64,000 nucleotides of DNA from Shewanella maritima (GTDB taxonomy: Bacteria > Pseudomonadota > Gammaproteobacteria > Enterobacterales > Shewanellaceae). The notes below the pieces were generated by a model. It had not been told where the DNA came from and searched no databases. It saw only the letters and a program-made list of their open reading frames with translations. Of this stretch, positions 1 to 64,000 are shown one piece after another (the stretch's first letter is position 1; each line of letters begins with the position of its first letter). The position numbers and the translations under genes are program-made. Location of the stretch: assembly GCF_004295345.1 (NCBI RefSeq), contig NZ_CP036200.1:1116001-1180000 (forward strand), in the 5' to 3' direction.

Positions 1-1
1 C

Positions 2-1213
2 CGATGTTTAGCCAATAGTTTAATTACCGAAGCTAGCTTTAAATTGAGCAAAACAAATTTAAGCAAAGATATCTTCACTGATGCCATTGCAGCATGCGAA
101 GAGGCTGCAGAACCTGTTGCTCTAAGTTCGATCTATTCATATCAAGCAGCGTACGAAATTAAAAACAACCAGTATGCTGCCGCCAAGCAAATTTTAGAAA
201 AAGCTCAACCACTAATCGAATCAACCAAGTACCCGCCCTACTTAGCTTATTTCTACAGCCTACTGTCACAAACCCATTTCGCGCTAGGTAACAAAGAGGC
301 AGCTGAAAGCTTCGCGCTGCAAACCCTAAGCTATGCTGAGACTTTAGGTAGCTCAGAGCCAAAAGTTATCGCCAATCAAGTGCTTTATAGTTTGGCTGAG
401 CAGCGTGGTGACACCGAAGCAGCATTGAAGTATTTCAAACAATACGCTGAGGCTGACAAAGCCTATTTAGACGATATAAAAACTAAACACCTTGCATTCC
501 AGCTAGCACAACATAGAGCCGCCGAGCAGCGCAGTCACATCGAGTATTTAAGCCAGCAGAATAACCTGCTGTTACTAAAACAGAAATACGACAAGGTTCA
601 GGCTGAGAATAACCGCCTGTTCATCGCCCTACTCATCCTCGCCATTTCGTTACTGTCGATTTTCGCTTATCGCAGTAAAACAACTCAGGCTAAATTGCGT
701 CATCTGGCACAAAATGACGGTTTAACCGGTCTGTTTAATCGTCGCCACTTCACTCAAGAAGCAAACCGCGCGATTGCCAAATGCCTTAAGTACTCACAAT
801 CAGGCAGCTGTATTTTGTTCGACCTGGATAAGTTTAAGTCCATCAATGATACCTACGGCCACAAAACCGGTGACTGGGTGCTAAAACAAGTGGCGCAGCA
901 CTGTAAACCTATGGTGCGCAAACAAGATATTTTCGCCCGCATTGGTGGTGAAGAATTCTGTTTATTCTTACCTAACTGCACTAAAGAAGATGCAGCAGCG
1001 ATAGCTGAAGAATACCGTGAAAAGCTCACCCAAATTAGCACGCAAGAAACTAGTTTTAGCTTCAACATTAGCGGCAGTTTTGGCGTCAGTGACTTTAGCT
1101 CGTCAGGCTCATCGCTCGATAAGCTTATTGCAGATGCGGATGCGGCGATGTATCAAGCTAAAACATCTGGGCGTAATAAGGTGTGCCAATTTAACACTGA
1201 TGCCAACAGCTAA
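2..1213 (+). CDS. TPR-containing membrane diguanylate cyclase (5' partial)
   Basis: C-terminal part of a sensor diguanylate cyclase, which would make c-di-GMP from two GTP. The reading frame is open to the window edge with no stop, so the true start lies upstream; the TTG at 44 is not a credible start. The N-terminal half is alpha-helical and alanine-rich, like degenerate TPR units, then comes a short coiled coil, one transmembrane segment (about 620-670) and a GGDEF domain. The catalytic GGEEF motif is intact at 943-957, preceded by a DGLTGLFNRR start and a FDLDKFKSIND metal/GTP segment. An RxxD inhibitory site is not obvious. The TPR region probably faces the periplasm, and its signal is unknown. 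Family call is confident, specific role unknown. Confidence 0.9.
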   Translation, partial: RCLANSLITEASFKLSKTNLSKDIFTDAIAACEEAAEPVALSSIYSYQAAYEIKNNQYAAAKQILEKAQPLIESTKYPPYLAYFYSLLSQTHFALGNKEAAESFALQTLSYAETLGSSEPKVIANQVLYSLAEQRGDTEAALKYFKQYAEADKAYLDDIKTKHLAFQLAQHRAAEQRSHIEYLSQQNNLLLLKQKYDKVQAENNRLFIALLILAISLLSIFAYRSKTTQAKLRHLAQNDGLTGLFNRRHFTQEANRAIAKCLKYSQSGSCILFDLDKFKSINDTYGHKTGDWVLKQVAQHCKPMVRKQDIFARIGGEEFCLFLPNCTKEDAAAIAEEYREKLTQISTQETSFSFNISGSFGVSDFSSSGSSLDKLIADADAAMYQAKTSGRNKVCQFNTDANS

Positions 1214-1243
1214 CATTTTGTGTAGATAATAAAGGTGCGCTCA

Positions 1244-2332
1244 ATGTCCCAGCTCAATAACAATAGCAACCCACATGCAGCATCTACCGTCCAAACGAGT
1301 GAGCCAACATCACCGCTGCGAATAGCCGTGTTTGGCGCGGGTGCCACTGGTTGTTATCTAGCTGGTAAGTTGTCGCAGGCAGGTTTTAACGTCACTGTTA
1401 TTGGTCGTGACTACACCAAGCAATTAATTACCGAAAACGGCGGCATAGGTTTAAGTCATTACAATGGCGAAACCGACAGAGTACAAGTCGACAACGTAAT
1501 TACTCGTGCCTCTGAAGCTAATGAGTTATTCGACATCATTTTTATCACTCTAAAATGCCACCACTTACCACTGGTCGCTGAAGACTTAATTGCCATCAGC
1601 CATCAACAAACCTGCATGGTGTTCATGCAAAATGGCTTAGGCAGTCAGCAGCAAATTGCTGAGCAACTAATCCCTCGCCCATGTGTGCAAGGTATTACTC
1701 AGTTCAACGTGATAACCAAGGCTAACGGTGTATACCATCAAGCGACTGAGGGCACATTTTTATTTGCCAAACACCCTCAGTTAACAGCGGTTACTACTGC
1801 GCTGGAGCAGTTAAATTCTGCACAAACAAGTGATGACATTAACGCAATCATCCACGGTAAATTGCTGCTAAACCTTAATAATGCCATCAACGCCATTAGT
1901 GATTTACCGCTAAAAACTCAACTTGAGCACGAGCCATATCGCAAGCTGCTCGCCAGTGCCATGCAAGAATGGTTGGATATTTGCGCCGCAGCCAAGTTGC
2001 CGATTGCGCAACTGACTAAGGTAAAACCAACATGGTTACCCCGCATTTTGCGTTTACCCGATTTTTTATTTACCCGCGTAGCAAAACAAATGCTCGACAT
2101 TGACCCAAGTGCACGCTCGTCAATGTGGCAAGACATTCAAGATGGACGCAAAACTGAGATTGAATTTCTAAATGGTGCTGTTGCGGATTTGGGTAAACAA
2201 CATGGCATCGCCACGCCTGCCAATGCAGCAATAAGCCGTGCTATTGGTCAGCTAGAGCAAGGACAAACAGTGAGTATTGAAGCAGTTTTGGTTGAGGTGC
2301 GAGCTGAGGCAAAAGTAGAGATAGAAGCTTAG
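1244..2332 (+). CDS. Ketopantoate reductase family (PanE/ApbA-like) protein
   Basis: NAD(P)H-dependent 2-dehydropantoate 2-reductase fold. Family members reduce ketopantoate to pantoate in coenzyme A synthesis, but many paralogues act on other 2-oxo acids. An N-terminal Rossmann motif FGAGATGCYLAG starts near residue 28, QNGLG follows, and a catalytic-lysine-like segment GKLLLNLNNAINA sits mid-protein. The 363-residue length is above the usual 300, because of about 25 extra N-terminal residues and a C-terminal tail. The ATG at 1244 is chosen over the in-frame GTG at 1235 because AAAGG at 1231-1235 gives a good ribosome site for it. Whether this is the housekeeping PanE cannot be decided here. 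Confidence 0.75.
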   Translation: MSQLNNNSNPHAASTVQTSEPTSPLRIAVFGAGATGCYLAGKLSQAGFNVTVIGRDYTKQLITENGGIGLSHYNGETDRVQVDNVITRASEANELFDIIFITLKCHHLPLVAEDLIAISHQQTCMVFMQNGLGSQQQIAEQLIPRPCVQGITQFNVITKANGVYHQATEGTFLFAKHPQLTAVTTALEQLNSAQTSDDINAIIHGKLLLNLNNAINAISDLPLKTQLEHEPYRKLLASAMQEWLDICAAAKLPIAQLTKVKPTWLPRILRLPDFLFTRVAKQMLDIDPSARSSMWQDIQDGRKTEIEFLNGAVADLGKQHGIATPANAAISRAIGQLEQGQTVSIEAVLVEVRAEAKVEIEA

Positions 2333-2362
2333 ATATAAGCTGATGAATCACTTGCTGGAGCG

Positions 2363-2397
2363 CATTAACCATTAACCATTAACTATTAACCATTAAC
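2363..2397. repeat. Five-unit 7-bp tandem repeat (CATTAAC)
   Basis: Units CATTAAC, CATTAAC, CATTAAC, TATTAAC, CATTAAC lie head to tail. The array includes the stop codon of the minus-strand hydroxylase gene (TAA read from 2393-2395), so unit number sits at a gene end between two convergent genes. Confidence 0.9.
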
Positions 2398-3562
2398 TAG
2401 CGTGCATCGCCATATAACCTGCCATCCCTGTTTGCTGGTTGGCTTTATCAGCCAGTGCCTTTTCTGCCTCAGATGCAAATTCACAATCCCATGCCTTTAG
2501 CTTGGGGATCATCAGCTTGTGCCACAGTGGCGGGATCATCGCGATGGTGACAGTAAACAGATAACCGCTGATCATCATTGGTGCATCTTGGTAGGGTTTT
2601 AAGTCTTGATACTTAACCTGAGCTTTGGCGTGATGATGCGAGTGACGGGTTAAGTTAAACAACGACCATGAGCTAACCAGCTTATTGGTATTCCAGGAGT
2701 GATAGGCTTGCACTCGAGTACCGCGCTCACGCACCAGTCCATAGTGCTCCATGTAATTAACAATCTCCAACGTGGCTTTCGCCCACAAGGCTGTAATGAC
2801 GAAAAAAGCTAAGCCTTGCCAACTCGTCAGCATACTGACAATAACAACTAGCAATACACTCATGGCATAGCCACGCAACGCTTGATTATGAACGGAGAAT
2901 AAAGCTTGCTTACGCTTAGCTAATCTATGCTGCTCTATACGCCAGGCACTGATATTGCCATCAATGGTAGAGCGCCAAATATGCTGATAAACATTACGCC
3001 CTCTTGGGGCTGAGGCAGGGTCGATGTCGGTACTCACATGCCTATGATGACCAAACACATGCTCAATCGAGAAGTTCGCATCAAAGCTAAATGCGAGTAG
3101 CCAACGGCCAATGGTGAGCGATATTTTGTCATTTAATCGATGGATTAACTCATGGCCTGTCACAGTTCCAATCACACCAATGACAAAGCCAACAAACACA
3201 CATAACACGAGGTTGGCATACCAGGGTGTCGCACTCTTAGCAGCGTTGGCGTTATAGCCTGTTAGCTGCTCAACAATATAGCCATAGTTAGCAATATCAG
3301 TTGGCGCGAAGTGCCAGCAAAACACAAAGGTAATCAAACAAAGCAGCGGCAAAGCAAGCCATAATTGCCAGGTCAGCAACTTAGGATACTTATACTCAGG
3401 CGTACTGGTGTCATCGCCCAAGATGCCATCACCGCCGATGTAGAATATCGTCCATAACAGATAGCCATAGACTATGTACTCCTGCCCTAGGGTGATCACT
3501 ACCACGGCATACAAGCCCATTAAGTGAATGGTCATAAACTTTAAGTAATGCCATATCGCCAT
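2393..3562 (-). CDS. AlkB-like membrane diiron hydroxylase (alkane 1-monooxygenase family)
   Basis: Integral-membrane non-haem diiron monooxygenase of the AlkB/fatty-acid hydroxylase type, expected to insert oxygen into the terminal carbon of an alkane or alkyl chain using rubredoxin electrons. The AlkB histidine boxes are visible in order: HELIH at 137-141, EHVFGHH at 167-173, NYMEHYGL at 269-276 and RHSHHH at 306-311. About six hydrophobic spans surround them. Length 389 is normal for AlkB. AAGGAT lies about 7 bases before the ATG. No rubredoxin or rubredoxin reductase gene is adjacent, so the electron donor must be encoded elsewhere. Substrate could also be a fatty acyl chain or xylene-like compound. 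Confidence 0.8.
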   Translation of the reverse strand: MAIWHYLKFMTIHLMGLYAVVVITLGQEYIVYGYLLWTIFYIGGDGILGDDTSTPEYKYPKLLTWQLWLALPLLCLITFVFCWHFAPTDIANYGYIVEQLTGYNANAAKSATPWYANLVLCVFVGFVIGVIGTVTGHELIHRLNDKISLTIGRWLLAFSFDANFSIEHVFGHHRHVSTDIDPASAPRGRNVYQHIWRSTIDGNISAWRIEQHRLAKRKQALFSVHNQALRGYAMSVLLVVIVSMLTSWQGLAFFVITALWAKATLEIVNYMEHYGLVRERGTRVQAYHSWNTNKLVSSWSLFNLTRHSHHHAKAQVKYQDLKPYQDAPMMISGYLFTVTIAMIPPLWHKLMIPKLKAWDCEFASEAEKALADKANQQTGMAGYMAMHAS

Positions 3563-3814
3563 CTTGTTATCCTTTTCGCACGCTTATTGATTGTGGCTGA
3601 TATCCTGCCTTAACAGTTAAGCCTCGATTACCACCAACCTAGTATCTAATATGACTACATTAGTTACTTTAGCAATAGTTAAATCATAGCCTCAAAAATA
3701 ATTTTAAATTTTTTAACCCCTTTTCAGATCTGCTGCGTTTATAGGAATAACTTTCACAAACAACAGTCGTTAGTTTACGCAAACTAACTTCACATTATTT
3801 CTTTGGAGTATTTT

Positions 3815-4621
3815 ATGAAGCTATCTCAAAAGCCATCTCAAAAACTGTCTCAAATGCTATCTCAAAAGCTAACTCTCAATCAGCCTCGTCTATCTACACG
3901 CCAGCCTTCTCGCCTAGCAGGTCAAATTGGTGCTGTTGCGTTGCTTATTAGCTCATGCTTTTTGTTCTCAAACGCGGCAAATGCCAGTGCGCCAGAGTTT
4001 CCTCACCTTGAAACTGTGGGTAGTAGCGAGATTTTAGTATCGCCAGATATGGCTGAAATTGTTGTTGCAGTGCGTGTTGAAGCGGCTAATGCCAAACAAG
4101 CTAAGGCTGAATCAGACAAAGCGGTTGCCGCCTTTGTCAGCAAACTAAAGCAAGCCAAAATTGCTACCAATGATATTGCTAGCGCTAACCTAAACTTGCG
4201 CGCCCAATACCATTACGACAAAGAAAATGGCAGGCAACTTACAGGTTACGAGGCGCACCGCGATATCACAGTCACTGTGCGAGACTTGAACATGCTAAAT
4301 GAACTATTAGATAGTGCGCTTGAGCAAGGTATTAACCATGTAAATCAAATCAATCTTAAGTCGAGCAAAGAGGCGCAATACAAGCAACAAGCACGTGAGT
4401 TAGCGATTAAAGATGCCCGCGAAAAAGCACAAGCTATCGCCAAGAGTTTTGACACTCAGGTACAAGGAGTATGGCAAGTGCGTTATCACGACTATCAAGT
4501 CCCTAAGCGTCACACAGAAATGCGCGCAATGGCAGATGCAGGGGCAATCAACCAAAGCTATCAGCAAGGACAAATCGCCATTACCGATACCATTGAAGCG
4601 ATATTTCGTTTGCAGGATTAA
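3815..4621 (+). CDS. SIMPL domain (DUF541) periplasmic protein
   Basis: 268-residue protein with a SIMPL/DUF541 domain, related to the E. coli YggE and BP26 group. These periplasmic proteins form oligomers and have been linked to oxidative stress, but no reaction is established. A hydrophobic signal segment (GAVALLISSCFLF) is followed by ASA-type cleavage, then the domain from about residue 65 to the end. The start is the ATG at 3815, with GGAG at 3805-3808. The oddity is the N-terminus: four 12-bp units encode LSQK-like repeats before the signal sequence, making the pre-signal region unusually long (about 40 residues). Confidence 0.8.
   Translation: MKLSQKPSQKLSQMLSQKLTLNQPRLSTRQPSRLAGQIGAVALLISSCFLFSNAANASAPEFPHLETVGSSEILVSPDMAEIVVAVRVEAANAKQAKAESDKAVAAFVSKLKQAKIATNDIASANLNLRAQYHYDKENGRQLTGYEAHRDITVTVRDLNMLNELLDSALEQGINHVNQINLKSSKEAQYKQQARELAIKDAREKAQAIAKSFDTQVQGVWQVRYHDYQVPKRHTEMRAMADAGAINQSYQQGQIAITDTIEAIFRLQD
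3821..3868 (+). repeat. Four 12-bp tandem units inside the 5' end of the SIMPL gene
   Basis: Units CTATCTCAAAAG, CCATCTCAAAAA, CTGTCTCAAATG and CTATCTCAAAAG follow the start codon directly and encode LSQK/PSQK/LSQM/LSQK. The first and last units are identical. Confidence 0.95.
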
Positions 4622-4674
4622 TTGGTTAACTAACCCGTACGAACCAAGTAGATTTAACCAAGTCTTCAACCTAT

Positions 4675-4709
4675 AAAACAGCGGCGTAGATTATCTACGC
4701 CGCTGTTTT
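4675..4709. terminator. Bidirectional intrinsic terminator
   Basis: Perfect 16-bp stem with a 3-nt loop (left arm 4675-4690, right arm 4694-4709). A-rich and T-rich arm ends let it work on either strand. It ends the SIMPL transcript. Confidence 0.9.
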
Positions 4710-4763
4710 ATAATTATCGATAGTAAGACCTATGCCTTAATCCAAGTGCCCTGCTCTATATGA

Positions 4764-4814
4764 ACTGAATCATGCGCACTTAACCATCAGTACTGAATCA
4801 TGCGCACTTAACCA
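4764..4814. repeat. Exact 23-bp direct repeat, period 28
   Basis: The same 23 bases (beginning ACTGAATCATGCGC) occur at 4764-4786 and 4792-4814, separated by TCAGT. They lie just upstream of the acetyltransferase gene, so they could be a duplicated operator or a recent slippage duplication. Confidence 0.9.
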
Positions 4815-4838
4815 AACGAAAATGGAACGCGAGCCACC

Positions 4839-5294
4839 ATGCAGTTAATTGAAGTTAGTCCAAACGATATCGCCACCGAATTACTGCTCGAAGCCGACCC
4901 ATGTGTTAATAGCATCGCACGCTATTTAAATGAACAGAGTTTCTGCTTTGCGGCATATGTGCCCACCACTGAAACAGCTGTTGGGGCATGTATTGTTGAT
5001 AAAAAGGCTGCGCATAGTGTTGAGATTATGAATATCAGTATTGCCCCTCAACATCAAAAGCTTGGTATTGGCACTGCGTTACTAAATTTTGTACTGGAGC
5101 AATTAAAAGCCAAAGGGGTCACTCGTGTGGAGCTTGGCACCGGCACCTTTGGTCATCAACTAAGCTATTATCAACGCTGCGGTTTTCGTGTCGATGCAGT
5201 GATAAAAGACCATTTTATTGATAACTATGACCAGCCAATTTTCGAAAACGGTATTCAACATCAGGACATGCTTAGGCTTTATATCGAGCTCTAG
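4839..5294 (+). CDS. GNAT family N-acetyltransferase
   Basis: 151-residue GCN5-related acetyltransferase using acetyl-CoA on an unknown substrate. The acetyl-CoA-binding segment HQKLGIGTALLNFVLE (motif A, Q/RxxGxG/A) lies near residues 73-88, and the C-terminal YYQRCGF is the motif B aromatic/YxxxGF signature. It is preceded by a duplicated 23-bp sequence. Its stop codon abuts the stop of the convergent btuR-like gene without a gap, so no terminator separates them. Confidence 0.8.
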   Translation: MQLIEVSPNDIATELLLEADPCVNSIARYLNEQSFCFAAYVPTTETAVGACIVDKKAAHSVEIMNISIAPQHQKLGIGTALLNFVLEQLKAKGVTRVELGTGTFGHQLSYYQRCGFRVDAVIKDHFIDNYDQPIFENGIQHQDMLRLYIEL

Positions 5295-5939
5295 TTAATA
5301 CTCAATCCCTTTGCGGGCTTTCAATCCTTGCTCTAAACCATGTTTGACATTGTTGACTTGTGAGACTGTATCGGCGATTTGCTTAAGCTTTCTATGCGCG
5401 CCGCGGCCAGTCAAAATAACTGATTGATTTTCTGGGCGAGCTTGAATAGCAGCTACCATGTCGTCCACATCTAAGTGTTTGCGCGCCAGAGTGTAAGTCA
5501 CCTCATCAAGCAGTAGCACGTCGATCCTAGCATCGTTAAGTAGTGGCAAAGTTTGCTGCCACACTTGCTGAGTACGTACTCGCTCATGCTCGGCGCAGTA
5601 ACCATCCTTAAACGAGCAGCCTGTATTCATAGTGATCACTTTAACGCCCAATTGCTCAAGCAAATTACGCTCTCCACACTCAGCATCACCTTTTAAAAAC
5701 TGCACCACGGCGCAGGTTTGCCCATGGCCTAATGCCCTAAATACCATGCCAAAGCCCGAGCTGGTTTTGCCTTTACCATTGCCTGTAAGCAACACCACGC
5801 GGTGGCAGTCTTGGGTTGCAAGTGCAGATTTCTGCCTAACTTGCTTTTTAATCTGCTGATGACGCTGTGTTTGTTTAGCCAGTTTTTGTTTTTCAGCAGC
5901 AGACAGCGAACTAGATTGGTGAGTGACTGTATTAGACAT
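5295..5939 (-). CDS. btuR: Cob(I)alamin adenosyltransferase, CobO/BtuR type
   Basis: ATP:corrinoid adenosyltransferase, transferring the 5'-deoxyadenosyl group of ATP to cob(I)alamin in coenzyme B12 salvage. The P-loop GNGKGKTS is at about 53-60, with the family segments VVQFLKG, DVLLLDEV and VILTGRGAH, and a C-terminal KGIEY close to the E. coli ending. The start is set at the ATG at 5939, giving 214 residues; a longer frame to 6011 adds an apolar stretch absent from the family. Neither start has a strong Shine-Dalgarno sequence. No other cobalamin genes are near. Confidence 0.9.
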   Translation of the reverse strand: MSNTVTHQSSSLSAAEKQKLAKQTQRHQQIKKQVRQKSALATQDCHRVVLLTGNGKGKTSSGFGMVFRALGHGQTCAVVQFLKGDAECGERNLLEQLGVKVITMNTGCSFKDGYCAEHERVRTQQVWQQTLPLLNDARIDVLLLDEVTYTLARKHLDVDDMVAAIQARPENQSVILTGRGAHRKLKQIADTVSQVNNVKHGLEQGLKARKGIEY

Positions 5940-6095
5940 GGAATAAAATGCGAGAAAAGATAAGCGAATGAGGCCGATACTAGCGCTAGCACACACTCGC
6001 AGCAAGGACATTCGTTAACGATTCATCATTACGTACGGTAACTGATGGCAAGCTATACAAGTTTTCAGATAAACAGCCTTTTACTTAACTTACGG

Positions 6096-6401
6096 TTAAA
6101 TAAACTGTGCTTGTTTCACCTGGCCGTGAACGTCTAGATTGATCACACATTGATAAAACGAAAAGTTAATTGGGCTGCTAAAAGTAATGGTACTGCCGGT
6201 ATAAGTAGGCACAATTGAATAGCGTGACAACTCAGCCGTATCGAGCTGCCTAAGTACACTGCGCTCACTCACCCCAATATGAAAATTGCCACACAAAAAA
6301 TACACTTCATCACGGGCGAACTTCCAAAACGCGCCATATACAATAACTAACAATGCAAGCACTATTGTTAAGGCTAATTGCATTTGTTTCGCTAAATCCA
6401 T
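6096..6401 (-). CDS. Small single-pass membrane protein, unknown
   Basis: 101 residues with an N-terminal transmembrane helix (about residues 8-28) and a soluble, beta-rich C-terminal part containing two cysteines. I do not recognise a family. AGGAG sits 8 bases before the ATG, which supports a real gene. It lies between btuR and the DUF3224 gene on the same strand, with gaps of about 75 to 160 bp. Confidence 0.55.
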   Translation of the reverse strand: MDLAKQMQLALTIVLALLVIVYGAFWKFARDEVYFLCGNFHIGVSERSVLRQLDTAELSRYSIVPTYTGSTITFSSPINFSFYQCVINLDVHGQVKQAQFI

Positions 6402-6476
6402 TTATGCTGCTCCTAGGCTGGAATTAAACAATATCCATTTGCTAATTAAAGTTTGAGCCTCGACACGACTACAGCA

Positions 6477-6866
6477 TTAAAGCTCAAAATCAAAATCGTA
6501 AAAGTGCTGACCATTCTCGCGATGAATTGCCATGCTGCCGCTCAACCCAACTAACTCACTGGTACCAGAGTCGGGCACAACCTCTAAAATCAGTTGCTCA
6601 CCGCCTGCTCCCATAATGCCATAGTGCTGCAATACAAAAGTGCCCTGCCTGCCACAAAGCGTGCCATCTACTTTCTCAATTGCCACATATCCCGCCGAGC
6701 CTTTAACTGGAGTCATTACACTTAGCATGCTGCCTTGGCTTTGCGCTGTTAAATCTCCCTGATAACGTTTCAACAATTTATTTTGCCCGAGGAGATTACC
6801 GTCTGTACCAGCGATATCAACATCCATTGGTTGCATTTCAACGTCGAAAGAGCCAGATATTTTCAT
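6477..6866 (-). CDS. DUF3224 family protein
   Basis: 129-residue beta-barrel-like protein of the DUF3224 family: the N-terminal MKISGSFDVEMQP, the central RYQGDLTAQSQGSMLS and a C-terminal YDFDFEL strand fit the family. No catalytic role is established; members are small single-domain proteins with an allene-oxide-cyclase-like barrel, by family analogy. AAGGA precedes the ATG by 6 bases. The region just upstream has two operator-like palindromes that share GTATG half-sites, suggesting a dedicated repressor encoded elsewhere. Confidence 0.7.
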   Translation of the reverse strand: MKISGSFDVEMQPMDVDIAGTDGNLLGQNKLLKRYQGDLTAQSQGSMLSVMTPVKGSAGYVAIEKVDGTLCGRQGTFVLQHYGIMGAGGEQLILEVVPDSGTSELVGLSGSMAIHRENGQHFYDFDFEL

Positions 6867-6893
6867 CAGTGTTCCTTACCAAGTATCTGTTTT

Positions 6894-6949
6894 GTATGAC
6901 ATACCCTTGTAAAAATATGTCTGTATAAAGGTATGTATAAAACATACCT
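6894..6949 (-). promoter_or_regulatory. Two operator-like palindromes upstream of the DUF3224 gene
   Basis: GTATG-A-CATAC at 6894-6904 and AGGTATGT-5 nt-ACATACCT at 6929-6949 share the half-site GTATG. They sit 28-83 bases upstream of the minus-strand ATG at 6866, where the promoter must be. The architecture suits a TetR- or GntR-like dimer, but the regulator is unknown. Confidence 0.5.
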
Positions 6950-6964
6950 CAATTTTGGCAAACA

Positions 6965-6996
6965 AAAACGCCTACTGGTCAACCAGTAGGCGTTTT
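6965..6996. terminator. Intrinsic terminator
   Basis: Left arm 6965-6978 and right arm 6983-6996 form a perfect 14-bp stem with a TCAA loop and A/T-rich arm ends. It would end minus-strand transcription leaving lgt. Confidence 0.85.
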
Positions 6997-7180
6997 ACAA
7001 CTAAAGTGCTAGATATTCGTACAATGATTGAACAAGTTATACCCTTCAGGGTCAACAAGTGAGCACTGATTAGTCAGCATAATTAATTAGAAAGGCACAA
7101 AAAAATGCAGCTGCGGGAATTGAATCATCAACGCCACAACTGCATTTTGATAGCTCAAATTAAGCTCAAGCCAGTTAAAC

Positions 7181-7220
7181 CATGCTCTATTAAGCCACGC
7201 TCTATTAAGTCATGCCCTAT
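7181..7220. repeat. Short tandem repeat downstream of lgt (15-bp unit, 2.7 copies)
   Basis: Units beginning at 7181, 7196 and 7211 share CAYGCYCTATTAAGN. They fill the space between the lgt stop and the terminator. The rest of 6997-7180 shows no gene that I can support. Confidence 0.75.
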
Positions 7221-7235
7221 AAAAATCAGGAGCTA

Positions 7236-8063
7236 TCAGGCTTTATCAGGTTTTGCTGCGACAAATAAAGCGCGAGCAAATAGCACAATACCCACAGCTA
7301 AAAACGGCACGCTTAACGCTTGGCCTGTTGTTAAGAACTGCTCTTGGTATGCAGTTTGACTCACTTTCACCGCTTCAATTGCCCAGCGAGCGCTAAAAAT
7401 AAGCAGCAGGAATAGCCCGAAAATACCACCATGTTTTTGCTTGAGTGAAGTGAAACGGTACACACAATAAAGCACGGCAAAGCTAGTGAGGTAGGCAATT
7501 GCCTCGTAAAGCTGCGCAGGATGGCGAGCAACACTATCGATGCGGGCAAACACAATGCCAAATGCTGAGTTTGTCGGCTCGCCAAGGATCTCTGAATTGA
7601 CAAAGTTCGCCATGCGCACGAAAAAGCCAAAAATTGCCGTCGCAATGGCTAAGCGGTCAAGTAAGAACAAGAATGGTAGTTGCATCTTTTTGTGATAATA
7701 AAACAGCGCTAGAATCGCACCTAAACCACCACCATGACTGGCTAACCCACCTTCCCAGATATATAAAATCTTAATTGGATTACTCAGATAAAAATCAGGA
7801 TCATAGAACAAGCAATGGGCAAGCCTTGCGCCTACAATGATGCCAACAACGCAATACATCAATAAATCGTCTAACGATTCTACAGGCAAGTTTTCACGCT
7901 TATAGATGTGCTTCATCACCATAAAACCAGCGGCGATGGCTGTTGCAAATAATACACCGTACCAGTGTACTTTCAGAGGCCCCAGACTAAGCAGTACAGG
8001 GTCAACGTTCCATACAAAATGTTCCAAAAGTGGTTCTCCAAATGGGTTTATCGCAGCAATCAT
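7236..8063 (-). CDS. lgt: Prolipoprotein diacylglyceryl transferase, Bacteroidetes-like
   Basis: Inner-membrane enzyme that moves diacylglyceryl from phosphatidylglycerol to the lipobox cysteine of prolipoproteins. Family landmarks are WEGGLASHGG, RMANFVNSEILGEPT (the Lgt signature region) and RHPAQLYEA, with about seven membrane spans. Details (FVWNVDP, HWYGVLFA, NFVNSEI, GQALSVPF) match Bacteroidetes Lgt better than the NFINGELWG form of gammaproteobacteria. The usual downstream thyA is missing. Together these suggest an acquired copy, with the native lgt-thyA pair perhaps elsewhere; this is inference from remembered sequences. Confidence 0.88.
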   Translation of the reverse strand: MIAAINPFGEPLLEHFVWNVDPVLLSLGPLKVHWYGVLFATAIAAGFMVMKHIYKRENLPVESLDDLLMYCVVGIIVGARLAHCLFYDPDFYLSNPIKILYIWEGGLASHGGGLGAILALFYYHKKMQLPFLFLLDRLAIATAIFGFFVRMANFVNSEILGEPTNSAFGIVFARIDSVARHPAQLYEAIAYLTSFAVLYCVYRFTSLKQKHGGIFGLFLLLIFSARWAIEAVKVSQTAYQEQFLTTGQALSVPFLAVGIVLFARALFVAAKPDKA

Positions 8064-8147
8064 ATCCCTATCAACAGCGGATTTCGAGTTAACATTATTT
8101 GAATCTTGTGCCTAAACAAATAAATAACGTAAGATCGCCTTTATTCA

Positions 8148-9023
8148 ATGGCTTTGCCGCGATCAATCACAACAAACTACCCCATGACCCAAAGCAAAAT
8201 AGAGTGCCATATTAAGGTAAGCCAGCCAGACCAGGATGCAGTGAGTCTGCTTGCTGAGCAAACCAAGTTGTCAAAACAGGTGATTAAAAATGCCATGCAA
8301 AAAGGTGCGGTATGGCTTACTCGTGGTAAGCAAACCTCGCGCTTGAGACGTGCCAAAAAAGCACTAGCTGTGGGTAACGAGCTACACCTGTACTACAACG
8401 CCCATATTCTTGCGGAGCAAGTTACTCCAGCAAAAATGCTATTTGATGAAGGGCAATACAGCTTGTGGTACAAGCCTTACGGCATGCGTTGTCAGGGCTC
8501 AAAATGGAGCGACCACACAACGATTGATCGCTTTGTTGAGCTAAACGCCACGCCGCAGCGCAGTGCCTATCTAATTCATCGACTAGACAGAGCTGCAACA
8601 GGCTTGATTATTCTTGGGCATACCAAACAAGCAACTCGCGACATTGCAAAAATGTTCGAAACCCGCAATTTGAGCAAACATTATCAGGTTATCGTCAATG
8701 GTCGTTTCCCTGATGATGAAGTCACCATTAATACCGATGTTGATAATAAACCTGCGTTATCGCGAGCCAGACGTTTGCAATACAACAGCGAGCTAGATCA
8801 ATCATTAGTTCAGGTAAAAATTGAATCAGGTCGCAAGCACCAAATACGCATTCATATGGCAAGCTTAGGTCACAGCGTAGTTGGCGATCGCCTCCACGGC
8901 GATGCCGACGAAACCAGCCCAGACTTAAAACTCACCAGTTGCTACTTTGAGTTTATTTGCCCAGTAAGCAATGAGCGCAAAGTGTTCGAACTACCAGAGC
9001 AATATCGCCCCACGTTTGGCTAA
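8148..9023 (+). CDS. RluA-family RNA pseudouridine synthase
   Basis: Isomerises uridine to pseudouridine in rRNA or tRNA. The catalytic motif is intact as HRLDRAATG, with the nucleophilic Asp at about residue 147; WYKPYGM (motif I) precedes it, and SGRKHQIRIHMASLGHSVVGD closes the fold. The N-terminal 85 residues could be an S4-like RNA-binding element (KQVIKNAMQKGAVWL). Start is uncertain: ATGs at 8148 and 8184 both lack a clear ribosome site. The target base cannot be read from sequence. Divergently placed from lgt with an 84-bp gap. Confidence 0.85.
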   Translation: MALPRSITTNYPMTQSKIECHIKVSQPDQDAVSLLAEQTKLSKQVIKNAMQKGAVWLTRGKQTSRLRRAKKALAVGNELHLYYNAHILAEQVTPAKMLFDEGQYSLWYKPYGMRCQGSKWSDHTTIDRFVELNATPQRSAYLIHRLDRAATGLIILGHTKQATRDIAKMFETRNLSKHYQVIVNGRFPDDEVTINTDVDNKPALSRARRLQYNSELDQSLVQVKIESGRKHQIRIHMASLGHSVVGDRLHGDADETSPDLKLTSCYFEFICPVSNERKVFELPEQYRPTFG

Positions 9024-9136
9024 ATAAGCAACTTAGCTCAAAGTTGGTATTGAGTATGACACTTGGATTAAATAATCAAAGTCGCCGCCCATTTTACGCT
9101 AAGCTAAAAACACAAACTCTCATGGAGCATCTCACT

Positions 9137-9883
9137 ATGCAAGTTCGCCTTTTAAACCGTCTGTCTCAGGTAAGTATTTTTATCGCCTTGTTAGCTGCTA
9201 ATACACTTATTAGCACCAATGCGAGTGCCAACATAGATTTGAAGTATGACGACAACATTGAGCTCATTGCGGTTAACGGCGAGCTAGTTGAAGATGAGGG
9301 CACAACAAGACTAGAAGACACCAAGGCGAAACAACAGCTAGTGTTTAATGTGCGCAGTTTTTTCATGGAACGAGGCAATCGCGAGAAGTTTATCTCTGAT
9401 GTAATTGTCGTAACCTTTGATACTGCCTCGGTTATTTCTACAAATGCGCTTACCCTAAGCGCGGGTACGGTGCGCTCAAAAAAGGCTGGGAAAAAGTTTA
9501 ATAAAAATCCTCAAATTAGCCTTGAAACCAATACTGGCAATCAAGTTAGTTTTGTATACGACACCCTAAAGGTCAGTGGAATGCAACTTGGGCGTAACTA
9601 TCAAGCAGAAATCGCAGCATATAATCAAAGTAGTGATAGAGCATCTGTAGCCGCGCTAGCACCTGCGGTTACTGTTGCAACGCCCGTGGCAGCTTCAAAA
9701 GCACAAGTACAACCCCAACCTCAATCAACGGCACCAAGTGCACCAGCACCGCAAGCTAGCACAGAAATGACAGTCAAAACCATTGAGCAAGATCAAGCTG
9801 AAATCTTACAAATGCTGGATTACTGGTACAACAAAGCAGACGATACAACTAAGGCTAAATTTAAAGACAAGATCAACAACTGA
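9137..9883 (+). CDS. DUF2057 (YccT/CsgI-like) secreted protein
   Basis: 248-residue protein with a Sec signal peptide (FIALLAANTLISTNASA) and a DUF2057-type body: IDLKYDDNIELIAVNGELV followed by KQQLVFNVRSFF. E. coli YccT (CsgI) of this family affects curli assembly, but family function is otherwise open. A flexible Pro/Ala/Gln-rich linker (about 180-215) leads to a C-terminal helical tail ending DDTTKAKFKDKINN. The ATG at 9137 is selected because GGAG at 9124-9127 precedes it and the signal peptide then has normal length. Confidence 0.7.
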   Translation: MQVRLLNRLSQVSIFIALLAANTLISTNASANIDLKYDDNIELIAVNGELVEDEGTTRLEDTKAKQQLVFNVRSFFMERGNREKFISDVIVVTFDTASVISTNALTLSAGTVRSKKAGKKFNKNPQISLETNTGNQVSFVYDTLKVSGMQLGRNYQAEIAAYNQSSDRASVAALAPAVTVATPVAASKAQVQPQPQSTAPSAPAPQASTEMTVKTIEQDQAEILQMLDYWYNKADDTTKAKFKDKINN

Positions 9884-9969
9884 TTTTCGTCGTTTTCCCT
9901 ATCAGGATATCTAGTCATTTACGGGTAAGGTTTGATAGTATTTCTGAAACGATAACAATCAGATAAATC

Positions 9970-10563
9970 ATGCAAATCCTTACCCTTACCCAAGCTCAAG
10001 GTCCACTTTGGGATCAATCAATGGCCATCTATTGTGAGGTATTCCCCCAGTGGGAGCGTGAGCCTATTGATGAAATGGCGGCTGCTGTTAATGCAGGTTC
10101 ATCGCGCTGTATTGTCGCTGTTATAGACGGTAAAGCTGTTGGAATGACACTTACCGAGCTGTATCCCCAAATGAACTTTGCCCTACTGGGTTATCTGTTT
10201 ATCTCGCCAAATCACCAGGGACAAGGCCTAGGTAAACAACTTTGTCAGGAATTGTTCGACTATTTTGCCAAGCGTGATGAATACCATTGGTTACTGGTAG
10301 AAGCCGAAGCTGGGCCAGAAAAGTTCTATCAACGCTTAGGGTTTATCCGCTTCAACATCGAGTTTTTGTCACCACACTACGACGATGACCAGTCAACGCC
10401 TATGGCATTGATGTATCACGCTGAGTCCAGTCTTGTTAAACCCACACCAGAAAAACTAACGAAAATGGTGGGTCATATTTTCCGTCAAAGCTATTACCTC
10501 AGTGATGACGACCCAAGACTAATTAAGCAACTTGCCCATATCCAAGCACAGGACGCATTATGA
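9970..10563 (+). CDS. GNAT family acetyltransferase, coupled to the next gene
   Basis: 197 residues. The GNAT core has the acetyl-CoA motif SPNHQGQGLGKQLCQELF near 75-92 and the FYQRLGFIRF motif. A roughly 55-residue C-terminal extension (PTPEKLTKMVGHIFRQSYYLSDDDP) is not part of the usual fold. The stop codon overlaps the next start as ATGA (10560-10563), so the two products are probably translationally coupled and made in related amounts. Substrate unknown; the partner protein may be the target or a co-factor of the same process. Confidence 0.8.
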   Translation: MQILTLTQAQGPLWDQSMAIYCEVFPQWEREPIDEMAAAVNAGSSRCIVAVIDGKAVGMTLTELYPQMNFALLGYLFISPNHQGQGLGKQLCQELFDYFAKRDEYHWLLVEAEAGPEKFYQRLGFIRFNIEFLSPHYDDDQSTPMALMYHAESSLVKPTPEKLTKMVGHIFRQSYYLSDDDPRLIKQLAHIQAQDAL

Positions 10564-12758
10564 GTTTCGACATTAAATCCATTGAGCCGTTAATCCACAG
10601 CTTTTTTGGTTTTATTCAAGAAGAAGAATTTGAGAAATGTTTCCATTGGGCGAAAACCGAGTTACAAGCCACTAAATCTAGCGCCTTATCTATGGTGGAA
10701 AGCATAGAAACTACGCCAAAGATTGAGCTTAAACACTGTGAAGCCCTCACAGATGAACAAGCTTTTTTTCTGTTTGCAGCTTGTTATGGCCTAGCCAGAC
10801 ACGAGGTAGAAGAAAGTAACTGGTATTATCACGCCGAAACCTTAGTTCGCTCTTCAATTACTGCGCTTGAGTCTATGCCAGATTGCCGCTTGCTTAAGGT
10901 GCTAGAGAAGTTCGCTGCGATTCAAATCGATATTTGTACAATCGACCGAGGCATCTATACCAGTCAGGAATGGCTGATGCAGCAAGCCACTGAAAATATT
11001 GAAGTGTACCTTGCCAATGTTAATGCGCTAAGCAACCTGTTTAATGACGTTGAAGCTAGTATTTATTCTGAATATTTATTGCCAGAGTTTACTGCCTATA
11101 AACACTACAGCAGCGGCGTAAAAGTGGTTTCAGATTTATACGCTATTCGCTGGCAAGATCCTAAAGTGCTCACTGCAAAAATGGCGCAAAACAAGCCGCT
11201 ATTCTTGCAGGCCGTTGATCAGCTTACGCAAGCCGATAAATACATTATGTCTACAGACCTCGAGTCACTTTGGCCGCCGTTAGACTTCTTTAGCGAGCAA
11301 CGTAAGCCCGGGACAGGCGAGCTCTTTATCGAGCGCGGCGCCATTAGCATTTCTTATTTCGCCACGGTCAGCCACAACGTCAGCCAAGAGTTTCGTCAAG
11401 TGCTATCTGACATTATCGACAACCGCTGCCCTAACCATAAGCTTTACTTTGAACAATGGAACGACAAGGTTCCTCAGCGCAACATGCTTAACGATATCTG
11501 GTCTGGTATTTCTCAAGACTTTGCTGATATCTACTCATGGGAGTTACCCAAACTCACTATGCCATTTCGCGACAATGGCGATATTTGTACTAACCTCGAG
11601 TTTGATATTGAGCTGGTGTATTACCCGATGGGGATCTTTGCGCTTAACCTTAAAGGCCAGCTAGATAAAGTCAGCGCGAGTGGCGTGCGCCATGCAATGT
11701 CGCTAGGCACACCGTTTGCGATGGATCAGCTAATGCACTGGAATGGCCAACAAGTCGGCTTATTCCAAGAATTTGCCGATGAGCGCTTCGCCGAGGTAGC
11801 AAGTGCACTACACGCCCATTTTGACATTGAACAAACACCAGGTAACGCCCTGCTGCACTACAACACGGTCGAAAACCGTTATGTATCAACAAGACTCGAT
11901 CGCATGATGGAGTACATGAACGGCGAATTCACCCCAGTTGATGCTAAAGCCCTAAAAGCCCATATAGGTTACCCTGCTTTTGTATTGCCGCAGCGAGAGC
12001 TTCGCAGTGCGGTTGATGACTGGTGTTTGCGCACAGTCACAGCCGAAGAACACAATCTAAATAAAGCCTGCTATAACCGTCAGGAATTTGTTTACACCAA
12101 CCGTCATGAATGTGTTTTAGGTCTGTTGGAACAACCTAACTGGGTGCTAGACCAAAGCGCTGAAATGATGGATGTAGCTGCAGTTATTACCAATATGTTC
12201 CAACTAACGAATACTGAACTTGGCATGCAGCTCAAGAAAAATCAGCTATCGACTACACCTGCTATTAACGGTTCAAAAAAACAGTCAGCCAAAGTATTAA
12301 AAGCACGTATTGAAGTACTAAAAGCTGAGCGCAAAAGCCTGAAGCAATTTACTAGCGACGCTCACTGGCTACTGGATTTGATTAACGCTGGCAGTATGAT
12401 GACCTTCCCTGATCATACTCGCATGGTAAAGCAAGTTTTTGAGTATATGGATTTTGAGAATCTTCATAGCCGCACTCAAGACACACTAGCCAAAATCCAA
12501 TATCGTCAGGATGAAATTATTGCTGAAAGCGCACGTATTTATGAGCAGCTGCAAAGTCGTAATACCAAGCGCTTAACCAGTGTGCTGTCTGGCTCAATGG
12601 CACTAATTTCCGTCGGTGCACTTAAAGATATCTTCGATATTCTTAACGGCTCTAACATGGGTTTTGTGATTTCGGGTGAACTTCAGGTCAGTATTGTGAC
12701 CCTATTTGCACTGCTGCTGATCATCTTGCTGATCAACAAAAACGACAATCAGAAATAG
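10560..12758 (+). CDS. Large unassigned protein with CorA-like C-terminal membrane end
   Basis: 732 residues, no family recognised. The first 500 residues are soluble and aromatic-rich, with no signal peptide. From about 560 to 670 a long charged helix/coiled coil (KVLKARIEVLKAERKSLKQ, later ARIYEQLQSRNTKR) leads into two closely spaced hydrophobic helices near 677-691 and 705-725 and a short KNDNQK tail. That layout (long helix, two C-terminal helices) recalls CorA-type channels, but the GMN loop signature is absent. ATGA overlap with the acetyltransferase gene makes a two-gene unit ended by the terminator at 12777-12820. Confidence 0.7.
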   Translation: MSFDIKSIEPLIHSFFGFIQEEEFEKCFHWAKTELQATKSSALSMVESIETTPKIELKHCEALTDEQAFFLFAACYGLARHEVEESNWYYHAETLVRSSITALESMPDCRLLKVLEKFAAIQIDICTIDRGIYTSQEWLMQQATENIEVYLANVNALSNLFNDVEASIYSEYLLPEFTAYKHYSSGVKVVSDLYAIRWQDPKVLTAKMAQNKPLFLQAVDQLTQADKYIMSTDLESLWPPLDFFSEQRKPGTGELFIERGAISISYFATVSHNVSQEFRQVLSDIIDNRCPNHKLYFEQWNDKVPQRNMLNDIWSGISQDFADIYSWELPKLTMPFRDNGDICTNLEFDIELVYYPMGIFALNLKGQLDKVSASGVRHAMSLGTPFAMDQLMHWNGQQVGLFQEFADERFAEVASALHAHFDIEQTPGNALLHYNTVENRYVSTRLDRMMEYMNGEFTPVDAKALKAHIGYPAFVLPQRELRSAVDDWCLRTVTAEEHNLNKACYNRQEFVYTNRHECVLGLLEQPNWVLDQSAEMMDVAAVITNMFQLTNTELGMQLKKNQLSTTPAINGSKKQSAKVLKARIEVLKAERKSLKQFTSDAHWLLDLINAGSMMTFPDHTRMVKQVFEYMDFENLHSRTQDTLAKIQYRQDEIIAESARIYEQLQSRNTKRLTSVLSGSMALISVGALKDIFDILNGSNMGFVISGELQVSIVTLFALLLIILLINKNDNQK

Positions 12759-12776
12759 TTAACACTCATAAAGACT

Positions 12777-12820
12777 AAAGGCTTGCTAACACTCCCGCTT
12801 GAGAAAGTTAGCAAGCCTTT
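12777..12820 (+). terminator. Intrinsic terminator of the GNAT/732-aa unit
   Basis: A 14-bp perfect stem, AAAGGCTTGCTAAC at 12777-12790 with its complement at 12807-12820, and a 16-nt loop. The A- and T-rich ends also let it serve the convergent gene. Confidence 0.8.
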
Positions 12821-12846
12821 TAAATATCTAACGACCAATCGTTTGA

Positions 12847-13230
12847 TTATTGTCCGTCTGAGTCTGCAACTTGAGAAATGGTGATCCGCTCTTGATTCGA
12901 TAAACGAATTTGAATGCCGTCAACGGTAGTAATTCTTTGCATTTCAATATCTTTACGGCGTACCTGGTAGGTTTGCGATTGCCCCTCAACCGGTGATGTA
13001 ATCGTCACATTCACCACAGTATTGTCTTGATACCAACCCCAGCCCCAATAGGCCATCGTCGCCACAAGTGATAAGGCTATCACGCCATAAATGCTTAACT
13101 TGGCACCCGACACCTTACCATGAGCCTGCTCATATCTTTGGGTATCTTGCTGTTGTTGTTTTCGGCCATGGCGCAAATATGCCATAGCACCAGCAATGAC
13201 GAGCAATGTGATGAGTATTTTAGTTAGCAC
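12847..13230 (-). CDS. Two-pass membrane protein, unknown
   Basis: 127 residues with hydrophobic helices at about 3-18 and 46-62, a Gln-rich charged stretch between them, and a beta-rich C-terminal domain (VVNVTITSPVEGQSQTYQVRRKDIE...) that probably faces the periplasm. No family recognised. It is alone between two terminated or convergent units. Confidence 0.55.
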   Translation of the reverse strand: MLTKILITLLVIAGAMAYLRHGRKQQQQDTQRYEQAHGKVSGAKLSIYGVIALSLVATMAYWGWGWYQDNTVVNVTITSPVEGQSQTYQVRRKDIEMQRITTVDGIQIRLSNQERITISQVADSDGQ

Positions 13231-13373
13231 TGACTAACCCTTATCGATAGAGACAATTGCAGCAAGTGTACCTTGAATGCAACAAAATTTCTGTTATCAA
13301 TAACAGAGAATTGGCATAAACACAGCACGTTAACGGTTCACAAACCGAGCTATCAACTTATGAGATATTGCGA

Positions 13374-14213
13374 TTAGCCACTGAGCAATTCGGCGACTTC
13401 TCTTGGCTTATCTAAGGTGACATCATGCCCTGCATTGTCTATCACATGTAATTCAGCACTATAGAAGCGGCTTAAATTCTCGCTACAGTTAGTGCTTACT
13501 AACTTATCATCACGCCCCACAATCACCTGCAAAGGGCATGTTAATTGAGGAGCGTTAAACCTAGCCGCAGCCAACAGCTGCCTCGCTCCGTCAACAACTG
13601 ATGTTTTATTATCATGGCGATATTGCGACCAGTCCCCAATGATTTTTGCATTTTGATGATGAAGCACTGAAGTCAGCTGCAAGGTATAGCGCTCAAACCA
13701 TGACCAATGTTGGCAACGCTCAGGCTTAGCCGCTGGAGATAACAGCTGACGTTTAAATGCCGATAACAAACCCGTGATTTTAAACCTTTGATACCAAGGC
13801 GATAAATTACCCGCACTTGAGTTAAGCAAGCTCACTTTAGCCACTTTAAGTGCAACGTTTTGCGTTACTTGTTGTGTATCTTGCACTGCGACCTGACTTT
13901 GTAGCCATTCACTTTCTAACTGCCGTGCCAGCAAGGTGGCAAGCATGCCGCCCATAGACAAGCCGACAATATGCAGCGCTGGCAATTCGCTTTGCTTATC
14001 TAATGATACTATTTCCGCTAACTGCTCTCGTATCTGTGCAATCAGTGCAGGGCAATAATCTTGAAGAACGATTGGGCTTGACTGCTGCGCCAACTTGCCA
14101 CTGCCGGGCACATCAATACAAATCACCTTATGCCCTAGCTCACGCAAACGCTGCTCAAACCCTGCCCAATGGCGACTGTCTCGCATTAAACCGCGTAGTA
14201 ACACTATGACCAT
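13374..14213 (-). CDS. Alpha/beta hydrolase
   Basis: 279 residues. The nucleophile elbow GLSMGG and the oxyanion region LLRGLMRDSRHW fit the alpha/beta hydrolase fold; the acid VIVGRDD and the final VIDNAGHDV histidine complete the triad. Probably a cytoplasmic esterase or lipase-like enzyme, substrate unknown. The ATG at 14213 is chosen because GGAGG lies 4 bases upstream; an in-frame TTG at 14225 would add four residues. Downstream of the M14 peptidase gene on the same strand (52-bp gap), so the two may be cotranscribed. Confidence 0.8.
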   Translation of the reverse strand: MVIVLLRGLMRDSRHWAGFEQRLRELGHKVICIDVPGSGKLAQQSSPIVLQDYCPALIAQIREQLAEIVSLDKQSELPALHIVGLSMGGMLATLLARQLESEWLQSQVAVQDTQQVTQNVALKVAKVSLLNSSAGNLSPWYQRFKITGLLSAFKRQLLSPAAKPERCQHWSWFERYTLQLTSVLHHQNAKIIGDWSQYRHDNKTSVVDGARQLLAAARFNAPQLTCPLQVIVGRDDKLVSTNCSENLSRFYSAELHVIDNAGHDVTLDKPREVAELLSG

Positions 14214-14265
14214 CCGTCCTCCCAAATCCGCATCTAACTTTCCGTCACTCGTGCTCGTTTAGTTT

Positions 14266-15315
14266 TTAGCGCTTGTACCATTTAGCGTGAGCTTGCTGAC
14301 GATATTGCTCAAATGCTGAGTTTGGCATTTTCTCCAACATCTCACTATAAGCAGCATCAAGTAAAAACTGCATCAAGGTAATATGCCGACGTAAAATACG
14401 TTGATGCCGATGGCGTTGCTGTGGGTTAAAATAACCATGAAAGTTAAACACTTGCCTTGGATTCTTTTTTACCCACGCCCACGAGCCCATTTCTAGGGTT
14501 AACGGCACTAACTTTGGCAAGCTGGTCCCCCTATTTCCTGCATCAACTGAAGCTGGCATATTTTGCTGATAAATATAATCCCAAAGGTCACCATGGGTGC
14601 GATAAAACTGACTCTGGGGCGCACATTGATAGTAACTATGGTGAGGATAACCCGCATCAAACAACTGCTTTAAATACTGCACATAAGCAGCACCTGCAAA
14701 TGGCGCTTTAGTGTAGGCGTTGGGAAACCATAAATGATCTAACAACCCAAACCCTGAATGCACATCAAGTGAAATAAGGCTTGAGCTGCTGTCAATTAAG
14801 CGCTGCACATAATCAATCAGCACCTGAGTTTCTAACTCAGTGTCACCTTCGCCTCGATACCAGGGTAAGTGCTTACTCACCGATTGACCACCAACCATAA
14901 AGGTCACAGGCTCAATGGCTGAAAGTGGTGCGTTACGCATTAAATCGACGTTATTGCCATTGCCACGCGTGCCTTTGAATACACCTACCGGGTTAGCAAT
15001 GGGCACAAACGCAATACGCACTTTTTGCAACAACTGCTGTAAATGCACGTCCCAATCAAGGCGTTTAAGCAAGCTTGATAGAAAAGATAAAACAACCTGA
15101 GAGCCGATGCGCTCAACACCATGAATACCGCCAACAAACAACACTGTGGGCATACCTACGCCGCGAGCACCCAGCTCAATTGATTTTACAGGAAGAGGCT
15201 GACCAAGGCACATACGCTCAGCAAGGGTGTGATGACGAAACAAATGCTGATGCTGAGCGATAATTCTCGCCAGCATATCCACTTCAAAAGTCCGTTGCCT
15301 TGCAAATAATGCCAT
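14266..15315 (-). CDS. M14-family zinc carboxypeptidase-like enzyme
   Basis: 349 residues. Zinc ligands follow the M14 pattern: HGVE gives His65 and Glu68, and SLDVHSG gives His186. The general-base glutamate is in LTLEMGSW (Glu275), and the substrate-site segment NNVDLMRN (about 121-128) is present. These features fit M14 carboxypeptidases and the related DUF2817/aspartoacylase-like enzymes. No signal peptide is evident, so it probably works in the cytoplasm on a peptide or N-acyl amino acid. A hydrolase gene follows on the same strand. Confidence 0.8.
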   Translation of the reverse strand: MALFARQRTFEVDMLARIIAQHQHLFRHHTLAERMCLGQPLPVKSIELGARGVGMPTVLFVGGIHGVERIGSQVVLSFLSSLLKRLDWDVHLQQLLQKVRIAFVPIANPVGVFKGTRGNGNNVDLMRNAPLSAIEPVTFMVGGQSVSKHLPWYRGEGDTELETQVLIDYVQRLIDSSSSLISLDVHSGFGLLDHLWFPNAYTKAPFAGAAYVQYLKQLFDAGYPHHSYYQCAPQSQFYRTHGDLWDYIYQQNMPASVDAGNRGTSLPKLVPLTLEMGSWAWVKKNPRQVFNFHGYFNPQQRHRHQRILRRHITLMQFLLDAAYSEMLEKMPNSAFEQYRQQAHAKWYKR

Positions 15316-15789
15316 ACAGTCATCATCAAGTTAGTCGTAATATCCAAGCTAGCTTGGCTATAAGACAAAGTGATGACATTGATGTAAAAACAGTGGCTTG
15401 CTAGTTTCGAGCCCCCCTTCCCCAGCAATCGATTAATGATGGCTAATGTGAGCTAAGAGTGGAAATTATGCTAGATGAGATATGTACCCGTATAAAAGTG
15501 CTCGGCTGAGTTTTAGCGGACTCGTTTATGATCCATAGGCAACTGTAGAGGCTAACAACTAAACAAGCTTGTCATTCTTCAAATTACAAAAAACTAACCA
15601 ATCCGTCAGAAAGCTCATCCAGTGTATATGGATAAGAAGAGTATTTTCTACCTTCGATAATTTTCTCATCTATTAGATTTAGTTATAGATACTAAATATT
15701 ACTCTTCAGCCAACTTTTTATAATCAACGTATTCGAATAACACGCATTATAAACCGTAAAGAAAAAGTAAGTACGGTGCGAGGGTGATG
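15316..15789. other. Gene-free stretch, AT-rich
   Basis: Between the M14 gene start and the structured leader I see no credible coding frame. The minus-strand promoter of the peptidase gene should be in the first 100 bp. Nothing else is assignable. Confidence 0.6.
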
Positions 15790-15892
15790 GAATTTAAGGC
15801 CAAGAGCATGCCTTGAGTACAGGCAGCCTCAAGTCGAGCTTGAAAGCTACGTCAGGCTGCTTAGGCGAGTGTTGCATTTGCGACTTAAATTC
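15790..15892 (+). promoter_or_regulatory. Nested hairpin leader ahead of the GIY-YIG gene
   Basis: GAATTTAAG at 15790-15798 pairs perfectly with CTTAAATTC at 15884-15892. Inside it AGGCAGCCT pairs with AGGCTGCTT (one G-T pair). The apex holds AGCT-4 nt-AGCT. The set could be a structured 5' leader, a small RNA or the remains of a mobile element. It does not match any riboswitch I know. Confidence 0.45.
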
Positions 15893-15958
15893 GCGTTTTA
15901 ATAGAACTAGGTCAATGAATGCAATCAAGATAAATCGTAACACTTGAAAGGAAAAACT

Positions 15959-16627
15959 ATGGATTTTTTAAAGATCAATCGCCACGCCCATAACCCCAAC
16001 TCAGCCAAAGTATCTCACTTCGTCTATGCGCACATAAATTCAGCTGGCGAAATGTATATAGGCTTTAGCTCGGATCCTGCTAAGCGCTGGGCAGAACACA
16101 TCTCTGACTCAGTTGATAAACTCAATCGTAACTATTCAGCCCCTTTCAAGGCTTCACTGCGTAAATACAGTCCCACAAACTGGAAACACTATCTAATAGC
16201 CTCTACAACTAGTGAAAAGCTAGCCCGTAATCGAGAAGCAGCTGCAATTTTATTTTACAAGCCTAAGCTCAATAAACGCCCTGAGTTAGTTCCATTCGAT
16301 AGAGACTATGGCTTTCAGTCAATCGATACACAAGTCCCAGAGCGAGTAACTCTAAACAAGAAAATGACCTCTACGGTCTACGGCCGTACCAATAGCCAGC
16401 GAAAGGTAGCTCTTGGTATTATCGTCTACGAAAATGGCCGAAAACGTGTTAAATCGCTTAAGAACACTCATTTCGACGCCGGGTTGTATATCGAGTGCGC
16501 CCGTTCTGAAAGAGCAAAGTTTCAACCAGGTCAACGTGTTACTATCAACGTTGCGTTAAGCACAAAGCCCAACGGAACAAACTACTTAGTTGCAGCAAAA
16601 ACTAGCCCTTTAAAACTTGTTCAATGA
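15959..16627 (+). CDS. Orphan GIY-YIG nuclease-domain protein
   Basis: 222 residues. The N-terminal GIY-YIG domain has VYAH (GIY position) then MYIGFS (YIG), followed by an arginine in SSDPAKRWAEH and a glutamate in NREAA, the expected catalytic residues. The C-terminal 100 residues (from about TSTVYGRTNSQRK) are unassigned and could bind nucleic acid. The ATG at 15959 has AAAGGA 7 bases upstream. It stands alone in a 1.5-kb gap between conserved genes, after a structured leader and before a strong terminator; an accessory, possibly homing-type, gene is likely. Confidence 0.7.
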   Translation: MDFLKINRHAHNPNSAKVSHFVYAHINSAGEMYIGFSSDPAKRWAEHISDSVDKLNRNYSAPFKASLRKYSPTNWKHYLIASTTSEKLARNREAAAILFYKPKLNKRPELVPFDRDYGFQSIDTQVPERVTLNKKMTSTVYGRTNSQRKVALGIIVYENGRKRVKSLKNTHFDAGLYIECARSERAKFQPGQRVTINVALSTKPNGTNYLVAAKTSPLKLVQ

Positions 16628-16794
16628 GCTATTCAGGGTGGTTAGCTAATAGGTCAAACATCAGTATGAATGGGACTTATAAGAAATTATTAAGTTCATG
16701 TTTATTAGTCTACCTATCAAGAATACTTGCTTTCGGGTTAAATACAGATAGGCAGCAGACTCTACGATTCGCCACCATAACATAGAGCTCTCCC

Positions 16795-16828
16795 ACAAAA
16801 AACCGCCTAAAAAGGCGGTTTTTTTTAT
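16795..16828. terminator. Bidirectional intrinsic terminator
   Basis: AACCGCCT-AAAA-AGGCGGTT (16801-16820) with A-tract before and T-tract after. It separates the converging GIY-YIG gene and nrfA. Confidence 0.9.
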
Positions 16829-16858
16829 TATCTAACTTAGTCGCTTTATCTCAAACAA

Positions 16859-18223
16859 CTAGTAACCCGTGCTAGCGATTGGGTCCCAGTGTTTTTCGAT
16901 CTCTTGCTTGATAAAGGCGTCTTTAGCTTTTTGTGCATCCGACTCAACAAAGCCGATGGCCTTGTGGGCCGCCTCTTTGGTGCTGATATCTGGATACTGC
17001 GGCTCGCTGGCACCAATATGTCCAGCGACAAATTTAAGCACGTTACGGGCATCGGTTACCTGCTCAATCGCTTTATCTAGTAAAGCGTGACCTTCTTGTG
17101 GGTTATGAGCATATAGACCATGTGATGCCATGGCAAAATCCCAGCGCCATTGGGCATGGCGAATTCCCATAATCGCGTCATTCATCATTGGCCAAGTAGC
17201 ACCAGCATCCCAGGCTGCTTTTGCTTCATAGTGAGCTTTTACAAGTAAATCCTCTACCTTGCGAGCTTTAGCATCAATGTCCTTTTTGTGCTTATCAAGG
17301 GTTGAGGTAAGCTCAGCTTGGCTCTCATGGCAGCCTGCACAAGCAGTGTCGAAATGCTGTAGAGAATTGCCCACTTGATGGTCAGTGTACTCATTACCTT
17401 TAGCATCAGTTGCAGCTGGCATGTGGCAAGTCACGCAGGTGACGTTGACTTCGGCATGTTTGCTGCGACTCCAGTGCTCAAACTCAGGGTGACGTGCTTT
17501 TAAAATTGGCGTTTTCGAAATTGGATGGATCCACTCGTAAAAACGGCGTGTGTCGTAGTATTTCTCGATATCGTCAGCCGTGTTGCCGAAAATCCACGGA
17601 ATATTCACCTTGTTCTTGCGCTCGGGCTGGAAGTAATAAGTCACATGGCACTGACCACAGGTTTGCGCCCCTTGCATCGCGCTAGATTGCTTTTCAAACG
17701 GCAGGTGTACTTTTGCCATGGCGTCTTGTGCATGAGGACGTGGTAAAGCCAGCTTAGCGCTGCCATCGATATGACAATCGCTACAGTAAACCACTGACTT
17801 TATCTCTTGCCCTAAATCGACAAAGTTAGCATCACTAAATCCTTCAACACCCATTTCTTTCATCAGTCTTGGCGCATCAGGCGTTTTACAAGTCCAGCAA
17901 CTTGCCGATAAACCTTTCTCGCCTGCCGGTACGGCCGTGCCAGTACGCAGAGTACGTGACACATCTGCTACCGCAAATTGGTGACCTCTTGGGCTACGGT
18001 ACTCTTTGGCAAACGAGCTACCCGCCCACAAGATAATGCTGGCAGGATAATGCGCCAACATGTCTTCTGACTCAGACTGGGTTTGGGTAGCAGCCCAGGT
18101 TTCAAACTGTTTAGGAAACTTAACCTGATTAGCATCCGTTTCCGGCTGAGCAACTGCAGTGAGGGGCAACAGTAACGCCACACCACACCACTTTAAAAAA
18201 CTAGTACGACTCTCTCTCATCAT
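16859..18223 (-). CDS. nrfA: Ammonia-forming cytochrome c nitrite reductase
   Basis: Periplasmic pentahaem enzyme reducing nitrite to ammonia with six electrons; also reduces NO and hydroxylamine. The catalytic haem motif is CWTCK at 109-113, where lysine replaces histidine as the proximal ligand. Four CxxCH motifs follow: CSDCH 147-151, CGQCH 189-193, CVTCH 263-267 and CAGCH 295-299. A Sec signal (VALLLPLTAVAQ) exports it. 454 residues is normal. AGGA precedes the tandem ATGs at 18223/18220. The gene follows nnrS by 26 bp, so both are probably one transcript. No nrfBCD is near, as in Shewanella, where CymA supplies electrons (family knowledge). Confidence 0.95.
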   Translation of the reverse strand: MMRESRTSFLKWCGVALLLPLTAVAQPETDANQVKFPKQFETWAATQTQSESEDMLAHYPASIILWAGSSFAKEYRSPRGHQFAVADVSRTLRTGTAVPAGEKGLSASCWTCKTPDAPRLMKEMGVEGFSDANFVDLGQEIKSVVYCSDCHIDGSAKLALPRPHAQDAMAKVHLPFEKQSSAMQGAQTCGQCHVTYYFQPERKNKVNIPWIFGNTADDIEKYYDTRRFYEWIHPISKTPILKARHPEFEHWSRSKHAEVNVTCVTCHMPAATDAKGNEYTDHQVGNSLQHFDTACAGCHESQAELTSTLDKHKKDIDAKARKVEDLLVKAHYEAKAAWDAGATWPMMNDAIMGIRHAQWRWDFAMASHGLYAHNPQEGHALLDKAIEQVTDARNVLKFVAGHIGASEPQYPDISTKEAAHKAIGFVESDAQKAKDAFIKQEIEKHWDPIASTGY

Positions 18224-18249
18224 TTTGTCCTACTCATCAATTTAGATTC

Positions 18250-19461
18250 TTACCCTGGGCGACCATCAACTCGTGGTCGAGATAATATCGGAGCATAAAA
18301 CCAAACAAACATACCAAAACCCAAAGACCAACAAGCGCCAGCTAACCATAGCCACATTTGAGTGTGCTCTGGCATCCACAGCGGCATCACCGCTCGCAGC
18401 AAACCAGCAATAGGCAAACACGCAAAGGCCAACACCATATTTGGCCCTTGATAAATATTACGACTGGTATGCCCTAGTGATACCCGCGATATCATCGACA
18501 AGCATAATGACGCTAACCCACCTACGGCAAATAAGTGCAGCAAGGTGCGATAAGCAAACTCATTGTTGACATGCCATGCCATGGCGAGCAAGGTGACTGG
18601 CAGTGCAAGGTATGAAACATGTAATGACCACAACATAGGTTCTTTTAAGGTTTTGTGGCCTTGCCAACGACTAAAGCGCACTAACTGCAATAATCCGGCG
18701 GCGGCAAGAATGACCTGCTCGACACCTTTTGGCAACATATGCGTCAAAGCTTGTACAAATAGCGTGATCATCAGCAAGATTATGCACCAATCTAACCCTA
18801 CAATTGGCTCAGGCTTGTCGGCTTTTATGCGCATCGCGGTAAAAAACGGGATAACCCTGCCGCCCACAATGGTTATCACTACAGCAACCCACCAAATCAT
18901 CGCCTGCCAAATCTGCGTAGAGAGCGAGAAATCACGACTATATAAAGCGTAGTAACTGAGTAAGTTAACGAGCGCGGCAACCGTTAATAGGATAGGAAAA
19001 CCAATATTGCGCCACTGTTTAACCCTGTAAATACAGCGCCACAGCACACCTGCACTAATTAATAAAAATGCACTATCAAATATAGCTGGCAATATTAGGG
19101 GAATATTAAACGGCAACAGCAGCAATAAACGGGCTGCGAGCCAGCAGGCAAAGATAAGTGCTAGCGACTTACCTTTTACTGAGGGTTGATTGGTCCAAGT
19201 TTGCACTGCGGTAAGCAAAAAGCCACACACTATCGCTAGGGTAAAACCAAATAGCATTTCGTGAGGATGCCACCAAAGCGGCAGCACATTTGCCCAAAAC
19301 TCACCGTTAAACAAGCTGTATTTAGGGGTATACCATCCCATCAGCCACAGCGGAATGTACAACATGGCAAGTGCAGCGCCGCCAAGGAAGAATGGCCTAA
19401 AGCCAAGTCTGAAAATTGCGGGAGTGGTTTCTACCTGCTTAGGGTCGTCGATATTGAGCAT
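18250..19461 (-). CDS. nnrS: NnrS family haem-copper membrane protein
   Basis: Polytopic inner-membrane protein of the NnrS family (403 residues, about 12 hydrophobic spans), which binds haem and copper and helps cells withstand nitric oxide. The N-terminal RLGFRPFFLGGAALAM and the WWHPHEMLFGF histidine motif are family signatures, and the later histidines in MLPKG-x-HVSYLALP fit too. Upstream lies a site resembling the NO sensor NsrR's operator. Placement directly before nrfA, which also handles NO, makes a compact nitrosative-stress and nitrite-respiration unit. Confidence 0.9.
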   Translation of the reverse strand: MLNIDDPKQVETTPAIFRLGFRPFFLGGAALAMLYIPLWLMGWYTPKYSLFNGEFWANVLPLWWHPHEMLFGFTLAIVCGFLLTAVQTWTNQPSVKGKSLALIFACWLAARLLLLLPFNIPLILPAIFDSAFLLISAGVLWRCIYRVKQWRNIGFPILLTVAALVNLLSYYALYSRDFSLSTQIWQAMIWWVAVVITIVGGRVIPFFTAMRIKADKPEPIVGLDWCIILLMITLFVQALTHMLPKGVEQVILAAAGLLQLVRFSRWQGHKTLKEPMLWSLHVSYLALPVTLLAMAWHVNNEFAYRTLLHLFAVGGLASLCLSMISRVSLGHTSRNIYQGPNMVLAFACLPIAGLLRAVMPLWMPEHTQMWLWLAGACWSLGFGMFVWFYAPILSRPRVDGRPG

Positions 19462-19513
19462 AGGTAAACTCTTTCACAGCTATAAGAAATTGACCCCGCT
19501 ACTATAACACCTA

Positions 19514-19536
19514 AACATGCATTTAATATATATGTT
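19514..19536 (-). promoter_or_regulatory. NsrR-like operator upstream of nnrS-nrfA
   Basis: Two 11-bp half-sites, AACATGCATTT and ATATATATGTT, are separated by one base, the 11-1-11 layout of the NsrR site. Eight of eleven positions are symmetric. It ends about 53 bases before the nnrS ATG. A weaker CRP-like element (TGCGA-6 nt-TCAAT) follows at 19546-19561. Inferred from consensus only. Confidence 0.5.
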
Positions 19537-19750
19537 TAATATTTTTGCGACTGAGGTCAATATTCAGCATAAGCTAAAAAGCGCTAAGTGGTTAATGTGG
19601 CGAGCATAAATGTACCGAGAACCCAAAATGCATTGTGAACTTAAAATGCATGGAGAAAATATGAAGTAAGCCTCAAAGTCTCAGCTTAGACTATTCGTCA
19701 GATGAGTTAGCCGAAAATTGGATTAACTAGAAAAATGAGTTAACCCAAAC

Positions 19751-21397
19751 CTAAGACTTCTTCAATGCGGCTAGCACTTCAATCGCGCGGGTACGAGCAA
19801 AGCTATGCTCTACAATCGGCGATGGATAACAGACGGCCTGCGCTTGTTCACCACTAGCATTAACGCCACTAGTGTCACTCATATTAGCACTAGCACTAAC
19901 ATTAACATCGGCGAACATATCTATCACTCTTGGTTCATTGTACTTAGCCTGACTCTCACTTTTGGAGTGCGTATTACCGAGATAGCCCCCACCGCTTGGA
20001 GGTTTGTGCAAAAGCTTAGGAGCGACGTTATTTAGCTCAGGCACGAAGCGTTTGATAAATATAGCTTGCGGGTCAAACTTCTCACTTTGCAAATACGGGT
20101 TGAATACTCGAAAATACGGCTGAGCATCACAACCAGTGCCTGCCGACCATTGCCAGCCACCATTATTGGCAGCAAGGTCGCCATCAATCAGCTTTTGTCT
20201 GAAATATCTCTCGCCCCAACGCCAATCCACCAGCAAGTGTTTGGTTAAAAAGCTAGCAACAATCATCCGCAATCGGTTATGCATCCAACCAGTTTGATTG
20301 AGTTGTCGCATGGCGGCATCTACTATCGGGTAACCTGTGCGCCCCTCACACCAAGCTGCAAATTCATCCGCGTCATTGCGCCATTGAATTCCATCACCAA
20401 GCACATTGAAATTAGCGTTTTTACTTAAGCGTGGAAACGCCGCAAGTAAGTGGCGGTAAAACTCTCGCCAAATAAGCTCGTTAATCCATGTTTTACACAC
20501 ACTGGTTTCATTGACTAAAGCATCAGGATAATAGAACAATACAGCGGCAATACACTGGCGAGGACTCAATACCCCCAAAGCCAAATAGGGCGATAAACTA
20601 CTGGTACCATCAATGGCAGGGATATCTCGCTTAGCTGAATACTGACTAATATGTCCTTCAATGAACTGATTTAAGCGCTCACTCGCAGCCTCCTCGCCTG
20701 CACTCCACTGTTCACTTGACACGCGCTCGATATAACTATCACCAAGCTCAAACCTAACAGGCTCATATGCAACTTGGCTCCCCTGCTCACATCCATGCAT
20801 AACTTCGGGCACAGGCAGAGGAGCAAAAGACTCAGACATAGCTTTGGCTCGCCACTGCTTACTAAACGGCGTAAACACCTTATACATGTCGCCGCTTAGG
20901 TTGGTGACACTACCAGGTGTAATGGCGCAGTGCTGCTCAAATAGATTGAAGCTAACGCTTTTACTTTCAAGCAGAGCATGCAGCCGAGAATCACGCTGGC
21001 GCTCGTTGTGTTCCAGTTCGCTTGATGCGTAAATAGCCTTAATATCATGCTGCGCAATATAAGCTAATAACAGCTCATCAACGCCATCAAAATCATCACA
21101 GGTGAGCACATCTAGCTCAATGCCCAGCTTGGCAAGGTTCTCGCCCAGCAAATTGACATGACGCTCAATAAAGTCGATTTGCATAGCGCCAACATCATGG
21201 GCAAGCCACTGTTTAGGCGTAACAATATAGGCCGCACGCAGTTGGGCTGTTGAGGCCGCATTTGCTTCAGTGACAGTGGCTGTTTTTGCTTCTACGACAG
21301 TAGCAGTGTTGCGCGAGCGAATGTCGCTGCAGGCTTGATAAAAAGCCTTATTGTCCGCCAGGCGTAGATCCTGACGGAACCAGATCAATGAGTTCAT
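19751..21397 (-). CDS. phrB: Class I CPD deoxyribodipyrimidine photolyase
   Basis: Light-driven repair of cyclobutane pyrimidine dimers using FADH and an antenna cofactor. The antenna domain begins SLIWFRQDLRLADN; the FAD-binding region has WINELIWREFYRHLL, WCEGRTGYPIVDAAMRQL, WMHNRLRMIVASFL and NNGGWQWSAGTGCDAQPYFRVFNP-type motifs. The 548 residues exceed the usual 470, because of two low-complexity inserts: residues 27-52 (a duplicated TATVVEAK/TATVTEAN unit) and a Ser/Ala-rich stretch near the C-terminus. The DUF523/DUF1722 gene lies 53 bp upstream on the same strand. Confidence 0.92.
   Translation of the reverse strand: MNSLIWFRQDLRLADNKAFYQACSDIRSRNTATVVEAKTATVTEANAASTAQLRAAYIVTPKQWLAHDVGAMQIDFIERHVNLLGENLAKLGIELDVLTCDDFDGVDELLLAYIAQHDIKAIYASSELEHNERQRDSRLHALLESKSVSFNLFEQHCAITPGSVTNLSGDMYKVFTPFSKQWRAKAMSESFAPLPVPEVMHGCEQGSQVAYEPVRFELGDSYIERVSSEQWSAGEEAASERLNQFIEGHISQYSAKRDIPAIDGTSSLSPYLALGVLSPRQCIAAVLFYYPDALVNETSVCKTWINELIWREFYRHLLAAFPRLSKNANFNVLGDGIQWRNDADEFAAWCEGRTGYPIVDAAMRQLNQTGWMHNRLRMIVASFLTKHLLVDWRWGERYFRQKLIDGDLAANNGGWQWSAGTGCDAQPYFRVFNPYLQSEKFDPQAIFIKRFVPELNNVAPKLLHKPPSGGGYLGNTHSKSESQAKYNEPRVIDMFADVNVSASANMSDTSGVNASGEQAQAVCYPSPIVEHSFARTRAIEVLAALKKS
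21260..21307. repeat. Two 24-bp tandem units within phrB
   Basis: Units 21260-21283 and 21284-21307 encode TATVTEAN and TATVVEAK. They form an in-frame insertion after the first helix of the antenna domain. Confidence 0.85.
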
Positions 21398-21450
21398 AGT
21401 TAGCTAATAAAAGTTGGTGACATTACAGTTATTGAACACTGTGGTTAACG

Positions 21451-22413
21451 TTAGTAGGCGTAACGTAAACGCATCTCTTCAGGGTGTGGGTTTAAATACA
21501 CCTGATCTTCAATGTAAGGCGTTGGAAACTGAGCCAAATAATGGTTAATCAGTGTAATTGGCACCAGCAGGGGCACAAGTCCTTCGCGATACTTCATAAT
21601 GCTTTGGGTCAGCTCTTGCTTTTGAACTGGAGAAAGCTGCTTTTTAAAGTAGCCTTGAATGTGTTGCAACGTGCTAGTGTGATTTTTTCTAGTAGCGCGA
21701 ATTTTTAGCGCGGTCATAAAGCCATCAAAATAAGCATCAGCCGTAGCATCAAGGTCTTGAATATCTGCAAGCAGAGGCCCTAACTCACGATACCAAACCG
21801 GGCTATGCGCCATCAGCAAATACTTATAGCGAGAGTGAAACTTAATTAGCTTGTGCTTGGTTAAACCTGAGCGGCGCATTTGCTGCCAATCATTGTGTGC
21901 ATAAACGCGGGTGAAAAAGTTCTCTCTCAGTACCAGATCATGCAAACGCCCTGATTCTTCAACAGGCAGGTGCGGATAGGTAGCCATTAACTTTTTAGTG
22001 AATACACCAACACCATCTTTGCTGCCGTTGTTGGTATCGATTTTATATTCGGTTACGCGCTCCATCCCACAAGTGGGCGATTTGGCACAAACGATATAGC
22101 CATCAAGGTGCGCAAGACTGGGAATTTTTTTATCGCTAAAAGCTTCAAGCTGCTCGGTAACGTCCAAGCTACCGTCTGCGCTGCGCACATATAGTTTGTC
22201 GCCATCTCGCACTTGACGAATACTTTTGCGGGGCGCGCCCATACCGATCGCCATTTCAGGGCATACTGGCACGTAATCAAAAAATGGAGCGATTTCTTTC
22301 TTGCAGTATAGCGACTGCTTATGCCCGCCATCAAAGCGAACCTTTTCGCCCAGCAAGCAGCTACTAATACCAATATTAATCTTGTGTACACCTTGCTCAG
22401 AAACTTGTTCCAT
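21451..22413 (-). CDS. DUF523-DUF1722 fusion (TudS-like plus YbgA-like)
   Basis: 320 residues. The N-terminal DUF523 half (1-160) holds three conserved cysteines, SSCL (Cys19), PVCPE (Cys51) and SPTCG (Cys115), as in thiouracil desulfurase TudS, where three cysteines hold a [4Fe-4S] cluster. The C-terminal half (from NFFTRVYAHNDW) is DUF1722, the E. coli YbgA domain. E. coli ybgA also adjoins phr. The ATG at 22413 is chosen for the GAGGTG upstream. The likely role is in sulfur or thionucleotide handling; substrate and link to photolyase are unproven. Confidence 0.85.
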   Translation of the reverse strand: MEQVSEQGVHKINIGISSCLLGEKVRFDGGHKQSLYCKKEIAPFFDYVPVCPEMAIGMGAPRKSIRQVRDGDKLYVRSADGSLDVTEQLEAFSDKKIPSLAHLDGYIVCAKSPTCGMERVTEYKIDTNNGSKDGVGVFTKKLMATYPHLPVEESGRLHDLVLRENFFTRVYAHNDWQQMRRSGLTKHKLIKFHSRYKYLLMAHSPVWYRELGPLLADIQDLDATADAYFDGFMTALKIRATRKNHTSTLQHIQGYFKKQLSPVQKQELTQSIMKYREGLVPLLVPITLINHYLAQFPTPYIEDQVYLNPHPEEMRLRYAY

Positions 22414-22579
22414 AATCACCTCACCTGACCAATCTACGTTGGGTTCCTTGGCTTGCTAAAAACTGAAGCTCACCTTCATGACAAGCGTTAAAATCGTTTT
22501 TAAAGTATACGCTTAACAGACAAAAAAGGTTTAATTTCAAGGATAAAACTAAAAAATAATTACAGTAAAATTGGCATAA

Positions 22580-22607
22580 AAAAAGCAGAGTCTAGACTCT
22601 GCTTTTT
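22580..22607. terminator. Intrinsic terminator after the DUF368 gene
   Basis: AAAAAGCAGAGTC (22580-22592) pairs with its complement at 22595-22607. The stem separates the DUF368 gene from the DUF523 gene. Confidence 0.85.
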
Positions 22608-22627
22608 GGCTTTGTAACATTTAGATT

Positions 22628-23557
22628 CTATGCGGCATGCTTTTTAGATACCTTGGCAAAAATTTCCAGCCCCCATACAAGGCCGATTCCCACCAAGCAG
22701 CACACAATCGCGATACCAATTTGTGCCGACTCACCACTGACCACCTCAAACTGCATTGGTGATAGGTTAGCTTCGGTTAGCGGCACCTGCTCACCTTTTG
22801 AATTGGTGCGCCAGGTTAGCACTTCTTTCCATGGCCAAATTTTGCCGAGAGTGCCAAGCATTAAACCGGTCAAGAACATTAAGGTTTCATCATGGAATTT
22901 GCGCAGCAATGCTGATAGCACATGACTAAAGCTAAGCAGACCAATACCACAACCCGCAGCAAAACAGCCAAGAGATACCACATCAAAGCCTTTAGCTGCC
23001 GCAAGTACTGCAGGATACAAACCAAGCAGTAGCAAAATAAAGCTGCCAGAAATACCCGGCAGGATCATCGCACAAATGGCAATTGCACCACCAATGAAGA
23101 AGGTTAAATAGTTAGCTTCCAACTCGATAGGATTCAGCACCGTGATAAACCAAGCAAATGCCACACCGGCAATAAACAAGGCGATACGCGCAGCGTTAAA
23201 GCCTTTTACCTGTTTGACCATATGGATAACCGAAAACAGAATTAAGCCGAAAAAGAATGACCACACCGGGATGGGTTGGTTCGCCAGCAGCCAGGAAATA
23301 ATCTTCGCCAAGGTGAAAATACTGGTGAGAATACCGCCAAACACGCAAACCAAAAACGGGCCATTAATATGTAAAAATGCCGCTTTAATACCTTGCTGCT
23401 TAATAATGCCGAATAATGACGGGTTAATTTTGCGAATTGCGTCTAACAAAGGGTCAAGAATCCCTGTAATAAAAGCGATAGTACCACCCGAAACCCCTGG
23501 TACTACGTCGGCGGCGCCCATTGCCATGCCTTTTAGATAGTTAAGCAAGTAATTCAA
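22628..23557 (-). CDS. DUF368 polyprenyl-phosphate translocase family protein
   Basis: 309-residue inner-membrane protein of the DUF368 family. The N-terminal GAADVVPGVSGGTIAFITGI and the internal ILPGISGSFILLLLGLY are the two inverted-repeat signature loops. Members were recently shown to return undecaprenyl phosphate across the membrane for cell-envelope synthesis (PopT; family knowledge). About 8 to 10 hydrophobic spans are visible. It ends just before a terminator, so it is a single-gene unit. Confidence 0.85.
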   Translation of the reverse strand: MNYLLNYLKGMAMGAADVVPGVSGGTIAFITGILDPLLDAIRKINPSLFGIIKQQGIKAAFLHINGPFLVCVFGGILTSIFTLAKIISWLLANQPIPVWSFFFGLILFSVIHMVKQVKGFNAARIALFIAGVAFAWFITVLNPIELEANYLTFFIGGAIAICAMILPGISGSFILLLLGLYPAVLAAAKGFDVVSLGCFAAGCGIGLLSFSHVLSALLRKFHDETLMFLTGLMLGTLGKIWPWKEVLTWRTNSKGEQVPLTEANLSPMQFEVVSGESAQIGIAIVCCLVGIGLVWGLEIFAKVSKKHAA

Positions 23558-23778
23558 AACAAACCCTTATTTATATAGATAATGATGGATTATAACCAGC
23601 TTCTATAGCCGTATTAACCCCATGATACTGCAATCTTTGAATAATTATCGTTTCAAAAGTGTTAATAACAGTGTTAACCTCATCCGACCAGATGAAGAAA
23701 GATAATATAGAAACCCACTCTACAGACACAGAAACTCGGCGCGAGTTCCGCTCTATCCGGTTTAAGGACAATACCGCT

Positions 23779-24252
23779 ATGACAACAAAAACCAATAAAG
23801 TGATGGCACTTTACAAAAAAGTGACCAGTTATCCTTTCGGCAATCATATCTTCTCAAAAATGGTGTCACGCATGGCGCCTTACTTTGGCACGGTTAAACC
23901 TTATGTTCAGTCACTCACAGCTAACCGCTGTGAAGTGTTGATTAAAAAACGTAAAGGTGTGCAAAATCACATAGGCACAGTACATGTAATTGCGATTTGT
24001 AATGGTTTAGAAATGGCAATGGGCACCATGGCTGAGGCGTCTATTCCTAAGCACCTGCGCTGGATACCAAAAGGCATGAATGTAGAATATACAGCTAAAG
24101 CGGGTAGCGATATTTTGTGTGTAGCGCAGGTTCACCCAGACCAATGGCAAGTGGGCGACCTGTATGTTGACGTAAAAGCTTATGACACTGATGGTGTGGT
24201 AGTCGTTGATGGCAAAATTAAGCTGTGGATCACCGAAAAGCCGGTTAAGTAA
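23779..24252 (+). CDS. DUF4442 hotdog-fold protein
   Basis: 157 residues of the DUF4442 family, a hotdog-fold group related to thioesterases and often annotated as possible acyl-CoA thioesterase. Key segments are KPYVQSLTANRCEVLIKKRKGVQNHIGTVHVIAICNGLE and the strand VEYTAKAGSDILCVAQV. The ATG at 23779 has AAGGA at 23764-23768. A longer frame from 23659 has no such site and no family support. It is followed by a terminator, so it is a single-gene unit divergent from DUF368. Confidence 0.8.
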   Translation: MTTKTNKVMALYKKVTSYPFGNHIFSKMVSRMAPYFGTVKPYVQSLTANRCEVLIKKRKGVQNHIGTVHVIAICNGLEMAMGTMAEASIPKHLRWIPKGMNVEYTAKAGSDILCVAQVHPDQWQVGDLYVDVKAYDTDGVVVVDGKIKLWITEKPVK

Positions 24253-24299
24253 ATCAATACACAAACCAATCGTCAGCTATCACTGATGATTAAACAGTT

Positions 24300-24330
24300 A
24301 AGGCAACCGTTTGAGTTGCCTTATTTTTTT
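24300..24330 (+). terminator. Intrinsic terminator
   Basis: AAGGCAAC (24300-24307) pairs with GTTGCCTT (24315-24322), followed by a T-tract. Confidence 0.85.
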
Positions 24331-24406
24331 GTTATAGACTCGGGCGTTAAGCCGCTTTAAACTCGAACAACTAGCAACAGCCAAATTTTGTCGAATGGAA
24401 CTCGTC

Positions 24407-25666
24407 ATGACCACTAACCACACAACTCCCTTACCTCAAACGCTGCCTAGCCAAAACACCACAATTGGCACTGAAGCCGATCTGCAAGCAAGCATACAAA
24501 CCAAGCCAAAAGCTGACTCAAGCTATGAAACTAGTGCAGCAACAACTCGCACACGGTTCGCTAACCTTGATGCAATTCGCGGCCTAGCTCTACTTGGCAT
24601 CTTCTTTCTCAATATCCTGATGATGAGTAACTCACTGATGGGTTACGCGCCCCACTCGCCCGAAATTGCCAGTGACATAGCTGTCGGTGTGTTTACCAGC
24701 ATCTTTTTAGAAGGGCGCTTTATCAGTTTGTTTTCTATGTTGTTTGGGGTGGCTCTGCTACTACAAGTGCAGAAAGTCACGCAACACAATGAGCTAACTC
24801 CACTAGCAGCGACGCCAATAAAACAGCGCCTTAAATGGTTAATTTTATTTGGCTTTGCACATGGCTGCTTATTGTTTCCGGGCGATATTTTACTGACTTA
24901 TGGTGTATGCGGCTTATTGATTTATCGCTACACCCAGTTGAGTGTCGATGAGTTATACACCAAGGCGAAAAAGTTTATCGCCATTGGTTTTGTCGTCTTT
25001 TTGCTCATGACACTTATCCCACTTGATGAAGAATGGCATCGTGGTAGTGAGCTGTTTAATCAAGAGCTTGCAATTTGGACCGGCAGTTACGTCTACCAGC
25101 TAATACATCAGGTTGGGCTGACATTTTTGATGATTTTCATGCTGCCGATATCAACCTTGTGGTTCTGCTCTGGGCTAATGGTGCTTGGCATGGCGCTGTG
25201 GAAACAAGGCTATTTTGAGCAAGGCTTTAGCCAAACGCAGCTATTAAAATTCGCTGCTGCAAGCTTGCTGTTAAGCGCTTTAGACTGTGGATTACGCTAT
25301 AGCGGCAATGCGACGCTTTCCCAAGCGTCTGCCGCTATTATGACGATCAGTGCGATACCAATGGCGGCTATTTACCTGCATATTATTGTTAAACTGTGCC
25401 AAAACAACCCATTAAAACTGCAGTGGCTGCAAAATGTCGGCAAGTTGTCGCTAAGCCTGTACATACTGCAATCAATTATTGGTGTGAGTTTACTTAGGTT
25501 TATCTTCCCCGAGTGGCAAAGCGAGTTTAACCTTATCGATTATTTGCTATTGGCGCTGGGCGTTGCGGCGGCACAACTAGTGATCGCCAATGTGTACGTT
25601 AGAGTATTTAAGCAAGGGCCATTAGAAAAGCTATTACGTTTGCTTGCCAAACCAAAACTGCAATAG
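24407..25666 (+). CDS. DUF418 (YeiB-like) inner membrane protein
   Basis: 419 residues. A hydrophilic Thr/Gln-rich N-terminus (about 45 residues) precedes RFANLDAIRGLALLGIFFLNI, the signature of DUF418/YeiB proteins and related acyltransferase-3-like families. FISLFSMLFGVALLLQ, FGFAHGCLLFPGDILLTYGVCG and a C-terminal YILQSIIGVSLL are in place, with about nine hydrophobic spans. Function of the family is not established; an acyl-transfer role is suspected. The ATG at 24407 has GGA 7 bases upstream; an ATG at 24395 is possible. Confidence 0.8.
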   Translation: MTTNHTTPLPQTLPSQNTTIGTEADLQASIQTKPKADSSYETSAATTRTRFANLDAIRGLALLGIFFLNILMMSNSLMGYAPHSPEIASDIAVGVFTSIFLEGRFISLFSMLFGVALLLQVQKVTQHNELTPLAATPIKQRLKWLILFGFAHGCLLFPGDILLTYGVCGLLIYRYTQLSVDELYTKAKKFIAIGFVVFLLMTLIPLDEEWHRGSELFNQELAIWTGSYVYQLIHQVGLTFLMIFMLPISTLWFCSGLMVLGMALWKQGYFEQGFSQTQLLKFAAASLLLSALDCGLRYSGNATLSQASAAIMTISAIPMAAIYLHIIVKLCQNNPLKLQWLQNVGKLSLSLYILQSIIGVSLLRFIFPEWQSEFNLIDYLLLALGVAAAQLVIANVYVRVFKQGPLEKLLRLLAKPKLQ

Positions 25667-25700
25667 CATTAAAAATAAACTGAATGTAAAGGAGTCGTCA

Positions 25701-26402
25701 GTGAAACCTCTCAAGACTATAAGCAACAATTTATATCAAGTTATAGAATCTATCCGCTCAACGCTGATAGCCAGCGTTAAGCTAGTAACCTCACGCGCGA
25801 GTGCAGTGTTATCGACTAGCTTAGTTATTGCTTTGCTTAGTGGTTGCGTCAGCTGGGTGACTCCCAAGGTTGAATCAGAGCTTGTTGAACTTGAGCAAGG
25901 CGAATATCAGCTTGATAAAAACCACGCCGCGCTCTTATTTAAAATCGGCCACCTTGGGCTGTCGACCTATGTTGGGCGCTTTAATGACTTTGATGCCAGC
26001 CTAAGTTTTGATCCAAATAATATGACCCAGGCCAAAATGCAGGCAAGCGTGACGATAAAATCGTTAGACATTAATAACGCTGAGCTATCCGAAACCTTAA
26101 TGGGCGACAGTTGGTTTGATGAGCAGCGTTATCCGCAAGCTGTCTTTACCTCTACATCTGTAACCCCAATTAGTGACAACCAATTTAACTTTAATGGCGA
26201 GCTCACCTTGCACGGCGTAACTAAGCCAGTGAGCTTTGCAGCAACCTTTCATGGCGGCGCAGATAATTGGATGACAGGCAAGTACACCTTAGGCTTTAGC
26301 GCGAGCGGCACCATTAAACGCTCTGATTTTGATATGGGCAGCTATGTACCGCTTATTGGCGATGAAGTGACGTTGGAGATTTATGCCGAGTTCGTCAAAT
26401 AA
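25701..26402 (+). CDS. YceI family lipoprotein
   Basis: 233 residues from a GTG with AAGGAG 7 bases upstream (25688-25693). An N-terminal helix is followed by a lipobox LLSGC (cysteine at 49), giving a lipoprotein with an unusually long pre-lipobox segment. The YceI lipocalin-like barrel follows: YQLDKNHAALLFKIGHLGLSTYVGRFNDFDA near the start and LTLHGVTKPVSF mid-domain. YceI proteins bind isoprenoid or fatty amphiphiles in the periplasm. Directly after the DUF418 gene (34 bp), a likely operon. Confidence 0.85.
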   Translation: MKPLKTISNNLYQVIESIRSTLIASVKLVTSRASAVLSTSLVIALLSGCVSWVTPKVESELVELEQGEYQLDKNHAALLFKIGHLGLSTYVGRFNDFDASLSFDPNNMTQAKMQASVTIKSLDINNAELSETLMGDSWFDEQRYPQAVFTSTSVTPISDNQFNFNGELTLHGVTKPVSFAATFHGGADNWMTGKYTLGFSASGTIKRSDFDMGSYVPLIGDEVTLEIYAEFVK

Positions 26403-26405
26403 AGT

Positions 26406-26439
26406 GCTCGTGAAGTAAAAAGGCTCGTGAAGTAAAAAG
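26406..26439. repeat. Exact 17-bp tandem duplication after the YceI gene
   Basis: GCTCGTGAAGTAAAAAG occurs at 26406-26422 and 26423-26439, starting 4 bases after the stop codon. Confidence 0.95.
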
Positions 26440-26539
26440 CGAACTTTGTATAAATTTGAATGAGTAATCCAAAAGGCGAAACGAAAACCGCTACAATAGC
26501 GACCTTGTCCCCCTCAGTAACAAACCGAGACTCACTAAA

Positions 26540-26914
26540 TTGATAAAGCTTATTGCACTTATTTGTGCCCCGCTGTTTGCCGCTGTTATCTACTCGCTGA
26601 ATGTTGATGCCTTATGGTTATGGTTAGGCATTTGCCTGTGGAGTTTTTGCCTATACGCCATAGATAAGCTTTGCGCCATTAAAGGCTGGCAACGAGTATC
26701 TGAAAAAATGCTGCTAGTTAGTGGCGCCTTTGCTAGCTGGCCAGCGGCCTATTTCGCTCAGCAGAGCTTACGACACAAGACTCAAAAACAGCCTTTCAAG
26801 CGTAACTTCTATCTAATCGCGGTATTGCAAACCTGCATTATCGCCAGCTTGGGGTACTTCCTGTTTCAGTCGCAATCTCTGAACATCCCCTACATCAGTA
26901 AATGGACAAATTGA
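26540..26914 (+). CDS. DUF1294 family membrane protein
   Basis: 124 residues with three or four hydrophobic helices and the DUF1294 core YAIDKLCAIKGWQRVSEKMLLVSGAFASWPAAYFAQQSLRHKTQKQPF, including the RHKTxK motif. Function unknown; in longer homologues this domain follows a cold-shock domain, which is absent here. The start is a TTG with no clear ribosome site. No in-frame ATG exists in the N-terminal region, so the start is provisional. Confidence 0.75.
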   Translation: MIKLIALICAPLFAAVIYSLNVDALWLWLGICLWSFCLYAIDKLCAIKGWQRVSEKMLLVSGAFASWPAAYFAQQSLRHKTQKQPFKRNFYLIAVLQTCIIASLGYFLFQSQSLNIPYISKWTN

Positions 26915-27241
26915 CGATCGATTTAACAAACGCGATTATTTAACAAAACGAGAGCATTAAAATAAACAGCAACCTACTTAGGGGATAAATGGGCTTTGAG
27001 AAAGCAAGCCTCTTTAGCAGGGATGCTAAAGCGGAGCCATCATGGATGATTTCACGGCGTCTTGCGCGATCAAAGCTCATTTGTCCAAATAAAAGACTGA
27101 CACCAACCTTATCGACATCTAGATTTACTATCGTCTGATATCAATAGATACGATACACTCACCCTGTTAATCAAACTAGCTGACGAACTTATAAAATTTA
27201 TCGGCGTTCAGTATTCACACCTAAAGGTTAAAGATAAAACT
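26915..27241. other. Intergenic stretch holding structured palindromic repeat copy 1
   Basis: Apart from the structured repeat (26983-27086), it contains the fkbp-like gene's promoter region with an AAAGG ribosome site just before 27242. No coding frame is supported. Confidence 0.6.
26983..27086. repeat. Structured palindromic repeat, copy 1
   Basis: Outer arms GGATAAATGGGCTTTGA and TCAAAGCTCATTTGTCC are imperfect inverted repeats. The core contains GCAAG, GCTAAAGCGGAGCCATCA, TGATT and ACGGCGTCTTGC. Its core matches copy 2 at 43103-43194. Confidence 0.8.
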
Positions 27242-27712
27242 ATGAAAATGTTACTAGCGGTATTTTGCATCGCAGGGGTAATTTTTTACTTCTTCACTCA
27301 ATCAAACAACTCAAAAAAAGCTGCAGAGAATATCGAAAAAGGTAAAGTCTTTTTAGCCGAAAACGCCAAACGTGAAAGCGTTGTAGAAACCCTATCTGGC
27401 CTGCAATATGAAGTATTGGTTAAAGGTGAAGGTACTGAACATCCAAAAGCGACTGACAAAGTGACAGTGCACTACCACGGCACACTTATCGACGGCACAG
27501 TGTTTGACAGCTCAGTTGATCGCGGTGAAACCATTGCCTTCCCACTAAATCAGGTGATTAAAGGCTGGACTGAAGGCGTACAGCTGATGACAGTTGGCGA
27601 TAAGTTCCGTTTTTATATTCCAAGCCAATTAGCCTACGGCAACCGCGCTGCAGGTAAAATTGAAGGCGGCTCTGTACTGATTTTTGATGTTGAGCTATTT
27701 GCTATTAACTAA
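27242..27712 (+). CDS. FKBP-type peptidyl-prolyl isomerase, membrane-anchored
   Basis: 156 residues: an N-terminal uncleaved signal-anchor (LLAVFCIAGVIFYFF) and a complete C-terminal FKBP domain. Signature segments are TDKVTVHYHGTLIDGTVFDSS and VIKGWTEGVQLMTVGDKFRFYIPSQLAYG, with the FK506-site residues conserved. It probably catalyses prolyl isomerisation in the periplasm. The stop codon's last base is also the first base of the MITE-like copy A, which therefore lies directly against the gene end. Confidence 0.88.
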   Translation: MKMLLAVFCIAGVIFYFFTQSNNSKKAAENIEKGKVFLAENAKRESVVETLSGLQYEVLVKGEGTEHPKATDKVTVHYHGTLIDGTVFDSSVDRGETIAFPLNQVIKGWTEGVQLMTVGDKFRFYIPSQLAYGNRAAGKIEGGSVLIFDVELFAIN

Positions 27713-27873
27713 TACCAATTGACACAAGTTTTTGATCATTCTTACTGGTTAAAACCGCTTATAACTTCGTTAAAAATTTTGTAGGTAGAACAACTAGCTA
27801 GCTGCAATTTCCGCCTTGTTCTAAGCGATTTTTCCTATGTAATCTCTGATCACTTATTTATCCCAATTGGTAT
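27712..27873 (-). mobile_element. MITE-like 162-bp element, copy A
   Basis: ATACCAATTG at the left end and its inverted copy CAATTGGTAT at the right end are perfect 10-bp terminal inverted repeats. The interior has no open frame. It is in the opposite orientation to copies B and C, to which it is about 90 % alike by eye. No target duplication is clear. Confidence 0.85.
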
Positions 27874-27911
27874 AACAAGTTCATGCACCTATTCTAAAGC
27901 TCACGCTATAA

Positions 27912-27945
27912 ACAACAAAGCCTACAAATTTGTAGGCTTTGTTGT
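27912..27945. terminator. Intrinsic terminator after copy A
   Basis: ACAACAAAGCCTACA-AATT-TGTAGGCTTTGTTGT is a perfect 15-bp stem between convergent genes. Confidence 0.85.
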
Positions 27946-27967
27946 ATTAAACTGAGTGTTTGCGCCG

Positions 27968-28699
27968 CTACTTAATATAATCAATGCCCCTTGTTTTAGC
28001 ATTAATCTCCAACTCATTTTGCGCCGCTATAAATGCTTTTACCGCACGAGAATGAAACTCGCGGCGGTAAAGGGTATAAACAACGAGTAAACTAGCAATA
28101 ATCAGCGCATGTGGGTTCCAAAACCAACATAGGCTAGCCATGGCAAAGTAATAACAACGAAGGCCATAGTTATAGGCATGAGCGGCTTGATCGCCAACCG
28201 TTGCCATTTGTCTGGCATAGGCGAATAAAGCCTTATCACGCCCAGTACTGTCATATGGCGCCGCACCTATCATCACATTTAAAAAACCATATTGGCGCAT
28301 CGCCCAAGTGAAATGAAAAAAGGCGAGCACAAAAATACCCACCAGCACCCCTAGCTTAACTTGCACTAGCGCATGGTTAGGCGCAGAAGCATACGGAATG
28401 GAATTAATCACTTCTTCAAGTTTATCAACTTGAGCAAATAGGGTTAATACACCGGCAAGCACCAGCAAGGTCGACGAAGCAAAAAAGGCAATGTTGCGCT
28501 CGATGTTTGCCATTAACGCCGCTTCCCCCACTCTCACATCACGGCTGAGTAACGAATTCATCCAGTGAATACGGTGTTGGTGTAAACATCGAGAAATACA
28601 GTCGGTGTTTTTAGCCTTTAAGCGAGAAAAGTTAGTGTAGCCAATCCAACAGGTGGCAAAACACAAAAAAGCGATGGTATCGATTAAAGAGAAGCTCAT
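27968..28699 (-). CDS. DUF599 membrane protein
   Basis: 243 residues with about five hydrophobic helices. The DUF599 signature WMNSLLSRDVRVGEAALMANIERNIAFFASSTLLVLAGVLTLF is clear. Function unknown. The ATG at 28699 is chosen over the ATG at 28723, because the family begins close to MSFSLIDTIAF. It follows the dehydrogenase gene on the same strand with a 79-bp gap. Confidence 0.8.
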   Translation of the reverse strand: MSFSLIDTIAFLCFATCWIGYTNFSRLKAKNTDCISRCLHQHRIHWMNSLLSRDVRVGEAALMANIERNIAFFASSTLLVLAGVLTLFAQVDKLEEVINSIPYASAPNHALVQVKLGVLVGIFVLAFFHFTWAMRQYGFLNVMIGAAPYDSTGRDKALFAYARQMATVGDQAAHAYNYGLRCYYFAMASLCWFWNPHALIIASLLVVYTLYRREFHSRAVKAFIAAQNELEINAKTRGIDYIK

Positions 28700-28778
28700 A
28701 AATGACGGTTCCGAGGCGCACAAGCCATTATTATGCCTAATATAAAGTGTTGGTTAAACAAGCAAGCTAAATGGGGAT

Positions 28779-30314
28779 TCAACGCCCCTGACACAGATAC
28801 TTTTGCACTAGATACTCTTCGATACCCTCTTTGCCGCCTTCCCGCCCATAACCTGAAGCTTTAATGCCACCAAATGGTGCAACTTCGGTAGAGATAAGCC
28901 CAGTATTGATCCCAACCATGCCATAGGCTAACTCTGCGCCGAAACGGTGAATGTGGGATACATTCTGACTATAGACGTAAGCCGCTAACCCAAATGGGGT
29001 GTCATTGGCATAGTTAATCACCTGTTCGATATCATCAAACGCAATAATTGCTGCAACAGGGCCAAAGGTCTCTTCCCTTGCAAAGCGCATACCGTGACTG
29101 GCGTTAGTTATTATTGTTGCGGGATAAAACAACCCTTTTGTCGCCTTGCCACCACATACCAGTGTTGCACCATTGGCAATCGCATCATCAACATGTTGCT
29201 GAACTTTTTCCACCGCAGCCTGATTAATCAAAGGCCCTAAATGAACGTCATTATCAAAGCCATTACCAAGATTTAGCTTGGCGACTTTATTGGTAAATTG
29301 CTGGCAAAACTCAGCGTAAATAGCACGATGAACATAGATACGATTGGCACACACGCAGGTTTGGCCGCTGTTACGGAATTTAGATTGAATCAAGCCATCA
29401 ACGGCATCTTCAATAATGGCATCATCCATAACAATAAACGGGGCATTTCCACCTAATTCAAGCGATAGCTTAGTCACGTTGCTGGCACTTTGACGGATAA
29501 GCTGCTGCCCGACAGCAGTGGAGCCTGTAAACGACAGCTTTTTAATGATTGGGTTTTGACAAAATTGCTCACCTATCATGACTGCATCACCTGTCACCAC
29601 ATTAAATAATCCTGCCGGAATGCCGGCTTGCTCAGCAAGCGAAGCTAGCGCAAATGCAGTAAATGGCGTTGCTGGCGCAGGCTTGACGATTATGGCGCAG
29701 CCCGCTGCCAACGCCGGAGCTGCTTTACGAGCAATCATAGCCGCAGGGAAATTCCACGGTGTTATCGCGGCGCAAACGCCTACAGCTTGCTTTACCACAG
29801 TGAGCTGCAGCTGCGCTTGATGGGCTGGAATAACCTCGCCATACACGCGTTTCGCTTGCTCAGCATACCACTGCACATAGCTAGCAGCGTAATTCACCTC
29901 AGCTATTGCCTCCGCTAACGGCTTACCTTGCTCTGTGGTAATTATCTGCGCCAGTGACTCTTGGTTAGCAACAATTAACTCATACCATTTTTGCAACAAT
30001 GCTGATCTATGCTTTGCGGTTTGTGCCTGCCAGCTAGTTTGCGCCTGCTGCGAAAATATCATTGCCTGACTCAATTGAGTTTCGCTGATCTTCGGCGAGT
30101 AACCAATCACCTCACTCGTTGCAGGATTAATCACAGCATCAGTTTCACCTCCTTCCCCATCACACCACTTCCCAGAGATATAGCATTGCAGCTTGAATAG
30201 CGGATTACCCGCAAGCTTTGGCAATAACTTCAAGGTACTTTCTTCTCTGTTCTTGAGTGACTTCTTGGGTGACTTAGTGGACGAGTTCTTGGGTGAATTA
30301 ATGGGCGAGTTCAT
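28779..30314 (-). CDS. NAD(P)-dependent aldehyde dehydrogenase, GabD-like
   Basis: 511 residues of the succinate-semialdehyde dehydrogenase class. Motifs: NAD site TPWNFP (about 185-190), SFTGSTAVGQ (261-270), general base LELGGNAP (Glu286) and nucleophile NSGQTCVCANR (Cys320), and a C-terminal PFGGIKASGYGREGGKEGIEEY. The aldehyde substrate is inferred, not shown. No gabT is adjacent. The extra N-terminal 23 residues come from five 12-bp units; normal family members begin near residue 30, so the mature enzyme carries a Lys/Ser/Pro-rich tag. Confidence 0.87.
   Translation of the reverse strand: MNSPINSPKNSSTKSPKKSLKNREESTLKLLPKLAGNPLFKLQCYISGKWCDGEGGETDAVINPATSEVIGYSPKISETQLSQAMIFSQQAQTSWQAQTAKHRSALLQKWYELIVANQESLAQIITTEQGKPLAEAIAEVNYAASYVQWYAEQAKRVYGEVIPAHQAQLQLTVVKQAVGVCAAITPWNFPAAMIARKAAPALAAGCAIIVKPAPATPFTAFALASLAEQAGIPAGLFNVVTGDAVMIGEQFCQNPIIKKLSFTGSTAVGQQLIRQSASNVTKLSLELGGNAPFIVMDDAIIEDAVDGLIQSKFRNSGQTCVCANRIYVHRAIYAEFCQQFTNKVAKLNLGNGFDNDVHLGPLINQAAVEKVQQHVDDAIANGATLVCGGKATKGLFYPATIITNASHGMRFAREETFGPVAAIIAFDDIEQVINYANDTPFGLAAYVYSQNVSHIHRFGAELAYGMVGINTGLISTEVAPFGGIKASGYGREGGKEGIEEYLVQKYLCQGR
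30252..30311 (-). repeat. Five 12-bp tandem units after the dehydrogenase start codon
   Basis: On the coding strand the units read AACTCGCCCATT, AATTCACCCAAG, AACTCGTCCACT, AAGTCACCCAAG and AAGTCACTCAAG. They encode NSPI, NSPK, NSST, KSPK and KSLK directly after the ATG. Confidence 0.9.
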
Positions 30315-30422
30315 GGATGATTGACCTAGTTATGCTGCACAAACAACTTCTAACAATAATCGCACTATAGCACAGTAAACTGCTCGCTATCACCGCCGCA
30401 GCGTATAGCTGCAAGACACAAA

Positions 30423-30450
30423 AAAGCCTCTAACAATAGAGGCTTGATGT
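30423..30450. terminator. Intrinsic terminator after the 63-aa gene
   Basis: AAGCCTCT-AACAAT-AGAGGCTT with A-tract on the upstream side; functions for the minus strand. Confidence 0.75.
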
Positions 30451-30466
30451 TAATTTTTACTGTGGA

Positions 30467-30658
30467 TTACTTAATTTCAGTATCGCGTGATGCTCTAGCA
30501 AAGCAGTCACTTTCTAATTGGCACTTAAAGCTGTCCCAGTTAGACATTAAATCTTTTAACTGCTCATCACGCTGAGGGAATTTACCAGCCAAATTTGCCA
30601 GTAATGATTTTTGAATTTCACAGATCTCGCTCCAACGAGCGGCATTAGTTACAGCCAT
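30467..30658 (-). CDS. Small conserved-looking helical protein, 63 aa
   Basis: A short acidic helical protein (MAVTNAARWSEICEIQKSLL...), with two cysteines in the second half. AAGGAT lies before the ATG and a terminator follows the stop, so it looks like a real single-gene unit. It resembles the N-terminal part of phasin-type proteins in length and composition, but I cannot assign it. Confidence 0.55.
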   Translation of the reverse strand: MAVTNAARWSEICEIQKSLLANLAGKFPQRDEQLKDLMSNWDSFKCQLESDCFARASRDTEIK

Positions 30659-30961
30659 AATATCATCCTTAAAGTTATCGATTGCCTTCCATTGCTTACT
30701 GTTGTTGATGACTATTTAACTGTTAAATCATATCGTTAGCTTACGCATCTAGTTTAACCATTACTCATCAAGCAAGCGCTAATGTAATAAAAGTGTAACA
30801 TAGAACTCATCGCGTGCTATTAAATGTACAAACTGTTACAAAGTGATACGAGATGACAAGCCTATCTACCTAGCTCACACACTCGCACATGAGTGGAACG
30901 ATACCATTGTTGTCAGCAGGTTATGTTGTTAGAGTCGTTAAGGAACACGGAGAGTATGCCT
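30659..30961. other. Intergenic promoter region
   Basis: AT-rich divergent region between the 63-aa gene and the DUF3634 gene. I see no open frame with a usable ribosome site, hairpin or repeat in it. Confidence 0.5.
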
Positions 30962-31306
30962 ATGTTAGACACAATTATAAAAATCACCTTCTTAGCGGCC
31001 GCTGCCTTTCTTGCTTACAAACTGATTTTCGCAGGCAAAAAAGGGCTGACATTATTTGAAATGCACTATAAAGATGGACGCTTAGATAAACACAAGGGCA
31101 AAATTCCAGAAAAGTTTCTTCGCGAAAGCCGCGTCATCGCTAAAAAACACAAGCTCACGTGTACTATTCGCGCTGAGCGCTTAGGTGATGTAAGGCTGAA
31201 TATTTCAGCTAATGTGGGTGACAATATTGCTCAGCAGCTACGCAACGTATTTCCTTTTGAATATTTTGATCGTAAACAAGTCGATAATTCTAAACTTAAG
31301 GGCTAA
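30962..31306 (+). CDS. DUF3634-like single-pass membrane protein
   Basis: 114 residues from the ATG at 30962. An N-terminal transmembrane helix (ITFLAAAAFLAYKLIF) leads into a basic soluble domain with GLTLFEMHYKDGRLDKHKGKIPEKF, a segment I associate with DUF3634 proteins of Shewanella and Vibrio. Function unknown. GGAG at 30949-30952 is best placed for the ATG at 30962; an ATG at 30956 is possible. Convergent with the DUF3833 gene. Confidence 0.6.
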   Translation: MLDTIIKITFLAAAAFLAYKLIFAGKKGLTLFEMHYKDGRLDKHKGKIPEKFLRESRVIAKKHKLTCTIRAERLGDVRLNISANVGDNIAQQLRNVFPFEYFDRKQVDNSKLKG

Positions 31307-31345
31307 GGGCTTAAATCTGGGGGTCTTAAATCTAGAGCCTTAAAC

Positions 31346-31888
31346 CTAGCGCCCGTTAACCTTTGAAATAACTAGAGTCACCTTAGCGACGGTGATACCA
31401 AACTTAATAATATCGCTTTTGTTAATAATGGTGTTGTCGTCTACAAGGTACATCCAATCGTCAAAATGAACCTGATAGGTATCGCCATCAACGGGCAGCA
31501 TCATATCGTAACGCCAGCGCAGTGCACTGCCCTTAGCTTGACCCAGTGCTTCACCTAGTATGTCATCCGCTCTGCCCTTGTATTTACCATCACCAAGATC
31601 TGTCAAATACCAAAAGCGCGTCTGTTTTTCACCATCATCATAGATAAACCACTCTTTTAGCAGCCCTTCATTCCCTTGCCATGATCCTTCCATCGACACG
31701 GTGAACTTTCGCACAACTTTGCCTGAATAATCCTCAACTACACCTGCGGCGTATAACTCGCCTTCAAAAAACTTTTTTAAATCAAGTTTGGGATTCGTAT
31801 CGACATAATCATCAATGCTAGGCGATGCGCAGGATGCCAATAGCAAGGTAAACAAGACAAAAACAAACGCCTTAACTCTATTCATCAT
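31346..31888 (-). CDS. DUF3833 lipoprotein, last gene of the lipid-stress operon
   Basis: 180-residue lipoprotein. The lipobox LLLASC places the lipidated cysteine at residue 20; the DUF3833 core includes LKKFFEGELYAAGVVEDYSGKVVRKFTV and FDDWMYLVDDNTIINKSDI. Role unproven, but the gene repeatedly occurs in the same cluster as CFA-synthase-like and DUF1365 genes. It overlaps the chalcone-isomerase-like gene by 11 bp, so it is cotranscribed with it. Confidence 0.82.
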   Translation of the reverse strand: MMNRVKAFVFVLFTLLLASCASPSIDDYVDTNPKLDLKKFFEGELYAAGVVEDYSGKVVRKFTVSMEGSWQGNEGLLKEWFIYDDGEKQTRFWYLTDLGDGKYKGRADDILGEALGQAKGSALRWRYDMMLPVDGDTYQVHFDDWMYLVDDNTIINKSDIIKFGITVAKVTLVISKVNGR

Positions 31889-32669
31889 TTGCTCCTACGG
31901 GATTTAGCTGTGAGACTTTTTGAGGATGGGAGTTTGGTTGGGCATTTGATAAAGAGTTTAGTGGCGTATTTGACGCTGTCGCGGAGTCAGCGTTTAGAGT
32001 ATCGCTCGGTAGTTCTTGAGCATAAGTTATCGACGAATCTACACTTGCTTCAGAATCAATAGACTCAAGAGGCAAGTCAAAACTGTCGCCTAACAATGCT
32101 TGCCTAAGACCGGGTTCACTGGTGTTTTCAGATAACCAAATCGATACAAACGCCTGACTAAAATAGGGAGTTGAGACTGTGTGGACATGCTCATCATTGT
32201 ACCAAAATGCACCTTCGCCATTGGTGTTAACTTTAAATGTCAGCCTGTCACCTTGTTTAACATCCGGCCAAGCATGCTTTAGTGAGGGAGCAAACTCATC
32301 AATCAAAGACTGCGCCATACCGAGGTGTTGCCATTGGTCAACCGTTGCCTCAATTAAGTCGTCAGCTTCAATATCGCGATAATACTCAATGTCCAAAATC
32401 AGCGGCTGCTGCTTACTAAAATATCTACCATCTTCAGTGAGTAACTTGGCTCGGTAAACATCAAACCACATAAATGACATTTCTCCTTCGCCCACTAACT
32501 TGAACTCTTCAAAGCTAACATTATTGGGTAGAGGCTGAGCAGCCAAATTTTTTGCTACAAGCCCACTACTCACTAGACTCGATATCATTAACAATCCAGC
32601 TAGCGCTGGTGTAGACAGATTTGATTTAGTGGGTAATAGGTTCGATTTATTGGGTAATAGATTGGTCAT
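31878..32669 (-). CDS. Chalcone-isomerase-like exported protein
   Basis: 263 residues with the bacterial chalcone-isomerase-like domain (KLVGEGEMSFMWFDVYRAKLLTEDGRY, and DLIEATVDQWQHLG). The fold binds fatty acids in its relatives, but the catalytic residues of plant chalcone isomerase are not conserved. A signal-type hydrophobic segment comes at 25-42. The C-terminal 60 residues are Ser/Asn/Pro-rich and unique. The ATG at 32669 is chosen because it overlaps DUF2878's end; two 21-bp units give a repeated LLPNKSN/LLPTKSN before the signal. Confidence 0.8.
   Translation of the reverse strand: MTNLLPNKSNLLPTKSNLSTPALAGLLMISSLVSSGLVAKNLAAQPLPNNVSFEEFKLVGEGEMSFMWFDVYRAKLLTEDGRYFSKQQPLILDIEYYRDIEADDLIEATVDQWQHLGMAQSLIDEFAPSLKHAWPDVKQGDRLTFKVNTNGEGAFWYNDEHVHTVSTPYFSQAFVSIWLSENTSEPGLRQALLGDSFDLPLESIDSEASVDSSITYAQELPSDTLNADSATASNTPLNSLSNAQPNSHPQKVSQLNPVGANDE
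32622..32663. repeat. Two 21-bp tandem units in the chalcone-isomerase-like gene
   Basis: Units 32622-32642 and 32643-32663 (18 of 21 alike) encode the NLLPTKS and NLLPNKS repeats directly after MT at the start. Confidence 0.85.
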
Positions 32670-33168
32670 CTTGGCCTCGATTAACTGCACTCATGTTGGC
32701 AATAGCAATCAATACGGGCAGTAAGATAGACCAGATCAAAATTAAAGCTATGACACTGTTGGTCATCGAGTAACCAAGCTCAACCGCGCCAAACTTGTAG
32801 CCAGCTAAATAACTAATGGTGCCGAACACGCCACCGAAAATCGCTTGAAGGTAAACAGAGAGGCGAGACAAGAAGCCCAAACTATATTGTAGGCTTATCG
32901 CAAAAATTCCCCAAAGCACCATCAGCCACACAGGGGTTGAAGAAAAGATAAAAAAGCCAGAAAAGATGAGCGCAGCATCAACACTGATACCAATTAGTGA
33001 AACAAACCACATGACGCGCAAATCACGCATTTTGTGTTTTGATAAAACGAAATGTCCGAGCAACAGCAGGCTAGATAACCACAGGTAAACATTGCCCCAA
33101 AGCACACCAAGCCACCAAATAGCCTGAAAGCTAACCAGGTTAAAAATCATCATATACAACGAGGTCAT
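32647..33168 (-). CDS. DUF2878 inner membrane protein
   Basis: 173 residues with five or six hydrophobic helices. FQAIWWLGVLWG at the N-terminus and RDLRVMWFVSLIGISVDAALIFSGFFIF are typical DUF2878 segments. No function known; it recurs beside cfa-like and DUF1365 genes. It overlaps the next gene by 23 bp and starts 54 bp after the CFA-like gene, consistent with one operon. Confidence 0.8.
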   Translation of the reverse strand: MTSLYMMIFNLVSFQAIWWLGVLWGNVYLWLSSLLLLGHFVLSKHKMRDLRVMWFVSLIGISVDAALIFSGFFIFSSTPVWLMVLWGIFAISLQYSLGFLSRLSVYLQAIFGGVFGTISYLAGYKFGAVELGYSMTNSVIALILIWSILLPVLIAIANMSAVNRGQDDQSITQ

Positions 33169-33222
33169 ATTTCCTCCTACGATAACCTTTCAAACTGTTG
33201 ATGGGCTAGATATTGCGAGACG

Positions 33223-34482
33223 CTAACTAATGCTAATGCGATAATCTGGCTTGTTAGCCACCAGATGCACTGCACTGGTTGTACGCTCTAAAAAGCCACC
33301 TTCGCAGTAACTAAAATAAAACTTCCACATACGAACGAAATCATCGCCATAACCCAGTTGTTTTACCTTGTCGTACGCGGCGTCGAAATTATGATGCCAG
33401 TCAGCCAATGTACGCGCATAATCATAGCCAATATCATCAATCGAACACGCCACCATGTCAGTCTTATTCGCGAGGTGTTTGGTCATCTCACTCACTGATG
33501 GCAGGCAACCTCCGGGGAAGATATAGGTCTGGATAAAGTCAACTCCGCTGCGATAGCTATCGTATCTTTGGTCGGCAATGGTAATGGCCTGAATAAGCAT
33601 GCGTCCGTCTGATTTAAGCAGCGAGTTAAGCTTGTCAAAGAAGCCACTTAGGTACTCATGCCCCACAGCCTCGATCATTTCGATGGACACTAGGCGGTCA
33701 AATTTACCCTCGAGTAAACGGTAGTCTTGTTTTAGTAGGGTAACTTTATCCTGCAAACCCAGCTTTTCAATACGTGCTTTCGCGTAGTCATACTGTGCAT
33801 CGGATATCGTAGTTGTGGTTACCTCAACGCCATAGTGCTGAGCAGCATAAATGGCTAACGCGCCCCAACCGGTACCAATCTCAAGTAAGGTCTGGCCTGG
33901 CTTTAAATCAAGACGCTTACAAATGGTATCTAACTTATGGATTTGAGCCTGCGCCAGGCTTGAGTCGATAAACGGATAAATTGCGCTTGAGTACAACATT
34001 TCTGGGTCAAGAAACTGCTGGTACATGTCGTTACCTAAATCGTAGTGCGCAAGGATATTGCGTTTTGAACCCGCCTTAGAGTTACGATTAAACATGTGCT
34101 TGAAGCGATTGACCACTCGACTAAACCAGGAGAACTTGCCTTCGATGCTATCAAGCAGAGCTAGGTTTTTGGCAAACACCTGCACGACTTTGGTTAAATC
34201 AGGGCTAGTCCAATGGCCTTGGATGTAAGCTTCACCGGCACCAATTGACCCACCAGTTAACACCTGACGATAAAAACTTGGGTGGGTAACCTGAATACTG
34301 GCATGAATATCTGATTTAGGATCACCAAAGCTCTGCGAGCCACCGTTTCCCTGCTCTGCGGTGTCATGAATGGTGAGAAACCCGTGTTGCAATCCAGATA
34401 GCGCTTTTAATATGAGCTTTTTCGCCACGTTTTGAGAAAGCGTCGCCTGAGTAAGTACAGATCCGTTAGCTGTATTTTCCAT
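33223..34482 (-). CDS. CFA-synthase-like SAM-dependent lipid methyltransferase
   Basis: 419 residues. The SAM site LLEIGTGWGALAIYAA (about 199-214) and the C-terminal FPGGCLPS and YSYCEGGF-type segments are those of cyclopropane fatty acid synthases, which methylenate unsaturated phospholipid acyl chains. Compared from memory with E. coli Cfa, Glu271 (SIEMIEAVG) matches the catalytic Glu239, but Ser166 (YSSAIY) replaces Cys139 and Gln298 (MLIQAI) replaces His266, two bicarbonate ligands. Tyr in GYDYARTL is kept. The product could be a cyclopropane or a methyl/furan acyl chain. Third-from-middle gene of the operon. Confidence 0.88.
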   Translation of the reverse strand: MENTANGSVLTQATLSQNVAKKLILKALSGLQHGFLTIHDTAEQGNGGSQSFGDPKSDIHASIQVTHPSFYRQVLTGGSIGAGEAYIQGHWTSPDLTKVVQVFAKNLALLDSIEGKFSWFSRVVNRFKHMFNRNSKAGSKRNILAHYDLGNDMYQQFLDPEMLYSSAIYPFIDSSLAQAQIHKLDTICKRLDLKPGQTLLEIGTGWGALAIYAAQHYGVEVTTTTISDAQYDYAKARIEKLGLQDKVTLLKQDYRLLEGKFDRLVSIEMIEAVGHEYLSGFFDKLNSLLKSDGRMLIQAITIADQRYDSYRSGVDFIQTYIFPGGCLPSVSEMTKHLANKTDMVACSIDDIGYDYARTLADWHHNFDAAYDKVKQLGYGDDFVRMWKFYFSYCEGGFLERTTSAVHLVANKPDYRISIS

Positions 34483-34616
34483 TTTTCACTCCGTTGCAAC
34501 ATGATTTGCTAATGTAAAACCAATAATTAAGTTAGAAGCTTATACGCACACAAAGAGGATTTGGTTTAACGTGTATCAATTCGAATAACTTAAGTTCGAG
34601 TATGCGCCTAATACGC

Positions 34617-35525
34617 TTAGACCTCGGCATTCTTCGAGACCAGCGCACTCTTGCCAAGAAATGGGATCTTCTTGCGCCAGATCTTGAATGCTTGCCAGTA
34701 AATACGCGCAACTATGCCAAATGTCATCAAAGGAAAGCGCCAGGCAAAACTTCGTAAATTCGCTTTAGAAAAAGGTTGCTGTTTGAGTGCCATATTGGCT
34801 TCAAACAAACGCTGACGACCACTATCTAGGTTGCTGATACTGATAGAAAACTTATTTTCTGGTGGCAATACTCGCCAGCGATATTGCATATCGAGCCCCA
34901 TGAATGGCGAGACTAAAAAGTCTTTGTCTGTCATTTGGGTTGTCGATAAGTCCACTAAATAACAATGTCTTTCATTCCAAGGCGTGTTACTCACTTCAGC
35001 CAACATCACTCGCGCTTGCCCATCTTGATAGCAAAAGTAAAAATTAACCGGACTGAAGTAAAATCCAAAGTGGCGCACCTGTCCGGCAAACAACACCTTA
35101 TCAATACAATCTGGGTCAAAAGCCTCAGTTTGAGGAGCTTGAACGCCCTGCGACGCTTGTGGCTCTTGTGAAAAGCGGGATAGCTGAGTGCTATGCTGCT
35201 CAGCTAAACGCTTAACCACTGATATGACCCGCGACTTAAGCGCACTGGCACTATCTTCCGATTTAACTATCGCTAGCTCTTCGTCAAACTGCTTATCAAG
35301 CTGATTAAGGTAGTCATTGCAATTAAAACGTATTGGAGCAAAACCAGATGATGAAAAGCTGGCACTAAGCTCAGAGAGGTTATTTAACTCATCAAGGTCA
35401 ATTACTAACATGGCAAAAGGATAATTAAACTGATGCACACTAGGCGCAAAGCGTCTGTGCATGACACTGCCTCGATAAATGCCGCCGTTAAATTCGCAAT
35501 GCGCACTGTCAGTTTTCTTATCCAT
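34617..35525 (-). CDS. DUF1365 protein
   Basis: 302 residues of DUF1365 (GGIYRGSVMHRRFAPSVHQFNYPFAMLVIDLDEL; RHFGFYFSPVNFYFCY; EVSNTPWNERHCYL). The family is almost always next to an FAD oxidoreductase and a CFA-synthase-like gene, as here, and is believed to take part in acyl-chain modification; no reaction is established. Its start overlaps the FAD gene's stop by one base (35525). A central 30-residue Gln/Ser-rich stretch, including SQEPQASQGVQAPQTE, looks like an insert. Confidence 0.88.
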   Translation of the reverse strand: MDKKTDSAHCEFNGGIYRGSVMHRRFAPSVHQFNYPFAMLVIDLDELNNLSELSASFSSSGFAPIRFNCNDYLNQLDKQFDEELAIVKSEDSASALKSRVISVVKRLAEQHSTQLSRFSQEPQASQGVQAPQTEAFDPDCIDKVLFAGQVRHFGFYFSPVNFYFCYQDGQARVMLAEVSNTPWNERHCYLVDLSTTQMTDKDFLVSPFMGLDMQYRWRVLPPENKFSISISNLDSGRQRLFEANMALKQQPFSKANLRSFAWRFPLMTFGIVARIYWQAFKIWRKKIPFLGKSALVSKNAEV

Positions 35526-36793
35526 TAGAGTTCAACCCCAAGCATATTGCACACATCAACCGCGCTGCGCACACCGTCTTCATGAAAACCGTTATACCAA
35601 TATGCGCCAGCAAAATAGGTATTGTTTTTACCATTAATAAGTCCGCGCTGAGCCTGAGCATCGCTCGCTGCTTGATTAAATACTGGATGAGCATAGTTAA
35701 ACTTACGTAAGATTTTCGACTCATCAATCAGTTGCGTTTGGTTTAAGGTTACACAAAACGTCGGTGAGCCTTTAGGCAATCGCTGCAGAATATTCATGTT
35801 ATAGGTCACACTCGCAGGTCGTGACAACAGCTCCGCCTGGCTCGCCCCATCTAAACGATAGTTCCAACTTGCCCACGCAGCCTTGCGCTTTGGCAACAAA
35901 CCGGTGTCTGTGTGCAGCACTACCTCGTTGTTTTGATAAGCCAAATCACTCAGCAACCGTTTCTCATCATCACTGGCATCACTCAGCATGGCTAACGCCT
36001 GATCGCTATGACACGCAAGTACCACATCATCAAAAAGCTTAACTTCACCGTTATTAAGTGTAAGTTCAACACCATCATCGCTGCGCTTCACCTGCTTGAT
36101 TGGCGTATTAAGGTGTATCTTGTCCGCATATGGCGCGGTTAAACCTGGAATATAGCTGCGTGAGCCGCCTTCAAGGACATACCACTGCGGCCTGTCGCTG
36201 ACATTAAGCAAGCCGTGATGATGGAAAAAGCGAATAAAGAACTGCAGCGAGAATACCCGCATATCGTCAATACTTGCCGACCAAATAGCCGCGCCCATTG
36301 GCAAAATATAGTGCTGAGAAAAATACTCGCTAAAACCTTGCTCGTCTAAGAATTGCCCTAATGAGGCATAAGGAAAATTGTCTTGCTCATACAGTTCTTT
36401 GCAAATGCGGTTAAAGCGTAGGATCTCTTGTAAAAATCGATAAAATCTAGGGTTCAGTAAATTGCGTTTTTGCGCAAACATGCTCCAAAGACTATGGCCA
36501 TTGTACTCAAGCCCAGTCAGCGCATTGTGCACGCTAAAACTCATTTCAGTTGGCAACGAGCTCACGCCAATCTGCGCCATGAGTTTTTGAAATCGAGGGT
36601 AAGTGCGATCGTTAAATACGATAAAGCCAGTATCAATTGCATAACTTTTGCCATCGACTTCGACATCGACGGTTGCCGTGTGCCCGCCAATATAGTCATT
36701 GGCTTCAAACACAGTCACATCATACTGTTTACTCAATAAATAGGCTGAAGTTAAACCTGCAATACCACTTCCTACTACGGCTATTTTTTTCAT
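35525..36793 (-). CDS. FAD-dependent NAD(P)-binding oxidoreductase
   Basis: 422 residues. The N-terminal dinucleotide motif AVVGSGIAGLTSAYLL (5-20) and the ExxxxxGG segment VFEANDYIGGH follow the amine-oxidase/phytoene-desaturase-like pattern. FIVFNDRTYPRFQKLM and AGAYWYNGFHEDGVRSA are family-conserved. Likely an acyl-chain desaturase/oxidoreductase acting with the CFA-like enzyme; equivalents in alphaproteobacteria are linked to methyl- and furan-fatty-acid synthesis, which is an analogy, not shown here. Overlaps DUF1365 by one base. Confidence 0.85.
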   Translation of the reverse strand: MKKIAVVGSGIAGLTSAYLLSKQYDVTVFEANDYIGGHTATVDVEVDGKSYAIDTGFIVFNDRTYPRFQKLMAQIGVSSLPTEMSFSVHNALTGLEYNGHSLWSMFAQKRNLLNPRFYRFLQEILRFNRICKELYEQDNFPYASLGQFLDEQGFSEYFSQHYILPMGAAIWSASIDDMRVFSLQFFIRFFHHHGLLNVSDRPQWYVLEGGSRSYIPGLTAPYADKIHLNTPIKQVKRSDDGVELTLNNGEVKLFDDVVLACHSDQALAMLSDASDDEKRLLSDLAYQNNEVVLHTDTGLLPKRKAAWASWNYRLDGASQAELLSRPASVTYNMNILQRLPKGSPTFCVTLNQTQLIDESKILRKFNYAHPVFNQAASDAQAQRGLINGKNNTYFAGAYWYNGFHEDGVRSAVDVCNMLGVEL

Positions 36794-36876
36794 TTTACGT
36801 CCTGTTTGTGATTGCCTTTGTTTGTCCAGCTTATCTTGTAGCTAATTCAAATTATTCGAGTTTTACCTGCTTTGCC

Positions 36877-37824
36877 TTAAACCTGTTTCACCCGTTTAGT
36901 TGCTGATGATTTGCTATTTGATGTTAATTTCGGTCCAGAATCTTGCTTGTTACGAGAACTTTTGTTGTTAGCATCAGCCCCTAATAGTTTGAGCTTGATA
37001 AATGTCGGCAACATGCCTAATAACTTCAACATATAGGTGAATCGCCTAGGGAAATGAATATCATTGCGGCCAACTTTCATGCCTTGATAAATATAACTTG
37101 CTGCTTGCTCACTAGAGATGCGCATTGGCATCGAAAAATCATTTTTGTCAGTTAACGGTGTTTGAACAAACCCTGGATGGATGACACTGACATGTCGCTT
37201 AGATGCTTGGAGATCTACGCGCAAGCTTTCTGCCAAATAAGTTACTGCAGCTTTTGATGCGCCATAGGCTTGAGCACGGGGAAACGGCAAATAAATTGCG
37301 CTCGAACTCATTAAAGCAATGCGCCCATCCTCGACTAACAGCGGCAAAAAGGCCTCTAAGCAAAAACCTGTTGCAACAACATTAGTATTGATGACCCTAG
37401 CAAACAGGTCACTGTCAAAACGCGACACATCATCTATGTACTCGCAACTTCCCGCATTAAGCACAACTTGAGTGAGGCTTAGATTTTCATCGGCAATGAG
37501 CTGCTTTAGTTGCTCACCGGCAGATAACACCTGCTGCTTGTTGGTAATATCAAAACTAAGCTGATGAATCTTGCCTTGAACACAACCGGTCGATGAGTTG
37601 TTGTCGAACGAGATTGCACAACTAGCCGCCAAACATGATTCCTCCAGCAACGCTAACTTAGCGCTGTTGCGCCCGCAAGCAATGACCTGCCAACCCTGAT
37701 CAAAATAATGTTTTGCTAGACTGTAGCCAATGCCCGAACTGGCCCCGGTAATAAGGACACAAGGCATTGTATTTTGGCCATTAAACTCTGTTGAGCTAGA
37801 GCCTGCTATATATTGTTTACTCAT
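36877..37824 (-). CDS. Short-chain dehydrogenase/reductase
   Basis: 315 residues. Cofactor motif TGASSGIG (about 26-33), NAG (LNAGS) and the catalytic Ser in MSSSAIYLPFPRAQAYGASKAA with YGASK as the YxxxK pair. The C-terminal tail is Ser/Lys-rich and variable. The ATG at 37824 overlaps the preceding NTF2-like stop by 8 bp and has a GGTGG ribosome-site match; earlier in-frame starts would enter that gene. Substrate is unknown, probably an acyl-derived keto group given its neighbours. Confidence 0.85.
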   Translation of the reverse strand: MSKQYIAGSSSTEFNGQNTMPCVLITGASSGIGYSLAKHYFDQGWQVIACGRNSAKLALLEESCLAASCAISFDNNSSTGCVQGKIHQLSFDITNKQQVLSAGEQLKQLIADENLSLTQVVLNAGSCEYIDDVSRFDSDLFARVINTNVVATGFCLEAFLPLLVEDGRIALMSSSAIYLPFPRAQAYGASKAAVTYLAESLRVDLQASKRHVSVIHPGFVQTPLTDKNDFSMPMRISSEQAASYIYQGMKVGRNDIHFPRRFTYMLKLLGMLPTFIKLKLLGADANNKSSRNKQDSGPKLTSNSKSSATKRVKQV

Positions 37825-38386
37825 CTGTTGCCACCCGCTGTTTAATTTTGTTAATCGCCCAACCAAGCACAGGTATGTGTTGATAAACCATAGCTGCTCC
37901 ATCGAAGTAGTCCCTGTGGAACATCACCTTGTCGGCAAATTTGAGTTGGCTCATGCCTTCAACTTCAATTGGCTCACCCTTGGCGAGTTTGGGGTGTTGA
38001 TAGGTCATAGTCCAAAACACGCTGGCATGTCGAACATCTAAACTCTGCGGCTGACCTGAACTGATATCAACCTGGTGAATATCGAACTTGATGGCAAGCA
38101 CGTTTTCATACATGCCAGCAAAGTAGTGCTTCAGCTGTTGCAATCCTTTGATGTGATGAAGCGGATCTTTAAACTCGATTTGCTCGTTATAGACTTCATC
38201 AAGTAGGCTCAAATTATCTTTACCTAGCTTCTGATACATCGCGATAAAATTTGCAATAGCACTAGGCAGCTCAGCTTCAACGCCTTGAGCATTAATGCCC
38301 TGTACGCTTTCACTTTTAGCTAACTTAACCTCTGTGCCGTGCGTAGTGCTTGCTGGCACACTCGCTAGGTTGCTGGCATCAGCCAT
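37817..38386 (-). CDS. NTF2-like (SnoaL-type) protein, first gene of the lipid-stress operon
   Basis: 189 residues. The first 45 are a low-complexity leader; the NTF2-like fold follows (NFIAMYQKLGKDNLSLLDEVYNEQIEFKDPLHHIKGLQQLKHYFAGMY and WTMTYQHPKLAKGEPIEVEGMSQLKFAD). Members bind small hydrophobic ligands or act as isomerases. It is the first gene after the ECF11-like promoter (38484-38509) and overlaps the SDR gene. Confidence 0.82.
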   Translation of the reverse strand: MADASNLASVPASTTHGTEVKLAKSESVQGINAQGVEAELPSAIANFIAMYQKLGKDNLSLLDEVYNEQIEFKDPLHHIKGLQQLKHYFAGMYENVLAIKFDIHQVDISSGQPQSLDVRHASVFWTMTYQHPKLAKGEPIEVEGMSQLKFADKVMFHRDYFDGAAMVYQHIPVLGWAINKIKQRVATDE

Positions 38387-38397
38387 ATTTACTCCCT

Positions 38398-38444
38398 ATC
38401 TTTTATCGAACCGATCTTTTATCGACCTTATCTTGTATCGATCA
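38398..38444. repeat. Imperfect 16-bp tandem repeat upstream of the NTF2-like gene
   Basis: Units ATCTTTTATCGAACCG (38398-38413), a second from 38414 and a third, weaker from 38430. They lie in the transcript leader between promoter and start codon. Confidence 0.75.
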
Positions 38445-38483
38445 ACGGCCTGCTTCAAAAACAAAAAAATAACTGCTTAACAA

Positions 38484-38509
38484 TACGTTAAAAGTTAGCT
38501 CAAGGATCA
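38484..38509 (-). promoter_or_regulatory. ECF11-type (RpoE/ChrR) promoter for the lipid-stress operon
   Basis: On the minus strand TGATCC (-35, at 38504-38509) and CGTA (-10, at 38484-38487) are 16 bases apart. This matches the motif I recall for ECF11 sigma factors that answer to singlet oxygen through ChrR. It lies about 100 bases before the first start codon. rpoE and chrR themselves are not in this window. Confidence 0.65.
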
Positions 38510-38522
38510 GTTCATGTCTCTT

Positions 38523-38548
38523 TTTATCTCAAATGTATTTGAGATAAA
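38523..38548. promoter_or_regulatory. Perfect 12+12 palindrome upstream of the ECF11 promoter
   Basis: TTTATCTCAAAT (38523-38534), spacer GT, then ATTTGAGATAAA (38537-38548). It ends 14 bases from the -35 box, an activator position for the minus-strand operon. It resembles a MerR- or TetR-type site; the protein is unknown. Confidence 0.6.
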
Positions 38549-38817
38549 GCTTGCTCAGTCAACAATTTCTAGCCTCGCCAATTTTTACGCTTTGAAAACA
38601 AATTTCAAACACCTAACACACGTCTGCAAAACAGCTAACAAACACTTTTCGAAAACTCGCCCTCAAAACCGCCTCAATATGCGCCTTTGCTAGGTAGATC
38701 ACAGCATACAAGTGCAAAAAACATACAATGCGCGCCCTTTGAATTTTCATCGCAGCACGGTGAAGCCCAAGGTCTCAACCCTTGTGAAAACCAAGATCAA
38801 ACTAGAGCGCAGCATCC
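38549..38817. other. Gene-free stretch between palindrome and ygjV
   Basis: AT-rich. I see only promoter-like DNA for the plus-strand gene and no coding frame or hairpin. Confidence 0.5.
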
Positions 38818-39393
38818 ATGAATATTACTGAGTTTAGCTATCAAGTGATTGCCCAATGCATTGGCTTTATTGCCATGATTTTTGGCTGGCGCGCTTGCAC
38901 CCAAAACTCACACTCAGGCTTTATGCGCAACAATATGTTGGCATCACTGCTCACCGCAATACACCTAGGGTTAATGGGCAGCATGGCGGGTATGGCTAAT
39001 CAGCTGATTAATATGGGGCGCTTTACTGCAGGGCAAAGCAGGCGTTGCCGTACAGGGGCAAGGCCACTAATACTCGCCACAGGATTTAGTTTAATCGCCC
39101 TATTACAAGGGATTTTGTGGGCGCAGCATTGGAGCGAATGGTGCGCGGTTGGCGCTGGGGTGTTCAGCAGCTTTGCGGTGCTATATTTAGCACAAAACAA
39201 ACTAAAGCTGGCGTTTGTGCTTACCAACTTGATGAACCTAAGCCTTTCTTTATATTTACTTTCTTGGTCTGGGATGATTTACCAAGTTGTCGCAATCGGT
39301 TTGTTGCTCAAGCAAATTCATCTCGAAGGCGATGTTGAGGGTGAGATAAACCTTGAAGGTAGTGACGCAGGCATGGAAGCATCTAAAGCCTAG
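38818..39393 (+). CDS. YgjV-family inner membrane protein
   Basis: 191 residues with about six hydrophobic helices. QVIAQCIGFIAMIFGWRACTQNSHSGFMRNNMLASLLTAIHLGLMGSMAGMA is the YgjV signature, and NQLINMGRFTAGQSRRCRTG is a conserved basic cytoplasmic loop. Function unknown. The last 25 residues are acidic and unrelated to the family. Confidence 0.78.
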   Translation: MNITEFSYQVIAQCIGFIAMIFGWRACTQNSHSGFMRNNMLASLLTAIHLGLMGSMAGMANQLINMGRFTAGQSRRCRTGARPLILATGFSLIALLQGILWAQHWSEWCAVGAGVFSSFAVLYLAQNKLKLAFVLTNLMNLSLSLYLLSWSGMIYQVVAIGLLLKQIHLEGDVEGEINLEGSDAGMEASKA

Positions 39394-39545
39394 ATATTAA
39401 CCAAACCCAGGCATCAAGCAAACCTAGGTCAGCTCACAGGGCGAGTGCATGAGAGATTGATTATCAGCCATGTACTAAAGGAAACGCGCGGTAAATATTC
39501 GTAACCCCAGCCCGTAGATGATCCAACAATAAATTTGCAAAAAAT

Positions 39546-39569
39546 AAGCGGTGACTTACATCACCGCTT
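39546..39569 (-). terminator. Intrinsic terminator of the M24 gene
   Basis: AAGCGGTGA-6 nt-TCACCGCTT; read on the minus strand it is followed by ATTTTTTG. It sits 27 bp after the stop codon of the downstream-facing peptidase. Confidence 0.75.
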
Positions 39570-39595
39570 GGTTATTTATAAGAAATTTTGTCGAC

Positions 39596-40816
39596 TTAGT
39601 TGTCAGCTAAATCAAATGGGTCATCAATTGACTTCGCAGGCTTGGTAAACCATTTAGGACCATCAGCAGCCATATAGAAATGATCTTCATGGCGCACTCC
39701 AAACTCACCCGGTACGCATAACATTGGCTCGTTACTAAAACACATGCCAGCAGCAAGTGGCGTATGATCGTTTAATACCAAATATGGCCATTCGTGAATA
39801 TCTAAGCCAACACCGTGACCTGTGCGATGCGGCAGCCCTGGCACGTCGTAACCTGGGCCAAAACCCGCTTGCTCAAGCACAGTTCGTGCTGCTCTATCTA
39901 CCTCGCTACATGGCGTACCAATTTGCGCTGCAGCAAAAGCGGCTAATTGCGCATCTTGCTCATATTGCCAAAGCTCACGTTGGCGTTCACTTGGCTCGCC
40001 ATATACATAAGTACGGGTAATATCTGAGTTATAACCTTCAAGCTGACACCCGGTATCAATCAGCACAGTGTCATTCAGCTCAAGCGCTTTGGGCGACATC
40101 ACACCATGTGGATAGGCGCTGTCTTCACCAAATAACACGATACAGAAGTAAGACCCTTTTGGTGCGCCCACCTTAATGTGCGCCTGATGAATAAAGGCTT
40201 CAACTTCTTGCGTGGTAATACCTTCACGCAAAATACTTGCAGCGGCTATATGCACCGCAAGCGTCATATCTTTAGCGCGCTGCAATAAGGCAAGCTCGGC
40301 AGCTGATTTAATTTGACGACACTTTGCACTCACGCAGCTTGCATTAATAACTTCAACATTTGTGAGTGCTTTATCAACGCCATTGGCGATAAAAAAGGCC
40401 GCAGCTTCATCAACTGCGACTCGGTTGTGATTAAGCCCCATGCGATTGACGACAGTAGCAAATAGCGCATAAGGACTTTCATCTTCTTGCCAGGTATTTA
40501 CCTCGCCAGTAATTTGCATAAAGCCTTTTAGGGTGTCGAGTTCAAATGCTGGGGCAATAAACTCTAGCTCACCGTTTGCTGGCAAAATCGCGCCCACCAT
40601 ACGCTCACTTGGATACCATCTCAGGCCGGTAAAATAATAAAGGTTGGTACCAGCATTGAGGTACATGGCATCAATATTTTGCTCAGCCATGAGTTGCTGA
40701 GCTTTGGCGATGCGCGCCTTGAACTCACTTAGCGCAATCGGCTCAACGCCTTGAGTCATATTTTCCAAGGTCGCTAACGCCTGCTCTGGCGTTTTTCCAC
40801 CTACACCAATTGTCAT
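39596..40816 (-). CDS. M24-family Xaa-Pro peptidase
   Basis: 406 residues. Creatinase-like N-domain, then the pita-bread catalytic domain with the five metal ligands in LIDTGCQLEGYNSDITRT (two Asp), GHGVGLDIHEWP (His), SNEPM (Glu) and GVRHEDHF (Glu). The full motif set is intact, so a di-metal aminopeptidase P/prolidase activity is expected on X-Pro peptides. The ATG at 40816 is chosen because GGAG lies 7 bases upstream. It diverges from a second M24 gene at 41217. Confidence 0.87.
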   Translation of the reverse strand: MTIGVGGKTPEQALATLENMTQGVEPIALSEFKARIAKAQQLMAEQNIDAMYLNAGTNLYYFTGLRWYPSERMVGAILPANGELEFIAPAFELDTLKGFMQITGEVNTWQEDESPYALFATVVNRMGLNHNRVAVDEAAAFFIANGVDKALTNVEVINASCVSAKCRQIKSAAELALLQRAKDMTLAVHIAAASILREGITTQEVEAFIHQAHIKVGAPKGSYFCIVLFGEDSAYPHGVMSPKALELNDTVLIDTGCQLEGYNSDITRTYVYGEPSERQRELWQYEQDAQLAAFAAAQIGTPCSEVDRAARTVLEQAGFGPGYDVPGLPHRTGHGVGLDIHEWPYLVLNDHTPLAAGMCFSNEPMLCVPGEFGVRHEDHFYMAADGPKWFTKPAKSIDDPFDLADN

Positions 40817-41216
40817 TACTGTCTCCAATAATCTATTACGCACCTAGCTGCTCAAATCCGCTCGTAGCATCTGCTGAGACGAGTAAAAGGCTCAAACTAA
40901 TGAATCTGAATTCGGAAAGATAGCTAAGTGCATACACTGTAAAATTGCATACAATATATCATCATCTGCGAATATTGTGCTATCGTCAGCAGCAATCAGT
41001 TTTAGATTGGCAAGAAAACTAGCACATTAAGCACTGGCTGATTGTTAGAAGCATTACAAAAATATTAGCAATATAAGCTCTGCTAGCCCTTGCCAGCTAA
41101 GGTTTAATTGCCATAATAGCCTCACAATCTTCGCTCACGCTTTACTTATGTGATGAGCAGTAGCGTGACAAAAAATAATGATAAGCACTGCCTAAAGCAG
41201 CCCAATTGGAGTAGAT
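40817..41216. other. Divergent promoter region between two M24 peptidase genes
   Basis: Contains TGCATACA at 40929-40936 and again at 40946-40953 (17 bases apart), which might be paired half-sites, and AT-rich promoter-like DNA. No gene. Confidence 0.5.
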
Positions 41217-43004
41217 ATGCCTGCAACTATCGCCGACCGCCTAAGCCTTATTCGTCAATCAATGTCAGAGCAAGCCGTTGATGCCTTTATTATTCCCCGC
41301 GCCGATGAATACTTAGGCGAATACGTACCCGAGAAAAACGAGCGCCTATTGTGGGCAACCAATTTTACTGGCTCGGCAGGTATGGCAATTGTTCTTGCAG
41401 ATACTGCTGCGATATTTACCGATGGCCGCTACACTGTGCAGGTACGCCAACAAGTTGATGGCGAGCTATTTCAATACCTAAGCTTGGTTGATGATCCACA
41501 AGTCGAATGGTTAATTGACACCTTGCCTAGCGGCAGCACAGTAGGCATTGATGCACGCCTGCATACGCTTGCATGGTACAAACAAGCTAAAAGTAAATTA
41601 GACCAAGCTGGCATTAAGCTTAAATCAGTTGCGGGTAACCCGATTGATCAACACTGGCAAAACCGTCCTAGCTTGCCGCAAACGCCTATTACACTATTTA
41701 GTCATGAGTCAGCTGGCGCAGACAGTGTGCAAAAGCGTAAGCAGATTGGTGAGCTAGTGGCTAAAGCCGGTGCTGACGCAGCCCTTATCAGTGCACTAGA
41801 CTCATTCTGTTGGCTGCTGAACCTGCGCGGTAGCGATGTACCGCGCCTGCCAGTATTACTTGGCAATGCGATTTTATCTGCCAATGGCGACATGACCTTA
41901 TTTACCGACACCAGCAAGTTACCAGCGAATGCAGTTGAGCACGTTGGCGCAGGCGTGAGCTTTAAAGATGAGTCAGAGCTAGAGCAAGCCTTATTAAACC
42001 TCGGCGACATTAAGCTATTGGCCGATCCAAATACTGCCAATGCCTGGTCGCAGTTAACTGCTGAGCAAGGCGGCGCAAGCTTAATTGCAGGTGCAGACCC
42101 TGTTGCAATCCCTAAAGCACAAAAAAACAGCGCTGAGCTTGCTGGCATGTACGCAAGTCACGTGCGTGATGGCGCAGCCGTTTCTAAATTCTTAGCCTGG
42201 TTAGATAATCAAGTTGCTCAAGGCAACATGCACGATGAAGGCAAACTTGCCGATCAATTAGAGAGCTATCGCCTGCCAGATCCGCTATATCGCGAGCCAA
42301 GTTTCGATACTATTTCGGCAACCGGCGCCAACGCTGCCATGTGCCACTACAACCACAACAATGGCACGCCAGCAACCATGACGCCGAACAGTATCTACCT
42401 GGTCGATTCTGGCGCGCAATACCTAGATGGCACCACCGACGTTACCCGCACCATTGCCATTGGCGAGGTGACGCCAGAGCAAAAACAAATGTTTACCCTA
42501 GTGCTTAAAGGTCATATCTCACTTGATTTAGCCCGCTTCCCGAAAGGCACAACTGGTCAGCAACTTGATGCATTTGCCCGTCAACATTTATGGCAATACG
42601 GTTTTGATTATGACCATGGAACAGGTCATGGCGTTGGCCACTTCTTAAGTGTGCATGAAGGGCCGCAGCGTGTTGCGAAAAATGCCAACAATGTGCCATT
42701 ACTGCCGGGCATGGTGATTTCAAACGAGCCAGGCTATTACCGTGAAGATGGCTTTGGTATTCGTATCGAAAACCTAGTTGCCGTGCGCCCTTGTGAAGCA
42801 CTTAATGGCAGCGAGCGTGAAACCTATGAGTTTGACGCGTTAACGCTTATCCCAATCGATACCCGTCTGGTAGATAAATCATTAATGACCGCAACTGAAA
42901 TCAATTGGTTAAATGATTATCACGCTAAAGTTCAGCAGACCATTAGCCCACTACTTAGCGGCGACGATTTAGCTTGGTTAACTCAGGCAACGCGAGCTAT
43001 TTAG
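41217..43004 (+). CDS. M24B aminopeptidase P (XPNPEP-like)
   Basis: 595 residues, the long three-domain form of aminopeptidase P: two creatinase-like N-domains (residues 1-300) and the catalytic domain. Metal residues lie in LVDSGAQYLDGTTDVTRT (two Asp), GTGHGVGHFLSVHEGPQ (His), SNEPGYY (Glu) and GIRIENL (Glu). It removes N-terminal residues before proline in peptide turnover. GGAG precedes the ATG at 41217. Confidence 0.92.
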   Translation: MPATIADRLSLIRQSMSEQAVDAFIIPRADEYLGEYVPEKNERLLWATNFTGSAGMAIVLADTAAIFTDGRYTVQVRQQVDGELFQYLSLVDDPQVEWLIDTLPSGSTVGIDARLHTLAWYKQAKSKLDQAGIKLKSVAGNPIDQHWQNRPSLPQTPITLFSHESAGADSVQKRKQIGELVAKAGADAALISALDSFCWLLNLRGSDVPRLPVLLGNAILSANGDMTLFTDTSKLPANAVEHVGAGVSFKDESELEQALLNLGDIKLLADPNTANAWSQLTAEQGGASLIAGADPVAIPKAQKNSAELAGMYASHVRDGAAVSKFLAWLDNQVAQGNMHDEGKLADQLESYRLPDPLYREPSFDTISATGANAAMCHYNHNNGTPATMTPNSIYLVDSGAQYLDGTTDVTRTIAIGEVTPEQKQMFTLVLKGHISLDLARFPKGTTGQQLDAFARQHLWQYGFDYDHGTGHGVGHFLSVHEGPQRVAKNANNVPLLPGMVISNEPGYYREDGFGIRIENLVAVRPCEALNGSERETYEFDALTLIPIDTRLVDKSLMTATEINWLNDYHAKVQQTISPLLSGDDLAWLTQATRAI

Positions 43005-43043
43005 TAGCCCTAAATGTAACGTTCAAGCACGAACGACCGATTT

Positions 43044-43070
43044 AGGAGAGCTTAGGCTCTCCTTTTTTGT
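43044..43070 (+). terminator. Intrinsic terminator after the aminopeptidase gene
   Basis: AGGAGAGC-TTAG-GCTCTCCT (43044-43063) with a T-tract. Confidence 0.85.
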
Positions 43071-43102
43071 GGAAGATAAGTATGCGAACTCGCCAAACAA
43101 TT

Positions 43103-43194
43103 CTAGGGGGTATTGGAGCAAGTCTTTACGGCAAGGATGCCGTAGCGAAGCCATCAGGGGTGATTTTACGGCGGCTTGCGAATCTATCCCCTAG
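43103..43194. repeat. Structured palindromic repeat, copy 2
   Basis: Outer arms CTAGGGGG and CCCCTAG are inverted; inside, GCAAG at the left pairs with CTTGC at the right, GGCAAGGATGCCGTAGCG and GAAGCCATCAGGGGTGATT and ACGGCG form the core. Aligned by eye with copy 1 over about 65 bases. Confidence 0.8.
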
Positions 43195-43474
43195 AGTTGG
43201 TACCTCATTGAACAATCTTGGAATCACGGTAGCAATGAGACTGCTTCAACACTTGCACCATCAGCCATTTATTATCAATTAGCCCCACATAACCGTGAAA
43301 TTTATATTTATCGGCACTTGCTAAGGTCCATTAGTTAAAAACAGCAGTGAAAACTCTGATAAAATTCAAGCAATCGACAAAAGTTTGCTATACTCCGCGA
43401 CCGCAAAATGACGACTCGGTGTTGAGTGCACTAACCAATATGCGCCCAGACCCACGAATTAACAGGAAATCAGC

Positions 43475-44776
43475 ATGAAATTTGAATCATATAGCTTCGC
43501 TCAAGAAATTCTCAGTGCGATCGCTGACTGCGGTTATAAAGAAATGACCCCAGTACAAAGACAAGCTATTCCTGCTATTCGTCGTGGCGAAGACGTCCTT
43601 GCCAGCGCGCAAACAGGTACAGGTAAAACGGCAGCCTTTGCACTGCCTATTTTGCAGCGTATTGCTGAGCAGCCAAAAGCACTGCAACACTCAAATACTC
43701 GCGCGTTAATCCTAACGCCAACCCGTGAACTAGCTGCGCAAGTTGCTGACAACATTAAAGACTATGGTAAAAATCTAGAGCTAACGGTTCACACCATTTA
43801 TGGCGGTGTGAAGATGGATACGCAGTCGCAAAAGCTTAAAAACGGCGCAGATGTGATTGTGGCAACGCCTGGTCGCCTACTAGAGCACATAGTTGCCTGT
43901 AACTTGAGCCTTTCAACAGTTGAGTTTTTAGTGCTGGATGAAGCTGACCGCATGCTGGATATGGGCTTTAGCTCAGACATTCAAAAAATCTTGCAAGCGG
44001 TGAATAAAAAGCGTCAAAACCTGCTGTTCTCAGCCACCTTCTCAAGCGCGGTTAAGCAACTTGCCAACGACATGCTTAACAAGCCAAAACTGATTAATGC
44101 CGACAAGCAAAACACCACAGCAGAAACCGTTAGCCAGGTGGTTTACCCAGTTGAGCAGCGCCGCAAACGTGAACTGCTCTCAGAGCTGATCGGTACCAAA
44201 AACTGGCACCGCGTGTTGGTATTTACCGCAACCCGTGAAGATGCTGACACACTAGTAAAAGAGTTAAACCTCGATGGTATTCACTCTGTAGTGGTACATG
44301 GCGAGAAAGCCCAAGGCAGCCGTCGCCGCGCGCTACGTGAGTTTATGGAAGGTAAAGCCCGCGTGATGGTGGCAACCGAAGTCGCCGCTCGTGGTCTTGA
44401 TATTCAAGACTTAGAATACGTGGTTAACTACGATCTGCCATTTCTTGCAGAAGATTATGTGCACCGCATTGGTCGCACTGGCCGTGCAGGTAAAACCGGT
44501 GTCGCCATCTCGTTTGTCAGCCGCGAAGAAGAGCGCACATTAAAAGATATTCAAAAGCTAATCGGCCAGAAAATCCGCCGTATTTCAGTGCCGGGTTATG
44601 AAGTCAGTAGCCGTGAGCTACTGCTTAAACAAATTCAAAAGCGCCGCAGCTTTGCCAAGAAGAAGCAACGTAGCGACAACGCTGGCGAGCAAATGATTGC
44701 CGAGAAGAACCTAAAAGGTCGCCACGTCAAAGTCGGCAAGAAATCAAACAACGTGCAGTATAAGAAGATTAAGTAG
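43475..44776 (+). CDS. DEAD-box RNA helicase, RhlE-like
   Basis: 433 residues. ATP-dependent RNA unwinding; RhlE-type enzymes assist ribosome assembly and RNA decay. The Q motif (TPVQRQAIP), Walker A AQTGTGKT (45-52), PTRELA, TPGRL, DEAD-type LDEADRMLDMG, SATF, ARGLDI and HRIGRTGRAG are all present. The C-terminal tail is Lys/Arg-rich, suiting RNA binding. RhlE versus SrmB or DeaD is judged from length and sequence only. Confidence 0.88.
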   Translation: MKFESYSFAQEILSAIADCGYKEMTPVQRQAIPAIRRGEDVLASAQTGTGKTAAFALPILQRIAEQPKALQHSNTRALILTPTRELAAQVADNIKDYGKNLELTVHTIYGGVKMDTQSQKLKNGADVIVATPGRLLEHIVACNLSLSTVEFLVLDEADRMLDMGFSSDIQKILQAVNKKRQNLLFSATFSSAVKQLANDMLNKPKLINADKQNTTAETVSQVVYPVEQRRKRELLSELIGTKNWHRVLVFTATREDADTLVKELNLDGIHSVVVHGEKAQGSRRRALREFMEGKARVMVATEVAARGLDIQDLEYVVNYDLPFLAEDYVHRIGRTGRAGKTGVAISFVSREEERTLKDIQKLIGQKIRRISVPGYEVSSRELLLKQIQKRRSFAKKKQRSDNAGEQMIAEKNLKGRHVKVGKKSNNVQYKKIK

Positions 44777-44814
44777 CTGCTTTTTGCACGCTAGCTTCTA
44801 TACAAGTTGAATAC

Positions 44815-44851
44815 AAAAACGCCTTAGCGCTCAATGCCTAAGGCGTTTTTT
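44815..44851 (+). terminator. Intrinsic terminator after the helicase gene
   Basis: AACGCCTTAG (44818-44827) pairs with CTAAGGCGTT (44838-44847), then T-tract. Confidence 0.85.
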
Positions 44852-44943
44852 GTTGGTGCTTTGTTTTGAGCAGCAGAGAAAGTGTACCTAACAGGACTAG
44901 TTTTTGTTATAACGCTAGAGTGAATAAGTATGGAAGCTACAAA

Positions 44944-45273
44944 ATGAACCTTGAACAACTCACCGCAATCTTACAAATATTAGAAGCTGAACAACCTAAA
45001 GGAGTAGGCATAAGCAACTTGTCAAAAAAATCAGGCGTTGAGTCATATCACCTAAGAAAATACCTAGCAAAGTATAAAGATTACTTTACTCAGCTACCTG
45101 ACTCTAAGGCATATACCATCAACAATTTTGGACGTTTCAAGGGGTCAAGCGTTGCTATGATTGAGCACCATAAGCAACAAAGTGAACAAAACCAATCAAG
45201 TAATTTTTCTTGGTATTTACTCGCTCTAACAACAGCTTTCGTCTTGATGACTGCCGCATCACAATCGGGTTGA
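44944..45273 (+). CDS. Tail-anchored winged-helix-like protein, unknown
   Basis: 109 residues. The first 75 look like a winged-helix DNA-binding unit (LTAILQILEAEQPKGVGISNLSKKSGVESYHLRKYLAKYKDYF), with a small polar linker and one C-terminal hydrophobic helix (WYLLALTTAFVLMTAA), which predicts a tail anchor with the DNA-binding part in the cytoplasm. The ATG at 44944 is chosen as the first in-frame ATG with the conserved-looking helix; ribosome site is weak (GGA). No family recognised. Confidence 0.55.
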   Translation: MNLEQLTAILQILEAEQPKGVGISNLSKKSGVESYHLRKYLAKYKDYFTQLPDSKAYTINNFGRFKGSSVAMIEHHKQQSEQNQSSNFSWYLLALTTAFVLMTAASQSG

Positions 45274-45422
45274 CCATTCATTTTAATGGCAGAAAACTAA
45301 TCTTTTTGCCATAACCTGAAATTTTTCCTCAACCACTCAGGTCTATTGTTGCACCTAGGTTATCGCCCGTAAATAACGGGCGTTTTAACCCATCAACTTA
45401 GTAGCAAACACAAGGACCTATA

Positions 45423-46079
45423 ATGCTAAACAAGTTACTCGTTACCCTATTCTCAGCCGCTGTCATCACTTTTTCAGCTATGAGCATGTCAGAAGCTCAA
45501 GCAAAACCTATCGCCGTTGATGAGAACAATATTTCTCCACTGTTAAATGGCCATAACATTCCAAAAGTAACCCTTAACGACTATCAAGGTAAGCCTGTCG
45601 ATTTAGCAAAGCTGGTTGAAGCTAAGCCAACTATCTTCTTCTTTTACCGCGGAGGCTGGTGCCCATTTTGTAATATCCAAATGGGTCAACTCAAAGCCAT
45701 TGAGCCAAAGTTAATTGAAATGGGATTCCAATTAGTCGGTATTTCTCCTGACTCACCTGAGAAACTACGTGAATCGATGACCGACAATGAGCTTAGCTAT
45801 ATGCTGCTGTCAGACGAGAACTTAGAAGCAACTAAAGCTTTTGGTTTAGCTTTCTTTACCAGTCAAAAGGTGACTGACATGTATCAAGCTAAGCTTGGTG
45901 TTAAAAACCACCTGTTCAAAAATGCCCAGGGGCAAGAGCGCCTAGTACTGCCGGTTCCAGCAATTTACATTGCAGATAACCAAGGCTTGATTCACTTTCA
46001 ATATGCCAACCCAAATTACAAGGTTCGTCCAGCTTCTGAGTTAATCATGACTGCTGCAAAGCTGGTTGTCGCCAAGTAA
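45423..46079 (+). CDS. AhpC/TSA-type thioredoxin-fold protein, exported
   Basis: 218 residues. A Sec signal (LFSAAVITFSAMSMSEAQA) exports a peroxiredoxin-like/thioredoxin-fold domain. YRGGWCPFC gives a CxxC pair (Cys80, Cys83), and LVGISPDSPEKL and LSDENLEATKAFG fit AhpC/TSA. The pattern suits an atypical periplasmic peroxidase or thiol oxidoreductase, not the cytoplasmic AhpC. A terminator follows. Confidence 0.8.
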   Translation: MLNKLLVTLFSAAVITFSAMSMSEAQAKPIAVDENNISPLLNGHNIPKVTLNDYQGKPVDLAKLVEAKPTIFFFYRGGWCPFCNIQMGQLKAIEPKLIEMGFQLVGISPDSPEKLRESMTDNELSYMLLSDENLEATKAFGLAFFTSQKVTDMYQAKLGVKNHLFKNAQGQERLVLPVPAIYIADNQGLIHFQYANPNYKVRPASELIMTAAKLVVAK

Positions 46080-46130
46080 TCGCTAAACTGTTTTACCCCC
46101 ACTGACTTCATCATCAAAAGTCATGTCTTT

Positions 46131-46168
46131 CAGCGTTGTCGCACCCCATGCTTCAACGCTGCTTTTTT
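46131..46168 (+). terminator. Intrinsic terminator after the AhpC/TSA-like gene
   Basis: CAGCGTTG (46131-46138) pairs with CAACGCTG (46154-46161), followed by a T-tract. Confidence 0.75.
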
Positions 46169-46361
46169 ATCTAGTTAACCCATAGATGACTGATAGCCAT
46201 TATATGTAACAAAAGGCGGCTAGCTAACTTTACGCCATTTCAAAAATTATCCTTTCTTTTCAATATCCTTTGCTACACTTTATCTAATGCATCGATTCAC
46301 GCAGCACTCTCAACGATTAGACAATTTTAATAGATAATTTATTGGAGCATTGACGGCGGAT

Positions 46362-48407
46362 ATGACGAAAAGGACCTCTATCCTTAAGCGCCTTAACCGG
46401 GTATTTTACTTCATCATGATATTGGTGATTGTGAACACCGCTGTTTTCAGTTTCACCAGCTATCAAATTCAGTCCATCTCTAGCTCAACTATTCAATACG
46501 ACTTTCCACTAGAGGCGGCATCTGCAAAGATGATTTCAGCCCATAAGTCGATGCAAAGTAATGCTGCCGAATACCTCCTAGGCGACTATCAACAAAAAGC
46601 GATTTATCGCGATAATATCGAGCGATTAAATCAAGCTCAGCAGTTCATCTTAGATAACGAATTGCTGCAAAACCCACAGCAAGTTGAGCTGTTTAATCAA
46701 ATATCTGAGCTGAGTCAGGCAATCAATCAGATCTACATTGAGCAAATTTTTAGTCAGTACAATCCTGGGGATGAATCAGCAGCAGAGAACATCGCCATTA
46801 ACCTGCTAAATACTGTCGCCATACCGCTTGAAACCTTGATAGAAAGTCGCGCTAATGACGAAATAGAAGGCGCTATGACAAGCTCAGACGAGAACGAGCT
46901 ACGTAATGATGATATTCCTGCTATTAGTTATTACTTGAGGATGGTAGATAAGGTCGGCGACATGCAAAATGGCCTGTCTCGCTACCTACTCAATGACCCA
47001 CACGCCAAGACAAGCTTTGAGCAAGACTCAAAAGAGTTTTTACAATGGTTTGAGTTAGTATCACCGCTTGAGCAAGATGTTGATGAGCAGCAGGACCTAG
47101 CTATTATTCGCCATCATTATCAAACGCTAGTTGATGACGGTAACCGATTATTCCAGCTCTATAATCCACAGCAATATCAAAATGCAATTCAAACCTTTAA
47201 ACAGATGGAGCAGCAGCAACTTTCACAAATTGAAAATCTTCTCGGTCAGCTGTCGCAAAACTCACAAGATGAAGTCATAGATCAACTTGCCAGCCTTAGT
47301 TACATCAACAACCTTACCTTTGGCTTAATTGCCACCATGACACTGTTTGCACTTATTGGGCTGTTTTCAATTCAACGTCATGCCCGTATTACCATTTACA
47401 AGCCTATTCGTGCACTTGCTCATGCGGTAGATAGACTGCGTCAGGGCGAGCGTAATATTGAGCTAAAACATAACAATGATGAGCTTGGCGATGTGTTTGT
47501 TAATGTCGAGCATTTTCAACAAGACTTACAAGCGCTAGATGATCTACGCGAGCAAGAAAAAGCCTATAAACAACAGCTTGAGAGCGAGCGCGACAAACTA
47601 AAAATTGCCCTTGAAGATCTTAATCTTGCGAAGGATAAACTGGTCACAAACGAGAAAATGGCATCTTTAGGTGCCTTGGTCGCTGGTGTGTCCCACGAAA
47701 TCAACACTCCAATTGGTATTGCGGTCACCATAAGCTCCACCTTTGAAAGCCGAATTAAAGAGTTTATGGCAAAAGCCAGTAGCGGCGAAGTGACAATGGA
47801 AGATCTTGAACAGTTTGAAGCAGAAAGCCTAGAAGGCCTGGAGATCATGCTACGCTCGCTTAACAAGGCGGCTGAACTCATCCATAGCTTTAAGCGAGTG
47901 GCCATAGACCAATCAAGCGAAGTGAGGCGAGAGTTTAATCTTTTTGAGGTGATTAACGAGGTGCTCAACACGGTTAAACACCAAATAAAAACCAAGCAAT
48001 ATGTGGTCAATCTCAATGGCGATCAGGATGTGTTAATCGACAGCTACCCAGGCCCACTTGGGCAAGTCATCACTAACTTGTTCAATAATGCAGTGCTGCA
48101 CGGTTTTGATGGCAGTAATACCGGTGAAATCAATATCAGCATTAGCAAAACCTGCAGCAAATGGGTTCAGATAATATTTGCCGATAACGGTAAAGGAATA
48201 CCAAAAGATCATGTAGCCAAAGTCTTTGATCCTTTCTTTACCACTAAAATGGGGAAAGGCGGGTCTGGGCTTGGGATGAATATCGTGTATAACATAGTAA
48301 GTGGCATGCTTGGCGGCGAAATAAGCCTGAGTAGCAGCCAAGATGCGGATGCTCATGGCACTCAATTTACCATCAATATTCCATTACAAGCACCACAGGG
48401 AGAATAG
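46362..48407 (+). CDS. Membrane sensor histidine kinase
   Basis: 681 residues. Two membrane helices (about 16-38 and 320-342) enclose a roughly 280-residue helical periplasmic sensor; then HAMP, a coiled coil, a HisKA-type site GVSHEINTP near residue 440-450, and a HATPase domain with NLFNNAVLHG, DNGKGIP and GSGLGMNI. Autophosphorylates and passes phosphate to the response regulator 4 bp downstream. Signal unknown. The ATG at 46362 is provisional; a TTG at 46350 with GGAG too close is the alternative. Confidence 0.85.
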   Translation: MTKRTSILKRLNRVFYFIMILVIVNTAVFSFTSYQIQSISSSTIQYDFPLEAASAKMISAHKSMQSNAAEYLLGDYQQKAIYRDNIERLNQAQQFILDNELLQNPQQVELFNQISELSQAINQIYIEQIFSQYNPGDESAAENIAINLLNTVAIPLETLIESRANDEIEGAMTSSDENELRNDDIPAISYYLRMVDKVGDMQNGLSRYLLNDPHAKTSFEQDSKEFLQWFELVSPLEQDVDEQQDLAIIRHHYQTLVDDGNRLFQLYNPQQYQNAIQTFKQMEQQQLSQIENLLGQLSQNSQDEVIDQLASLSYINNLTFGLIATMTLFALIGLFSIQRHARITIYKPIRALAHAVDRLRQGERNIELKHNNDELGDVFVNVEHFQQDLQALDDLREQEKAYKQQLESERDKLKIALEDLNLAKDKLVTNEKMASLGALVAGVSHEINTPIGIAVTISSTFESRIKEFMAKASSGEVTMEDLEQFEAESLEGLEIMLRSLNKAAELIHSFKRVAIDQSSEVRREFNLFEVINEVLNTVKHQIKTKQYVVNLNGDQDVLIDSYPGPLGQVITNLFNNAVLHGFDGSNTGEINISISKTCSKWVQIIFADNGKGIPKDHVAKVFDPFFTTKMGKGGSGLGMNIVYNIVSGMLGGEISLSSSQDADAHGTQFTINIPLQAPQGE

Positions 48408-48410
48408 TGT

Positions 48411-50654
48411 ATGTCTGGTGGCTTCTTAAAAATAAAAAAACACAAAGAGCCTAGTGAAGCAAAACCTAAGCTAGACCCTTGGTTGATTGGCATTATTGAT
48501 GATGAACCCTCGATGCATGACGTAACTAAACTGGCGTTGTCGCGGATCACCATCTTTGACAGACCACTTAAATTTGTTAGCGCCTATAGTGCCCATGAAG
48601 GCTATGAGCTCATTGAACGTCACCCAGAAATGGCGCTGGTATTGCTAGATGTGGTAATGGAAACCGACGATGCCGGCCTGTGCTTGGTTAAACGTATACG
48701 TGAAGAGCTTAGCAACAAGTTTATTCAAATCATTCTACGTACCGGCCAGCCAGGTTTTGCCCCTGAAGAGCAGGTAATGGTCGACTACGAGATTAATGCC
48801 TATAAAACTAAAAGTGAGCTCACTCGCTCCAAGTTATTTACAGCTCTGGCAACAGGTATTAGAAGCTACCGACAAATCACCGCTCTTGAGAAAAGCCGCC
48901 AGGGATTAAGGGCGATTATCGAAGCCTCTTCCAGCCTGATTCAAGAGCGCTCGGTTTATGATTTTGCTAGCGGCGTTCTGGATCAAATTAGCGCTTTATT
49001 TGAACTAAACACCGAAAGCATATTCTGTGTTTCCCAGCGACCACATAATGGCCCGTCGGCCATTAGTGCCCGCCAATCAGATGAGTACTTTGTGGTGGCG
49101 GCAAGCGAGAAGTACCAGCCTTTGTTTGGTAAACCCATTAGCGCAATTGGGCAAACCGGTTTATCTGATGCACCAATTGATATCGTTAAACAAGTACTGC
49201 AGAAAAAGCAGCATATTTTTTCTGAGCAATATAGCTGTTTGTATTTAAGCACCCCTTCACAATGGGAAGGAGTGATTATTGCTGAGCGCGCTGAAAAATT
49301 AAAACAAGTAGATCAAGAGTTATTGCAAGTGTTCTGCATGAATGTAGCGATTGGGCTTGAGAATGCTAAGTTTTTCAATTATCTCAATAAAGCCGCCTAT
49401 TATGATGAAGTAACGGGCCTATTTAGCCGCGCAGGTTTTATTGATAATGCCCGCACTTTCTATCGCAGCCATGGCGATGAACTGTGTTTGTATTTGCTTG
49501 ATGTTGATTACTTCCACAATATTATCGAAAGCCTAGGTTACGACTTTGGTAACAAAATTCTTAAGCGTATTGCCCGTCACTTAATGGCTTCTTATGGGGA
49601 AGATGTGGTGCTAGCAAGGCTGCACTCAGACGTATTTGCCCTACTCCTGCCCCATAGCAATATCAAAGCGCAAGAAGTCGCCATGCGTAGCTCGATTCCG
49701 TTTAACATTGACGACCATGCTATTCGTCTAGGAATGACGGTAGGTGCAGCCAAACTCGAAGAAGGTGAATCTATCGACGAGTTCGACCCGTCTTTGTTGT
49801 TGCGCCACGCTGAAATAGCACTTAAGGTCGCCAAGGAGAATCGCCGCGGCTCGGGTGAGTTGTTCGATAGCAACTATGAGCGTAACTCTCGTCATCGCAT
49901 GAGCCTACTCAGTGATATCCGCCAAGCTATCGACAGCAAAGAACTCTATTTGGTCATGCAACCTAAAGTGAATTCAGCTGATTTGAGCATCATGGGATAC
50001 GAAGCACTGCTGCGTTGGGAACATGAGCTGCAAGGCAATATTCCGCCGGATGCCTTTATTCCTGCGGTGGAGAAATCTGGACTATATTATGATGTTGACC
50101 TGTATGTCGCACAGGCGACATGTGATTTAATTAATCAAAATAAACAGTTATCACATCCTATTTCGATAAATCTGTCGGCGAACTCGTTGAACCACGAAAC
50201 CTTTGTCGAAGACCTACACAATGTGTTCATTCGCAATCAGGTGCCGCTAAACCGGGTGGAACTGGAGATCACCGAGAACGCACTTATTCACTCTGAAACA
50301 GCAATCCGTGAGCTAGATAGACTTGCCGCATACGGATTTACCATCTGTTTAGATGACTTTGGCGCAGGCTATTCATCCCTTGGTTACCTGCTGCGCTTAC
50401 CTCTGCACACGATTAAAATCGACCGCGCTTTTGTGTCGCACCTAGAAGGCAATCAAAAAGCACAGGTGGTGCTGGAAGGCATTATCAACATGGGACAAAA
50501 GCTGGGTAAAGAAATGATTGTTGAGGGCGTAGAAACTCAGGCACAGCTGGTACTCGTAAGAGAAATGGGGGTTGAGCATATTCAAGGTTTTTACTTCTTC
50601 AAACCGATGAAGATAGAGCAAATTTTAGAGTTGCAAAGCCAATATAAGCTGTAA
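48411..50654 (+). CDS. REC-DUF3369-GGDEF-EAL response regulator
   Basis: 747 residues. The receiver has Asp80 (VLLDVVM) with Asp30/Asp31 acidic pocket. DUF3369 follows. The GGDEF domain is degenerate (LHSDVF at the active-site loop), so it should not make c-di-GMP. The EAL domain is complete: YEALLRW, INLSANSL, LEITENAL, LDDFGAGYSSL, IKIDRAF and VEGVET. So the likely output is c-di-GMP hydrolysis under control of phosphorylation. It begins 4 bp after the kinase stop, so the pair is one operon. Confidence 0.88.
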   Translation: MSGGFLKIKKHKEPSEAKPKLDPWLIGIIDDEPSMHDVTKLALSRITIFDRPLKFVSAYSAHEGYELIERHPEMALVLLDVVMETDDAGLCLVKRIREELSNKFIQIILRTGQPGFAPEEQVMVDYEINAYKTKSELTRSKLFTALATGIRSYRQITALEKSRQGLRAIIEASSSLIQERSVYDFASGVLDQISALFELNTESIFCVSQRPHNGPSAISARQSDEYFVVAASEKYQPLFGKPISAIGQTGLSDAPIDIVKQVLQKKQHIFSEQYSCLYLSTPSQWEGVIIAERAEKLKQVDQELLQVFCMNVAIGLENAKFFNYLNKAAYYDEVTGLFSRAGFIDNARTFYRSHGDELCLYLLDVDYFHNIIESLGYDFGNKILKRIARHLMASYGEDVVLARLHSDVFALLLPHSNIKAQEVAMRSSIPFNIDDHAIRLGMTVGAAKLEEGESIDEFDPSLLLRHAEIALKVAKENRRGSGELFDSNYERNSRHRMSLLSDIRQAIDSKELYLVMQPKVNSADLSIMGYEALLRWEHELQGNIPPDAFIPAVEKSGLYYDVDLYVAQATCDLINQNKQLSHPISINLSANSLNHETFVEDLHNVFIRNQVPLNRVELEITENALIHSETAIRELDRLAAYGFTICLDDFGAGYSSLGYLLRLPLHTIKIDRAFVSHLEGNQKAQVVLEGIINMGQKLGKEMIVEGVETQAQLVLVREMGVEHIQGFYFFKPMKIEQILELQSQYKL

Positions 50655-50750
50655 TCAATACAAGGTGACAACCTATTTAACCTAAGAGCGCCAAAATCAT
50701 TTATAATTTGGCGCTCATTTTTATGGTTAATTTCACCACTCGGAAAACCC

Positions 50751-51392
50751 ATGGCAACACAAACCTATAATCAGGCAATTCTCGAATTGGCTCAAACTGG
50801 CACTCAAGCACTCAACACTTGGGCTGCACAATTTAGCTCACCGCGCACGGCCGCGCAGCAAAGCCATTACTTGTGTAGCTGGATGGTTGAATCGTTAAAA
50901 ACCAAACGTTTCTCAAAACTGGTAGCCGATGATTTAACCATGTGGATCCGCACTGCACGTAGTCAGGGAGCTGGCGCGCAACTCCCCGAATTACTGGCAA
51001 ATATTGAGCGTCATTACCAAGTTGCGCAGCAGCACGACAGTCAGCTTGGCACTAAGCTCGAGCAGCTATTAGAAACCTTAGAAGAGCTAGAATGGCTAGT
51101 GATTGCCGACACCACTATTGATACCAAGTTAAAACTTAACAGTGAAGGTCAATCAAGCTTGGTGGTATGCGCAGATGTGCTCGAAGATGCAATTAAAGAT
51201 GGTGAGCTGATAAAATCGATTCTGGTCTATGTGCGCGGCAATGAAGCTCTGTTTGCTAAGCAAGCGCTAGCACAAGGGTTGCTCGTCAGCCAAGGTAATA
51301 AAAAAGCCTCACTCATTAAACACCATAAAGCTTACCAAATTGGTGTCGCGAATCAGCTTAAACAGCTATGTTTGCTAACGGCGCAAGACTAA
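50751..51392 (+). CDS. DUF2913-like protein
   Basis: 213 residues, soluble, mostly helical. ALNTWAAQFSSPRTAAQQSHYLCSWMVESLKTKRF and the WIRTARSQGAGAQLPELL segment fit DUF2913 proteins of Shewanella and Vibrio as I recall. Function unknown. Gap of about 100 bp to the c-di-GMP regulator on the same strand. Confidence 0.55.
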   Translation: MATQTYNQAILELAQTGTQALNTWAAQFSSPRTAAQQSHYLCSWMVESLKTKRFSKLVADDLTMWIRTARSQGAGAQLPELLANIERHYQVAQQHDSQLGTKLEQLLETLEELEWLVIADTTIDTKLKLNSEGQSSLVVCADVLEDAIKDGELIKSILVYVRGNEALFAKQALAQGLLVSQGNKKASLIKHHKAYQIGVANQLKQLCLLTAQD

Positions 51393-51685
51393 GCATCTGC
51401 TTTCACGGCTACGCCAATGATGGGCAATAAACTACACCTAGTGCTATCAGGGCTAGGAGCAGTATTAACGAGCGCTGAACTTTTCCCTTTTCTTTATATT
51501 GCGCTTTCCTTTTCGCTTTTTCCTTACAAATATCTAATTTTGCGCTTACCTAAACCCTCCAAACGAGACGCACTGTTCGCAGCCACGTTCAATACCACCG
51601 ATAGATAAGCTTTAACATAGTTGAGATCTTTGTATCAGTTGTTAGACTGATATCAACCTATTGTTTTACCCAAAGGACAATTGCC
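51393..51685. other. Intergenic stretch before the binding-protein-like gene
   Basis: A 63-codon frame at 51417-51608 has no ribosome site or recognisable sequence. AAGGA at 51673-51677 serves the next gene. Nothing else seen. Confidence 0.5.
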
Positions 51686-52423
51686 TTGCGACTAGTTGTA
51701 ACAGCCGTTTGCTTTTTCTCCATGTTAACTTGTGTCGCCGCTATGGCCGACACGGTGCTCAAGTACAATGTCAATGCATCAAGTGGCTGGGTTCCCTATT
51801 ACATTCCCCATCAAGACGATAAACCAGGGATCCTCGGTGAAATTGTGCCTCTGCTGATGGCAACGGCCCAAATTGACATCCAAAAACACAACTTGCCGCC
51901 AAGACGAACCAATCAAGCTATTGAAAATGGTGACTTAGACTTTGATTTTGTTAGCCCAGACTGGTTTCCCAATCATGATTTAGGTGAGCTATTTGTGCAG
52001 TCTGAGCCGCTAATGCCAATTAAAGAGTTCATCATTACCACTCAAGCCAATGCTGATGCTTGGACTGATATCAATAAGATAAAAGGCCAACGCATAGGCA
52101 CGGTGCGCGGCTATTACTATCACGACACAGATCAATTCACTCGCGTAGATTTCAGCTCGGAGCGCGAGCTGATAAAAGCTATCTCGAAAAACCGTGTACA
52201 AGCGGCTATTTCAGGTGACTTACCCGCACTTTACTGGGCTAAAGAACTGAATATGCCTATCAGCCTAGCGGCGCTACATTCAGACGGATACCTTGTTATG
52301 CGACTTAGAAAAGAACACGCCCATTTGTTGCCCGCAATTAACAGCGCTATTAAACAATTGCAGCAACAAGGCAATGTTGAACAACTCATCGACAAATACA
52401 CTAAGGCCGAGGTGTTTCAGTAA
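51686..52423 (+). CDS. Periplasmic substrate-binding-like protein (SBP_bac_3 type)
   Basis: 245 residues. Signal peptide (VVTAVCFFSMLTCVAAMADT), then a compact PBP2 fold: LGELFVQSEPLMPIKEFIITTQ, IKGQRIGTVRGYYYHD and a C-terminal AINSAIKQLQQQGNVEQLIDKY. No permease genes are adjacent, so it may be a stand-alone sensor/binding protein, as many Shewanella PBP-like proteins are. TTG start with AAGGA 8 bases upstream. Confidence 0.75.
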   Translation: MRLVVTAVCFFSMLTCVAAMADTVLKYNVNASSGWVPYYIPHQDDKPGILGEIVPLLMATAQIDIQKHNLPPRRTNQAIENGDLDFDFVSPDWFPNHDLGELFVQSEPLMPIKEFIITTQANADAWTDINKIKGQRIGTVRGYYYHDTDQFTRVDFSSERELIKAISKNRVQAAISGDLPALYWAKELNMPISLAALHSDGYLVMRLRKEHAHLLPAINSAIKQLQQQGNVEQLIDKYTKAEVFQ

Positions 52424-52478
52424 CGCCATCTTGTTATGCTTAGCCCTAAACTAGTCATACAGAGTTAGATATACCAAG

Positions 52479-52970
52479 ATGATTATCCGCCCTATTGCTG
52501 CAGGTGACTGGCTAGCAATTATGACGATTCAAAGCCAGTGCTACCCACAAGACACCTGCGAGTCAAAAGCCGTTTTGCAAGATAAAGCGCAGCGCTTTGC
52601 TGAGTCCTGTTTGGTGGTAGAGTTCGATGGGCAAGTTGCAGCCTATGTTTTTGCTCATCCCTGGCAACAACTTGATGCTCCCAGTTTAAATCTTGAGCTT
52701 ACCTCTATTGAGTCCGCAGACTGTTTATATATCCACGATATGGCAGTAAGCCCAAACTTTCAGGGTAAAGGCATTGCCAAGCAATTATTCAAGCAGCTCT
52801 TAGCAATCAAGCAGCAAAACCAACTAGGTCACATGGCATTGGTTGCCCTGCCTGAAGCGCTGACATTCTGGCAAACACTTGGTTTTAGCGCGCCTAACGT
52901 TTTACCTGATAAGGTTAGAGCCTCACTGGCTAGCTACCCAGAAAACACCCAATACCTTACCCGCAGTTAA
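52479..52970 (+). CDS. GNAT family N-acetyltransferase
   Basis: 163 residues with acetyl-CoA motif SPNFQGKGIAKQLFKQLL and aromatic FWQTLGF. Substrate unknown. Single-gene context between the binding protein and DUF2960 genes. Confidence 0.8.
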   Translation: MIIRPIAAGDWLAIMTIQSQCYPQDTCESKAVLQDKAQRFAESCLVVEFDGQVAAYVFAHPWQQLDAPSLNLELTSIESADCLYIHDMAVSPNFQGKGIAKQLFKQLLAIKQQNQLGHMALVALPEALTFWQTLGFSAPNVLPDKVRASLASYPENTQYLTRS

Positions 52971-53102
52971 TGGTATCAGCCTTCCTTACGCTTCAGTCCA
53001 AGCTTTAAATTAGCTTAAACATCCGCTCGCTATGCTTGGACAAACTCGGGTTCCGTGTGACAATAGCGACAATTTTTGAACCAGTACATTTGAGGCGCAC
53101 TT

Positions 53103-53363
53103 ATGGCTCGCCAAGTTATCTACACCTTTAAGGGTGAAACCAAAACCATCGCATTTAGTTACGACAAACATCACGATTTGTATGAAGCCGCGGCAGAAGC
53201 AGAAGGTATCGACCTGACTAACTTTTTAAAGATGGAAGCGCAAATTGCCATGACGTCAAAGAAAGGCGCTAAAGCTGAGCGCGACTTTAGACGCACTGAA
53301 TTTGCCCGCTTTGGTTTTACTAGCATTAAGTTCGTTCGCGAAGACGACGAGCCTGCTAAATAG
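53103..53363 (+). CDS. DUF2960 family protein
   Basis: 86 residues. RQVIYTFKGETKTIAFSYDKHHDLYEAAAEAEGIDLTNFLKMEAQIAMTS matches DUF2960, a short family of Shewanella and Vibrio proteins with unknown role. Compact, soluble, no motifs. Confidence 0.8.
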   Translation: MARQVIYTFKGETKTIAFSYDKHHDLYEAAAEAEGIDLTNFLKMEAQIAMTSKKGAKAERDFRRTEFARFGFTSIKFVREDDEPAK

Positions 53364-53385
53364 CATTCGCTAACCGCTCGACAAA

Positions 53386-53407
53386 CAACTCAAAAACAAC
53401 TCAAAAA
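53386..53407. repeat. Two 11-bp tandem units
   Basis: CAACTCAAAAA at 53386-53396 and 53397-53407 after the DUF2960 gene. Confidence 0.9.
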
Positions 53408-53437
53408 CAACAATAACTGATTAATAGTGAGTGATAG

Positions 53438-53947
53438 ATGATTAACCCAGAACACGCTAACTTCCCTCGCGCTACCTTCTTTCGCCGAATCGGTGCCATG
53501 ATCTACGACGCGATGCTAGCCGTCGCTGTGTATATGTTTGCTGGCGCTATCGGGTTCGGGATATTTTTTGGGTTAACCAGCATAGGTCTAGTATCAATGA
53601 ATGGTTACGAGCATGTATCTGATGCCTTAAATAGCACCCCAGTCTACTCAGGAGTCTATCAATTTTACCTAGCATGCTGCGTTGGTGGGTTTTACGCGCT
53701 ATTTTGGAGTCGCGGCGGTCAAACCCTCGGCATGCGCGCCTGGCGTTTAAAAGTTCAACACCCAAATGGGCAAAACCTTAGCTTTATCACCGCTTGCGCT
53801 CGCGTAGTTTGGTCGTTGCTTGGGATAGGCAACTTATACATTTTACTGAATAGTGAAAAGCTAGCACTGCAAGACAAACTGACCCAATCTGAAGTGGTTG
53901 TGTTATCGGTTGAGGCTAACCAGATGCGTAACTGGCATGGTGCTTGA
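53438..53947 (+). CDS. RDD family membrane protein
   Basis: 169 residues with RDD-like motifs: FFRRIGAMIYDAML near the N-terminus, and RGGQTLGMRAWRLKV, with KLALQDKLTQSEVV at the end. Four hydrophobic helices. Function unknown; RDD proteins are suspected transporters or ion handlers. Confidence 0.82.
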   Translation: MINPEHANFPRATFFRRIGAMIYDAMLAVAVYMFAGAIGFGIFFGLTSIGLVSMNGYEHVSDALNSTPVYSGVYQFYLACCVGGFYALFWSRGGQTLGMRAWRLKVQHPNGQNLSFITACARVVWSLLGIGNLYILLNSEKLALQDKLTQSEVVVLSVEANQMRNWHGA

Positions 53948-53980
53948 TCACTCGGCGATGCTTTCCAAGTGTGGACATTC

Positions 53981-54055
53981 CCACCTTTCTGAAGAAGGTG
54001 GCTTTGTATGAGCGCCCTAAAAGGGAGCCTAGCTTCACCAGTTGAAGCTATAAAC
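53981..54055. mobile_element. Hairpin cluster resembling an IS200/IS605-type end remnant
   Basis: CCACCTT pairs with AAGGTGG (53981-54001, loop CTGAA with a G-T pair), CGCCCT and AGGGAG form a short second hairpin, and TAGCTTCA pairs with TGAAGCTA around CCAGT. Such close hairpins occur at IS200/IS605 ends and in PATE elements. No transposase is present. Confidence 0.3.
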
Positions 54056-54060
54056 TAGAG

Positions 54061-54164
54061 TTGCAATGACATCTAAAGCCGTTCAAAACATGGATGTTTT
54101 GGTCGAGCATTCTTGTGAAACAAAGAGGGGAGGTGTTTACGGCGTGCTTTAAGTGTTATTGCAA
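54061..54164. repeat. Structured palindromic repeat, copy 3 (diverged)
   Basis: TTGCAATGACATCTAAAG at the left and CTTTAAGTGTTATTGCAA at the right are imperfect inverted arms. The interior CATGGATG and TTTACGGCGTGC match the cores of copies 1 and 2 in order. Confidence 0.6.
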
Positions 54165-54273
54165 CGTGAAGTCATTATTTAAGTTGCTAAATCTGAAGAA
54201 AACTAGAATTTGACATGCAAAGTCTAGTTGAATGATAACCACATAGTAACGTAGATGATTTAGGGTTAGACAT

Positions 54274-54303
54274 AAAAAATGCGGCTTCATAGCCGCATTT
54301 TTT
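54274..54303. terminator. Intrinsic terminator after lptG
   Basis: AAAAAATGCGGCT-TCAT-AGCCGCATTTTTT, perfect 13-bp stem. Confidence 0.9.
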
Positions 54304-54345
54304 ATTGTTTTGTAGTCCAGACTCTTGCACCTTGCGCCACATTAA

Positions 54346-55401
54346 CTAGCGCCGGATGAAGTACACTGCAACACCAGTAAACAGAATGCTCGGCGCCATA
54401 GCCCCTACTGCAGCGGGTAACTCATACACAATGCTCATCGGGCCGAATATTTCATTACAAATGTAGAAACTAAAGCCAGCGACTACCCCAAGTAATACCC
54501 GTGCACCCATGGTGACGGTTCTAAGTGGGCCAAAAACAAATGAAAGCGCCACTAGCATCATCACTGCAACGGTCACCGGTTGCATTATCTTGCGCCACAG
54601 CGCCAACTCATAACGGCTAGCTTCCTGATTGTTTTGCTGCAGATAATCTAAATAACCAACTAAGCCTTGAATAGACAGAGCCTCTGGTTTTACCGACACC
54701 ACACTCAGTTTGTCAGGGGTTAATGTCGACTGCCAAGATTGATTCTCTACGTACGAAGGTACGATTCTATCTGGCTCGACTTGAGTCTTTTGCACCTCAG
54801 ATAATAGCCATTCATCACCCATATATTCAGCGGTTTTAGCATGGCTCATGCTGACCAAGTCTTGCTTATCATTGAACTCATAGAAGGTGATATTGTTAAG
54901 CTTCGTGACCTCTTGTACCTCACCAATATTGACAAACATATCACCGTCTTTCGCCCACACCCCGCGGTGAGAAGCGATCATGCTACCGCCTGAAAGCTTC
55001 AATGCTTGCATCTCTTTAGCCACGCGTTCAGACACTGGCGCGCCCCACTCACCCAAGGCCATCACCATAATCATCAACGGAATAGCGGTTTTCATGGCTG
55101 ACTGAGTGATCTGCAAACGCGATAACCCTGACGCTTGCATCACCACCAATTCAGAATTTGACGCCAACATGCCCATACCAATCAATGCTCCAAGCAGCAC
55201 CGCCATAGGGAAGAACATCTCAATATCTCGCGGGATTAAGAACAGTACATAAACACCCGCATCCAACATGGTGTAAGTACCACGGCCAACAAGGCGAAGT
55301 TGGTCAACCCATTTAATAATGCCCGACAGGCCCGTCAAAATAAGTAAGGTCAACGCCGAGGTGCTTAAAATCACTCGCGCAATATAAAAGTCTAAAATCA
55401 T
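54346..55401 (-). CDS. lptG: LPS export ABC transporter permease LptG
   Basis: 351-residue permease of the LptB2FG transporter that extracts lipopolysaccharide from the inner membrane. The N-terminal YIARVILSTSALTLLILTGLSGIIKWVDQLR and the closing family segments (GARVLLGVVAGFSFYICNEIFGPMSIVYELPA) are typical. Six membrane helices with a large periplasmic beta-jellyroll. It overlaps lptF by 4 bp, so it is translationally coupled. Confidence 0.92.
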   Translation of the reverse strand: MILDFYIARVILSTSALTLLILTGLSGIIKWVDQLRLVGRGTYTMLDAGVYVLFLIPRDIEMFFPMAVLLGALIGMGMLASNSELVVMQASGLSRLQITQSAMKTAIPLMIMVMALGEWGAPVSERVAKEMQALKLSGGSMIASHRGVWAKDGDMFVNIGEVQEVTKLNNITFYEFNDKQDLVSMSHAKTAEYMGDEWLLSEVQKTQVEPDRIVPSYVENQSWQSTLTPDKLSVVSVKPEALSIQGLVGYLDYLQQNNQEASRYELALWRKIMQPVTVAVMMLVALSFVFGPLRTVTMGARVLLGVVAGFSFYICNEIFGPMSIVYELPAAVGAMAPSILFTGVAVYFIRR

Positions 55402-56513
55402 GCGCTTTTCACCTGCTTACGTTTAAGTCCATTAAACAGCTTCAAGGCTTTTGGCCTTTCTTTACTGAGCAGCAATAGTCCCATGACCAAGGCACTTGCA
55501 TGGATCCACCACATACCTAGCTGCACAGGAATAACCTCATCTTCAAGCGCTTTACGCCCTGCGACCATCAGCCCAAAGTAGCCAAGATACAGTAAAATAG
55601 CTGGGAAAATTTTGGCAAACTTACCCTGGCGTACATTCACCCTGGCAAGCGGTACTGCAATTAAGGTCATCATAGGTATCGCTAAGGGAATGGCGATGCG
55701 CCAATGGAACTCAGCCACGGCTTCTGGGCCAGGCGTGTTAACCAATTCATCGATAGGCAATGCTGACAAACGGCGATTACGTTCATCTACTTGCTGCTCT
55801 TTAATCTCCATTTGGTAGCCGCCAAACTCGATAATTTGGTAATTAGGTGCTTGCGCACTCCCCTGATAACGCGTACCTGAATTAAGCTCGAGTTGCTGAC
55901 TGCCGTAATCATCTTCGATAACGCGGCCATTGTTTGCCACCACCACATTGGTGATATCAGAATCACTATCTAAGTCTGGTAACTGAGCAACAAATACTTT
56001 CTCTAGCTGGTTATCTTTGCCAATTCTCTCTACAAACAATACCGCACGGCCATTGGGACTGGTTTGAAAGCGCCCTTGTACAAGCGCAGCTAAGCCAGCT
56101 TCAGATTGAGCTTGCTCCAGCACCTGATTTTGTTGCTCTTCAGCCCATGGACTGACGTATATCGCCAGTATCGCGGTGACAATGACATTGAACAAACCAA
56201 GCAATAAAGTCACACGAGTAACGTACCACTCAGAGACGCCCACACCATGCAAAATCACCATTTCATTCTCAGCGTACATGCGGCCATGGGCAAGCAAAAT
56301 ACCGAGGAAAAAGCTTAAGGGTAAAACCAACACGGTTAACTGAGGTAAATTTAAACCTAACAGGGTAAGCACTAGTGAGGCAGGAAATTCGCCGTCCGAG
56401 GCATCGGCCAAAACGCGAACAAACTGTTGGCTAATAAAAATAGTTAACAGCACAATTAATACCGCGAATTGTGCCTTTAAAACTTCGCCAATCAAGTATC
56501 TAAATACAATCAC
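55398..56513 (-). CDS. lptF: LPS export ABC transporter permease LptF
   Basis: 371-residue partner permease of LptG. FRYLIGEVLKAQFAVLIVLLTIFISQQFVRVLADA and LPLSFFLGILLAHGRMYAENEMVILHGVGVS are LptF signatures; a periplasmic domain with LVQGRFQTSPNGRAVLFVERI follows. Coupled to lptG by overlap. Divergent from pepA, the same order as in Escherichia coli. Confidence 0.92.
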   Translation of the reverse strand: MIVFRYLIGEVLKAQFAVLIVLLTIFISQQFVRVLADASDGEFPASLVLTLLGLNLPQLTVLVLPLSFFLGILLAHGRMYAENEMVILHGVGVSEWYVTRVTLLLGLFNVIVTAILAIYVSPWAEEQQNQVLEQAQSEAGLAALVQGRFQTSPNGRAVLFVERIGKDNQLEKVFVAQLPDLDSDSDITNVVVANNGRVIEDDYGSQQLELNSGTRYQGSAQAPNYQIIEFGGYQMEIKEQQVDERNRRLSALPIDELVNTPGPEAVAEFHWRIAIPLAIPMMTLIAVPLARVNVRQGKFAKIFPAILLYLGYFGLMVAGRKALEDEVIPVQLGMWWIHASALVMGLLLLSKERPKALKLFNGLKRKQVKSA

Positions 56514-56831
56514 AACAAGGATCCGGGAGCTTAACTTATCTTTTTACTGGTAACAGGCTATCTTTCATGTAAACTGTCTACTTTTAGCAGTTTTGATAAT
56601 TTTCTGACCAGCTTGGAAGGTGCTTCAAAGCATTCATTTGCTGAGTTGATTGCTGACAGCAATTTGCAACCAACGACTCATTTACTTATTACAATAATGA
56701 CAAGCAAAGTAAGCAAAAGTTTTGAATGAAAGAAGTTTATCACCTAAACGTTATTCATGATGGCGATTTCGCCGAAGTGAAACATTATCTTATAAATATA
56801 AAAATTTGTCTTTAATAATCTAGGAGTGCTC
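56514..56831. other. Divergent lptF/pepA promoter region
   Basis: AT-rich spacer carrying both promoters; TAGGAG at 56821-56826 is the pepA ribosome site. I see no further gene. Confidence 0.6.
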
Positions 56832-58340
56832 ATGGAGTTTAGCGTAAAGAGCGGCAGCCCAGAGAAACAACGTTCAGCCTGTATCGTTGTGGGCGTATAC
56901 GAACCACGCCGTTTATCTGGTATCGCGGAGCAATTGGATAAAATCAGTGAAGGTTATATCAGTAACCTACTTCGCCGTGGTGACCTTGAGGGTAAGCCAG
57001 GGCAAATGTTACTACTTCACCATGTACCAAACGTATTAAGTGAGCGTGTTCTACTGGTTGGTTGTGGCAAAGAGCGCGAGCTAGATGAGCGCCAATACAA
57101 ACAAATCATCACCAAGACCATCAACACGCTTAACGAAACAGGCTCAATGGAAGCAGTATGCTTCTTAACTGAACTACACGTTAAAGGCCGCGACACCTAC
57201 TGGAAAGTACGTCAGGCAGTTGAGAGCACACAAAACACTCTTTACACCTTCGACACGCTGAAAAGCCGCAAAGGTGAAACCCGTCGCCCACTTCGCAAAA
57301 TGGTATTCAATGTACCAACTCGCCGCGAACTCACCATTGGCGAACGTGCAATTGAGCATGGCGTTGGCGTTGCAGAAGGTATGAACCTGTGTCGCGACGT
57401 GGCAAACATGCCGCCAAACATCTGTAACCCTGCTTACCTGGCATCGCAAGCTCGCCAAATGGGTGAAGTTTACGAGAACCTAAAAATCACCACGGTAGGT
57501 GAAGAGCAAATGGCAAAACTAGGCATGAACTCATACCTAGCAGTGGGCCGCGCAAGTGCCAATGAGTCAATCATGACCATCATGGAGTACCAAGGCGCAG
57601 TCGATAGCACTGAAAAGCCAATAGTACTTGTTGGTAAAGGTTTAACCTTTGACTCAGGCGGTATTTCACTTAAGCCAGGCGAAGCCATGGACGAAATGAA
57701 ATACGACATGGGCGGTGCAGCCGGTGTTATCGGTGCAATGAAAGCCCTTTGTGAGATGAAGCTACCAATCAACGTGATTGGTATTCTAGCTGGCTGTGAA
57801 AACATGCCATCTGGCAATGCTTATCGCCCTGGCGACATCTTAACCACTATGTCTGGTCAAACTGTTGAAGTACTTAATACTGACGCAGAAGGTCGCCTAG
57901 TGCTATGTGACGTATTAACTTACGTTGAGCGCTTTGACCCTGAACTGGTTATCGACACAGCAACCCTAACTGGTGCTTGTGTGATTGCTCTTGGTAAACA
58001 CGCATCAGGCCTATTTAGCTCGCATAACCCGCTAGCCCATGAGCTACTCAATGCAGGCGAGCAAAGTGGTGACCGCGCATGGCGCATGCCGCTATGGGAT
58101 GAGTACCAAGACATGCTAGACAGCCCATTTGCTGACATGACCAACTTAGGTGGCCGCCCAGCAGGTTCAATCACAGCAGCTTGTTTCCTTTCTCGCTTTG
58201 CTAAGAAGTACAACTGGGCACACATTGATGTGGCAGGTACTGCTTGGAACAGCGGCGCAAACAAAGGCTCAACGGGTCGTCCGGTGCCACTACTAGCACA
58301 ATTCCTGATAAACAAATCAGGTGTTGAAGCTGGCGAATAG
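56832..58340 (+). CDS. pepA: Leucyl aminopeptidase PepA
   Basis: 502-residue M17 aminopeptidase, very close to E. coli PepA (the first 75 residues are almost the same as I recall). Metal-site motifs are [33 protein letters not shown] and the [10 protein letters not shown] signature. Di-metal leucine aminopeptidase; E. coli PepA also binds DNA at Xer sites and carAB. The ATG at 56832 is chosen over the GTG at 56826 because TAGGAG is 5 bases upstream. Confidence 0.96.
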
Positions 58341-58379
58341 TCACTAACGAATAGCTGCTAACGACAGCTTAAAATGATA

Positions 58380-58410
58380 AAAGGTGAAGCTCAGGCTTCA
58401 CCTTTTTTGT
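58380..58410 (+). terminator. Intrinsic terminator after pepA
   Basis: AAGGTGAAGC-TCAG-GCTTCACCTT and T-tract. Confidence 0.9.
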
Positions 58411-58436
58411 TCATGGGACGAATTAATCTGCCGCTC

Positions 58437-58598
58437 ATATCAATTGGGATAACATAGTGATCAGAGATTACGCAGGAAAAATCGCTTAGAACAAGGCATA
58501 AATTGCAGCTAGCTAGTTGTTCTACCTACAAAATTTATAACGAAGTTATAAGCGATTTTAACTAGTAAGCATGATCACATACTTGTGCTAATTGGTAT
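58437..58598 (+). mobile_element. MITE-like 162-bp element, copy B
   Basis: ATATCAATTG at the left (one change from copies A and C) and CTAATTGGTAT at the right. Same length and interior as copy C with a few changes, including AGCTAGCTAGTTGTTCTAC. It fills most of the 364-bp pepA-holC gap; no gene is seen in the rest. Confidence 0.85.
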
Positions 58599-58704
58599 CA
58601 TATCAATGAGCACTGAAATTTAAGTGGCAAATGCCACCTGCCCCTAGCTTATAACTGAGGTTTTAGTATAAAATTCTCGTTCAATTAATTGCCTATATTC
58701 ATTA

Positions 58705-59154
58705 ATGCCTCAAGCTCAATTTTTCCTTATGCCTGCTCTTGCAGCCAATACCACTGCCATTGATGCAGTGTATCTTGCTGCTTGCCAGTTGGCTGAGCAA
58801 AATTATCGTCAGCAGCGCAGTGTTTATATTCATTGCCAAGACAAGCAACAGGCCCATGCAATTGACGAACTACTGTGGCAATTTGAGCCCACAAGCTTCG
58901 TTCCACACAACCTCAAAGGTGAAGGGTTAATCAATGGCTCGCCAGTGGAAATTGGCTTTGATCCCGTTGGCCCAAATAAAAGTCGCCAACTACTGATTAA
59001 TCTTGCACAACAAGTGCCGCAATTTGCGGTAAACTTGCCAGATATTATTGATTTTGTCGCGCAAGACGATGCGTTAAAACAACAGGCTCGCCAACGCTAC
59101 CGCCAATACCAACAACTTGGCATGCAAGTGAGCACGCAACCGCTTGCCGTTTAA
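58705..59154 (+). CDS. holC: DNA polymerase III chi subunit
   Basis: 149 residues. Chi links the clamp loader to single-stranded-DNA-binding protein at the fork. QFFLMPALAANTTAIDAVYLAACQLAEQNYRQQRSV, IDELLWQFEPTSFVPHNLKGEG and the terminal ALKQQARQRYRQYQQLG segments agree with E. coli HolC. It precedes valS by 31 bp and is in the conserved pepA-holC-valS order. Confidence 0.92.
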   Translation: MPQAQFFLMPALAANTTAIDAVYLAACQLAEQNYRQQRSVYIHCQDKQQAHAIDELLWQFEPTSFVPHNLKGEGLINGSPVEIGFDPVGPNKSRQLLINLAQQVPQFAVNLPDIIDFVAQDDALKQQARQRYRQYQQLGMQVSTQPLAV

Positions 59155-59185
59155 CCCATATTTTTACTGAAGAAATTACGCACCC

Positions 59186-62086
59186 ATGGAAAAAACATAC
59201 AATCCTAAGTCGATAGAACAGTCTCTGTACCAAAACTGGGAAGAGCAAGGCTACTTCAAGCCGCACGGTGATACGTCACAAGGCAACTACTGCATTATGA
59301 TCCCGCCACCGAATGTCACAGGTAGTTTGCACATGGGTCACGCGTTCCAAGACACCATCATGGATGCGCTAACTCGTTACCAACGCATGAAGGGCAAAAA
59401 CACCCTTTGGCAAGTGGGTACTGACCACGCGGGTATCGCAACCCAAATGCTGGTTGAGCGTAAGATTGAAGCCGAAGAAGGCAAAACTCGTCACGACTTA
59501 GGCCGTGATGCGTTTATGGACAAAGTATGGGATTGGAAAAACCAATCTGGCGGTACGATTACCAAACAGCTACGCCGCATGGGTGCATCAGTTGATTGGG
59601 GCCGTGAGCGCTTCACTATGGACGAAGGCTTATCAAAAGCGGTTCAAGAAGTGTTTGTTCGCCTGTACGAAGACGACCTAATTTACCGTGGTAAGCGCCT
59701 AGTAAACTGGGACTGTAAACTGCAAACGGCAATTTCTGATCTTGAAGTAGAAAACAAAGAAAAGAACGGCAGCATGTGGCATTTCCGCTTCCCACTTGCT
59801 GACGGTGCATTAACTGCTGACGGTAAAGACTATTTAGAAATCGCCACCACGCGCCCTGAAACCATGTTAGGTGACAGCGCTGTTGCGGTTCACCCAGATG
59901 ACGAGCGCTACCAATCGCTAATTGGTAAGCACGTAATGCTGCCTATCGTTAATCGTCCTATCCCAATCGTGGCAGACGACTACGTTGATATGGAGTTTGG
60001 TACTGGTTGTGTAAAAATCACCCCAGCACACGACTTTAACGACTATGAAGTAGGTAAGCGTCACAGCCTACCTATGTACAACATCTTTACTTTAGATGCC
60101 GCTGTACGTGCGCAAGTTGAAGTGATCAACACAGATGGCACACCAAACAAAGACATCGAAATCGCGCTACCAGAGCGTTATGTGGGTCTTGATCGCTTTA
60201 AAGCAAGAACCAAAATCGTTGAAGAGTTTGAAACTCTAGGCCTGCTTGAGAAAATCGAACCACATGGACTTAAAGTACCTTATGGTGACCGCTCAGGCGT
60301 AGTTATTGAGCCTATGCTGACTGACCAATGGTATGTTGCGGTTGCGCCTATGGCGAAAACTGCCCTAGAAGCCGTTGAAAATGGCGACATTAAGTTTGTG
60401 CCACAGCAATACGAGAACATGTACTACTCTTGGATGCGCGATATTCAAGACTGGTGTATCTCGCGCCAGTTATGGTGGGGGCACCGTATTCCAGCTTGGT
60501 ATGACGAAAACGGTAAAGTTTACGTTGGTCGTAATGAAGCTGAAGTGCGCGCTAAGCACAACATTGATGACTCAGTTAGCCTGCGCCAGGATGATGACGT
60601 ACTTGATACCTGGTTTAGCTCAGCGCTATGGACCTTCTCTACTCTAGGCTGGCCTGACAACATTGAAGATTTAAAAACCTTCCACCCAACCGATGTGTTG
60701 GTTACCGGTTTCGATATCATCTTCTTCTGGGTTGCGCGCATGATCATGATGACCATGCACTTCATTAAAGATGAAGACGGCAAACCACAAGTACCATTTA
60801 AAACAGTTTATGTGACTGGCCTTATCCGCGATGAAGCGGGCAACAAGATGTCAAAATCTAAGGGTAACGTCCTAGACCCGCTAGATATGATTGACGGTAT
60901 CGATCTTGAGTCATTAGTTGAAAAGCGCACTGGCAACATGATGCAGCCGCAACTAGCAGCCAAGATTGAAAAGAGCACCCGCAAAGAATTTGCTGATGGC
61001 ATTGAAGCTCATGGTACTGATGCGCTGCGCTTTACCTTAGCGGCAATGGCATCTACTGGCCGTGACATTAACTGGGACATGAAGCGTCTAGACGGTTACC
61101 GTAGCTTCTGTAACAAGTTATGGAATGCATCACGCTACGTGCTGATGAACACAGAAGTGCAAGAAGAAGGCGCTGCTGAAGATGCAATCGGTAAGGCACT
61201 AGATTGTGGTCAAAACGGTGGCGAGATGCAGCTTTCTTTAGCGGATCGCTGGATCATTAGCCTGTTCAATCAAACAGTACAAACGTTTGATGAGCATATG
61301 GCAGCATACCGCTTTGACCTTGCAGCTAACACACTTTATGAGTTCACCTGGAATCAGTTCTGTGACTGGTACCTTGAGCTAACTAAGCCAGTACTGCAAA
61401 ACGGCACTGAAGCCGAGCAACGCGGTACTCGCCACACCTTGGTAACTGTGCTTGAAAAGATGCAGCGTTTAATGCATCCAATCATGCCTTACATTACTGA
61501 GACCATTTGGCAGCGTGTTAAAGGTTTAGCAGGCGTTGAAGGCGAAACCTTGATGTTAGCTCAGTTCCCTGAGTTCGATGCAGCAAAAGTTGACCAGCAA
61601 GCAATGGCTGACATCGAATGGGTTAAACAAGTGATTGTTGCTGTGCGTAACATCCGCGCCGAGCTAAACATTGCGCCATCTAAGCCGCTTAATGCTCTGC
61701 TTCGCAGTGTAAGTGAGCAAGATAAGGCGCGTCTTGAAGCTAACCAAGCATTCTTCAAGACCCTAGCGAAACTTGAGTCTATGACCATACTGGCAGACGA
61801 TGAAACTGCGCCTATGTCGACCACTCAACTTGTGGGTGATATGGAGCTGTTGATCCCAATGGCAGGTCTGATTGACGTTGCAGCTGAAATGGCGCGTATC
61901 GATAAGCAGTTAGATAAACTACTTAACGAGACTAAGCGCATTGAAGGCAAGCTTAATAACCAAGGTTTTGTGGCAAAAGCGCCTGAAGCGGTTATTGAGA
62001 AAGAGCGTAGCAAACTGGCAGAGTTTACTCGCGACATCGAAAAGCTTAACGAGCAAAAAGCTGAGTTGGCTAAGTTAGAAGACTAG
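59186..62086 (+). CDS. valS: Valyl-tRNA synthetase
   Basis: 966 residues, class I synthetase. HIGH motif [15 protein letters not shown] (about 36-50), editing domain with [17 protein letters not shown], and KMSKS ([14 protein letters not shown]). The C-terminal Val-tRNA coiled-coil arm ([19 protein letters not shown]) is complete. Charges tRNA-Val and edits threonine and alpha-aminobutyrate. No leader attenuator is apparent. Confidence 0.97.
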
Positions 62087-62124
62087 GCTAGAACGCTAAC
62101 GCCGCTAATAAGCAAAAGTACATC

Positions 62125-62155
62125 AAAGGCAGCCAATTAGGCTGCCTTTTTGTTT
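62125..62155 (+). terminator. Intrinsic terminator after valS
   Basis: AAAGGCAGCC-AATTA-GGCTGCCTTT (62125-62149) then T-tract. Confidence 0.9.
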
Positions 62156-62249
62156 TTCCCATTTCCGGCTTTCCACATACAAAGCCAATCTCCTTTCCCA
62201 TCAAACTTGCCAATTTTTGATACAAAGCTAAACAGATATTCGATGGATA

Positions 62250-62411
62250 ATACCAATTGGGATAAATAAGTGATCAGATATTACGCAGGAAAAATCGCTT
62301 AGAACAAGGCATAAATTGCAGCTAGCTAGTTGTTCTAACTACAAAATTTATAACGCAGTTATAGGCGATTTTAACCAGTAAGAATGATCACATACTTGTG
62401 CTAATTGGTAT
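62250..62411 (+). mobile_element. MITE-like 162-bp element, copy C
   Basis: ATACCAATTGGG at the left and TAATTGGTAT at the right; the same orientation as copy B and the reverse of copy A. Interior contains TTGCAGCTAGCTAGTTGT. The remaining stretch to 62558 holds the cupredoxin promoter and nothing else that I can assign. Confidence 0.88.
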
Positions 62412-62558
62412 AAACACACCTGTGTTGCTAAATTGTTGCTATGATGAACAATTGGGGGATAATCAGGATGTTAATGAAAGTTTTTATCAAGTTTTAGGTT
62501 CTTATTAACTCAGTACAAGCTAACAAATGGCCTTGAGAGAGAGCATTAGGGGAATAGA

Positions 62559-63254
62559 GTGACTAAAACAATAAGCTACATGGCAATAGCCATTGGCACA
62601 ATAGCATCAAGTATGGCTTTGCAGGCACAAGCAGCCAATATCTACATAATGGATGACAATAACCAACCTATGGAGAATATGGTGGTTTACCTTCAATCTA
62701 ATAATCCTGCCGCATTTGCCACTCCCGCTTTAGCCTCTGACTCCTCAACAACTCAGGCACGTCAAAACCCAGTTGAAGTGCATCAAAAAGACAAGCAATT
62801 CAGCCCATACATTACCATTGTGCAAAAGGGTTATCAGCTCAAGTTTGTTAATGATGATGACATTACCCATCATATCTACTCCGCTTCTGGCCCCAAGCGA
62901 TTTTCATTTAAGTTGCGCCAAGATGGCGTTAACAAAGACATGGTATTCGACCAACTTGGGCATATTTCAATGGGCTGTAATATCCACGACTGGATGAGTG
63001 GTCATATTCTCATTGTCGACACGCCGCACTTTGCAAATACAGACAATAAAGGATTAGTCAGCTTTGACAATATTGCCCCAGGGCAATACCAACTTGTTGT
63101 TTGGCACCCGCAACTTCAAGCAATAAACAATCAAAATAGCTACCAGATTGACCTGCCACTTAGCAAGCCGCTAACCCTGACGGTGACGGACACCATGGGT
63201 GAAATACCGAGTCAGCAAAGCCTGGATGATTTTGAATTTCTGGAAGGATACTAA
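62559..63254 (+). CDS. Cupredoxin-like exported protein
   Basis: 231 residues from a GTG with AGGGG about 7 bases before it. Signal peptide (IAIGTIASSMALQAQAA) then a plastocyanin-like fold. Copper ligands expected of a type I site are visible: His104 or His105 (THHIYS), Cys140, His143 and Met146 in MGCNIHDWM. Resembles proteins annotated as methylamine-utilisation or cupredoxin-like that precede a membrane c-di-GMP gene in Shewanella. Its stop overlaps the following ATG (TAATG), so the two products are coupled. Confidence 0.78.
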   Translation: MTKTISYMAIAIGTIASSMALQAQAANIYIMDDNNQPMENMVVYLQSNNPAAFATPALASDSSTTQARQNPVEVHQKDKQFSPYITIVQKGYQLKFVNDDDITHHIYSASGPKRFSFKLRQDGVNKDMVFDQLGHISMGCNIHDWMSGHILIVDTPHFANTDNKGLVSFDNIAPGQYQLVVWHPQLQAINNQNSYQIDLPLSKPLTLTVTDTMGEIPSQQSLDDFEFLEGY

Positions 63255-64000
63255 TGCCGGCACTGTTTAACCGTATTCAAACACGAATTTTTGCTTGGTT
63301 TGTACTGCTACTGCTGGCAGTACAAACCATCTCGTTCGCCCTAACCTACTACGGCAATGAGCTGCTTGAGCAGCAACAACTGAAAAACCAGCTGTCGATA
63401 GCCAAGTTAGTGTTTAAGTCTGAATACAATGACCGAGCTTATTACCTGTCTGCGTTTGCAGAAACCGCTGCCAAAGATTTTGGTCTTAAAGAAGTGTTTA
63501 TCGACAAGGATAGCCGCAGCTTTTTGGTCGCCCTAAATAACCATCGTAAACGCATTGACGCCGACTTAGCTATCGCCGTTGACAAGCAAGGCAAAATAAT
63601 TGGTCAATTACTCACATCACTTAATGACGCTAACAAAGGCAAAGTGAAAGTCGGCCCAGAGCAAGGTCAAGCATTTAAGCAAACATTAGACTTTGAATTT
63701 ATCACCATCAACACCTTGTACGCACTGCAAGGCAATATCTACCAGCTCAGTTTTGCGCCGCTAACCAGTGGTGCAGGTAACCTTATCGGTTGGGTAGGCT
63801 TTGGTTTTGTCATTGGCGATGAGTTAACTAATAACTTATCCGAGCAAACTGGTTTAAATACTGGCTTTATTCTCACAGAGCCAAATTCACAACTAGATGA
63901 GCCAGCATTTGATGCTCAGCTCATCAGTATTTCTAACCATGATATTACTGAGCGAGATAAAAAAGTAATAGGTCAATTAATCTCGAGCGGGCTACAGCAT
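63254..64000 (+). CDS. Membrane sensor protein (3' partial), probably c-di-GMP-related
   Basis: Only the first 249 codons are inside the window. An N-terminal membrane helix (IFAWFVLLLLAVQTISFALTYYG) is followed by a roughly 220-residue periplasmic sensor (QLKNQLSIAKLVFKSEYNDRAYYLSAFAETAAKDFGL... to SGLQH). A second membrane helix and output domain should lie beyond the edge; GGDEF/EAL is the likely output by family analogy but is not visible. Start is set by the TAATG overlap with the cupredoxin gene. Confidence 0.75.
   Translation, partial: MPALFNRIQTRIFAWFVLLLLAVQTISFALTYYGNELLEQQQLKNQLSIAKLVFKSEYNDRAYYLSAFAETAAKDFGLKEVFIDKDSRSFLVALNNHRKRIDADLAIAVDKQGKIIGQLLTSLNDANKGKVKVGPEQGQAFKQTLDFEFITINTLYALQGNIYQLSFAPLTSGAGNLIGWVGFGFVIGDELTNNLSEQTGLNTGFILTEPNSQLDEPAFDAQLISISNHDITERDKKVIGQLISSGLQH

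Follow-up and report, generated by a model that had tools for sequence, protein, structure and literature searches.

An eight-gene operon in a 64,000-nucleotide stretch of Shewanella maritima DNA (the window) is very probably a furan-fatty-acid/membrane operon driven by RpoE2, whose promoter anciently lay inside codons of the photolyase gene phrB and moved to an intergenic gap in the clade of the window. Comparative sequence evidence also makes it likely that the codons of the photolyase motif FDPxGxFIR double as this promoter, which reappears in a gap when gene order breaks, that the DUF2878 gene acquired ECF11 sites before CHI-DUF3833 on two or more occasions and in two registers, and that the regulon places relay promoters in its own coding genes. 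As part of the same dual-coding reading, selection would fix synonymous bases where phrB feeds the operon in ChrR-bearing relatives. The operon and its ECF11 control are already known in S. oneidensis; the proposal of a promoter inside phrB would be new.

Open reading frames and Pfam domains confirm the eight genes proposed by the earlier sequence-only reading (31346-38386, all minus strand, overlapping or separated by no more than 134 bp), and the domains agree with its description of the set as the singlet-oxygen core:

37817-38386, minus strand: NTF2/SnoaL_2-like protein, gene 1 (open reading frame and Pfam SnoaL_2)
36877-37902, minus strand: short-chain dehydrogenase (SDR), real start probably near 37824 (open reading frame and Pfam adh_short)
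35525-36793, minus strand: FAD amine-oxidase-like protein, UfaD homologue (Pfam Amino_oxidase; family and gene order)
34617-35525, minus strand: DUF1365 protein, UfaO homologue (Pfam; family and gene order)
33223-34482, minus strand: CFA/UfaM-like SAM-dependent fatty acyl methyltransferase (Pfam CMAS; R. palustris-like UfaD-UfaO-UfaM order)
32647-33168, minus strand: DUF2878 protein (open reading frame and Pfam)
31878-32690, minus strand: chalcone-isomerase-like (CHI) protein, start GTG at 32690 or ATG at 32669 (Pfam Chalcone_3)
31346-31888, minus strand: DUF3833 protein (open reading frame and Pfam)

The UfaD, UfaO and UfaM families are all present, adjacent and in that order, which suggests furan fatty acid synthesis; the CFA-like protein reaches none of the CFA equivalog cut-offs (290 vs. 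400 bits), and its UfaM assignment is by gene order only. The earlier picture of the reactions was incomplete, as homologues of UfaD and DUF1365/UfaO have demonstrated reactions (PMC7380195). The UfaM-UfaD-UfaO pathway is described for C. sphaeroides (Rhodobacter/Cereibacter) and R. palustris; the order here, with a CFA-like protein third, is that of R. palustris RPA2571-2569, and the furan fatty acid genes of R. sphaeroides are likewise under ECF11 control (PMC7380195, PMC6852236). DUF2878, Chalcone_3 and DUF3833 are extra here relative to Rhodobacter/Rhodopseudomonas. Sequence searches against solved structures returned no relative of the DUF3833 or CHI-like protein (best E-values for the pair, 0.94 and 0.72). 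The start of DUF3833, LLLASC, presumably resembles a lipobox.

The promoter proposed before the operon was also confirmed, as the sole exact match to TGATCC-N15-18-CGTA in the window (64 kb, both strands):

38484-38509, minus strand: ECF11-type promoter TGATCC-N16-CGTA, intergenic, 98 bp 5′ of the NTF2 ATG

Shuffling the window (64 kb, both strands) gave an expectation of 0.16 such matches, with at least one in 16 of 100 shuffles. The search for further promoters that the sequence-only reading had recommended returned eight exact sites in the whole genome vs. 24 for a reversed control. This absence of enrichment, which led us to reject the genome-wide count as uninformative, favors the view that 38484-38509 is a chance match and that another promoter drives the operon. 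We nevertheless consider that view extremely improbable. Only two of the eight genomic sites fall outside open reading frames, namely 38484-38509 and the site preceding rpoE2-chrR; about 0.0005 sites are expected by chance in the 430-bp gap before NTF2 (38386-38816; one strand, scaled from the shuffle expectation); and the corresponding gap, between nrfA and NTF2, carries TGATCT-N16-CGTA in 18/18 sister genomes.

ChrR was not found in the 64-kb window, in line with the earlier claim that the sigma/anti-sigma pair is missing there: the single ChrR match in the genome lies at 4413144-4413821. A genome search for an ECF11 sigma factor and ChrR, proposed earlier as a check whose failure would have refuted the reading, found both, adjacent to each other at 4.41 Mb of the same contig and behind their own TGATCC-N15-CGTA. 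The sigma gene scores 92.2 bits against TIGR02937 (cut-off 42.9) and the ChrR gene 202.7 bits against TIGR02451 (cut-off 124.5) and 39.4 bits against PF12973; the ChrR translation contains the zinc motif HxxxCxxC as HLEYCGKC and a C-terminal Cupin_7 domain. TGATCC-N15-17-CGTA thus precedes both the operon and rpoE-chrR, as in an ECF11 regulon, and these are the only two non-ORF sites, so the proposal that the operon is a trans target of a distant ECF11 factor holds. Contrary to the earlier assumption that the cluster is normally beside rpoE-chrR, separation is usual within the genus: the sigma genes are unlinked to the operon in 53/68 genus genomes having both and adjacent in 15/68.

The sequence-only reading was right that operon and promoter are real, but both were already published for S. 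oneidensis (PMC4336711). The RpoE2-ChrR regulon of strain MR-1 includes the operon SO_3386-SO_3374, RpoE2 overexpression raised SO_3386 transcription, and the gene set, the TGATCC-N16-CGTA promoter class and the unlinked rpoE2-chrR (SO_1986-1985) are the same as here (PMC4336711). Unlike in S. oneidensis, the window operon is detached from ybgA-phrB. The published S. oneidensis promoter lies before ybgA (SO_3386), and the accessible text of that paper makes no mention of one inside phrB (SO_3384) (PMC4336711). In the MR-1 sequence (G202, contig 1), the phrB site begins at about 3522208 on the minus strand.

What is unusual, the apparent placement of a promoter within photolyase codons in relatives, is not visible from the window alone and escaped the earlier reading. 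phrB stands directly before the operon in 54/74 genus loci. Where it directly precedes NTF2, TGATCC-N16-CGTA is present within phrB, at the FDPxGxFIR codons, in 48/50 genomes with ChrR and 0/4 without; these counts are not independent, as the genomes are related. The two ChrR-bearing exceptions (G198, with CGTC, and G230, with CGGC) both have chrR adjacent. In G283 and G219 a site is present although ChrR was not found (the G219 assembly comprises 810 contigs), and in G404 the phrB site is lost and an intergenic site is present. On the tree, losses map to three branches without ChrR, to the clade with uncoupled phrB and to a single pair with adjacent chrR. An initial tally of a conserved intergenic promoter in 29/30 relatives' loci was rejected, as many of its matches lie inside phrB, and dismissal of those matches as coding artefacts was rejected in turn by codon tests and the ChrR-less genomes.

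In the window itself, phrB lies 9.9 kb from the operon, matching the roughly 10 kb reported earlier, among the following genes:

21451-22419, minus strand: YbgA-like protein (2-thiour_desulf and DUF1722), without an exact promoter here; precedes phrB in relatives
19751-21397, minus strand: photolyase gene phrB, in this lineage not coupled to the lipid operon
20045-20077, minus strand: phrB codons aligned to the relatives' embedded site (TTT GAC CCG ... AAA CGC), site absent
18250-19461, minus strand: NnrS, after phrB
16859-18223, minus strand: NrfA-like cytochrome c552; directly before NTF2 in 18 sister genomes

Throughout the window clade phrB is uncoupled and site-less and an intergenic site precedes NTF2; where nrfA separates phrB from the operon, 0/16 readable phrB genes carry the embedded site. 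Position 38484-38509 is best read as derived, a substitute for the phrB-internal site. The promoter before ybgA is present in 35/35 unlinked ChrR-bearing genomes of the phrB class, 0/15 chrR-adjacent and 0/4 ChrR-less ones, and the exact upstream site is kept by only 4/17 ybgA genes of the ChrR-bearing nrfA class.

The codons of the embedded site are constrained at the DNA level. Across 49 genus genomes, only 3 of 110 conserved degenerate phrB columns reach 98% use of one codon: F as TTT (48/48), D as GAT (49/49) and R as CGT (48/49), which hold the T, GAT and CGT of the site. The next best other conserved columns reach 0.90 for D, 0.92 for F and 0.53 for R, and the third base of the Pro codon, in the spacer, varies. 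T-GAT-CGT is carried by 48/49 genes vs. 8.7 expected from the codon usage of each. In 25 unselected genomes outside the genus, the same three columns, alone among 138, stand at 100%; a 40-locus codon table had been selected on the site itself and was excluded as a test. The next codon, following CGT, can specify K, N, T, M, I or, as AGA, R, yet always starts with A, in all 47 parsed embedded genus genes and all 23 order-level embedded loci. Promoter words in a coding gene under DNA-level constraint, one mark of an intragenic promoter, are thus found in relatives.

Could codon preference or protein constraint account for these codons, with the operon an ECF11 target as published and phrB having no promoter role? 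AT-rich usage favors TTT, GAT and CGT, the FDPxGxFIR residues are themselves conserved, and the evidence for the site is comparative. We judge this unlikely, since the other D, F and R columns vary, leaving only the three site-bearing ones near-invariant. AT-rich genomes with an uncoupled phrB (nrfA class, GC3 0.35-0.46) no longer hold to these codons, and GC-rich genomes with GC3 up to 0.68 retain them; all nine ChrR-bearing phrB-class genes with GC3 >0.55 keep the site vs. 1.04 expected, and the pattern is therefore not a GC effect. Sites of identical N16 spacing take their place in intergenic DNA. DNA-level constraint alone names no reading protein, and the codons could be read by a different regulator or act in the RNA as a signal at the phrB-NTF2 junction. 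That alternative appears very improbable, given that the constrained bases coincide exactly with the -35 and -10 elements of ECF11 at their established spacing, TGATCC-N16-CGTA (PMC5507510), that the site tracks ChrR presence in the genus, and that it interchanges with intergenic TGATC[CT]-N16-CGTA.

An ECF11/ChrR pair does not by itself imply an embedded site. The P. syringae DC3000 pair PSPTO_1043/1042 shares the consensus and a phrB-led cluster with SDR, UfaD, UfaO and CFA homologues, and in the accessible text the site lies before phrB (PMC5507510). None of the 19 Pseudomonas loci in which phrB lies immediately upstream carries the embedded site. A limited literature search, covering titles and the start of abstracts of open papers, found no published report of a phrB-internal ECF11 promoter. 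As with intragenic bacterial promoters generally, a promoter in an upstream coding gene would feed downstream genes; here, however, a single ECF sigma factor is involved, the codons encode a conserved protein motif, and the constraint extends over several genera. In-gene transcription starts have reportedly been mapped in Shewanella, in an mBio paper.

In the best-supported reading, RpoE2 (ECF11), freed from ChrR when singlet oxygen or a related stress acts, would drive the eight genes. Release from ChrR is established in relatives, and both sigma factor and ChrR are present in the window genome. The -35 TGATCC would be spelled by the F-D-P codons and the -10 CGTA by R and the A-starting codon of FDPxGxFIRx, with the motif spacing leaving exactly 16 bases in between; this site lies roughly 145-360 bp upstream of NTF2. 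The sequences, the codon constraint and the correspondence to gene order and the presence of ChrR are observed; from these we infer that RNA polymerase starts at the embedded site, which would add lipid-gene transcription to that from upstream of ybgA-phrB. Its purpose may be stronger output of a feedback loop, because furan fatty acid enzymes are reported to be necessary for ChrR turnover (PMC6852236). In the window clade, the parting of phrB from the operon would have released the codons, with the intergenic site taking over.

If so, a conserved promoter in a well-studied stress regulon goes unseen by intergenic-only scans, and the regulation of a neighbor, not the protein, sets some of the codon choice in a photolyase. 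Strong ECF11 input on furan fatty acid genes, whose products are reportedly needed for ChrR turnover, would bear directly on the feedback governing the response. Genomes that have or lack ChrR, and that have or lack phrB coupling, provide a natural experiment on promoter movement between gene and gap.

Further candidate matches occur within the operon. TGATCT-N17-CGTA lies inside UfaD in nine genomes; a scrambled control also matches eight times. The only intragenic candidate within the window is in DUF2878:

32713-32738, minus strand: candidate promoter TGATCT-N16-CGTA at the DUF2878 3′ end, 23-44 bp before CHI

This site may serve CHI-DUF3833. The invariance of a 15-genome DUF2878 subset is partly selected; in unselected counts, the embedded site is present in 15/19 genomes of clade 1 and 13/13 of clade 2.

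Open reading frames, domain matches and a pattern scan bore out the eight-gene operon and promoter match that the sequence-only reading had described here (bases 1116001-1180000 of one 4.72-Mb contig), and both are real.

Features of the window
31346-38386, minus strand: operon (NTF2, SDR, UfaD, UfaO (DUF1365), CFA, DUF2878, CHI-like, DUF3833)
38484-38509: TGATCC-N16-CGTA, 98 bp before NTF2
32713-32738, minus strand: TGATCT-N16-CGTA in the DUF2878 3′ end, candidate embedded promoter conserved in two clades
21451-22419, same strand as the operon and downstream of it: ybgA
same strand, downstream: phrB (photolyase) and nnrS
16859-18223, same strand, downstream: nrfA

An ECF sigma factor and ChrR, expected elsewhere in the genome, are both present at 4.41 Mb: the single ChrR match (4413144-4413821; 202 bits, profile cut-off 124.5 bits) has an ECF sigma ORF immediately upstream, itself preceded by TGATCC-N15-CGTA. 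This rpoE2-chrR locus lies 3.26 Mb from the operon along the contig; were the contig circular, the opposite path would be 1.46 Mb. A pattern match alone is no evidence, because the reversed control gives 24 genomic sites vs 8 for exact TGATCC-N15-18-CGTA; six of the eight fall within ORFs on one or other strand, and the only two outside are those of this operon and rpoE2-chrR. A gene for a LON-substrate-binding-domain protein directly precedes rpoE2-chrR (L010:8604-9167, minus strand; cf. SO_1987 in S. oneidensis), with no exact promoter site seen upstream of it.

The proposal that a distant ECF11 factor acts on the operon is probably right and has been published for a sister species; the gene set and its control are known. 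For S. oneidensis MR-1, the accessible text of PMC4336711 describes such promoters on operon SO_3386-SO_3374 and on rpoE2-chrR (SO_1986-1985), and increased SO_3386 transcription on RpoE2 induction. Methylated furan fatty acids are products of UfaM, UfaD and UfaO according to the accessible text of PMC7380195, which assigns RSP1091 to UfaD, RSP1090 to UfaO, and RPA2571-2570-2569 to UfaD, UfaO and UfaM in order; by gene order, the CFA-like gene of the window would be UfaM. What comparison adds is a predicted ancestral promoter dual-coded in photolyase codons, the window being one of the lineages that appear to carry it outside the gene.

Across the 73 fetched loci and the window, the sites tracked gene order and ChrR. 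NTF2 is preceded by phrB in 54 loci, nrfA in 18 and neither in two (the window and G184). Within the phrB group, the TGATC[CT]-N15-17-CGTA nearest NTF2 lies inside phrB in 48/50 ChrR-positive and 0/4 ChrR-negative genomes, reading TTT GAT CCn nnn ggn nnn TTy ATh CGT Ann (F-D-P-x-G-x-F-I-R-x), a protein spacing that places exactly 16 bases between the words (47 of 49 ChrR-positive genes parsed). The ChrR-positive misses, G198 (CGT CGA) and G230 (CGG CGC), are sister genomes with adjacent chrR. None of 16 parsed nrfA-group phrB genes carries the site: Lys replaces Arg with Pro retained in 15, and G193 lost Pro too. All 18 nrfA-group loci have an intergenic TGATCT-N16-CGTA between nrfA and NTF2, and the window, sister to this group (19 tips, support 0.954), shares its promoter/NTF2 arrangement. 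G184, which has no ChrR, shows neither embedded nor intergenic site. Among genomes without the operon gene, one of six parsed phrB genes has the site (G223, ChrR-positive, phrB near a contig end). The site is also kept in two genomes that gave no ChrR match, in phrB in G283 (L293) and in the intergenic gap in G219 (L107); recent loss or an assembly gap would explain this.

Codon choice was compared in 49 ChrR-positive phrB genes at 110 columns with a conserved amino acid and a synonymous choice. Exactly three columns are at least 98% one codon, F TTT (48/48), D GAT (49/49) and R CGT (48/49), and these carry the fixed bases of the site; the remaining conserved columns peak lower (D 0.90, F 0.92, R 0.53). 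The chance of the top three being these is 1/215,820, assuming exchangeable columns. T-GAT-CGT was observed in 48/49 vs 8.7/49 expected from codon usage, and the Pro third base, within the spacer, varies (CCA 27, CCT 15, CCC 7). In 25 independent order-level ChrR-positive loci, selected without regard to the site (on NTF2 similarity and a parsable phrB), the same three columns alone, of 138, reach 100%. GC content is not the cause, because ChrR-positive phrB-class genes retain the site at third-position GC as high as 0.68 and nrfA-class genes at 0.35-0.46 are without it.

The 30 best-matching NTF2 loci at order level include two from the same genus (G155, G353). A phrB motif was parsed upstream in 24 of the 30, and the site is present in 23 of those; the exception, G404, carries an intergenic one. 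The other six comprise four with an intergenic site, G306 with none, and L266, which begins inside phrB and shows the site. Twelve of 13 fetched ChrR-negative order genomes have the operon; phrB is directly upstream in five, one with the site (G283), and the seven without phrB upstream show no site within 600 bp of NTF2. Among seven further ChrR-positive genomes, both with phrB upstream hold the site (G470, G457); the five without it comprise three with an intergenic site, G400, which lacks one, and G332, where NTF2 was not found. In 80 named UfaD loci, phrB is directly upstream in 48 and the site present in 20 (18 parsed plus two Pseudidiomarina), from Shewanella, Motilimonas, Pseudoalteromonas, Colwellia, Thalassomonas, idiomarinas, Aeromonas, Veronia and Thaumasiovibrio; it is absent from 19/19 Pseudomonas loci with phrB upstream, and also from the Halomonadaceae, Photobacterium phosphoreum and Rheinheimera. 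The embedded site is thus a trait of particular lineages and does not follow from the presence of ChrR.

In the phrB group, ybgA has an exact site 36-59 bp upstream in 35/35 ChrR-positive genomes with unlinked chrR, in 0/15 with adjacent chrR, where read-through is likely, and in 0/4 without ChrR. That of S. oneidensis MR-1 (G202) is the published SO_3386 promoter. In the nrfA group it occurs in 4/17 ChrR-positive genomes, and it is absent upstream of ybgA in the window. Where ybgA has its own promoter, the embedded candidate would give the lipid genes an additional start. RNA polymerase is predicted to initiate within phrB in relatives, and in the window at 38484-38509, and such starts would raise lipid-gene output above the ybgA-phrB level. 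Published work has the sigma factor released from ChrR under singlet oxygen, and the accessible text of PMC6852236 reports furan fatty acid enzymes as required for singlet-oxygen-driven ChrR turnover; raised lipid-gene output may close a positive loop.

Genus-wide, NTF2 was found in 74/97 genomes and ChrR over cut-off in 70/97 (both 68, NTF2 only 6, ChrR only 2, neither 21; Fisher p 6e-14, uncorrected for phylogeny). In 15 of the 68, all one clade, ChrR and NTF2 are no more than 5 kb apart. All eight genes keep one order in 69 of the 74 loci (73 fetched plus the window); DUF2878 was not found by search in L126 and L130, L133 is without the last three genes, and L161 stops at a contig end. In 143 sampled class genomes, DUF1365 occurs in 39 and ChrR over cut-off in five, all five with DUF1365; the lipid genes are thus more widespread than the sigma pair. 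In G139, of the same order, rpoE-chrR-ybgA-phrB-NTF2-SDR-UfaD-UfaO-CFA form one run (L175/L176), and DUF2878-CHI-DUF3833 is a separate block on a different contig; by this arrangement, the latter is a separable module.

A scan for embedded sites, covering 468 kb of operon coding sequence, gave 28 sense matches in DUF2878, nine in UfaD and none in the other six genes (controls: antisense 0, reversed 0, scrambles 0, 1, 8 and 2). Those in DUF2878 sit close to the 3′ end of the gene, immediately ahead of CHI, and fall into two clades with two registers: ATC TGG ... CCC GTA in the window and 14/18 nrfA-class genomes, and a second register in 13/13 of the other clade, in which GTA follows a codon for L, I, S or F whose last base is always C. 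This is likely, with less certainty than for phrB, a second embedded promoter, for CHI-DUF3833. The nine UfaD matches (TGATCT-N17-CGTA at one fixed place; G158, G173, G200, G210, G217, G218, G221, G229, G238) all belong to the register-2 clade, and one scrambled control also matches UfaD eight times.

DUF2878 follows the CFA gene, occurs in 57/80 UfaD loci and probably acts as a membrane partner in the furan fatty acid pathway. The CHI-like and DUF3833 genes co-occur (27 loci each, 26 of them shared); as a guess, their products may bind modified acyl chains in the envelope or transport them. Two of the other six exact genomic sites, both TGATCC-N17-CGTA, lie inside other genes at G000:C1:614083-614109 and 3922651-3922677 (L002, L008) in the window's genome, about 600-660 bp upstream of fabB-like and fabA-like genes of unsaturated fatty acid synthesis, possibly by chance. 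A second Chalcone_3 match in this genome (G000:C1:3772644-3773135) is far stronger (202.6 vs 48.5 bits).
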